Shown here: one piece after another, positions 1 through 40,894 of the stretch
Position numbering within the stretch: the stretch's first letter is position 1
Layout: each line of letters opens with the position of its first letter
Assembly: GCA_028288925.1 (NCBI GenBank)
Contig: JAQGHG010000019.1
Coordinates: forward strand, 136,047-176,940
DNA length: 40,894 bases
Reading direction: 5' to 3'
From: Patescibacteria group bacterium
GTDB taxonomy: Bacteria; Patescibacteriota; Saccharimonadia; UBA4664
Position numbers and translations under genes: made by a program
Notes under the pieces: model-generated
Database searches by the model: none
What the model was told of the DNA's origin: nothing
The model's input: the letters and a program-made list of their open reading frames with translations, nothing else

Positions 1-501
1 ATAATTAATATCAAGCCCAAAATCAGTCTTTACCACCTGCTTCAGCAGATCCATCCCACCGTCCGCGTTAGCCGCGTTAATCTTCTGGTGGCCATACCCC
101 GGTACATCCACCCACAAATCACGTGGAATACTCAGCATCACGGCTGTATTCTGCTTGGTATCAATGCTCAATATCATCAGAGAGTCAGTCAGCTCCCCGC
201 CACCATGGCCCGGATCATCCGCCGAATTTCCAGCGAGCAAAATGTTCACCCGCCCGCTATCCTCGCCCTTCAGTTTAGTGTTACTCAAAAGACCCGCCAA
301 ATTGCCATTTGTGGCCTTTAAAACGTTGCTCATAGCCTTCCAGCCCAGCCAGCCAATCGTTCCCAACACCAATACGCCCACCACGACCGCCACCACTAGA
401 AACATCCGTTTCTTGCGCTTGGGGTCCAGCGAAAAAGCCGGCCATCGCCGTACTATCCGCGGCCGCGGCAGCTCCAGACTATCGAATTGTTTCTCTGACA
501 T
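1..501 (-). CDS. LytR-CpsA-Psr (LCP) family protein, N-terminal part, truncated by window edge
   Basis: Minus-strand translation MSEKQFDSLELPRPRIVRRW...KKRMFLVVAVVVGVLVLGTIGWLGWKA...VNILLAGNSADDPGHGGGELTDSLMILSIDTKQNTAVMLSIPRDLWVDVPGYGHQKINAANADGG: TM segment followed by LCP signature (DSLM, SIPRD, KINAA). Not in ORF track because it runs off the window. Confidence 0.88.
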   Translation of the reverse strand, partial: MSEKQFDSLELPRPRIVRRWPAFSLDPKRKKRMFLVVAVVVGVLVLGTIGWLGWKAMSNVLKATNGNLAGLLSNTKLKGEDSGRVNILLAGNSADDPGHGGGELTDSLMILSIDTKQNTAVMLSIPRDLWVDVPGYGHQKINAANADGGMDLLKQVVKTDFGLDINY

Positions 502-734
502 AGGGTTCCAGCTTAGTAATGAATCAACTCATCCTAGCATCAGGAGCCTGAACTTGAACTGAATTACCTAGGCTAGCTTTACCCTCACCAAGCCTGTAAA
601 ATAGCTACAGCATTAATTCAGCAAAGATCAACTATGGCACTCTCTCGGCATCTCCAGAACACAACCTTACCATTCGTAATCACGTTTAAGCTACCGGCAC
701 CCGACACCGCCCGAGGCTATTCAAGCCAATTTTG

Positions 735-2612
735 CTAGCGGCTCCACGACTCCAACTTGCGCTTAGTTTCAGGGGAGCAAACTTCCAATACAATCTGCTG
801 AATCTGCTGGTCGGCAAATCTCAGACCGCCCACTGGCACATAACCGCTCTTACTAGCCGCCTCCCAACCCTGAACATATTTGCGCACTACCGCAATTCTA
901 TCGTTAGCCCGCTCCGTGGGTAGAGCATAGACCGTCTGCACCTCAGAATACGACACGTCTTGTTTAACCTCTGCGACTAGCCTCACTAAAGCCTTCCCCT
1001 GCTCATCGGAGACTTCCGCTTCATGCCCCCTCACTACCCCCATCACCCTTGTCGCGTAAAACTGCGTTTTAGACGCTACGGCCTGTTGGTCGGCAATTTT
1101 CTTATGTACCTCCAAGGCAAACTCATCATACTGCTCCGACGAAAGCCCCGGATACCGTTCCTTAAGTGAATCAATCTGTCCTTGATATGAGCTTGATTGA
1201 CGCACCCGGGCTACCGTCTCATCATCCAGCACCAACCCCTCCTGCTGCGGCAAAGAATCAATCAAATACAAATAAAAACTTGCCGTCTCATCGGCATTTG
1301 GCCGAGTTTCTTCACTCTGACTGTTTCGATAAACCTCCCGCTCCATCCGCTGCATTGTGTAGTCCAATTGCACCGGCCTCCCCGTGTCATAGTCAATCGT
1401 CGACCATGTAGCATCGGCAATAGTTTGAGCCGCACCTTTCTCATCAAGCGTTACAAACGAGTTCCAAGCATGCCCCGTTACGACCTCTTGCTTCATGGAC
1501 ACGCTCCGAGTTCTGTCGGCGGCTTCATAAGCCGGATCAAAGTCAGACCGTGTACCGCTTTCGTAAAAAGCATACGTATCCTGAAGGTAATTAAATGTCG
1601 TCTGGTTGGTCTTAAGCGCGTCAAACACCACCTTCACCCCCGAGGCAAAATTCCGACAGATACCATTCCCCTTAAAATCATCAGAATCGCGTTCGCGCAA
1701 GCCCCGATTAAGCAAGGCTAACACGCCTGCTTGATCCGCCGCTGTCTCGCCGTCTTCAGACGCCATGTCATCAAGATTGTATTTCTTGAGCCGCGTTATC
1801 ACCTCCAAACTCAAATTCGCAGCCTGTCCAGGCGTAAGAAGACGCAAATTATTAATACCCAGCCGCTCAGCCATTGCCACACCTTCCGGTGTCTTCGCAT
1901 AATTTTCCACAAAATTAAAAACCTGCGATTCCCAACCCGGCATCTCCATGGTCTTCTGATAAGTGGCGGCCGAGGGACCAGTCGGATTGTTCCGAGCGTC
2001 GAAATCCAGCACCCGCTTGGTTTCTTCTGGAATTTCTCGTGGGGCATCCGCCAAGTGCGGTGTCCGGCCAAATTGCTCCAAAGCCACAAAACGTCGCGTC
2101 GTTTCCCCCGCCGCGAAACCAAAAACGGCTTCTGGCGGGTACTCTCGCTGATTTCGGCTTTCCAGATAGTAATTTTTCGCCTCAGTCCAGTCCGAAAAGC
2201 TCTTCTTGGCCGTGCCCACCGACAGCCCCGGTTGGTCAAGCGAGTGAAATGCCGGAACCGTCACGATATAGCTGCCATCCGGCTCACGAGCAATCGAATG
2301 AAAACCCGAAAAAGACTGCCGCAATGATGCCATCTCGGTTTGAGGATCAAGCTCCGCCCTTGCGCGGGCAATCATTGCCTCCGCCTCGCCTTTGGGTGCC
2401 GCCTCAACAGTAGTGGCACCAACTGCACCCATATCTGAGTAAAGCGCCGGCTTCGTCACAAAGTAGCCATCCTCGACTGCCTCAATACCATAGAAAGACG
2501 ACGGCTCCGCAGCCTCACCGCCTACAGAGTCCGCAGTACCCTCGGGCCGATCGGGCAGAACACCTCCATAGGCCTCTCGCATTAAGTGTTCCTCGGACTG
2601 TGGTCTTTCCAT
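735..2612 (-). CDS. large protein with transglutaminase-like cysteine protease core
   Basis: ORF 735..2642; start re-assigned to ATG at 2612 (MERPQSEEH), 6 nt downstream of TATTAT. Putative Cys-His-Asp triad: KGNGICRNFASGVK, TGHAWNSFVTL, IADATWSTID. Confidence 0.6.
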   Translation of the reverse strand: MERPQSEEHLMREAYGGVLPDRPEGTADSVGGEAAEPSSFYGIEAVEDGYFVTKPALYSDMGAVGATTVEAAPKGEAEAMIARARAELDPQTEMASLRQSFSGFHSIAREPDGSYIVTVPAFHSLDQPGLSVGTAKKSFSDWTEAKNYYLESRNQREYPPEAVFGFAAGETTRRFVALEQFGRTPHLADAPREIPEETKRVLDFDARNNPTGPSAATYQKTMEMPGWESQVFNFVENYAKTPEGVAMAERLGINNLRLLTPGQAANLSLEVITRLKKYNLDDMASEDGETAADQAGVLALLNRGLRERDSDDFKGNGICRNFASGVKVVFDALKTNQTTFNYLQDTYAFYESGTRSDFDPAYEAADRTRSVSMKQEVVTGHAWNSFVTLDEKGAAQTIADATWSTIDYDTGRPVQLDYTMQRMEREVYRNSQSEETRPNADETASFYLYLIDSLPQQEGLVLDDETVARVRQSSSYQGQIDSLKERYPGLSSEQYDEFALEVHKKIADQQAVASKTQFYATRVMGVVRGHEAEVSDEQGKALVRLVAEVKQDVSYSEVQTVYALPTERANDRIAVVRKYVQGWEAASKSGYVPVGGLRFADQQIQQIVLEVCSPETKRKLESWSR

Positions 2613-2720
2613 ACAAAAATAATAACAGTTTCCAGATCGCAAAAATTAGGCACTACAGTACATTTTCTCGCTTTTATGAGATAATGACCACTCAATTTCA
2701 AAAATCGGAAATTAACCCTT

Positions 2721-3794
2721 ATGCTCAGTCTCGCTATCACCGGCCTCCCCAACGTCGGCAAATCCACCCTCTTCAACGCTCTCACCAAGGCCGGCGTCCT
2801 CGCTGCCAACTACCCGTTCGCGACCATCGAGCCCAATGTCGGCATTGTGCCCCTGCCTGATCCGCGGCTGGCCGAGCTCGCCAAGCTCTACAGCACCGAG
2901 AAGATTCTGCCGGCCACCGTCACCTTCGTCGACATCGCCGGCATTGTGCGCGGCGCCAGCGAAGGCCAAGGCCTGGGCAACAAATTCTTGGCCAACATCC
3001 GCGAGTGCCAGGCCATCGTGCAAGTCGTGCGCGCCTTCCGCGACCCCAACGTGACGCATGTCGACGGCGCGCCAGACCCCAAGCGTGACATCGAGACCAT
3101 CAACACCGAGCTCATCCTGGCCGACCTCGCTACTCTCGAAGGCCGCCTCAAACGGCTCGAAGGCGAGGCCAGGAAAGACCCCAAAACCTTCGCTCCGGTT
3201 CTCGCCGCCGCCCGTCAAGCCCACGAGCTACTCGACACCGGCCACACGCTCTACGGCTCCAAGCTCGACCTGGAACCTCTGCGCGAGCTTCAGCTCCTCA
3301 CGGCCAAGCCGTTCATCTACGTCTTCAATCTCGACGAAGCTGACCTGTCGGATAGCGCCTACCAAGCCGGGCTCGCCCAGCTCATCGCGCCGGCCACGCC
3401 CATCTTCCTCTGCGCCCAGATCGAATCCGAGCTCACCGAGCTCCCCGAAGACGAGGCCACCGAGCTCCTCCAATCGCTCGGCCAAACCGAATCCGGGCTC
3501 AACCAGCTCGCCCATATCGGCTTCGACACCCTCGGCCTCCAGACCTACCTCACGGCCGGGCCACAGGAAGTCCGCGCCTGGACCGTCCACCGCGGCGCTA
3601 CCGCCCCCGAAGCTGCCGGCGTCATCCACACCGACTTCCAAAAAGGCTTTATCAAAGCCGAAATCGTCTCCTACGCCGACCTCATCGCGGCCGGCTCCCT
3701 ACCCGCCGCCCGCAGTGCCGGCAAAGCCCGCCTCGAAGGCAAAGATTACATCATGCAAGACGGCGACGTCGTGGAATTCCGCTTCAACGTCTAG
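2721..3794 (+). CDS. ychF: redox-regulated ATPase/GTPase YchF
   Basis: [46 protein letters not shown]-domain C-terminus [24 protein letters not shown]. Confidence 0.97.
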
Positions 3795-3807
3795 CTCCAA
3801 GTCTCGC

Positions 3808-4347
3808 TTACTTAAACCCCTTGCCCAGCAGTCCGGGCTCCACATACACTTCCACATGCCGCTCCCGCATCCACCCCACGAGTCGTCTGCAACCAGCCCT
3901 GCTAATTGGATCCAGCCCGGCATACCGTCGATCACCATCGCGCATAGTTAGCACCAACATTGCCGCCCAACCCCAGCCCCCAGGTGCACGTACCGTGTGC
4001 ACCATCACTGAAGCCTTAGCTATATCCGAATATGCGAATATCTGACGGCGTAATCGTAACAAGATTGGGCTACTCGGCACCAGCCGTCCACGACCATCCA
4101 AGCCGCTCTTTGGTTGCCATATCGTCATACTCACGGCATCGAGCTGAATATACGACAATACCTGGATCAGCCCCGCGTATACCATCCAGAGCCCAAAAGG
4201 AACCAAGAGCAAAGACCAGAACCACGCACCTCGCCCTTCACCATTTGCACAAATATACAAAATATACCCGCCAAAACCAATGAGAAACAGAGTAAAAATA
4301 ATGGCTCCGGGATCAGATATACGGAGCCTAAGCGATTTCTCATTCAT
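3808..4347 (-). CDS. hypothetical membrane protein (two N-terminal TM segments)
   Basis: Hydrophobic IIFTLFLIGFGGYILYICANG and FWSLLLVPFGLWMVYAGLI; -10-like TAAGAT 6 nt before ATG. Confidence 0.6.
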   Translation of the reverse strand: MNEKSLRLRISDPGAIIFTLFLIGFGGYILYICANGEGRGAWFWSLLLVPFGLWMVYAGLIQVLSYIQLDAVSMTIWQPKSGLDGRGRLVPSSPILLRLRRQIFAYSDIAKASVMVHTVRAPGGWGWAAMLVLTMRDGDRRYAGLDPISRAGCRRLVGWMRERHVEVYVEPGLLGKGFK

Positions 4348-4361
4348 GACCGCATCTTACC

Positions 4362-5096
4362 CTAAGCCATGCGCCCGATCAACGCTCTTAGTAGAAAAAA
4401 CCGCTCCACATTCCCCTCGGCACCGGCCAGGCCCGAGTCCGCCTCGCCCACAATCTCAAACCGCCCGGCCATCCATTCGCGTAACTCAGCCAAAATCCCA
4501 TCGCGCACCTCGCCCATGGGAATCACGCCACGATAGCGATCGGCGATCGGCTTGCCGGCCTCAAACTGCGGTTTCACCATCGCCACGATAGGCTCACCCG
4601 GCTTCACCAACGCCGCCGTCGGCTCAAGCACCTTCGTTAGCGAAATAAAGGACACGTCCATCACGGCCATATCGGCCAGCTCCGGCAGCTTGGCGCCCCG
4701 AATATCCGTTTGCTCCATCACCACCACGCGCGGATCCTGCCGCAATTTATACGAAAGCTGGCCCGTACCCACATCCACGCAGTAAACCCGCACCGCGCCC
4801 GACATTAAGGCAAAGTCAGTAAACCCACCCGTAGACGAGCCCACATCTAGCACTGTCATACCCTCAAAATCCAATTGCAGAGCCGTAGCCACACTAGCCA
4901 GCTTCTCGCCAGCCCGGCTCACAAACCTTGGCTGGTCCTTTATGTGCAGTTCCAGCCCCTCATCCACGCTCAAACCCGGCTTCTCTAGCCGCCGGCCCTC
5001 CGCGGATACTTGCCCCGCCATAATCAAAGCCTGCGCTTGAGTCCGGCTCACCGCCAAGCCGCGTTCCATCATCAATATGTCTAACCGTTTTTTCAT
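4362..5096 (-). CDS. tlyA: TlyA-family rRNA 2'-O-methyltransferase (S4 + FtsJ-like)
   Basis: MKKRLDILMMERGLAVSRTQAQALIMAGQVSAEG...DVGSSTGGFTDFALMSGA...VMDVSFISLTKV. Confidence 0.93.
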   Translation of the reverse strand: MKKRLDILMMERGLAVSRTQAQALIMAGQVSAEGRRLEKPGLSVDEGLELHIKDQPRFVSRAGEKLASVATALQLDFEGMTVLDVGSSTGGFTDFALMSGAVRVYCVDVGTGQLSYKLRQDPRVVVMEQTDIRGAKLPELADMAVMDVSFISLTKVLEPTAALVKPGEPIVAMVKPQFEAGKPIADRYRGVIPMGEVRDGILAELREWMAGRFEIVGEADSGLAGAEGNVERFFLLRALIGRMA

Positions 5097-5602
5097 GACT
5101 CAGAAGACCTCCCGGCTAGTATACTATCGGCGATTTCCCGCGTACTCATACTGCTCGAGTCGAACACCAGCTCTCCCTCCGCCCTATAGGTATTGCACCA
5201 ATATTTTTGAACAACCTCATCACTCAAAGTGTAACTAACATCCGGAATGTCACGCAAACAATTGCGCTCTAGGCAGACCTCAAGAGGTGGCTCAAGTAAC
5301 ACCTGGATCACCTCATAGTGTGTAGCTAACGCTGCTTGCACGAAGCCATCATGCTGCTCATGGCTAGACGAATGAATATCCGCCACGATCGTTCTATTAT
5401 GCTCCATAAGACGCCGAGCGAAAAAAAGCCCAATCTCGAGCGCCAGTTCCCTCCGCCAATCAGACGAACCTTCCGAATCTATCTGCCGCTTAAAGCTATC
5501 GATATCCACAATACTTACGCCGGCTACACGCCGGCGTAACTCTTCCACGAGACTACTCTTGCCCGCACAAATTGGACCTCGAATAAGATATAGTCGTTTC
5601 AT
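5093..5602 (-). CDS. P-loop kinase-like AAA protein
   Basis: MKRLYLIRGPICAGKSSLVEELRRR Walker A; overlaps tlyA start by 4 nt (ATGA). Confidence 0.7.
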   Translation of the reverse strand: MKRLYLIRGPICAGKSSLVEELRRRVAGVSIVDIDSFKRQIDSEGSSDWRRELALEIGLFFARRLMEHNRTIVADIHSSSHEQHDGFVQAALATHYEVIQVLLEPPLEVCLERNCLRDIPDVSYTLSDEVVQKYWCNTYRAEGELVFDSSSMSTREIADSILAGRSSES

Positions 5603-5621
5603 ATCGGCAAGCGTCCGTGAA

Positions 5622-6191
5622 CTACTTCGCCCGCTCCAAGTAATCGCCCGAAAGCGTATTGACCTTGATCCGGTCGCCTTCGTTAATAAACAGCGGCACC
5701 ATCACCTGCACACCTGTCTCGAGCGTAGCCGGCTTCAACGCGGCCGTAGCGGTATCGCCCTTTACGCCCGGCTCGGTCTCAGTCACTGCCAAAAACACCG
5801 CGTTGGGTACCTCCAGACCGATCACCCGGCCGTTAAAGAACAGCAATTGAACCGTCGTACTGTCGGCCACATATTTAGCCTGCTCGCCGAGCACCTCCAC
5901 CGGCACAGTTTCCTGATCGTAGGTTTCATTGTTCATGAAGACCAAGTTACCATCGGAATCACGATACAGCAGCTGCATATGAGCCCGCGTCACATCCGCC
6001 GAAGCAATCTTGTCCGACGAGCGGAACGACTTCTCGACCACACCGCCATTGAGCAGGTTTTTGATCTTCACCTGCACCACGGCGCCGCCCCGGCCCATGG
6101 CCTTGTGCGCGTAATCCGTGACGCGGTAAGGTACGCCGTCTAGCTCGATCAGCGTCCCCACCTTCAAGTCAGTGTGGCCGTATACCGCCAT
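5622..6191 (-). CDS. efp: translation elongation factor P
   Basis: TDLKVGTLIELDGVPYRVTDYAHKAMGRGGAVVQVKIKNLLNGGVVEKSFRSSDKI. Confidence 0.96.
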   Translation of the reverse strand: MAVYGHTDLKVGTLIELDGVPYRVTDYAHKAMGRGGAVVQVKIKNLLNGGVVEKSFRSSDKIASADVTRAHMQLLYRDSDGNLVFMNNETYDQETVPVEVLGEQAKYVADSTTVQLLFFNGRVIGLEVPNAVFLAVTETEPGVKGDTATAALKPATLETGVQVMVPLFINEGDRIKVNTLSGDYLERAK

Positions 6192-6409
6192 TAGCGCACC
6201 ACAAACGGTAGCAACGCGATATGCCGCGAGCGCTTCAGCGCCACAGCTACCCGGCGTTGGTGCCGCAAGCAGTTACCGGTGCGCTTCCGCGATTCGATCT
6301 TGCCGTAGCTCGACAAGTACCGCTGCAGCAGCTTCACATCTTTGTAATCAACATAGTCAGTCTTCTCGGCGCAAAACCGGCAGACCTTCTTGGAGTAAAA
6401 ATTAGCCAT
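6191..6409 (-). CDS. rpsR: 30S ribosomal protein S18
   Basis: [62 protein letters not shown]. Confidence 0.97.
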
Positions 6410-6425
6410 TAAAGTTCCTTATCCC

Positions 6426-6899
6426 CTAAAACGGGATGTCATCTAAATTAATATTCTGGTTTGAATCAAGATCCTGGATCACGACGTCGTCCGACTTCTT
6501 GCTAGCGCTAGGGCTGGCTGGAGCATGTCCGGCGCCTGCCGCGGCGCCACCACCGGCAGCTCCGCCGCCGGGGCCGTCTAGGAAGTTAATATCACTGGCC
6601 ACGATCTCGGTCCGCTGGCGCTTCACGCCGTCCTTCTCCCAACTCTGGGTCTGCAGACGACCTACCGCCATAACCTTGCGGCCTTTTGCTAAGTATTGAG
6701 CAGCTAGCTCGCCGAGCTTACCCCAAGCTACGATCTCGTGGTACTCTACCGCCTCTTTGCGCTCACCGCTGGCGTCCATCCAGGTCCGGTTGGTTGCCAC
6801 CGCGAACGATGCCACCTGCTGGCCGCCCGGCGTGCTGCGCAGTTCGGGATCGCGCGTCAGGTTACCCATTATGATCGCTTGGTTAAAGCTCTTGGCCAT
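6426..6899 (-). CDS. ssb: single-stranded DNA-binding protein
   Basis: FNQAIIMGNLTRDPELRSTPGGQQVASFAVATNRTW; acidic C-terminal tip DDIPF. Confidence 0.96.
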   Translation of the reverse strand: MAKSFNQAIIMGNLTRDPELRSTPGGQQVASFAVATNRTWMDASGERKEAVEYHEIVAWGKLGELAAQYLAKGRKVMAVGRLQTQSWEKDGVKRQRTEIVASDINFLDGPGGGAAGGGAAAGAGHAPASPSASKKSDDVVIQDLDSNQNINLDDIPF

Positions 6900-7240
6900 T
6901 ACTTAGCTCCCTCCTCAACTTTTTTGTCGCTCTTCTCGCTCTTGCGGACAGCGCCTTCTTCGTGCACCACCAGCAAATGCCGTAGCACCTCCTCGGTGAT
7001 CAGAATGGTGCTCTCAAGCGCCTGTACCTTCTGAGGGTCCAACTGGACCTCCAGGTATACGTAGATCGCGAAGTCCTGCCGGGCGATCCGGTAGGCTAGG
7101 CGTTTCTTACCCCAGTTGTCGCGCTTGGTGACCTTGCCACCAACCGCCTCCACTAGGCTCTCGATCTTGGCAATCGGCGTTTCGGCGTCGATCTCAAGGT
7201 CGGGGTGCAACAGCACCATCAACTCATATGTCTTTTGCAT
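6899..7240 (-). CDS. rpsF: 30S ribosomal protein S6
   Basis: MQKTYELMVLLHPDLEIDAETPIAKIESLVEAVGGKVTKRDNWGKKRLAYRI; start moved to 7240 with SD AAAGGAAG. Confidence 0.95.
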   Translation of the reverse strand: MQKTYELMVLLHPDLEIDAETPIAKIESLVEAVGGKVTKRDNWGKKRLAYRIARQDFAIYVYLEVQLDPQKVQALESTILITEEVLRHLLVVHEEGAVRKSEKSDKKVEEGAK

Positions 7241-7388
7241 TGCTTCCTTTCTCTGGAAATCCGCAGGGTCTCTGCGAATTGCGTTCAAATTCCTATTCAA
7301 ACGCAAAAAGGTTAATAGTTGTTAAACCTGATAATTGTAGGACAAAAAGAGCCTTTGGTCAATCTCTGCTCCAGAGTACAATAGTGGT

Positions 7389-7919
7389 ATGTATATTCTG
7401 GCAAGCAATCTGCGCAACCTCCCTATCATTAGTCTTCAAACCGGAGAAGCCATCGGAAGCTCCCACCGGCCGGTAATTGACATTGCCACATTCGAAATCG
7501 TAGCCTTTCGCTGCGAATCCGCCCGGGGACGACGGCCACTCATTTTGCTCTCGCGCGACATCCGCCAACTCGCCACCGACTGCATGATTATCGACAACGA
7601 AGAAGAGCTCACCGAGCCAGAAGACATCATCCGCCTCAAAGGCCTGCTCGGCACAGACTACACTCCCCTCGAAAAAGCTGTTGTCGCCGATACCGGCCGC
7701 AAGCTAGGCCAAGTCGAAGACTATAGCATTAATCTCGAAACCTGCCGCATCCAGAAACTCTATGTCCGGGGATCGCTATTTCGTGCCTGGCTGGGCTCCA
7801 GCCTCATTATCGACCGCACCCAGATTATAGACATTACGCCCAAGCGCATCACCGTACGCGACTCTATCGTAAAGTCACCTATCCTTCCTACCGACGCCAT
7901 TCCCGAAGTCAGCCCTTGA
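7389..7919 (+). CDS. PRC-barrel domain protein
   Basis: NLPIISLQTGEAIGSSHRPVIDIATFEIVAF...VVADTGRKLGQVEDYSINLETCRIQKLYVR: two PRC-like repeats. Confidence 0.75.
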   Translation: MYILASNLRNLPIISLQTGEAIGSSHRPVIDIATFEIVAFRCESARGRRPLILLSRDIRQLATDCMIIDNEEELTEPEDIIRLKGLLGTDYTPLEKAVVADTGRKLGQVEDYSINLETCRIQKLYVRGSLFRAWLGSSLIIDRTQIIDITPKRITVRDSIVKSPILPTDAIPEVSP

Positions 7920-7969
7920 TCCTCCAAATCTCTTACGTTAAGCTAAGATCAGATTTAAGAGGGTGCTGT

Positions 7970-8035
7970 GTGTTAATTATTCTCCTGTGGGCCGTAGCTT
8001 TTGTACTTGCCTACCGTCTCGTAACCGCCAACTAA
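7970..8035 (+). CDS. putative 21-aa membrane micropeptide (MLIILLWAVAFVLAYRLVTAN), GTG start
   Basis: Single TM segment, upstream purine-rich AAGAGGG, followed by a hairpin with T-run at 8062-8080. Not in ORF track (below size cutoff). Confidence 0.4.
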   Translation: MLIILLWAVAFVLAYRLVTAN

Positions 8036-8050
8036 CAGTTAGTACATTTA

Positions 8051-8662
8051 CTACACATTAAGGCGCGCCAGCGCCTTTTTGATGAGCTCATATCGGTACC
8101 CTTGCCGTCCCAAGTAAGCAATAAGCTTCTCGACCTCACGATATTGCGGCAATCGTTGCTTGCGCTCAATCACCTGCATCAACGACTGAAGCTCATCTTC
8201 GCTATCTACCTCGCTGAGCGCCGCTTCGATAGCCGGCCGTGCCACCCCTTTGGAGGCGAGCTCCCGCTCAAGCATCCGCCGGCTCCGCGGCCGCAACAGC
8301 TGACGGTTAGCGATCCAGCTCCTCGCAAATTCTTCGTCATTAAGAAGACCCACTCCTTCAAGCCGGCTCAACGCATCGCCAGCCTCCGAGTCCTTCGCGC
8401 CTTTACGGCGCAGGTAGTCCTCTACCTCCCGCCGGCTACGCGGACGGATAGCCAAAAAGCGAACGGCCCAGGCATACGCCTTGGACCGTTCCGCTTGTGT
8501 CTGATATTCGGCTACCTCTTCCGAACTCAGCGATTGGCCGGTTCTCAACCCACTCGTGCTCAGATCTAAATCGGATAGAGCGAAGGCGTAGATCCCATCA
8601 AGGTAAATATTGAACCGGGCCTCTTTGCTCTTCTGGCGCTTGATATCAGTAATGACTGGCAT
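8051..8662 (-). CDS. recX: regulatory protein RecX
   Basis: RFLAIRPRSRREVEDYLRRKGAKDSEAGDALSRLEGVGLLNDEEFARSWIANR; directly downstream of recA. Confidence 0.9.
   Translation of the reverse strand: MPVITDIKRQKSKEARFNIYLDGIYAFALSDLDLSTSGLRTGQSLSSEEVAEYQTQAERSKAYAWAVRFLAIRPRSRREVEDYLRRKGAKDSEAGDALSRLEGVGLLNDEEFARSWIANRQLLRPRSRRMLERELASKGVARPAIEAALSEVDSEDELQSLMQVIERKQRLPQYREVEKLIAYLGRQGYRYELIKKALARLNV
8062..8080 (+). terminator. rho-independent terminator (GGCGC-GCCA-GCGCC-TTTTT)
   Basis: 5-bp GC stem followed by five T on + strand; lies inside the 3' end of recX. Confidence 0.55.
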
Positions 8663-8678
8663 CTCTAGTCATCCAGTC

Positions 8679-9731
8679 CTAAGAACTCGCCGCTATTTTC
8701 CTAATCTCTTTATCAAGCACAGCCATCAGCTCTTTGTGGTCCTTCAAGTACTGCTTAGCTGCCTCGCGGCCTTGACCGATCTTCTCTTCCTTGTAGGAGT
8801 ACCAGGCTCCGCTCTTGGCAATCTGCTCATACTTTACGGCCAGATCGATCAAGTCACCGGCTGTCGAAATCCCTTCATTGAACATGATATCGAACTCAGC
8901 CACTTTAAACGGCGCCGCCACCTTATTCTTGACCACCTTCACCTTCACGTGCTTGCCGATCGAAAGATCACCGTCTTTGATCTGCTCCGAGCCACGGATA
9001 TCCATTCTCACCGAAGCGTAATATTTAAGTGCCTGACCGCCGGCTGTGGTCTCCGGGTTGCCAAACATCACGCCGATCTTAATACGCAGCTGATTAATGA
9101 ACACCACCGTCGTCTTACTCTTGGAGATTACCCCCGTGAGCTTACGCAGCGCCTGGCTCATTAGCCGGGCTTGGAGACCAACGTGGGCGTCACCCATGTC
9201 GCCTTCGATCTCTGCCCGCGGTACCAGCGCCGCCACTGAGTCCACTACCACAATATCCACCGCCGAAGACCGTACCAGCGTTTCGACGATCTCGAGGGCT
9301 TGCTCACCGGTGTCCGGCTGTGAAATCAAGAGCGTATCAATATCCACCCCAATCCGGCCAGCATACTCTGGATCGAGCGCGTGCTCCGCGTCGATGTACG
9401 CCGCCACGCCGCCACTCTTCTGTACCTCGGCCACCGCGTGCAGTGCCAAGGTGGTCTTACCGCTCGACTCCGGCCCGTAAATCTCAATGATGCGCCCCTG
9501 CGGCAACCCACCGCCGAGCGCCAGGTCCAACGACAACGAGCCGGTCGGAATCGTTGCCACATCAATCTTATGCGCCTCACCGAGCTTCATAATTGAGCCC
9601 GCTCCAAACTGCTTTTCGATCTGAGCCATCGCCAGATCGATCGCCTTACTACGTTCGGCCTTCTCAGCCTCGCCCCGCTTATTAACCTTAGGATCCGTCA
9701 CTACCTTCTTCTCCGCTAGTTCAGTGCTCAT
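8679..9731 (-). CDS. recA: recombinase RecA
   Basis: [32 protein letters not shown]...[31 protein letters not shown]. Confidence 0.98.
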
Positions 9732-9822
9732 TGTACCGTCCTTTGATCACGTTATCTATAACAGGATCATACCCGAACAAAAACCATACTGTCAACACTT
9801 CCGCAATGCTATACTCAAACAC

Positions 9823-10272
9823 ATGCAACCAACACCCAATTTCGCCGTCACCGTCCGCGCCATCATTATCGACAAAGGCCAGCTCTTCATGGTCAAGCAC
9901 GAGCCCCAGTTCGACTACTACGCCCTCGCCGGCGGTAAGCTCGAACCCGGCGAGACTCTCGAAGCCGCCATGGCCCGCGAGCTCTTGGAAGAAACCGGCA
10001 TCGTAGCCGAGGTCGGCAACGCGCTCATCGTCAACGAATGGGTCAGCCCCACCAACCACCGCATCGAATTCTTCTACTGGGTCCGCAACGCCGCCGACTT
10101 CCGCCAGGCCGACCCCGCCAAAGCCACCCATGGCTTCGAGCTAGCCGGTTTTGCCTTCGGCGATCCCGCCGACGCTGAGTTCAACCTCCGCCCCAATTAC
10201 CTCCAGGGCAAATTCGCCCGCCTCGTCGAACTCGGCGAAGCCTACCCCCTAGAGATCGTTCGATCAACTTAG
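9823..10272 (+). CDS. NUDIX hydrolase
   Basis: GGKLEPGETLEAAMARELLEETGI Nudix box; start at MQPTPNFAVTVRAIIIDKG, 7 nt after TATACT. Confidence 0.92.
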   Translation: MQPTPNFAVTVRAIIIDKGQLFMVKHEPQFDYYALAGGKLEPGETLEAAMARELLEETGIVAEVGNALIVNEWVSPTNHRIEFFYWVRNAADFRQADPAKATHGFELAGFAFGDPADAEFNLRPNYLQGKFARLVELGEAYPLEIVRST

Positions 10273-10275
10273 TGC

Positions 10276-11466
10276 CTAAGCAGCATGCATAGTAGTGTAA
10301 TCCGGTAAATCCACGATGTGGACATATTGCGGCTCCACTCGCTTAGTAAGTTGGATATCATGCCAGCCGAATTCCTTCATAATCAAAGCTATGGCCCGTG
10401 GTAAAGAAACTTCAGAGTCTCCAAATTTCCGAGCCTTCTCTTCGTAAGCTGCATAGCTCTGAATCATAGTCTTATCCTTACCGATTGCACGTCTTTCCAA
10501 AAGAGCCAGCTTGGGGCCGCTCTTCTCACCGGCCAACTCAAGCCAATGCTTCTCGAAAAAAGCCATCAAACGCTCACTCTCGGCTTCCGACAAGTTTGAG
10601 TAAGCCCCGGCAGCAATAGCCGCTTCATCCCGGAAAGACAGCTCGTGAATCCAACGCTCCATATTATCTCGCGCGGCAGCATAGTCACGACGAGCATAGG
10701 CTTTTATGTCGTAGCCTGGCCCGCCCATATTGTGGCTATCGGCCACAAACTGCGCAAACCACTCCGGCGAAGAGGCAGCATACCCATATATATTATCCGC
10801 ATCATCCCCCACCGAGATCGTACCCTCAGAACTGAGATGCGCCCAGCCGAGTGGATGTACCTCGCCCACCCGCTCACAAACATCGGAAATATCCTTGAGC
10901 TCTTTCTTATCCCACAAACGCATATGTGGATCGAGACCGTGCTCGCGAATAGATTCCTCAAAAACCCCATTAAAACTATGAAAATAATACCCCTGCGTTA
11001 TGAAATTATCTTTAACGTAGCCAAAAATCTGTTCCTTGGACTCATCCGTTTCCGAATCCCCTAACCCTAGCTTTGTCACCACAGCATCGACCAAAAGCTC
11101 ACACTTCTTGTGCTCAAAAGCATCATAGGATGTATAGTCAAGGCTCACTATCACAGGCTGCAGCTGGGACAAGTATCCTTCCAGGGCAGCTTCATCGCCA
11201 CCACCCATCGCCACCATATACTCCACCGCACAACCCAGAACTCTCTCGCGGTCATCATCCGGAAACAACCGCAATGTCTCCGCGAACCACTCCGAATCAA
11301 ACACCCGCGACATTTGTACCTCGATGGGCTCCGCTTCCCGTTTCTCTACTTCCGTATCGATGACCGCACCAGCCTCAGCTCCCTCCGGTTCAGCTGGGCC
11401 CAGCTCCGCATATTGCGCCGCTTGGCCAAACCCTCCCTGTTTCTCCGACTGATCCTGCTCCGTCAT
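10276..11466 (-). CDS. hypothetical protein, possible ADP-ribosyltransferase-like fold
   Basis: YYFHSFNGVFEESIREHGLDPHMRLWDKKELKDI...NIYGYAASSPEWFAQF resembles the H-x-T/S...I..hGL...sPe.a..fa pattern of ART-type folds; SD AAGGAGG. Fold call is inference. Confidence 0.4.
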   Translation of the reverse strand: MTEQDQSEKQGGFGQAAQYAELGPAEPEGAEAGAVIDTEVEKREAEPIEVQMSRVFDSEWFAETLRLFPDDDRERVLGCAVEYMVAMGGGDEAALEGYLSQLQPVIVSLDYTSYDAFEHKKCELLVDAVVTKLGLGDSETDESKEQIFGYVKDNFITQGYYFHSFNGVFEESIREHGLDPHMRLWDKKELKDISDVCERVGEVHPLGWAHLSSEGTISVGDDADNIYGYAASSPEWFAQFVADSHNMGGPGYDIKAYARRDYAAARDNMERWIHELSFRDEAAIAAGAYSNLSEAESERLMAFFEKHWLELAGEKSGPKLALLERRAIGKDKTMIQSYAAYEEKARKFGDSEVSLPRAIALIMKEFGWHDIQLTKRVEPQYVHIVDLPDYTTMHAA

Positions 11467-11475
11467 CTCGCCTCC

Positions 11476-11973
11476 TTAGCGGTAATTCTGGAAGTCCAGC
11501 GGAAAATCAAACTCGGCCGCCTTCAGCGCGGACATCACACCCTGCAAATCATCCTTACTGGTTGAGCTCACCCGCACACTGTCGCCCTGAATCTGCGCCT
11601 TAGCTTTAGGATACTGATCGCGAATCATCTTCGTGATCTGCTTAGCCTTATCCTGGTCCAAGCCCTTCTTAAACGGTACCGACCAGCGCATCTCTTTGCC
11701 GCCCTGTACCGGATCCGCGCTCACATCGAGCACCTTCAACGAAATATTCCGCTTAATCAGCTTGCTCTGGAACATATCCATCACCGCATCGAGCTGGTTC
11801 TTGGTCTCGCCCTCGATCTGCACGCCGGCCTTAGCATCCGTAAACTCAATCTTCGCCGCCGTACCCTTAAAATCATACCGCTGCCCAAGCTCCCGCTGCG
11901 CCTGGTCGACCGCGTTGGTCATCTCGCTTACGTCATAATCGCTTACTACATCAAATGAAAAATCTTTAGCCAC
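11476..11973 (-). CDS. yajQ: YajQ family nucleotide-binding protein (GTG start)
   Basis: AKDFSFDVVSDYDVSEMTNAVDQAQRELGQRYDFKGTAAKIEF. Confidence 0.95.
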   Translation of the reverse strand: MAKDFSFDVVSDYDVSEMTNAVDQAQRELGQRYDFKGTAAKIEFTDAKAGVQIEGETKNQLDAVMDMFQSKLIKRNISLKVLDVSADPVQGGKEMRWSVPFKKGLDQDKAKQITKMIRDQYPKAKAQIQGDSVRVSSTSKDDLQGVMSALKAAEFDFPLDFQNYR

Positions 11974-11999
11974 ACCTGTCTCCTCTTGTCGGCCTTAGT

Positions 12000-12977
12000 T
12001 TACGGTATCACCGTATCCTTTGCAAAAGCCTGATTCCGCCGGATTTCGCCCTCTTTGCCCAAAGGGCTCAATTTCTTTCCCACCACAACCTTATTGGTAA
12101 TCGTCACGCTCGTCGCGCCGGCATTGCCCGTCGTGATGCTCACATCGTTTTTGCCGGTAAAGAGCTGGCTCTTACCGGCCACATACGTCCCGTTCCAGGC
12201 TGGCTGGCCATCCACCGTCACCACCACCGATGTGGTCTCCTTGACACTCACCGCCACCGCGATACCGTCAAACAAAGCCGCCGGCACCCCTACCTCGGCC
12301 GCATCCATCTTGGGCAATTTTGCCAGCACATTCCGCGTCACCGTCGTGCTTTTACCCAGCTTGCTCTTACTCGTCACGCGAATAGCATTTACCCCGTCTT
12401 GCAGAGCTACTTTCTCGCTAAAGTTGCCATCGGTGTCGGTCAGCACCGGTGAATCATTCACATTCACATCCGATCCCGGCGTGGTACGGCCACTCACGTC
12501 GATTACGCCCCCCGTAATCACCAGATCGCTCACCGGATTCGTCACCGCCAAGCTAGGCGCCGCCGCCAGCGACGAAAACTGCCACAGCAAGTACCACAGC
12601 ACCCCCAGCATCACCACTACACCGGCCAACACCGCCAACATGGGCCCCGTAAACACCAGCCGTTTCGGCCGCACCAACCGGGGCGCCTTGGTCTCCCCGA
12701 CGGCTAGGCCGCCCCGCTCCTCCACGTACTCGGCCGCTACCTTGTTGCCATCAAGCCCCAGGTGGTTCGCATAATGCTGCACAAACCCGCGCGAGTAAAT
12801 ATCATTGGGTAAGATTTCATAATTCCCCGACTCTAACGCGGTCAAAAACTTCCCGCGAATCTTGGTATCCACTTCTACCTGCGCCAAACTCAGCCGCAAC
12901 GCTTGCCGCCGGGTCTTGAGCATGGGACCAACGACGGCTGATTTTGGCTTGGATTGAGAAGGCTGTTCTTCGGGCAT
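12000..12977 (-). CDS. RodZ-like membrane protein (HTH_25 + TM + periplasmic domain)
   Basis: MLKTRRQALRLSLAQVEVDTKIRGKFLTALESGNYEILPNDIYSRGFVQHYANHLGLD; TM LAVLAGVVVMLGVLWYLLW. Confidence 0.8.
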   Translation of the reverse strand: MPEEQPSQSKPKSAVVGPMLKTRRQALRLSLAQVEVDTKIRGKFLTALESGNYEILPNDIYSRGFVQHYANHLGLDGNKVAAEYVEERGGLAVGETKAPRLVRPKRLVFTGPMLAVLAGVVVMLGVLWYLLWQFSSLAAAPSLAVTNPVSDLVITGGVIDVSGRTTPGSDVNVNDSPVLTDTDGNFSEKVALQDGVNAIRVTSKSKLGKSTTVTRNVLAKLPKMDAAEVGVPAALFDGIAVAVSVKETTSVVVTVDGQPAWNGTYVAGKSQLFTGKNDVSITTGNAGATSVTITNKVVVGKKLSPLGKEGEIRRNQAFAKDTVIP

Positions 12978-13011
12978 AAAAGTATTCTACCAGGTAAGAC
13001 CGGGGTAGCGC

Positions 13012-15228
13012 CTACTCGTCGTAAGGCTCGGCCGGCCGCATGGTCTCCGCGCCGGCGCCCTCGGCCGCGTGAATCTGGCTCAGATCCGAAATCAGCACAT
13101 CGCGCGGCCGGGCGCCGTCGGCCGGCCCAATAATTCCGCGCTCCTCCAGCAGATCCAATAGCCGCGCCGCCCGCGCGTAGCCGATCCGCAGCCGCCGCTG
13201 CAACATGCTCGCCGACGCCTTGCCGGCCCGGAACACCGCCTCGGCCGCCTCATCAAACATATCATCATCCGGCTGGCCCAAGTCGCCACCGCCTCCGCCG
13301 CCCTTACCGATCGACACCTTTTGCGCCAATACTTCGTCGTTGTACTGTGGCGCCCGCGCCTCACGCAGATAATCCGTGATCGCCTTGGTTTCCTTCTCGC
13401 TCACATACACACCCTGGATACGCCGCGGCTTGATGAAATCGGGGCTCGAAAACAGCATGTCGCCCTTACCTAGCAGCTTCTCGGCGCCCATCTGGTCCAG
13501 AATCGTCCGCGAGTCAATCTGGCTCGCTACGCTAAACGCCAGCCGCGCCGGAATATTCGCCTTAATAATACCCGTGATCACGTCCACGCTCGGCCGCTGC
13601 GTCGCCAGTACCAGGTGGATACCCACGGCCCGCGCCATCTGCGCCAAGCGCACGATTAAGGTCTCCACATCCGCCGCCGCCAGCACCATCAGGTCCGCCA
13701 GTTCATCAATCACGATCACGATGTACGGCATCGCTTCACCCTTATGCGCCGTGTTGTACTCTACGATGTTGCGATTGCCGACCTCAGCCAGCAGCTTGTA
13801 CCGCCGCTCCATCTCAGCCACGCCCCATTTGAGCGCCGAGATACACTTCTCCGGCTCCACGATCACCGGCGTCAGCAGGTGTGGGATATCGTTATACAAG
13901 CCCAACTCCACGCGCTTCGGGTCTACCAAAATCAGCTTCATATCGGCCGGCGAATTACGGTACAGCAAGCTCGTCAGCAGTGTGTTAATCATCACCGATT
14001 TACCCGAGCCGGTCGCGCCCGCGATCAGCATGTGCGGCATCTTGGCCAAATCCGCGCTCATCGGTATGCCCGACACATCGCGCCCCAGCACAAATGTCAG
14101 GGGCTCTTTTTGGGCCTTGATCTCCGGCGCGCTCAGCACATCACGCAGCCGCACCGTGGCAATCGCCTTGTTCGGAATCTCCACGCCCACGGCGCTCTTG
14201 CCGGGAATCGGCGCCTCAATCCGGATCGGGTGCGCCGCCAAGCTCAATGCCAAGTTCGTATCCAATCCGGTAATCTTATTGAGCTTCACCCCGGCCGGCG
14301 GCGTAAACGTATACTGTGTGACCGTCGGTCCCACATTTACCTCGCCCATCTTCACATTAATGCCAAAGCTTTCCATCGTACTCTGGATAGTGTGCGCGTT
14401 AGCCTTCACGTCTCCGGCGTCAGCCTTGGTGCTAGTGACCTCCAAGAGATCGAGGTTGGGCGGAGTCCATTCTTCCTCGGAGTTGGCCGTCAGCGCCTCC
14501 TGTGGCACGTCAGGCGCGGGCACGGCGGGCTTCTTAATGCCACCACCACCCAAGTTCAGTTCGCCCCGCATCGGCAGCGACGTCACCGGGGCTCCGGAAT
14601 TATCGTTAACCGTCAGTTGTGCTAGCTCGGGCTTCACTTCAGCCTCGCCTTCTTCCTTGGGCTTGCCCTCACGGGTAAAGCCGGCCAGGATCGTGCTAAA
14701 TAACGCCTTCAAATTCGTATTGGTAGCCAAAATTAAGAAAATTGCTAGCAGCGCCAACAACACTATGCTCGAAGCCACTACGTTCAAAACATTGAGCATT
14801 GAGCTCGTGACGCCATAGCCCAAATACCCGCCGCCATTCCCAGCCGCTGCCCGTTCGGCCGCCAGTCCCGCCGGGATGCCTACATGAAACAATGCCGCCA
14901 AGCTCGTCAAAAAACCCAAAAACCCAAAGTAATTCAGCCCCCGCACCGTGTACCGGTCGGGCTGAAACAGCATCCAGGCCAAAGCCCCAAACACCACCGG
15001 CAGCAAATAAGCCGAATACCCCATAAACACCCTCAGGCCATGGAACATTCCCGTCACCAGTGTGCCGCCAAAATTGAAGCAGGCAAACGTCAGTAACAGC
15101 GCCATCGCCCCCAAAAACACCGCCGAGATCTCGCGCTGCGCCTCGGGCGAGAGCCGTGGCCCCGCCGCTTTAGTCCGGCGCCGGGCCGGCTTACGAGTAG
15201 TCTTCTTGGAGGGTTTCTTGGTAGCCAT
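13012..15228 (-). CDS. ftsK: DNA translocase FtsK/SpoIIIE
   Basis: AKMPHMLIAGATGSGKSVMINTLLTSLLYRNSP...LILVDPKRVELGLYNDIPHLLTPV; C-terminal gamma winged-helix. Confidence 0.97.
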   Translation of the reverse strand: MATKKPSKKTTRKPARRRTKAAGPRLSPEAQREISAVFLGAMALLLTFACFNFGGTLVTGMFHGLRVFMGYSAYLLPVVFGALAWMLFQPDRYTVRGLNYFGFLGFLTSLAALFHVGIPAGLAAERAAAGNGGGYLGYGVTSSMLNVLNVVASSIVLLALLAIFLILATNTNLKALFSTILAGFTREGKPKEEGEAEVKPELAQLTVNDNSGAPVTSLPMRGELNLGGGGIKKPAVPAPDVPQEALTANSEEEWTPPNLDLLEVTSTKADAGDVKANAHTIQSTMESFGINVKMGEVNVGPTVTQYTFTPPAGVKLNKITGLDTNLALSLAAHPIRIEAPIPGKSAVGVEIPNKAIATVRLRDVLSAPEIKAQKEPLTFVLGRDVSGIPMSADLAKMPHMLIAGATGSGKSVMINTLLTSLLYRNSPADMKLILVDPKRVELGLYNDIPHLLTPVIVEPEKCISALKWGVAEMERRYKLLAEVGNRNIVEYNTAHKGEAMPYIVIVIDELADLMVLAAADVETLIVRLAQMARAVGIHLVLATQRPSVDVITGIIKANIPARLAFSVASQIDSRTILDQMGAEKLLGKGDMLFSSPDFIKPRRIQGVYVSEKETKAITDYLREARAPQYNDEVLAQKVSIGKGGGGGGDLGQPDDDMFDEAAEAVFRAGKASASMLQRRLRIGYARAARLLDLLEERGIIGPADGARPRDVLISDLSQIHAAEGAGAETMRPAEPYDE

Positions 15229-15262
15229 ACGTCCGCATTATATCAGACCATAAGGAGAATCA

Positions 15263-16096
15263 TCACTTACGCTCAAACATAAGGATCTCAAACTCCCCCC
15301 GCACCCGTATCCGGCCGACCTCACCCAGGCGCTGTTTCTGTTCCGGCGTCAAAAACCAAGCGTTCGGCGTCATTTCTACCAAATCCAATACCGCCGGACC
15401 GGCCAGCTCTAGGGGCGCCGTCAGGACCTCGTGCTGCGCGAGCTTAAACTCACCCGCCAAGCCTTCTTCCACCAGCCGACGCTTATCCTCTTGGATCACC
15501 AGCAACGGCTGAATCTCCCGCAACTCCGCTAAGTGCCGTGTGGTCGGTATCACCACCACTAGCCTCCCATCACGCCGTAATATACGCGCAAACTCCGGTC
15601 CGTTTCTCGGTGCGAATACATCCAGCACCACATCCGCCGAACCATTCGCCAGCGGCAAGGAGCGGTTGGTATCTGCCACCGCAAAATGCACGCGAGGATA
15701 CTGCTTGGCTCCCAGCCGCACACCCTCCTTGGCAATATCCGTCGCGAAAGCCGCCACGCCGGGTACGTGCTCGCGAATTCCACCAATGTAATAACCTTCT
15801 CCGCAGCCGATCTCTGCTACCACTCTGGGCTTCAGCCCGGCAACCAAACTCACCAACCGCTGCCGCAACGGCTCATAGTAGCCGCCCGCGAAAAACCGCC
15901 TCCGCGCGGCCAGCATCTCCGGCGTATCACCCTTGTGCCCCGACCGCTGCCGCCCGGTCAGCAGATTCACGTAACCCTCGCGCGCCACATCAAATGTATG
16001 CCCGTTCACGCACACCAGCGAACCGCCCGCACTCTCTAGCGCTTCATTGCAGTTTGGACAAATCCAATTCCCTATCATTGCACTCATATTCATCAT
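15263..16096 (-). CDS. 23S rRNA (guanine) methyltransferase, RlmA-like
   Basis: WICPNCNEALESAGGSLVCVNGHTFDVAREGYVNLL zinc ribbon + SAM MTase VVAEIGCGEGYYIGG; start placed at one of the clustered ATGs 16078-16096. Confidence 0.85.
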   Translation of the reverse strand: MMNMSAMIGNWICPNCNEALESAGGSLVCVNGHTFDVAREGYVNLLTGRQRSGHKGDTPEMLAARRRFFAGGYYEPLRQRLVSLVAGLKPRVVAEIGCGEGYYIGGIREHVPGVAAFATDIAKEGVRLGAKQYPRVHFAVADTNRSLPLANGSADVVLDVFAPRNGPEFARILRRDGRLVVVIPTTRHLAELREIQPLLVIQEDKRRLVEEGLAGEFKLAQHEVLTAPLELAGPAVLDLVEMTPNAWFLTPEQKQRLGEVGRIRVRGEFEILMFERK

Positions 16097-16103
16097 TCCC
16101 ACA

Positions 16104-16613
16104 TTATCTGGGCACCGACTGCAACCAACCGGGCGCATTCGCCTGCCAATACAAGCTAGAGTAAGGATACCGCTTCACATCCGCGATGAGAACTTTGGGA
16201 TTCTGATGAATATACTGCTCCGCTTGATACAACTGCTCATCATCCCGCATTCTCACAGCCTTATACGAATCCTGGAATAAACTGCCGATTCGATCATACC
16301 GATGGTTAAAGTACCGCACATAGCTCGTACTCAAACAACGCATAAGACTCTCGATCCCTCGTTCACTCATCTGACGCACCAACAAATGAAAATGGTTTGG
16401 CATCAGACAGTACGCGGCCAGCTCAATCTGGTCCGAAAGATCCTTGTGAGGCCTCGCCCACGGTTCAGCCGGCAGCAAATATTGCTTGAGATAGCCCATA
16501 AACGCCCGATAGTCTCTATCATCCATAAACACCCGCCGCTTCTCCACCCCTCGGTTATAGAGGTGATAATAGTCACCCGCTACATACTGTTTGATGCTAT
16601 TTCTACTCGGCAT
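16104..16613 (-). mobile_element. REP-associated tyrosine transposase (RAYT, Y1_Tnp / HUH)
   Basis: YYHLYNRGVEKRRVF...YCLMPNHFHLLVRQMSERGIESLMRCLSTSYVRYFNHRYDRIGSLFQ; HxH motif plus downstream Tyr intact. Confidence 0.9.
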
Positions 16614-16619
16614 GCTTTG

Positions 16620-16648
16620 AATATACCGAACAAGGAACGAACATGCAA
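16620..16648 (-). promoter_or_regulatory. predicted RAYT promoter TTGCAT-17nt-TATATT, 6 nt before ATG
   Basis: Read by eye on minus strand. Confidence 0.55.
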
Positions 16649-16673
16649 TTCGAAAAGGGCGGATCTTCGTCCA

Positions 16674-16734
16674 AGGAGCCTCCTCTCCGAAGGAGGCTCC
16701 TGAGCCAGGGAGGCTCCCGGCTCGGGGAGCCTCC
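16674..16734. repeat. REP/BIME-like pair of hairpins with four mutually complementary arms
   Basis: AGGAGCCTCCT-CTCCGA-AGGAGGCTCCT (16674-16701, 11-bp stem) and GGAGGCTCCC-GGCTCG-GGGAGCCTCC (16709-16734, 10-bp stem), between RNase J stop and RAYT. Confidence 0.75.
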
Positions 16735-16739
16735 TCAGC

Positions 16740-18881
16740 CTAAACCTCGTTAATCACCGGCAAAATCATCGGGTTGCGCTTAGTCTTGGCATACAGCATA
16801 TCGCCCACCTCGTCGCGCAGCCGGAGCTTAAACTTCGCCCAGTCCGCCGGCTCCTTCACGTTGCGCTTCTCAAACACCTTGCGCACCTCGGCGCGCGCCT
16901 TGTTGATCAGCTCCTCGTTCTCTTTCATGTAAATGAAACCGCGCGAGATGATGTCCGGACTCGAGATCAGCTTGCCCGTCTTGCGGCTTACCGTAGCGAT
17001 AATCATAAACACACCATCGCCGCTCATAGCCAGCCGGTCGCGTAGCACGATACCTTCGACGTCACCTACTCCGGCACCGTCAATCATAATCATGCCGGCC
17101 GGGACGCGAGCGCCCTTCACGGCTTTGCTCGGCGTCAGCTCCAACACGTCGCCGTTATCCATCACAAAGACGTTCGCCGGCACGATCCCGCCGTGCTTCA
17201 CCGCCAGCTCAGCGTGCCGCACCAAGTGGTGAAACTCGCCGTGGATCGGCATGAAGTACTTCGGCCGTACCATCGCCAGCATGTCGATGATATCCTCACG
17301 CGCCGCGTGACCCGACACGTGCAAGATGCCGTGATCGTCGATATCGCGCGTAATGTGCTGGTACACCCGGGCGCCTTCGCGCATCAAGTTGTCGACCGAG
17401 CGCACGATCGCTACCTCGTTACCCGGGATCGGGCTAGCGCTAAACACCACCGTATCGCCGGGTTTAATCTTCACATTCTGGTGATCGCCCGTCGCCATCC
17501 GCGACAGTGCCGAGTTCTCTTCGCCCTGCGAGCCGGTACACAGGATTACCACTTGGCCGTCAGGCAGGTTAATGATCTCCTGCACGCGGATAATCATCCC
17601 GGCGGGCACCTTGAGGTAGCCCATCTTCACGGCAATTTCCACGTTGGCCAGCATCGAGCGGCCCACGAAGGCTAGCTTGCGGCCGGCCCGCTGCGCCGCA
17701 TCCACGATCAACTGCATACGGTTGATCTGGGTCGAGAAGCTCGAGATAATCACCCGGCCCTCAGCCCGGGTAAACAGCTTGTCGAAGTTTGGCGAGATTT
17801 CCTTCTCGCTAGGAGTACGGCCGGGGCGCTCACAGTTGGTCGAGTCGCTCATCAGGAGCATCACGCCCTCGTCGCCGATTGCGCGCAGCCGGTCCACGTC
17901 CATGCGCTTGCCGTCCACCGGATCGGGGTCCAGCCGCCAGTCGCCCGTGTGCACCACGGTGCCGGCGGGCGTGCGGATTACCACCGCCGTGGCGTCGGGA
18001 ATCGAGTGCGTCACCCGCACTAGCTCGATGTTAAACGCGCCAACCTGCACGCGCTCGTGGTTATCAGGGTTAATTACCCGGTACTGCGGCTGCGTCTGCA
18101 GTTTGTACTCAATCAGCTTGTGCTCGATTCGAGCCAGGGTAAAGCGCGCGCCATACAACGGAGCTGGGAACCGCGGCAAGATGAACGGCACGCCACCGAT
18201 GTGGTCCTCGTGACCATGCGTAATGATGTGACCACGCACCTTGTGCTTGTTCTTGAGCAGCCAGCTCGTGTCTGGAATAATGTAATCGATACCCGGCTGC
18301 TCGGCGGTCGGGAATTTAAAGCCCATATCCACTACGATAATATCGTTACCGAACTCAAAAGCCGTCATGTTCTTGCCGACTTCACCCAAGCCGCCCAGCG
18401 GGATTACCCGCAGCTTCGGCTCGCGCGACGTCTGATTGGCCGCCCCGCGGTCCTGGTTTTGAGCCGCCTGCTGCGCCGCCTTGCGGCTTTGCTGCGCGCC
18501 GGACAAACCGTTAAAGCTGCTCTTGTTTACGGGCATGGCGTCCAGTGCCGGCACCAAGTCGGTGTGGCTGGGCATCTGCTGCTGCATCCGGCGCCGTCCC
18601 CGGCTGGCCGCACCACCACCGCCACCACCGCCACTCCGCTGCTGTTGTTGTTGCTGCGGCTTGGGCTGGGCCATTCGCGGTCCCGGTACGCCCTGTGAGG
18701 CCGCGCGGTTGGGGTCATTCGTGCCCGCGCCAGGCTTACGGAAACGCGTGGTATCCCCGGCCGGCCGGCGCGGCGGCCGGTTGCCGCCCTGCTGGTTTTG
18801 ATTCTGATTTTGAGCCCGGTTGGGCTGGTCTCCGGCCGGATTTTGCGCAGCCTGATCGTTATTTGGTTTGGTAGGTTCCAA
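16740..18881 (-). CDS. rnj: ribonuclease J with long low-complexity N-terminal extension
   Basis: LRVIPLGGLGEVGKNMTAFEFGNDIIVVDMGFKFP...HGHEDHIGGVPFI; TTG start; first ~150 aa rich in N/Q/G/P/R. Confidence 0.93.
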   Translation of the reverse strand: MEPTKPNNDQAAQNPAGDQPNRAQNQNQNQQGGNRPPRRPAGDTTRFRKPGAGTNDPNRAASQGVPGPRMAQPKPQQQQQQRSGGGGGGGAASRGRRRMQQQMPSHTDLVPALDAMPVNKSSFNGLSGAQQSRKAAQQAAQNQDRGAANQTSREPKLRVIPLGGLGEVGKNMTAFEFGNDIIVVDMGFKFPTAEQPGIDYIIPDTSWLLKNKHKVRGHIITHGHEDHIGGVPFILPRFPAPLYGARFTLARIEHKLIEYKLQTQPQYRVINPDNHERVQVGAFNIELVRVTHSIPDATAVVIRTPAGTVVHTGDWRLDPDPVDGKRMDVDRLRAIGDEGVMLLMSDSTNCERPGRTPSEKEISPNFDKLFTRAEGRVIISSFSTQINRMQLIVDAAQRAGRKLAFVGRSMLANVEIAVKMGYLKVPAGMIIRVQEIINLPDGQVVILCTGSQGEENSALSRMATGDHQNVKIKPGDTVVFSASPIPGNEVAIVRSVDNLMREGARVYQHITRDIDDHGILHVSGHAAREDIIDMLAMVRPKYFMPIHGEFHHLVRHAELAVKHGGIVPANVFVMDNGDVLELTPSKAVKGARVPAGMIMIDGAGVGDVEGIVLRDRLAMSGDGVFMIIATVSRKTGKLISSPDIISRGFIYMKENEELINKARAEVRKVFEKRNVKEPADWAKFKLRLRDEVGDMLYAKTKRNPMILPVINEV

Positions 18882-18997
18882 GTAAATGGTCCTTTCTTCT
18901 CGGCCACATTTAAGCAGCCATATATTTGATAATCAACAAAATAGTTGTAGAGCTTTAAGGCTCACATACCCGGCCACTACGGCCAAATATCTAAGTC

Positions 18998-19576
18998 CTA
19001 ATCAATTTTCTTCAGTATCGCCGGGATCAAACTAAAATCCTCCAGCAATGTATCGCGCATCCCCCCGTTATACAACGCCGCCGCCGGGTGGAACAATGGC
19101 AAGTATACCTGCCCGCCCTTCCGCACCGGCTTGCCGTGGGCTTGGCTAATCTTGAGTTCCGGCAGAAACACGCTCATCGAATGCCGGCCCAAAAACGCCA
19201 CCAGCTTCGGCCGGATCACCTCCACCTGCTGTTTCAGATATGGGATGAACTCGGCGATCTCCTCCGGCGTGGGGTCCCGGTTTTCCGGCGGCCGGTATTT
19301 CACGATATTGGTGATGTAAATATCCTTGCGCTCCAGGCCAATGCTCGCCAGCATCTCGTTCAGAAACTTCCCAGCGGCGCCCACGAATGGTTCACCCTTC
19401 AGGTCTTCGTTCTTGCCCGGCGCCTCGCCCACGAACACGATCTCCGCGTCCGGCGAGCCTACCCCAAACACCAGTTGAGTCGCCGTCGCCTTCAGATGGG
19501 GCGTTACCCCATTCGCCTCGATCGCTCGCGCGATCTCGGCCAAAGCCACGGACTTCCCGGTTGTTGATTGGTGTTC
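18998..19576 (-). CDS. uracil-DNA glycosylase, family 4
   Basis: AEIVFVGEAPGKNEDLKGEPFVGAAGKFLNEMLASIGLERKDIYITNIVKYRPPENRDPTPEE. Confidence 0.93.
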   Translation of the reverse strand, partial: EHQSTTGKSVALAEIARAIEANGVTPHLKATATQLVFGVGSPDAEIVFVGEAPGKNEDLKGEPFVGAAGKFLNEMLASIGLERKDIYITNIVKYRPPENRDPTPEEIAEFIPYLKQQVEVIRPKLVAFLGRHSMSVFLPELKISQAHGKPVRKGGQVYLPLFHPAAALYNGGMRDTLLEDFSLIPAILKKID

Positions 19577-19639
19577 CATATGCCTTGCCGTGACCCTTCG
19601 GACGCTCAAAAAGATTCAAGCGCCCTCGTGTCAAAGCAA

Positions 19640-21757
19640 TTAGTCTTGGTTTGCTGCCTTCATGCTCAAGTTCAAGCGGCCCTGGCTGTCGATTTCCAGT
19701 AACTTCACCTTGACCGTCTGGCCCAATTCTACCACGTCGCTCACCTTCTCCACACGCTGATCGGCCATTTGGCTCACGTGCACCAGGCCGTCTTTGCCCG
19801 GCATAATGTTCACGAACGCGCCAAACTCCATCAGCTTCACCACGGTGCCGTTGTACACCTTGCCCACTTCCGGGTCCTCGGTAATGCCCTTGATAATGTC
19901 GATCGCGGCGTTAGCACTCTCGGCGTTCGTCGAGGCGATCATCACCAGACCGGAGTCCTCGATGTCGATCTCCACGCCCGTCTCGGCAATGATCTTGTTG
20001 ATCATCTCGCCGCCCTTGCCGATCACCGACTTAATCTTATCGGGGTTGATCATCAGCTTGTAAATACGCGGCGCGTAGGGGCTCATCTCTTCACGCGGCT
20101 CCGGCAGTACTTCGAGCATCTTGGCCAGAATGTACGCCCGGCCTTCTTTGGCCTGCTCCAGGGCATCGCGCATAATCTTGGGCGTAATACCCTTGACCTT
20201 GATGTCCATCTGCAGCGCTGTGATGCCATCGGTGGTACCAGCTACCTTGAAGTCCATGTCGCCGGCGAAGTCCTCGGCGCCCTGGATGTCGCTCAAAATC
20301 ACGTACTTGCCGGCTTTGGCGTGGTCGATCACCAAGCCCATCGCGATACCTGATACGGGCTTGCGGATCGGCACACCGGCGTCCATCAGGCTCAAAGTCG
20401 AGCCACACACGCTGGCCATCGAGCTCGAACCGTTCTGGCTTATCACCTCGCTCACCAAACGCAGTGTATACGGGAAGTCTTCCACGGCCGGGATCACGGG
20501 CAGCAAGGCCCGCTCGGCCAAGGCCCCATGGCCGATCTCGCGGCGGCCCGGTGTCCGCATCGGCTTCACCTCGCCGCTTGAGTAGCCCGGAGCGTTGTAG
20601 TGGTGCATGTAGCGCTTGGTGGTGTCCTCTTCCATGGTGTCGATCAGTTGAGCGTAGCTCGTACTCGCCAACGTCGTCACGTTTAGTACCTGCGTGGTAC
20701 CGCGCGTAAACAATACCGAACCGTGCGCCCGTGGCAGCAGACCCACCTGGGCGCTAATCGGCCGCACTTCGGTAGTCTTACGCCCATCCGGCCGTTCGCC
20801 GTCTTCTAGGATCGCCCGGCGCAGGTCCTGGTCGATCACCTTCTTAAACGCCACTTCAATCGTTGCGTGCTCGTGCTCATCCTCGAACATCGCTACCGTT
20901 TCTTTTTCCAGGTTGCGCAGAGCATCATGCCGTACGTAGTGGTCCTGGTGGCGAATCGCCGGTCCCAGCTTGTCCTTAAGGAAGTCATCAATCGCGCTCA
21001 CCAGCTGCTCGTTGGGCTTAATGAGCTCATATTCCTTCTCTTTCACACCCAGCGCCTTCACCATCTCGAGCTGCAAATCGATCAGCGGCTGAATGCTCTT
21101 GTGCGCCAGCTCGATCGCTTCGATCATGATCTCCTCGCTCACTTCCATAGCGCCAGCTTCTACCATCATGATGGCATCCTTGGTGCCGGCCACGGTCAGG
21201 TCGAGCAGCGACGTCTGCATCTGCTCTTCGCTCGGGAAAGCCACCAGCTCATCGTCGATCAAACCAACCCGCACACCAGCCACAGGGCCCTCAAAAGGAC
21301 CGCCGCTCAAGCTCAATGCTGCCGAGATGGCCGTCATCGCGAGAATGTTCGGAGCATATTCCAGATCCGCGCTCACCACCATCGCGACCGCCTGCACATC
21401 GTGCCGGTAGCCCTTGGGGAACAACGGCCGGATCGGCCGGTCGATCAACCGCGCACTCAGCGTGGCCCGCTCACTCGCCCGGCCCTCGCGCTTAATGAAC
21501 CGCGAACCGCTAATCTTGCCGGTGGCGTAGAACCGCTCTTCATAATCAATCAGCAACGGGAAGAAATCCACGCCGTCGCGCGGCTGGTTCGACACTACGG
21601 CCGTACCCATTATCACGGTGTCGCCATAGGTTACCGTCACGGCTCCATCGGCCAAAAAGCCGAGCTTACCGGTCTCAATCGTGAACTCGCGCCCACAGAA
21701 CTCAGTCTTAAACTGCTGAGTCTTACCCCCGAAAGGGTGAATAATGTCTTGTTTCAT
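19640..21757 (-). CDS. pnp: polyribonucleotide nucleotidyltransferase
   Basis: Two RNase PH domains, KH (VIGKGGEMINKIIAETGVEIDIED) and S1 (GKVYNGTVVKLMEFGAFVNIMPGKDGLVHVSQ). Confidence 0.98.
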   Translation of the reverse strand: MKQDIIHPFGGKTQQFKTEFCGREFTIETGKLGFLADGAVTVTYGDTVIMGTAVVSNQPRDGVDFFPLLIDYEERFYATGKISGSRFIKREGRASERATLSARLIDRPIRPLFPKGYRHDVQAVAMVVSADLEYAPNILAMTAISAALSLSGGPFEGPVAGVRVGLIDDELVAFPSEEQMQTSLLDLTVAGTKDAIMMVEAGAMEVSEEIMIEAIELAHKSIQPLIDLQLEMVKALGVKEKEYELIKPNEQLVSAIDDFLKDKLGPAIRHQDHYVRHDALRNLEKETVAMFEDEHEHATIEVAFKKVIDQDLRRAILEDGERPDGRKTTEVRPISAQVGLLPRAHGSVLFTRGTTQVLNVTTLASTSYAQLIDTMEEDTTKRYMHHYNAPGYSSGEVKPMRTPGRREIGHGALAERALLPVIPAVEDFPYTLRLVSEVISQNGSSSMASVCGSTLSLMDAGVPIRKPVSGIAMGLVIDHAKAGKYVILSDIQGAEDFAGDMDFKVAGTTDGITALQMDIKVKGITPKIMRDALEQAKEGRAYILAKMLEVLPEPREEMSPYAPRIYKLMINPDKIKSVIGKGGEMINKIIAETGVEIDIEDSGLVMIASTNAESANAAIDIIKGITEDPEVGKVYNGTVVKLMEFGAFVNIMPGKDGLVHVSQMADQRVEKVSDVVELGQTVKVKLLEIDSQGRLNLSMKAANQD

Positions 21758-22012
21758 ACAATCCTTCTCGAATGTGGCTCATATACGTGCCAGGGACAAG
21801 GGATCAAAGATATACATCAATGTTTCATCCCAAAGCTCTAACACATATTCACGTACCATCGCCACTTCGGTTATTTAAACCTGGATGTGTCTAGCGCAGA
21901 TTATACCACGCCCGGACCTTAAGCCCAAACCCGAAGAACGGCCATATCTTCGCGGCCACAAGCCAAAAGAGCGGCCTTTAGGCCACCCTACGGCTCATAA
22001 TTACGGCAACAA

Positions 22013-22279
22013 CTAGCGGCGGAGTTCGAGCTTCTTCAGTACTTCCTGGTAGCGCGAAGGGTTGCGCTTGTTCAGGTAGTCCAGCAACGAGCGGCGCTTA
22101 CCAACCATCTTCAAAAGACCGCGGCGAGAATGCTCGTCCTTCTTGTGGAGCTGTAAGTGCTTCGTCAGCTCTTTGATCTGCTCGGTAAAGATCCCAATCT
22201 GAACCTCCGGCGAGCCGGTATCAGTCTTGTGGGTCTGTAGCCCAGTAATAACCTTGGTTTTGTTCTCAGGCTTTAACAT
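22013..22279 (-). CDS. rpsO: 30S ribosomal protein S15
   Basis: [53 protein letters not shown]; start at MLKPENK, 7 nt after TATACT. Confidence 0.96.
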
Positions 22280-22467
22280 AACGTTAAGTATACTAGCACT
22301 TTTCCCTATCTGGGTCAATCCCTCGGCCGACACGTTGTAACGTAACCAGCCAGCAGTACCCTAGAATCGCGACGTACACAGTAGTGCCGAAGGCTATCGC
22401 GAGGATGTGAATGGCTGGTGAACAATGAAGTGGCAGTAGGCCACACGTAAGACACAGAGTCCCATAC

Positions 22468-22566
22468 CTACTCCAGCTCCGAGCACCCTTGTCCACAGAT
22501 CCTGGCTGATAACCACCCCCCCAGCGCAAAAAACAGCCCAAGGACAACCAGGCTGAACTCGAACAT
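22468..22566 (-). CDS. putative small membrane protein MFEFSLVVLGLFFALGGWLSARICGQGCSELE (possible G7 frameshift)
   Basis: ATG at 22566 preceded by SD GAAGGGAG; hydrophobic N-terminus; G7 run at 22516-22522. Confidence 0.5.
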   Translation of the reverse strand: MFEFSLVVLGLFFALGGWLSARICGQGCSELE

Positions 22567-22673
22567 GGTATCTCCCTTCCGGAGCAAAACATGCATATGT
22601 CAAACCTCCCAGACGCGATTCGTCGGGAAAACACTACAAAAGACAATCAGGCCATTGTCAATAGTACTGTAAT

Positions 22674-22761
22674 GGGATCGCCCTAAGACATCGATTCAAT
22701 AGTTCGATAACTTGGGGCGATCCCGCCGACCGGCGCGCAATGAAGCACGCGTCGGTCGGCG
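22674..22761. repeat. two contiguous long hairpins downstream of the DUF5999-like gene
   Basis: GGGATCGCCC...GGGCGATCCC (22674-22724, with inner ATCGA/TCGAT) and GCCGACCGGCGCG...CGCGTCGGTCGGC (22725-22761, 13-bp stem with one G.T). Confidence 0.75.
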
Positions 22762-22784
22762 GTTGGGACCGGATGGCAGCCAGA

Positions 22785-22988
22785 TTAGGCCGCCGACGGA
22801 ACCAGTTGGTCCGTGGGCCGGTGGGGAGCGATGACTCTGCCGTCGGGCAGAATCTCCCCGGTGTCGTCGAAGCGGACGACGCCATTGCACAAAAGGCCCC
22901 ATCCCTGCTCGGGGTGGTAGGCAATCGTGCGAGCCGCATGGCGGCTGGGAGTGTCGGAGGACGGGCAGGGGGGCTGGTGCGGGCACAT
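22785..22988 (-). CDS. DUF5999-like small actinobacterial-type protein
   Basis: MCPHQPPCPSSDTPSRHAARTIAYHPEQGWGLLCNGVVRFDDTGEILPDGRVIAPHRPTDQLVPSAA; start at 22988 with SD AGGAGA. Family recognised from memory (CxHQPPCP...HPEQGWSLLCNGVVxFxDTGELLPDGxxIAPHRP). Confidence 0.8.
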   Translation of the reverse strand: MCPHQPPCPSSDTPSRHAARTIAYHPEQGWGLLCNGVVRFDDTGEILPDGRVIAPHRPTDQLVPSAA

Positions 22989-23223
22989 TCGGTCTCCTAG
23001 GGAGAAGTGCGGAAAAAATCCGCAGAGCGGGACTTGCCTTACACGTACACCGGAATACAGGCAGCTCATGAGCCGCGTGTAATGCGATCCGGTCAAAACT
23101 TTAAAAAAGGTGCTGGGCGGCCGTCGGAACGACGGGTGAAAAGCTACAACTCGAGGGAGCGGTCGGTCGTCTAATGACTGGCTTCATGTATCCATGAGGG
23201 CAATCATCAAATGATCTACGGTA

Positions 23224-23252
23224 ACTATACTACAAACAACAAAGAAAGTCAA
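23224..23252 (-). promoter_or_regulatory. predicted sigma70-type promoter TTGACT-17nt-TATAGT driving the DUF5999-like gene
   Basis: Near-consensus boxes with 17-nt spacer; leaves a ~230-nt 5' leader. Confidence 0.6.
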
Positions 23253-23318
23253 TAAGTCTTGGTTATTATTGATAAACTTCTACGCATAACTATACGCTTC
23301 TTTTGTAGAATATGTGCG

Positions 23319-23984
23319 CTAAATTTCGCGCAAATGCAGACTCACCGCGGCGGCGTCCGCCTCATCGAGCACCAAAGCCTCATCAAGGCTAAACTCCCCT
23401 ACCTCGGTCCGCACCAGGCCGCTCAAATACGCGCCGGTACCCAACGCACCGCCCAGGTCCTCGGCTAGCGTCCGAATATATGTACCGCTCGACACTTTGG
23501 CTTCTAACTCAATCAAAGGATATTCATAGCGCAACAGCTGATTCTCATACACCGTCACCTGGCGCGAAGGCATCTCCACGCTGCGGCCGGCCCGGGCATG
23601 CTTATACGCTTCTTGACCGCCGATCTTGATAGCCGAGTATATGGGCGGCGTCTGAGTAATCTCACCCGTCAGCCGGGCCAGCGCCGCCGCTACCTCATCA
23701 CGAGCCGGCACGCGGTCGCTCACGGCCGTCTTCTCGCCCTCGCCGTCGCCGGTGGAGCTATTAGCACCCAGCGTCACCTCCGCCACATAGCGCTTATCCA
23801 GCTTGGTGTACACCTGCGCCTGCTTGCACGCGGTGCCAAACATCATCAGCATGAGGCCACTTGCCAAAGGATCCAATGTCCCAGCATGGCCAATCTTGCG
23901 CACGCCGGTAGTCCGCCGGAGCCGGCGGATCACATCAAACGACGTCATGCCGATCGGTTTGTTGATTAAAAGCAGACCGTTCAC
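23319..23984 (-). CDS. truB: tRNA pseudouridine(55) synthase TruB
   Basis: MNGLLLINKPIGMTSFDVIRRLRRTTGVRKIGHAGTLDPLASGLMLMMFGTACK. Confidence 0.97.
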   Translation of the reverse strand: MNGLLLINKPIGMTSFDVIRRLRRTTGVRKIGHAGTLDPLASGLMLMMFGTACKQAQVYTKLDKRYVAEVTLGANSSTGDGEGEKTAVSDRVPARDEVAAALARLTGEITQTPPIYSAIKIGGQEAYKHARAGRSVEMPSRQVTVYENQLLRYEYPLIELEAKVSSGTYIRTLAEDLGGALGTGAYLSGLVRTEVGEFSLDEALVLDEADAAAVSLHLREI

Positions 23985-23992
23985 GCTAGGGT

Positions 23993-25207
23993 CTAGGCCG
24001 GACGGATTTCGCCCGCCTCCGAAGAACCCTGCTCTTCGCGGATTCGCTGTTGCTGGCCCAAAATCTCGGCCGCGGCCGCGAAGTCAGCCAATGGGGGTAT
24101 CTGGCCAGGTACCGCCGGAGCCGTTTCGGCAACTGGCGCTACAGCCGCAGACACAGGCGCCACGGGCATAGAAGGAGCCGCTACCGGCTGGCTAGGCACC
24201 GGCGTCTCAGCCACTTCGCTCAGCTCGATATGAGCCGGCTGGATAATCGGCATCTCCGGCTCACGGGCCGGCTGGGACTCACGGACCGGCTCAGACTGCT
24301 GAACCGGCTGAGGCTGCGGTACAGGTACATGAGCCGCCGGCCGCGGCTGAGCCTCCCGCCGGTCCTCACGCTGCTTAGGCGCCGGCGTACGCTCGCCGCC
24401 ACGGTCATTCCGGTCGTTACGCTCAGGACGGTCATTGCCACGCTCGCCACCACCACGGTACAGCGCCTTTACCACGGCCTGCTGCTTAGCCCCGGCAGCC
24501 ATCATTTGCGCCGCCACTGTCAGGCTCTTCGAGGTCGTATGCGATGCCGTAAACCGGTCAGTCGATCCCACGATGCCCATCAGCAGTGCCGTCGCGATAT
24601 CCGCGTCGATAATGCCGCCCTGCAAGCTCTCGGCCAAAGCTACCATCATCTCGCACAAGCTCGAGGCGTTTGAATCAATCAAGTTCACCGCGCCGTAATT
24701 TTCATTCGACCGGTGAAAGTCCAAGTTCAATACCGGAATCGTGTCAAACATCGCGGAGTTCTGCTCATAAATCCGGTCAATCCGGACGCGCGTCGGCACC
24801 CCCAGCACAATCGCCAAGTCGTACTCAAACTGCGCCTCGCCGTAATCAAACGTCACGTCGCTCGGCGCGAACCCACCCTTATAGGGCGTGATGAAAATCT
24901 GCAGCTTGCCATCTTTCACTTCGTAGCGAAGCTTATCGACTTCGGCCTTGGTCACATCCAACTTCAATACGAAATCACGCATGCCGCCTAAGCTCTTGGA
25001 CACCTGAGCGGTATCCAGCAGCTGCACCGACGGAGGCAGGCTATCGCTAATCACCGCGGTGACCTTCTTGCCAAACTTGCGCAAGATCATCGACAAGCCA
25101 ATCACGGCCGATATCTGATCAATCGACGGCCGCTGAGCGGTCGTAATCAAAATCGTCTCGGCCTGGCGGATAGCCTCGGAGGTTTGTTGCTTGGGGGTCA
25201 GGTCCAT
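23993..25207 (-). CDS. DHH/NrnA-family protein with degenerate catalytic motifs and proline-rich tail
   Basis: NLDFHRSNENYGAVNLIDSNASSLCEMM; ADIATALLMGIVGSTDRFTASHTTSKSL; start at MDLTPKQQ (25207). Confidence 0.8.
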   Translation of the reverse strand: MDLTPKQQTSEAIRQAETILITTAQRPSIDQISAVIGLSMILRKFGKKVTAVISDSLPPSVQLLDTAQVSKSLGGMRDFVLKLDVTKAEVDKLRYEVKDGKLQIFITPYKGGFAPSDVTFDYGEAQFEYDLAIVLGVPTRVRIDRIYEQNSAMFDTIPVLNLDFHRSNENYGAVNLIDSNASSLCEMMVALAESLQGGIIDADIATALLMGIVGSTDRFTASHTTSKSLTVAAQMMAAGAKQQAVVKALYRGGGERGNDRPERNDRNDRGGERTPAPKQREDRREAQPRPAAHVPVPQPQPVQQSEPVRESQPAREPEMPIIQPAHIELSEVAETPVPSQPVAAPSMPVAPVSAAVAPVAETAPAVPGQIPPLADFAAAAEILGQQQRIREEQGSSEAGEIRPA

Positions 25208-25216
25208 AATGCCTAC

Positions 25217-25245
25217 AATATACCTCATTTAAGGCTATTTGTCAA
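25217..25245 (-). promoter_or_regulatory. predicted promoter TTGACA-17nt-TATATT, 9 nt before ATG at 25207
   Basis: Consensus -35, 17-nt spacer, near-consensus -10. Confidence 0.65.
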
Positions 25246-25273
25246 TATGCTTGGGCTTACTTACGGTCTAACA

Positions 25274-25885
25274 CTATTTCTTACCGTTGAGGTGCTCCAT
25301 ATTCACCCCTTTATCAACAAACTCCGACCACCACCACTCGTGCGGATTACTATCGCGCATATCGTGAGCCAGCTTCTTGGCCGACTCCGTCCGCAAATGC
25401 GGCACCCGGTTGGTGAAATCTCCATCAAACCAGCGCTCGGCCAGTTTATTACCGCGCCAGACCAAAACCCATTCGATATACATCTGAGCCAAAATATCCG
25501 CGTCTTTTACGCATTTCGCCTCCAAACTCTCTCGTGCTTCATATTCTCCCATCATCTCCAAAAGATCCTGCCCAAACGGAAGGCCGGCAAACTGATCGCT
25601 CATCGCCTTCGCCTCATCGACCTTCACGTAATTCTTCGCCACGAAGTCCATGTCACCCGTACGAGCCTCGGCCAGATCATGGAGCGTACCCATGGCCATA
25701 GCTTTAAGCCCTACCTCGTGGCTCAGCCCTTCCATCCGCGCCAAGCAATAAGCGATCACCGACACCTGATAGCAATGCGAAGCAATCGTATCCGGCGTAT
25801 TATTACCCAGATTACGCACATGCGATCGAGGCATGTCCAAGAGCATACTGGCTTGCTGAATCAAATAGAGAACCCGTTTTGTCAT
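25274..25885 (-). CDS. HD-domain phosphohydrolase (YfbR-like)
   Basis: NTPDTIASHCYQVSVIAYCLARMEG...MGTLHDLAEARTGDM...CVKDADILAQMYIEW. Confidence 0.88.
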   Translation of the reverse strand: MTKRVLYLIQQASMLLDMPRSHVRNLGNNTPDTIASHCYQVSVIAYCLARMEGLSHEVGLKAMAMGTLHDLAEARTGDMDFVAKNYVKVDEAKAMSDQFAGLPFGQDLLEMMGEYEARESLEAKCVKDADILAQMYIEWVLVWRGNKLAERWFDGDFTNRVPHLRTESAKKLAHDMRDSNPHEWWWSEFVDKGVNMEHLNGKK

Positions 25886-25967
25886 GAGATGATTATAACG
25901 CCAAATCCGCCTCCCTTTACAAACGACCGTAAATCAGGTATATTCCATTGGTATTTTAGGAAGATCT

Positions 25968-26429
25968 ATGCCCATCATCAAACAAGCTATTAAGCGTGCC
26001 AAGCAAGCTCTCGTCCGCCGCAGCCACAACCTGCAGGTCAAGCGCGCCGTTAAGCAGGACATTACCGCCCTGCACGACGCTCTTACCGCCGGCGACACCA
26101 AAGAGATCCAGGAAAAGCTAGGCGCCGCCTACTCCGAGATCGACCGCGCGGTCAAGAAGCACACGTTGCACAAGAACACCGCTGCCCGCCGCAAGAGCCA
26201 GCTCGCTCACGCCGTCGCCAAAGCCTCCGGCGTAGAAGCCACTCCCGCCGAAGCCAAAACCACCAAGGGCGCCGGCAAGAAGGCCGCTACCGCCAAGACC
26301 ACGGTCAAGAAGACCACGGCTGCCAAAGCTACCGTAGCCAAAAAGGCCGCCGCCAAAAAGCCGGCCGCCGCTAAGGTTAAGGCGCCTGCCGCCAAGAAGC
26401 CCGTAGCCAAGAAGACCGACGACAAATAG
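25968..26429 (+). CDS. rpsT: 30S ribosomal protein S20 with long K/A/P-rich C-terminal extension
   Basis: MPIIKQAIKRAKQALVRRSHNLQVKRAVKQDITALHDALTAGD...; tail AAKTTKGAGKKAATAKTTVKKTTAAKATVAKKAAAKKPAAAKVKAPAAKKPVAKKTDDK. Confidence 0.9.
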   Translation: MPIIKQAIKRAKQALVRRSHNLQVKRAVKQDITALHDALTAGDTKEIQEKLGAAYSEIDRAVKKHTLHKNTAARRKSQLAHAVAKASGVEATPAEAKTTKGAGKKAATAKTTVKKTTAAKATVAKKAAAKKPAAAKVKAPAAKKPVAKKTDDK

Positions 26430-26454
26430 TCCGCCCGTCGTCATAAACCAGCCA

Positions 26455-26474
26455 GGGGCCTCACGGCCCCTTTT
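26455..26474 (+). terminator. rho-independent terminator after rpsT (GGGGCC-TCAC-GGCCCC-TTTT)
   Basis: 6-bp GC stem and T-run. Confidence 0.7.
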
Positions 26475-26493
26475 GGTATTATTAGGATCACAT

Positions 26494-27072
26494 ATGACCA
26501 TCCCCGAACTCAAACAAGATATCGTCTTCGACGCCAAGCTGCGTGGCCACGAGCTGACATTCCATTCCACTTGGGGCCTCTTTAGCCCCAAGACTGTCGA
26601 CGAAGGCACGCGCCTGCTCCTGGACCACCTCCAGATCGGCCCCGACGCCACAGTGCTAGACCTGGGCTGCGGCTACGGTCCGCTCGGTCTCACTATCGCA
26701 AAAATGGCGCCACAGGGCCAAATTCACCTCGTCGACAAAGACTTCGTGGCGGTTGATTTCGCGCGCGAAAACGCCAAAGTCAATCACCTCCCCAACGCCC
26801 ATGCCTACCTCTCCAATGGCTTTGAGCAGGTCCCGGCCGATCTTACCTTCGATGTTATCGTGTCCAATGTGCCGGCCAAAATCGGCAGCGAGCTCCTAGC
26901 AATCTTCCTGCACGACGCCTACACCCGGCTCAACCCCGACGGCCGGCTCTACATCGTGACCATCTCCGGCCTCAAAGACTACATGAAGCGCCACCTCACC
27001 GAGGTCTTCGGCAACTACGACAAGCTCAAACAAAGCAAAACCTACACCGCCGCCCTCGCCATTAAACGATAG
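26494..27072 (+). CDS. class I SAM methyltransferase, RsmC/MTS-like
   Basis: FHSTWGLFSPKTVDEGTRLLLDHLQIGPDATVLDLGCGYGPLGLTIAK...DVIVSNVPAKIG. Confidence 0.88.
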   Translation: MTIPELKQDIVFDAKLRGHELTFHSTWGLFSPKTVDEGTRLLLDHLQIGPDATVLDLGCGYGPLGLTIAKMAPQGQIHLVDKDFVAVDFARENAKVNHLPNAHAYLSNGFEQVPADLTFDVIVSNVPAKIGSELLAIFLHDAYTRLNPDGRLYIVTISGLKDYMKRHLTEVFGNYDKLKQSKTYTAALAIKR

Positions 27073-27105
27073 ACGCTAAACCCCCTATCGGGTTAGGCTA
27101 AAGAT

Positions 27106-27318
27106 ATGACCAAGCAATCCACCGATCCCCTGCGCGTTAGATTGCTCGAACTCATCGAAGATATCGAGAAACACGCCGCCCAAATCCGCGACTTCGCCAC
27201 CACCCCCGGCAATGCCTGGCTGGCCAAGGGCGAGCTCCAGGCCCTCATGGGGCTCATGAGCGACATGGAGACCCTGCTCGAAGACATCAAGCGGCAAGAC
27301 ACCGAAAACGGTTACTAA
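27106..27318 (+). CDS. hypothetical small helical protein
   Basis: 70-aa ORF MTKQSTDPLRVRLLELIEDIEKHAAQIRDFATTPGNAWLAKGELQALMGLMSDMETLLEDIKRQ. Confidence 0.6.
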   Translation: MTKQSTDPLRVRLLELIEDIEKHAAQIRDFATTPGNAWLAKGELQALMGLMSDMETLLEDIKRQDTENGY

Positions 27319-28253
27319 CGCTTCACGCCTTCGGCCACGTGCCAGATGAGCCGCTCCACTGCCGCTTCGGCCTTGATGCGGCCGGTCTTGATGTCGTACT
27401 CACAATCCGCGGCCGCCTTGTAGGCCGTCTCTAGAGCCTCTTGGCTCAGGCCGTTCTGCGCGGCGGCCATCTTGCCGGCCACATACGGTGACATCCCGAC
27501 GGCCCGCGCCAGATCACTCGGCGCCATCGCGGCCGGCGCCGTCTTGGCCAGCAGCAGGTTGCGCAGCTGCCATTGCACCATCGTCAGCACGTAAATCTCG
27601 CTCTCCTTCTGCCGCAGCAGCGCGTGATACCCAGAGAGCGCCACCCCCGGCCGCCCCAATGTCATCGCTTCCACCAGCTCAAAAATCGACCGTTCTACGC
27701 TCGGCGCCACCAGCTGCTGCACCACCTCTACTGTGACCCGCGGGCTGTAATTAACCAACTTCTGCACTTCCTCACTCAACCGCCACTGGTCATTGCCCGC
27801 CAGATCCACCAGCTCCCGCAGCACCACCGGCTCGATGCTTCCGCCCAATCGTTCCACCTCAGCCCTGATCCATCCCAGCAGCCTAGGGCCCTCCAGCGGT
27901 TCAAACTTCACCACCTTATCGGCCTTTTTGAGGGCCTTGAAAGCCTTGGTGCGCTGATCCACCTCCCGCTCCACAAACACCGCCACCGTCGAAGCCGGCA
28001 CCCGCGCCAGCAAATCCTCCAGCTTGTCCCCCGCTGTCTTATTGCCGGCCACACCCTCCACGATCACCAGCCGGCTCGCGGCCAAAAACGGCGCCGCCTG
28101 CAGAGTCGCCAGCAGCTCCCGCGGCTTCACACCCGAGCCATCAATCCGCTCCAAACCGAAGTCCGACCCCGCCTTGGCCCGGTAAGCTTCCACCATTTTA
28201 TTCAATTGCTGCCTCAGCGCGTAAGCATTCGGCCCATAAAAGAAAAATGTCAT
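27315..28253 (-). CDS. holA: DNA polymerase III subunit delta
   Basis: MTFFFYGPNAYALRQQLNKMVEAY...RLVIVEGVAGNK...; start 7 nt after TAAACT. Confidence 0.88.
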   Translation of the reverse strand: MTFFFYGPNAYALRQQLNKMVEAYRAKAGSDFGLERIDGSGVKPRELLATLQAAPFLAASRLVIVEGVAGNKTAGDKLEDLLARVPASTVAVFVEREVDQRTKAFKALKKADKVVKFEPLEGPRLLGWIRAEVERLGGSIEPVVLRELVDLAGNDQWRLSEEVQKLVNYSPRVTVEVVQQLVAPSVERSIFELVEAMTLGRPGVALSGYHALLRQKESEIYVLTMVQWQLRNLLLAKTAPAAMAPSDLARAVGMSPYVAGKMAAAQNGLSQEALETAYKAAADCEYDIKTGRIKAEAAVERLIWHVAEGVKR

Positions 28254-28333
28254 ATCTGATAGTTTAACGCACAATGTGCAGAAAATTCCCTATACGCCCA
28301 AGCTATAGCAGTCCGAAAAGGCTAAAAAGCCAC

Positions 28334-29200
28334 TCAAGTGGCCTGCCCGACAGACCTACCTAACTTCTGGCACCTCGGACAAATATGCGTACCGCGCCCA
28401 GCTACCCGCAATTTTTGTATAAGCGTATCGGGATGCACCGGACACGGCCGGCCCTGGCGCCGAAAGACCCGCGCGTGCTCCAGGTAGTCGCCCTTGCCCC
28501 CCAGAGAGTTCACATAATGCGCGAAGCTCGTGCCACCGTGTTCGATCCCCAATGCCATAATCTCCCGAATGGCCGCGTGCAGTCGCCGCGCCTCGGCCGG
28601 CGTCAGCGAGCCGCCCACCCGCGCCGGATGCAACCGCGCCAAGTGCAGCGACTCGTCAGCGTAAATATTGCCTACGCCCGCCACCACCGACTGGTCCAAG
28701 ATAATCGCTTTCACCGGCGCGCCCTTGTGCCGCGCCAGCCGCGCCGCCAGATACGCCACGCTAAATTCCGGCGCCGTCACCTCCGGCCCCATCCGCGCCA
28801 CCAGCGTATCCAGCTCCACCTCCGCCGTCGGCACCACCTTAATCCAGCCAAACTTGCGCTGATCATTGAAGTACAATTGGTCGCCACTCGCGAACCCAAA
28901 CACCACCCGCGTCGACCGGTCCGGCAGAGCCTCGGCCATACTCGAAGTCGGGTGGCCGCCCGCGAACCGCTCGCCGTCGGCCTTCACGAGCACCATCTGG
29001 CCCGTCATCTTCAGATGAAACATGAGCGAATGCTCATTATCGAGGGTCCAGATCAGCACCTTGCCCCGGCGCGTCACATGCGTCACCCGCGCACCCGCCA
29101 CCATACGGTCGCTCATGCCATCCACGGTCACGATCTGCTGGCCCACCAGGCCCAGCTCCAACCCCTGCCGAATTGTCTCTACCTCGGGTCCTTCCGGCAT
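28334..29200 (-). CDS. mutM: formamidopyrimidine-DNA glycosylase
   Basis: MPEGPEVETIRQGLE; VVAGVGNIYADESLHLARLHPAR; zinc finger CPVHPDTLIQKLRVAGRGTHICPRCQ. Confidence 0.96.
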   Translation of the reverse strand: MPEGPEVETIRQGLELGLVGQQIVTVDGMSDRMVAGARVTHVTRRGKVLIWTLDNEHSLMFHLKMTGQMVLVKADGERFAGGHPTSSMAEALPDRSTRVVFGFASGDQLYFNDQRKFGWIKVVPTAEVELDTLVARMGPEVTAPEFSVAYLAARLARHKGAPVKAIILDQSVVAGVGNIYADESLHLARLHPARVGGSLTPAEARRLHAAIREIMALGIEHGGTSFAHYVNSLGGKGDYLEHARVFRRQGRPCPVHPDTLIQKLRVAGRGTHICPRCQKLGRSVGQAT

Positions 29201-29682
29201 TATTTCTGCTGCTTGCGCATCTCCTGCAACTGCCAAGCCCGGTACATGACCCAGTCGTGCAGGGTATTCAGCACCGTAGCCCGGCCATACGTTTCCGACT
29301 TAATCGGCCGGAAGTCCTCTTCGCGCACCTCAATGGGACCATTAGCCAAAAAATTCTCCAGCAACACCAGCTCTTCGCCCCGCCGGCGCACACTCTGGAT
29401 CGAATAAATCCGTTGCACCCCAAACTTCGACGGCTTGTCGTGCTCATACTCCAGCCGCACCACTTCGCCTTCCGGTGCCAAATTCGGATCCAATACCGCC
29501 ACCCGGCACATATTCAGGGGCGCACCCTTCTCAGCTGCGTCGATCGTAATCTGCCGCCCCACCACCGGGCCGCCCGGCAGGCGCATCGTCATCGTGCGGC
29601 CCACCAACTCCTGCTCGATCGCCTTGGTTGCCTCGGCCACAATCGCCTGGCAGGTAGCGGGTAGGAGTTCGTCGCCGATCAC
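29200..29682 (-). CDS. hypothetical protein
   Basis: 160-aa ORF sandwiched between polA and mutM with overlapping start/stop at both ends. Confidence 0.7.
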   Translation of the reverse strand: MIGDELLPATCQAIVAEATKAIEQELVGRTMTMRLPGGPVVGRQITIDAAEKGAPLNMCRVAVLDPNLAPEGEVVRLEYEHDKPSKFGVQRIYSIQSVRRRGEELVLLENFLANGPIEVREEDFRPIKSETYGRATVLNTLHDWVMYRAWQLQEMRKQQK

Positions 29683-32468
29683 AACTCGCCCCAGTGCTTG
29701 CCCGTAGCGGTATCCACCGCCAGCGGCACGCCCAGATCGATCACGCCGCTCATCACCTCGGCCATCATGGCCGCCACCGCCACAGCCTTGGCCTCCGGCG
29801 CCTCCACGATCAGTTCGTCATGGATCTGCAGCAGCAAATGCGAATCAGAATCCAGCCGCTTCACCACCTCAATCATTGCCAGCTTATAAATATCCGCCGC
29901 CGTCCCCTGGATCGGCACGTTTACCGCCATCCGCTCGGCCGCCTGCCGCATGATGTAATTATTGCTCCGGATCTCCGGGCACGGCCGCCGCCGACCAAAC
30001 AACGTCGCGGTATACTGATTGTCCATCGCGAACTTCTTGGTAGCCTCAATGTATTCGCGCAGCTTCGGCCGCACCTCAAAGTACCGTTCGATAAACCCGG
30101 CAGCTTCTTTGCCATCCATGCCCGTCGCCACGCTCAAGCCGTGCGCGCTCATGCCATACAACACGCCGAAGTTAATCGTCTTGGCCGCGCTCCGCTGCTC
30201 CTTCGTCACCGCCTCGAGCGGCACACCAAACAGCTCGGCCGCCGTCTGCTGATGCAAGTCGATACCGCGCTTGAAGGTCTCGATCATCGCCTCGTCGCCG
30301 GCCAGCGCCGCCGCCACCCGCAGTTCAATTTGCGAGTAGTCCGCGCTCACCAGCACCCGGCCCTTGGGCGCCACGAACGCCTGCCGAATCTCCCGGCCCA
30401 GCTCTGTCCGCACCGGAATGTTCATCAGATTCGGATTCGACGAGCTCAACCGCCCCGTCTGCGCGATCACCTGGCTAAAGCTCGTATGCACCCGGCCGTC
30501 GCGGCCTACCATATCCGGCAGCGCGTTCACGTACGTCGAGCGCAGCTTATCCAGCTCGCGATATTCCATGATGAGGTCGATGATCGGGTGCGCGTCCCGC
30601 AACTTCTCCAGCTCGCCGGCCGCCGTCGAGATGCCCGTCTTGCCCTTCTTAATTCCCGCCGAGTTTAACCCCAGCCGGCCGTACAAAATCTGGCTCAGCT
30701 GCGCCGGCGACCCCATATTGAACTCCTCGCCGGCCAAATCAAAAATCTTAGCCTTTAGCTCGCCAATCCGCCGCTCCAACCGCTCCCCTAGCCGCTCCAA
30801 GAACGGCACATCCAGCTCGATACCGGCCAGCTCCATCTCGCCCAACACGCCGATGATCGGCCATTCCACCTCAGTCGCCAGCCGCTCCAAGCTCCAACCA
30901 TACTCATTTACCTCGGCAAACTCGGCCAGCTGTACCCGCAACTTCTCGTACAGCCGCCAGCTCATATCGGCATCTTCGGCCGCGTACGTCGTGGCTTCTT
31001 CGATGAGCGTCTTATCAAACGTAATCTGGCTCTTCTTATCGGCTCCAATCATTTCCTTAATCGGAATCATCTCCACGCCCAGCTCGCTGTAGGCCAGGTC
31101 GTCCAGCGACTGCGCCCGCCCCAGTGAGTTCAGCAAAAACGCCGCGATCATCGTGTCGAAGACAATACCCGCTACCCTCACGCCGTGCTGGCGTAGCACT
31201 TCGTAATCAAACTTCACGTTGTGACCCGTCTTGCCAATCTTAGAGTTCTCCAAGACCGGCTTAAGGCGCTCCAATGCCAAATCACGTGGCAGCTGCGTAC
31301 CGTCGGTGTGGCCCACCGGAATGTAATACGCCTCACCCTCCTTGAACGCCACCGACACGCCTACCAGATTCGCCTCCATGGTATCGAGCGAATCCGTCTC
31401 GGTATCAAACGCGAACACCTCCTGTGCTTCCAGCTCCTTCACCAGCGCGTCCAGCGCCGCCTCGGTCGTCACCGCCGTGTATTTCACGCTCGCCAAATGC
31501 GCCCGCTCACGCTTGGCCGGTGCCTCACCCGAGTCATCAAATAGCGTAGGCACATCCTGGCCGGCCACCGCGTCCGCCGCCAAACTCCCCGGCCGCATAT
31601 CGGGCGGCAGCTTCGCCAACAACGACCGAAATTCCAGCCGGTGGAACAGTTTGGTGATATGCTCACGGTCAAAGTGCCCCACCCGGGCCGGCTCCAGCTC
31701 CAGCGTTACCGGCGCGTCACATACAATTACGCTCAGCTTACGGCTCAGGTAAGCCATATCTTTGTTGGCCCGCAACTTTTCACCAGTACTGCCGGCAATC
31801 TCATCAACATGCTCATAAATAGCGTCGAGCGTCTTATACTCGGCCAGCAATTTCATCGCCCCCTTATCGCCGATCCCCTTCACACCGGGAATATTATCGC
31901 TCGTGTCACCCACGAGCGCCTTGTAATCAATAAATTGCCGCGGCGTCAGCCCGTACCGCTCCTGCATCTTGGCCAGATCGTAGCGGGTCGGCTCCATACC
32001 CCGGGGATTAAACATATCCACTACTGTGGCTTTGTCGATGAGCTGCAATTGGTCTTTATCGCCGGTTGCGATTACGATCTCCAAGTCGCCGCGTTCTTCC
32101 GCCTGCCGCGCCAAGGTGCCGATAATGTCATCCGCTTCGTAGTTTTCGAGCTCAATCCAAGGCAAATTCAGCGCCTCCACCAGCTCACGCGTCGTGGGGA
32201 TCTGAGCGTACAGGTCATCCGGCTGCTTCATGCGCGTCGCCTTATACTCCGGATACCACTCGTTGCGGAAAGTCTTACTGGATTTATCCCACGTCACAAT
32301 TACATAGTCAGGCTTCAGGCTGCCAATAACCTTGAGCATGATATTCGCGAAGCCCAACACCGCGTTCGTGGGCAGGCCTTCTTTGTTCGATAAATGCGGA
32401 ATGGCGTGGTAGCCGCGGTGGAACACCGCCGAACCATCAACCAAGACTAATAACGGCTTCTTGTTCAT
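29679..32468 (-). CDS. polA: DNA polymerase I (5'-3' exo, intact 3'-5' exo, polymerase)
   Basis: VFAFDTETDSL, NVKFDYEVL, YAAEDADMSW proofreading motifs; VSADYSQIELRVAAALAGDEAM; QIHDELIVEAPE. Confidence 0.98.
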   Translation of the reverse strand: MNKKPLLVLVDGSAVFHRGYHAIPHLSNKEGLPTNAVLGFANIMLKVIGSLKPDYVIVTWDKSSKTFRNEWYPEYKATRMKQPDDLYAQIPTTRELVEALNLPWIELENYEADDIIGTLARQAEERGDLEIVIATGDKDQLQLIDKATVVDMFNPRGMEPTRYDLAKMQERYGLTPRQFIDYKALVGDTSDNIPGVKGIGDKGAMKLLAEYKTLDAIYEHVDEIAGSTGEKLRANKDMAYLSRKLSVIVCDAPVTLELEPARVGHFDREHITKLFHRLEFRSLLAKLPPDMRPGSLAADAVAGQDVPTLFDDSGEAPAKRERAHLASVKYTAVTTEAALDALVKELEAQEVFAFDTETDSLDTMEANLVGVSVAFKEGEAYYIPVGHTDGTQLPRDLALERLKPVLENSKIGKTGHNVKFDYEVLRQHGVRVAGIVFDTMIAAFLLNSLGRAQSLDDLAYSELGVEMIPIKEMIGADKKSQITFDKTLIEEATTYAAEDADMSWRLYEKLRVQLAEFAEVNEYGWSLERLATEVEWPIIGVLGEMELAGIELDVPFLERLGERLERRIGELKAKIFDLAGEEFNMGSPAQLSQILYGRLGLNSAGIKKGKTGISTAAGELEKLRDAHPIIDLIMEYRELDKLRSTYVNALPDMVGRDGRVHTSFSQVIAQTGRLSSSNPNLMNIPVRTELGREIRQAFVAPKGRVLVSADYSQIELRVAAALAGDEAMIETFKRGIDLHQQTAAELFGVPLEAVTKEQRSAAKTINFGVLYGMSAHGLSVATGMDGKEAAGFIERYFEVRPKLREYIEATKKFAMDNQYTATLFGRRRPCPEIRSNNYIMRQAAERMAVNVPIQGTAADIYKLAMIEVVKRLDSDSHLLLQIHDELIVEAPEAKAVAVAAMMAEVMSGVIDLGVPLAVDTATGKHWGEL

Positions 32469-32498
32469 GTATCCTATTGTATCTCAAAAATGGTGAGA

Positions 32499-32531
32499 CC
32501 CCGCCGAGATCGCTCTCGGCGGGGCTCTTTT
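32499..32531. terminator. strong hairpin, likely terminator (CCCCGCCGAGA-TCGC-TCTCGGCGGGG)
   Basis: 11-bp perfect stem upstream of polA and downstream of the 31-aa ORF. Confidence 0.65.
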
Positions 32532-32562
32532 ATAGACCAGCGGTCGCCGGTCTACGTCTTCC

Positions 32563-32658
32563 TCATTCCTGAGGAAGGTCTCCTCCATACTTCTGATGGG
32601 GAGGCGGCTCCGGGGAGGTGGTAGGGTCGCGATCGCCGCGATTGTCGTGATCAGCCAT
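32563..32658 (-). CDS. putative 31-aa hydrophilic microprotein MADHDNRGDRDPTTSPEPPPHQKYGGDLPQE
   Basis: SD-like GAGAGGA upstream; ends in a hairpin (CTTCCTCA-TTCC-TGAGGAAG) and is followed by two further hairpins. Confidence 0.4.
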   Translation of the reverse strand: MADHDNRGDRDPTTSPEPPPHQKYGGDLPQE

Positions 32659-32727
32659 GACGCACATCCTCTCTAGACACCAACACGATAACACAAATTT
32701 TTTAAAAATTCAGCGCCACAGCGAGCC

Positions 32728-33144
32728 TTAATACCAGTGGTGTCTCTTCCAAAAGCTCCACGCCTTGCACGGCGTGCCATACCGGTGCTTGATGTAACTC
32801 AAGCCCCACTTCACCTGCGTACCGGGATTAGTCCGATAATCGGCCCCAGCGGAACGCATCTTGCTCCCCGGCAGAGCTTGCGGGATACCATAGGCACTCG
32901 AGCTAGGATTATTGGCCCACCAGCGCCATGTCGACTCGTGAATATAAACTTGATTAAGGCAGCTGTACTGGGTCGTGGTCGACCACTTATACACCAGGCT
33001 CATCCGCTTCTTGGCGTAATTCTTGGCATACGTGACCGAGGCTTTATCTTTCTTAAAGGCCGCCGCTTCAGCCACCGAAAAACCGCCCAAAACCAGGGTT
33101 AAAATCGGAACCGCGAAAATAAGGAAACGTATTTTTTTAAGCAT
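32728..33144 (-). CDS. secreted transglycosylase (SLT / aggregation-promoting-factor C-terminal-like)
   Basis: Signal peptide MLKKIRFLIFAVPILTLVLGGFSVAEAAA; VYIHESTWRWWANNPSSSAYGIPQALPGSKMRSAGADYRTNPGTQVKWGLSYIKHRYGTPCKAWSFWKRHHWY. Confidence 0.85.
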   Translation of the reverse strand: MLKKIRFLIFAVPILTLVLGGFSVAEAAAFKKDKASVTYAKNYAKKRMSLVYKWSTTTQYSCLNQVYIHESTWRWWANNPSSSAYGIPQALPGSKMRSAGADYRTNPGTQVKWGLSYIKHRYGTPCKAWSFWKRHHWY

Positions 33145-33188
33145 TAGTACTTTAACTATATAAGGCATTTAGCCAGAAGACAAACTAT

Positions 33189-34790
33189 CTACTTAGATAC
33201 CGCTACCGACTGAGCCCGCTCGCCTATACTTATCGGGTATACGCCGTCAAAACACGAGGTCGAGAGCTTGCTCTTGGGCCAGCCCGTCGCCCGCACCATG
33301 CCTTCGTAAGACAAGTATCCCAGCGACTCGGCGCCAATATGCTGGCGAATCTCCTCCACGCTCAAACGCGAAGCAATTAAATCATCCGGATTTGGGGTAT
33401 TAATACCATAAAAATCCGGGAATTTGACCGGCGGCGAGCTCACCAGCACATGCACCTTCCGCGCTCCGGCGCCATAGAGCATGTCCACCAACTGCATTGT
33501 GGTAGTCCCGCGCACGATCGAGTCATCCACCACTACCACGTCCTTGCCCATCACCACTTCCGGCACCGGGTTGAGCTTGGTCTTCACGTCACGCTCGCGC
33601 ATTACCTGCGTGGGCCGGATAAACGTGCGGTGGATGTAGCGGTTTTTAATAAAACCATGGTCAAACCGGATCCCCGTTGCCTCGGCGTACCCCAGCGCCG
33701 CCGGAATAGCCGAATCCGGCACCGGAATTACCACATCGGCCTTGAGCGGAAATTCTTTGGCCAAATTCTTGCCCAGCTGCCGCCGTACCTCATTGACTTT
33801 GCGCCCCATCACCATGCTATCCGGCCGGGCAAAATACACGTATTCAAACACGTCCAAGGCCGTCCGGCTCTTTACCACCTGGCGGCTCTTTACGCCCATC
33901 GCCGAGATTGTCACCAGCTCGCCGGGCTTAATATCGCGCAGGAAAGCCGCCCCCACCGTGTCAAAGGCGCACGTCTCCGAGGCGATCGCGAAGCCGTCCT
34001 CCAGCCGCCCCAGTGACAACGGCCGGATACCGCACTCGTCCCGGAAGCCCACCACCGTGGTAGCGTCCATCGCCACACACGAAAAAGCCCCTGTAAACAG
34101 AGGCCACGCCGCTTCAATCGACTCCGCCAACGACTTACCGTGCCGGATGTAGTAGGCGATCGCCGCCACCATCATCCCCGAGTCATTCAAGCCACCATGC
34201 GCGATATGCTGCTTGGTCAAAAACTGCTCCAGCGCCGTCGTCGACGGCAAGTTCCCGTTATGCGCCAGCGCGAAACCACCCTCTTCATGCAATATCGGTT
34301 GCACATGCGCGCCGCCTCCCGCGCCCGAAGTCGAATACCGGTTGTGGCCGATCGCCATGTGCCCCTTCAGCCGGTCCAGATCCTCCGGCGCGTACACGTG
34401 CGCCACCAATCCCGGGCCGGCATGTCGCAACAATCGCGTCCCATTCGAGCTCACAATCCCCGAACCTTCCTGTCCCCGGTGCTGCAGCGCCCACAAGCCA
34501 TAATACGTCAGCCGCTGCGCGTAACGACTAGCCGTAAAAGCCCCAAATACCCCGCATTTCTCGTTCAGCTCTCCCAAGCACTCCCCCTCACGATCTAGTG
34601 ATTCTTCACCTTTATGGTACGTCGGGATAGGAGATCGGGCAACCCAACCTGAAGGCTCAAGGTACTGCTGTGGTTTGCGGCGTTGAGCGTCATTTTGTCG
34701 TTTCTCACGACCAAATGGCAGGAGAAGAATCGCCACCACAACCCGAAAAAGGCCCTCTCCCATTACAGGATGTTTTCTGAAGCCAAACAA
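33189..34790 (-). CDS. purF: amidophosphoribosyltransferase (true start probably internal, near ELNEKCGVFGAF)
   Basis: ELNEKCGVFGAF; GHNRYSTSGAGG; VVVVDDSIVRGTTTMQLVDMLYGAGARKVHV. Confidence 0.95.
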   Translation of the reverse strand: MFGFRKHPVMGEGLFRVVVAILLLPFGREKRQNDAQRRKPQQYLEPSGWVARSPIPTYHKGEESLDREGECLGELNEKCGVFGAFTASRYAQRLTYYGLWALQHRGQEGSGIVSSNGTRLLRHAGPGLVAHVYAPEDLDRLKGHMAIGHNRYSTSGAGGGAHVQPILHEEGGFALAHNGNLPSTTALEQFLTKQHIAHGGLNDSGMMVAAIAYYIRHGKSLAESIEAAWPLFTGAFSCVAMDATTVVGFRDECGIRPLSLGRLEDGFAIASETCAFDTVGAAFLRDIKPGELVTISAMGVKSRQVVKSRTALDVFEYVYFARPDSMVMGRKVNEVRRQLGKNLAKEFPLKADVVIPVPDSAIPAALGYAEATGIRFDHGFIKNRYIHRTFIRPTQVMRERDVKTKLNPVPEVVMGKDVVVVDDSIVRGTTTMQLVDMLYGAGARKVHVLVSSPPVKFPDFYGINTPNPDDLIASRLSVEEIRQHIGAESLGYLSYEGMVRATGWPKSKLSTSCFDGVYPISIGERAQSVAVSK

Positions 34791-34821
34791 CGCGTGGCCT
34801 ACCGGCCGTTGGCTGATTTGA

Positions 34822-35160
34822 TTACGGGAGGGTTGTGAAGTGAGGGTGGGTCAGATCAAGAACCATGCCCGTGGACAACCGATCCTCGCGCAAATTCCAT
34901 AGCATAGCCAAAAACTGCTCTTTTTCCGCTTCGTCGCGGAAACGACGGCCAGCCTCTGTAATACAAGCAAGCTCTTGCTCATCCGCCGCCGCGATTACCT
35001 CGTGCCAAGCCGCCGCCGTTTCTTCGCTCAATTCCTCCACAGGCACACCCGCTACCGCTTCGATGGCAAGGGTATTGGATTCTGCGCGAAGGGCAATGTA
35101 ATCAAAGTGACCCTTTTGGGTCTCTGCCTCGGAACCAGATTGTGGCCCATGTTCACTCAT
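34822..35160 (-). CDS. hypothetical protein
   Basis: 112-aa ORF, ATG 6 nt after TATGAT (35167-35172). Confidence 0.6.
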   Translation of the reverse strand: MSEHGPQSGSEAETQKGHFDYIALRAESNTLAIEAVAGVPVEELSEETAAAWHEVIAAADEQELACITEAGRRFRDEAEKEQFLAMLWNLREDRLSTGMVLDLTHPHFTTLP

Positions 35161-35199
35161 GGCGTAATCATACCAAAAGAGACCCCTCTGCGCTCAACT

Positions 35200-35274
35200 C
35201 AGCCTGAATTCTCGAACCTAGGCTCCAGAATTCGGGTTGGGTCTCCGCCCCGCGCGCAAGGGCACGGGGCGGAG
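35200..35274. repeat. two-hairpin intergenic element, copy A
   Basis: CAGCCTGAA - hairpin GAATTCT..AGAATTC - TCGGGTTGGG - hairpin CTCCGCCCCG..CGGGGCGGAG. Confidence 0.65.
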
Positions 35275-35444
35275 AGGCGAGCGACAGATTCTAGAATGGA
35301 CACTGTCACCTTTCAAACCTTCGGCCATACTGGCCAGAGAGACTCGCGGCTTTCGCCTTGAATCGTTCGCGGGCGCGCCTACACCCTGCTCTTGGAGCAA
35401 GCTGGCGCTACCCAGCCATCCATTTGCCCCTTGGCGAAGCTTGG

Positions 35445-36179
35445 TCAATAGCGAAGGCTACGCCACTCATTGGCCGCCCAAGTGCGGACGTCCGGACCCA
35501 TGGCTGGTGCTGAGTAGTCGACCAAGGCCCTTCTGAGCGTGCGATTTGTCGCACACCCAATCAGGTCTTGGACCTGCTCTCTGTTGGCTGGGCCCGACTG
35601 GAGGAGCCAGTCGAGCAGCTCCTCCTTTGTGCAGGCCATCGCGGTCTTGGTCCACGTGTAGCAGACCTTGCTTCCGGGGTCGTCTGCGAACAGCAGGTCA
35701 GTTACGTGCCATGTTCCACCGTCCACAATCGGACGGTCGAACGACCGCTGCCGTAGAAACTCTACAGCCGTCCCAGCTGTAAGTATGACCCAGCCGACCA
35801 TCAAGTCCGGGCTATGAGCAAAGCTCACGACCCGCTCACTTACGTTGGCGATCAGCCCAGGTCGCGCCGCGACCTCTGCCTGCCTTTTCTGGTAATGAGG
35901 GCTTTCGCCCCTCACCTGAGTGCAGACAGCCCAGTCTGGCTCAGTGCCCGCCCTGGCTGCGGCGACGAAAAGTTCAGCCAGGCCGTCGCCCTCTGCGAAG
36001 AAAAACCTTCCAGCGTACCCAGGGTTCTCACAGGAACCCCAGACGACCTGGGAGCCATCCTCCAGAATGAAGGTAGTACGACCCAAGCCACCCCCTTCAA
36101 ACTCATGGAAGCGCACAACGAAACCATGTTCGCGGAATTCCGCCGCGACGATCTCGGAGTCATGCCAGTTCTTTTGCAT
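35445..36179 (-). CDS. hypothetical protein (no recognised domain)
   Basis: Start re-assigned to MQKNWHDSEIV at 36179 with SD GAGGAG. Confidence 0.6.
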   Translation of the reverse strand: MQKNWHDSEIVAAEFREHGFVVRFHEFEGGGLGRTTFILEDGSQVVWGSCENPGYAGRFFFAEGDGLAELFVAAARAGTEPDWAVCTQVRGESPHYQKRQAEVAARPGLIANVSERVVSFAHSPDLMVGWVILTAGTAVEFLRQRSFDRPIVDGGTWHVTDLLFADDPGSKVCYTWTKTAMACTKEELLDWLLQSGPANREQVQDLIGCATNRTLRRALVDYSAPAMGPDVRTWAANEWRSLRY

Positions 36180-36325
36180 TTCTACTCCTCGAGCCACAGG
36201 CGGCCCCTTTGGCCACCCAATCCGATTCGGTAGACCGCGAGGAGTATGCAGCTTTAGCTGGTTATCTCCTTCCCGCCCAATGAGGGCAGTTGTAGTTGTC
36301 AAATTCCTGAAGCACACATTTGCCC

Positions 36326-36401
36326 CAGCCTGAAAGCTCAATTCTTTGATTGAGCACTCGGGTTGGGGTGGGAGCCCCGAGCCAAAGCTCGGAGTCCCAC
36401 C
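36326..36401. repeat. two-hairpin intergenic element, copy B
   Basis: CAGCCTGAA - hairpin GCTCAAT..ATTGAGC - TCGGGTTGGG - hairpin GGTGGGA..CCGAGC..GCTCGG..TCCCACC. Confidence 0.65.
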
Positions 36402-36453
36402 ATGCCGACCGTTGCCAGTCAGCTTAATACAGCCCCTTTACCGGGACTGCGGT

Positions 36454-36984
36454 TTAAGCATCATCCCAGACGATGGCCTTGGACGAGTCCCTGTGGAGCC
36501 ACAGCAGGGGGATCTCCCCGTGCCAGTCCCCATAGTTCAACGCCATCGCCCCTCTGCGCCCGGACGTGGACACCACAGACGCGAAGAGGTGCGCCGTGTC
36601 GTCCTTTTGGAGGTCCACGATCTGCACCGTAGTACCCCTCCAGTCCAGCAGAGCGCCGTCCCGGATTAGACTCCTCAGTTCCCCCTCCGTGAAGGAGGTT
36701 GTGGAGAGGATCTCTCGCCGCCAGCAGTACACCTCCTCGCTACCGGAGCCGTCCTCCCAGATGAGGAGGTGATGTCCCTCCTGGGGGATGGCCTGACCAG
36801 GCCTGACCAAGTAGGTGCCTTGACCGCGGCGACTGAGCAACCACCGATTGGCGGCGCACCTGTTGTGGCCGGGGAGGCGTTTTCTGATCTCCCTTCTCGG
36901 GTTGACGGCCTTGCGGCCGGGCTGGGGGCGCCGTGAAGCGCAGAGTAGCACAGTGCCCTCAGCGGGGGTGCTGATCTGCAGCAT
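36454..36984 (-). CDS. hypothetical protein (no recognised domain)
   Basis: Start re-assigned to MLQISTPAEGTVLL at 36984 with SD CGGAGG and an upstream promoter. Confidence 0.55.
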   Translation of the reverse strand: MLQISTPAEGTVLLCASRRPQPGRKAVNPRREIRKRLPGHNRCAANRWLLSRRGQGTYLVRPGQAIPQEGHHLLIWEDGSGSEEVYCWRREILSTTSFTEGELRSLIRDGALLDWRGTTVQIVDLQKDDTAHLFASVVSTSGRRGAMALNYGDWHGEIPLLWLHRDSSKAIVWDDA

Positions 36985-37058
36985 GCCGTCCTCCGTTCCG
37001 CCCGTGAGGGCGGGTAGAAAAGCGGAACTTCCAGCCGACATTTGGCCGGATACTCACA

Positions 37059-37087
37059 ACCATACAACACTCTAACCAAGTTGTCAA
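37059..37087 (-). promoter_or_regulatory. predicted promoter TTGACA-17nt-TATGGT upstream of 36454..36984
   Basis: Near-consensus boxes with 17-nt spacer. Confidence 0.6.
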
Positions 37088-37204
37088 TGTCAATAATCGG
37101 GCGAGTTCGTCCCTAAATAGCGAGCTAATCCAGCCGCGTGGCACTCTTGCATGTTCGCTTTTTGTTCACTATTATCAATCTGTCAGCCAAATATACTTAA
37201 GATC

Positions 37205-37432
37205 ATGAAGGCAACCATGACGCTCACAACCCAAGACCTCCACGCGATTAGAGGCATCGTAACGGATACCATAAAGGAAACCGTCCCATCCATCGTCGAC
37301 TCTGCAGTCGGCAAGGCAATTGACGAGCTGTCACTCCAAGTTGGCGCCAGCTTTAATGAAATGACCGAACGGTTTGAGGGTATCGAAGCCGATATAACTG
37401 AGTTCAAAACCGACATGCACGAGGTCAAATAG
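37205..37432 (+). CDS. small coiled-coil-like protein, apparently ended by an in-frame TAG (frame stays open to 37513)
   Basis: MKATMTLTTQDLHAIRGIVTDTIKETVPSIVDSAVGKAIDELSLQVGASFNEMTERFEGIEADITEFKTDMHEVK*HLTDTVRRSKFTDLRQYLDYIRRNRN*; ATG 7 nt after TATACT. Confidence 0.6.
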   Translation: MKATMTLTTQDLHAIRGIVTDTIKETVPSIVDSAVGKAIDELSLQVGASFNEMTERFEGIEADITEFKTDMHEVK

Positions 37433-37511
37433 CACCTCACCGACACCGTACGCCGCAGTAAATTCACGGATCTGCGTCAATACCTCGACTATATAAGACG
37501 CAATCGCAACT

Positions 37512-37537
37512 AAAAAGAGCCCCGCAGGGCTCTTTTT
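37512..37537. terminator. bidirectional rho-independent terminator (AAAAAGAGCCC-CGCA-GGGCTCTTTTT)
   Basis: Perfect stem with A/T tracts on both sides between convergent genes. Confidence 0.85.
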
Positions 37538-37559
37538 AGCTATCGCTTCAGCTATCGAA

Positions 37560-38663
<1,104 letters not shown>

Positions 38664-38889
38664 AATAGACCTCCTATATCAAACCAATTTACAAACTACA
38701 AACAAACCCCACGACACCCCTTCTTTTCGGAGCTTCGCGCGGCATTGCCTCAAAATATTTGTTTCCTTTTGCCGAACTGTATTTGCAGCCTTCTACCAAT
38801 CCATTCTCGAATTGCGGTCTGCCGGAGCAATCAGCCGATGCTATTGCCCCGTTTACAGATATAATTGTACTCCAAATCGCCCTCAACTG

Positions 38890-40674
38890 TCAAAGCTGCG
38901 GCGCCGCCTCCGAATCAATTACCGCCTTATACTTATCGAGCAGCTTCTTACGTAGGCCTTCGTCGCCTTCCTGTTCGGCCGCTCGGATCGCCACATTCAA
39001 CCGGTCCTTGTACTCACGGTTCGACTCCAAAAACACTTTGCGCGCCACGGCAAAAGCATCCTGCTGCAGCTTCATCTCCTCCATCCCCGCGAACTCCTCT
39101 TCGCCCACCAACAGCAATTTCTTCACGTAGCTCTCCAGATCACCCGCCTTGGCCGCGATCGCTTCGCCCGCCGCCAACTGGTGTTTCTGCAGTAGTTCAA
39201 ACACTCCGCGCCGCTCCTCCGACGAAAACCGCCCCGGCACCAGGTCGCTCAAGCTTGCCCGGCAGAAGATATGACACAGATTGAGTGCCAAAAACGACTC
39301 CTCGTGCAGCACTCGCATGGTCGGTTTTCCCGTAGCCTGCACCACCGCCCGCCGGCCACTTTCCAACCCAGAGCTCTTGACAGACGGTTCGGATATTGTA
39401 TTAGTAGCACTATCCAGCTTTGATTTCACCGCTTCCTCACTCGTTCCCGTCTTCTCGGCCAGCAGCTTCACATAATGGTCCTGCTCCACCGGGTCGCCTA
39501 GCCGCCGCAAGTTCGCCGCCAGCCGGTCGGTATAGCCGCGCTTGCCCACCGCCGAACCCAAGTCGAAATCCTGTGCGAACCGGTCAAACAAATAATCCAC
39601 GATGTATTTGGCTCCCGCGATCGCCGCCTTCCACGCCTCCACACCCTGCTGCAAAATCAGCTCATCCGCATCCTTAAAGCCCTCCGGCATCTCCGCCATC
39701 CGCAACGTCAGCCCCAGCTTCTGCCCCATCTCGATCGCCCGCTCAGTCGCGGCCAGCCCCGCCCTGTCCGAATCGAACGACAGCTTAATGTTCTTGGTCA
39801 GCTTACTCAGCATCCGCAGCTGGTCCAGCGTCAGCGCCGTGCCGCTCGCCGCCACCACCTGCTTTACCCCCGCCTGATGGCTCGCCACCACATCCATCTG
39901 GCCCTCCACCAGCACCACCTCATCCTGCGAGCGAATCGCTTCCCGCGCCAAATGGAACCCAAAAATCGCCTGTGACTTGTCATACAGCATTGTCTGCGGC
40001 GTATTTAAATACTTCGGCACCGAATCATCAAGCACCCGGCCCGTAAATCCAACCGGCCGCCCCTCCCGGTCGCAAATCGTAAACATAATTCGCCCGCGGA
40101 ACAGATCGTACACCGTACTGCGGCCTTCCTTTTGCCCGGCCAGCCCACCTTGCAGCAGCTCCGCCTGCGTAAAGCCCTTCTTCAACAAAAACCCCGTCAG
40201 CGCCTCCCACGAATCCGGCGCGTAGCCGATCTGAAAGTCCCGAATCGTCTCGCGCGTCAGCTTCCGCTTCTTCACGACATATTCCAGCGCCTTCACATTT
40301 TGCACCAGCGAAGCCTGAAAATACTTCACCGCCAGTTCGTGCGCCTCAAACAGCCGCGCCCGCAACTTCTTGGCCGAGCCGTCCTCGCCCTTGCGCTCCT
40401 TGAGCTCCACCCCAGCCTTGCGCGCCAGCATCTCCAGCGCCTGACGGAAATCAACGCCTTCCATCTTCATCACAAAATTAAAAATATCGCCGCCTTCGCC
40501 ACAGCCAAAGCAGTGATAAATCCCCTTCTCGGGGCTCACCATGAAGCTCGCCGACTTCTCCTGGTGGAACGGGCACGGCGCCTTCAGGTTCCGCCCCGCC
40601 TGCTTCAGCGGCACATACGCGCCCACCACTTCGACGATCTCCAGCCGGCTCTTTACTTCGGCAACCTCATCCAT
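38890..40674 (-). CDS. dnaG: DNA primase DnaG
   Basis: CPFHQEKSASFMVSPEKGIYHCFGCGEGGDIFNFVMKMEGVDF zinc domain; TOPRIM VVLVEGQMDVV and SFDSDRAG. Confidence 0.98.
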   Translation of the reverse strand: MDEVAEVKSRLEIVEVVGAYVPLKQAGRNLKAPCPFHQEKSASFMVSPEKGIYHCFGCGEGGDIFNFVMKMEGVDFRQALEMLARKAGVELKERKGEDGSAKKLRARLFEAHELAVKYFQASLVQNVKALEYVVKKRKLTRETIRDFQIGYAPDSWEALTGFLLKKGFTQAELLQGGLAGQKEGRSTVYDLFRGRIMFTICDREGRPVGFTGRVLDDSVPKYLNTPQTMLYDKSQAIFGFHLAREAIRSQDEVVLVEGQMDVVASHQAGVKQVVAASGTALTLDQLRMLSKLTKNIKLSFDSDRAGLAATERAIEMGQKLGLTLRMAEMPEGFKDADELILQQGVEAWKAAIAGAKYIVDYLFDRFAQDFDLGSAVGKRGYTDRLAANLRRLGDPVEQDHYVKLLAEKTGTSEEAVKSKLDSATNTISEPSVKSSGLESGRRAVVQATGKPTMRVLHEESFLALNLCHIFCRASLSDLVPGRFSSEERRGVFELLQKHQLAAGEAIAAKAGDLESYVKKLLLVGEEEFAGMEEMKLQQDAFAVARKVFLESNREYKDRLNVAIRAAEQEGDEGLRKKLLDKYKAVIDSEAAPQL

Positions 40675-40722
40675 ATCTCAATTATACGCCATATCTGTCG
40701 GCGCACGAACAAAAAGCGAAAA

Positions 40723-40894
40723 CTACAGGTTGCTCCAGCTCAAATCCGGCTTCACCCGCCCGACCAGCCGCGCCGTCTGCCCCACCGTCTTATCCGCCAG
40801 ACCACGATCATTCGCAAACCGCTCTAGATCTTGCTCACGATGACCATCCACTCCGTAAGTCGCCAGCGTATTAGTCCGCTCGGCCATCGCCGCC
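40723..40894 (-). CDS. C-terminal fragment of unidentified protein, truncated by window edge
   Basis: Open minus-strand frame ...AAMAERTNTLATYGVDGHREQDLERFANDRGLADKTVGQTARLVGRVKPDLSWSNL*. Confidence 0.5.
   Translation of the reverse strand, partial: AAMAERTNTLATYGVDGHREQDLERFANDRGLADKTVGQTARLVGRVKPDLSWSNL

Follow-up and report, generated by a model that had tools for sequence, protein, structure and literature searches.

In integrons, tandem units of common orientation each consist of a single, mostly orphan gene and, after it, a folded site whose base is conserved and whose apex varies, the sites within a genome resemble one another, and the end of the site is the boundary of the unit. Recombination of these attC sites is described as proceeding through the bottom strand only (PMC2727003). 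Folded elements at gene ends may also be transcriptional, as adjacent (V-shaped) and clustered hairpins lacking poly-U are known as terminators (PMC8355165), and the REP/BIME elements of RAYT (Y1) transposases are short intergenic palindromes that are sometimes paired. On integrons or gene cassettes in Saccharibacteria or Patescibacteria, we found nothing pertinent in the open-access literature.

The window (the whole stretch of 40,894 nucleotides analyzed here) holds three copies of an element that shares traits with each of these systems. At copies 1 and 2, the plus strand carries a long hairpin, A, and then directly a second hairpin, B (35197-35274 and 36323-36401). The copies and the genes around them are as follows.

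22674 to 22724, plus strand: hairpin A of copy 3 (GGGATCGCCCTAAG ... CTTGGGGCGATCCC), from a structure-only scan and a match to covariance model R2 (E=4.6e-6)
22725 to 22760, minus strand: hairpin B of copy 3 (GCCGACCGGCGCG ... CGCGTCGGTCGGC), from the structure-only scan and an energy comparison
22785 to 22988, minus strand: gene of unit 3, 67 aa, DUF5999 (PF19462, Pfam E=2.5e-32), actinomycete-type
23224 to 23253, minus strand: promoter-like site of unit 3 (TTGACT-18-TATAGT), a consensus match only, read directly from the sequence
34822 to 35160, minus strand: orphan gene of 112 aa directly outside the outer end of copy 1, with no B-A element of its own seen
35197 to 35242, plus strand: hairpin A of copy 1 (ACTCAGCCTGAATTCT ... 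AGAATTCGGGTTGGGT, 16 bp), from folding, matches to models R1 and R2 and the structure-only scan
35243 to 35274, minus strand: hairpin B of copy 1 (CTCCGCCCCG ... CGGGGCGGAG), 3' of gene 1, from folding and the structure-only scan
35445 to 36179, minus strand: gene of unit 1, 244 aa, orphan, with no Pfam match and none on plasmids
36323 to 36368, plus strand: hairpin A of copy 2 (CCCCAGCCTGA-AA-GCTCAAT ... ATTGAGC-AC-TCGGGTTGGGG), from folding and R1 and R2 matches
36367 to 36401, minus strand: hairpin B of copy 2 (GGTGGGA..CCGAGC / GCTCGG..TCCCACC), from folding, its first 2 nt overlapping the base of A
36454 to 36984, minus strand: gene of unit 2, 176 aa, orphan, with no Pfam match and no match in plasmid or phage records
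37059 to 37087, minus strand: promoter-like site of unit 2 (TTGACA-17-TATGGT), a consensus match only

An initial annotation of this DNA had placed two copies in the purF-rpoD island, and both lie precisely where it put them; its count fell one short, as the structure-only scan revealed copy 3 at 22674-22760. The sequences it read as conserved linkers are real but are not unpaired, since CAGCCTGA and TCGGGTTG form the two arms of the hairpin A stem (pairs C-G, A-U, G-U, C-G, C-G, U-G, G-C, A-U). This pairing extends outward through ACTCAGCC/GGTTGGGT in copy 1 and CCCCAGCC/GGTTGGGG in copy 2, with one A-U to C-G exchange between them. The AT-rich hairpin it described is likewise present, but only as the inner part of hairpin A, whose stem of 16 to 18 bp includes G-U pairs on the plus strand and is followed by hairpin B after about 0 to 1 nt in copies 1 and 2. 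The window has two instances of the spaced pattern CAGCCTGAA-N15-35-CGGGTTGGG, and 100 dinucleotide shuffles have none; a near-match, TCAGGTTGGG, at 34643 on the minus strand lacks the double hairpin. Folded as RNA, the plus strands of copies 1 and 2 reach -55.1 and -50.6 kcal/mol; relative to dinucleotide shuffles, z is -6.05 and -6.97 for these strands and -4.7 and -4.8 for the minus strands. A model-free scan for two adjacent strong hairpins across 404 kb of the window's own genome returned four places, three of them the A-B element, and none in shuffled sequence; the fourth adjoins a Y1 transposase.

Beyond the window, one further copy came from a pattern search of 61 relatives; it lies in G001, a genome of another genus in the same family. 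When the exact CAGCCTGAA/TCGGGTTGGG form was sought in 85,000 species, 62 of the 63 pattern matches failed the hairpin test, and the sole real element lies on JACAFG010000003.1 of Candidatus Saccharibacteria bacterium G2_22, the contig of the G001 copy. Covariance models of hairpin A reached further. R1, built from three copies, matched copies in the same family and order as the window genome, and R2, built from 24 copies and spanning under 50 positions, matched 24 of the 393 class genomes and 16 of the 384 in a phylum sample. Six of seven own-family genomes have 2 to 11 R2 matches each, some of which are both strands of one place, and some of the single weak matches outside the family will be due to chance at these E-values. 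The distribution is patchy, covering the element's own family and then sporadic members of the class and phylum.

These copies provide evidence that the fold is under selection. In the alignment of 24 copies of hairpin A, all picked by a model that already contained the structure, 88.4% of cells were paired, compared with 74% in shuffles and 22 to 46% when the alignment was slid, and 14 of 18 pairs had changes on both sides (57 such cells versus 17.7 in shuffles). Because a structure-bearing model selected these matches, hairpin B, which is absent from the model, serves as the cleaner test. In 48 of 69 model matches (30 of 35 in f1 genomes), a hairpin B lies to the right of A, compared with 5 of 69 to the left and 4.1% at random positions. 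It starts between -1 and +3 nt from A and has stems of 9 to 19 bp, and its sequence is unconserved. Hairpin A has a symmetric 2x2 internal loop in the 24 aligned copies and a conserved sequence, CC-T-R-A ... CTTGGG, with nearly invariant positions across 48 copies; the element matches no curated Rfam model. One weak match, L207 (G006:C17:55373), has a very strong hairpin to the left of A rather than the right; this is a palindrome due to chance or else an inversion of the arrangement. The covariation that the initial annotation had suspected thus holds across genomes, the search of CPR genomes with a covariance model that it had set as a test did find further copies, and together these back its view of a recurrent structured or protein-recognized element.

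The element is tied to the end of one particular gene. An opposite-strand gene stops 28 to 70 nt from A, just past B, at 41 of 69 matches, compared with 9 of 69 on the other side and 6% at random positions. One unknown gene per element, as first described, is supported, but rather than separating two genes the element belongs to the 3' end of the minus-strand gene to its right. Almost without exception, linked genes are GC-richer than their locus, and in 22 of 30 no Pfam match is convincing; the others include AIR-synthase-like proteins, OMP decarboxylase, phosphoribosyltransferase, MOSC, M23 peptidase and PG-binding proteins. All-against-all comparison of the linked genes gave only five similar pairs, and the unit 1 gene has a single marginal relative in 393 Saccharimonadia genomes (30% over 57 aa), which comes from G254 and lacks the element. 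Many units have, as read by eye, their own upstream promoter of the TTGACA-17-TANNNT type. In the AT-rich genome G604, four small GC-rich genes form an array (L209, 3370-6250) in which a repeated 5' leader (GGCCTTGGTAAAGAGTAGATTTAAGTCTTTTCTTTACTACGGCTAAA) is common to three genes, and two have a hairpin B with no recognizable A. At G010:C23 (L214) and G014:C7 (L219), unit promoters lie directly downstream of apparent tRNA gene 3' ends, suggesting that tRNA flanks are hot spots for units; no tRNA genes were found in the window.

The two hairpins also differ in the strand on which they pair best. On the A-to-B strand, antisense to the gene, the outer pairs of hairpin A include 32 G-T against 6 A-C, and the stems of hairpin B include 14 G-T against 32 A-C, meaning that B pairs better in the sense of the gene. 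Folding energies gave the same polarity, A being better on the antisense strand in 35 of 48 copies (p=0.002, partly biased by a model built on the A-to-B strand) and B on the sense strand in 26 of 40 (p = 0.08). In the three structure-only copies, which are free of model-selection bias, a hand count of hairpin A gave G-T 6 versus A-C 0. One copy, G295:896831, has a hairpin A that folds better on the sense strand, opposite to the majority.

Two gene families bear on a lateral origin. The unit 3 protein is a full-length DUF5999 member, 61 to 72% identical to Streptomyces and Nonomuraea proteins among the plasmid matches listed, and is clearly of actinomycete (Streptomyces) type. DUF5999 matched 146 records in the plasmid collection, all from actinomycetes, and none in phage records. 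The window gene differs from its actinomycete relatives in its B-A double hairpin and in a promoter-like site, TTGACT-TATAGT; in the six actinomycete DUF5999 loci inspected, no hairpin A is credible (the best R2 match in 7 kb has E = 0.064), and some of these loci have GC-rich hairpins near the stop. A second family, A7, with two genes in tandem in G295 and one in G277, has 6 homologues in 393 genomes spanning two GTDB families: four in G295, one in G277 and a truncated one in G001, a member of another family. Each of the six has B and an A-type hairpin after it; the A hairpin is degenerate in two, and three of the homologues were found by protein alone. The truncated copy (L234, G001:C8:1-560) is a 5'-truncated gene of the G295/G277 type; its promoter looks intact, and it retains hairpin B and a hairpin A that is degenerate.

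In three tandem pairs, the outer end of hairpin A coincides with the limit of shared sequence. In the tandem units of G005, common sequence runs from this end inward with nothing common outside, and inspection of the G295 and G604 tandem pairs likewise showed no similarity past it. In the window, the promoter-like -35 of the next unit begins 11 nt outside copy 3. Units with unrelated genes lie downstream of rpoD in G000, which has two, and in G006 and G003, and that flank is occupied by other DNA in G001, G004 and G005; no pair of empty and filled versions of a conserved site was found.

This wider evidence, going beyond the initial annotation, points to lateral acquisition and a cassette boundary. 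The reading we tentatively favor, at somewhat less than even confidence, is that the element is the 3'-terminal tag of laterally acquired, self-contained single-gene cassettes, with A as an attC-like boundary and B as a terminator hairpin. It draws on the fixed B-A geometry, the gene stop tens of nucleotides from B, orphan genes that are mostly unrelated, the patchy spread, the absence, between tandem units, of any likeness past A's outer end, and one gene clearly of actinomycete type. A unit would consist, in order, of its own promoter, a GC-rich gene, hairpin B and hairpin A. Hairpin B, which is GC-rich, would act in the transcript, on the sense strand, as terminator or 3'-end hairpin of the gene, and hairpin A would be recognized, like attC, in single-stranded folded form on the strand antisense to the gene, presumably by a recombinase or other strand-transferring enzyme. 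Entry would most likely be as single-stranded DNA through competence or conjugation. Saccharibacteria are described in one account as genetically manipulable epibionts of Actinobacteria (PMC10633639). It is conceivable, though we hold it with limited confidence, that Saccharibacteria and other Patescibacteria capture genes, plausibly from actinobacterial hosts, independently of an integron integrase, as single-gene cassettes ended by a folded antisense A joined to a terminator B.

The likeness to integrons lies in several traits: one gene and one site per unit, the site lying at the unit boundary, mostly orphan genes, a conserved base and variable apex, tandem units of common orientation with similar sites within a genome, and best folding on the strand antisense to the gene, the last partly a product of model-selection bias here. 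No integron integrase (IntI, TIGR02249) scored above the curated cutoff in 31 genomes, where only Xer-type matches appeared, and G003 and G006, which have many copies, returned a housekeeping Xer-type tyrosine recombinase alone; a distant integrase, or one lost with a missing contig, may have escaped this search. No attI was found, the attC core boxes RYYYAAC ... GTTRRRY were both present in just 4 of 48 copies with no R-box consensus, and the 24 aligned copies show no conserved bulge that would supply extrahelical bases in the stem. Because integrase, core boxes and extrahelical bases all fail, the element is not classed as an integron and we reject it as a true attC; cassette tag is a term that applies by analogy at most. 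Here, moreover, a second hairpin abuts the site, and units, often with promoters of their own, are for the most part scattered, in contrast to a single array.

The main rival, possible but rather doubtful in our estimation, is that the element is a noncanonical V-shaped bidirectional terminator or insulator that shields foreign genes from their neighbors, a polymerase leaving the gene meeting B first and one from the other side meeting A first. Position and polarity are explained by this candidate as well as by the cassette reading: the element lies 28 to 70 nt past stop codons, where hairpins are typical of terminators, it comprises two gapless hairpins (spacing near 0 in 48 of 69), and its polarity, with B optimized for the sense strand and A for the opposite one, fits exactly. 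The GC-rich hairpins near the stops of actinomycete DUF5999 genes also fit. A canonical intrinsic terminator of GC hairpin and U-tract is rejected, as the 9 nt after B contain on average 0.75 T in the gene sense, with a maximum of 3. Against the V-shaped form, too, stand this lack of a U-tract, beside the ordinary terminator of rpoD next door, and the conserved sequence of A, which termination does not need; the element differs from described V-shaped and clustered terminators in that conservation, in A pairing best on the opposite strand and in its restriction to a few accessory genes. With four double hairpins in 404 kb, the element is not the general terminator of the window genome, and this rarity and its confinement to acquired-looking genes are likewise left unexplained by the terminator reading.

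An unlikely alternative is a sense-strand RNA element in the mRNA 3' UTR that stabilizes or localizes transcripts of coregulated accessory genes. The element is always 3' of a gene, its sense-strand folds are strong too, and the common 5' leader of the G604 units is what a regulon would have. However, column pair 9-42 of hairpin A is U-G on the antisense strand in 20 of 24 copies and hence a C-A mismatch in mRNA, and this mismatch, together with the greater antisense stability of A and the lack of an Rfam family, argues against a simple mRNA element. A T-box or other known riboswitch was ruled out by the absence of an Rfam match.

That the element serves a REP/RAYT-type (Y1, IS200-like) transposase as its end or as a place to bind appears very improbable: G000 does encode Y1 transposases, one in the window at 16104-16613, but G001 and G005 (100% complete) are rich in elements with no Y1 match, and G004, with its three Y1 genes, lacks the element. 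Given this lack of co-occurrence, Y1 ends were rejected, and the element further differs from REP/BIME in being tied to the 3' end of one gene and in its sequence. The Y1 gene in the window is itself adjacent to a double hairpin at 16674-16739 (AGGAGCCTCC...GGAGGCTCCT), and this locus (16104-16739) looks like a RAYT with a REP pair, separate from the A-B element. Decayed duplication or chance hairpins can practically be dismissed, as the tandem units of G005 and G295 do encode paralogues but the double-sided changes across 24 copies exclude decayed duplicates lacking compensatory change, and covariation, fixed geometry and spread across families refute both.

If hairpin A is a recombination site, as the cassette reading proposes, Patescibacteria would have a cassette-style route of lateral acquisition that searches for integrases and attC boxes would miss. 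A model of the R2 type offers a handle for picking out accessory, foreign-looking genes in reduced genomes. Even as a terminator, a sequence-conserved double hairpin with halves optimized for opposite strands and confined to acquired genes would be unusual, and the element is readily testable in Saccharibacteria, which are reported to be cultivated and genetically tractable (PMC10633639).

Two further features of the island concern its edges. A plus-strand ORF of 93 aa (37151-37432) lies between unit 2 and rpoD and lacks relatives in the family's syntenic regions. At the other side, the purF ORF as called (33189-34790) starts about 67 codons too early in comparison with relatives, and its true start is probably near 34590.
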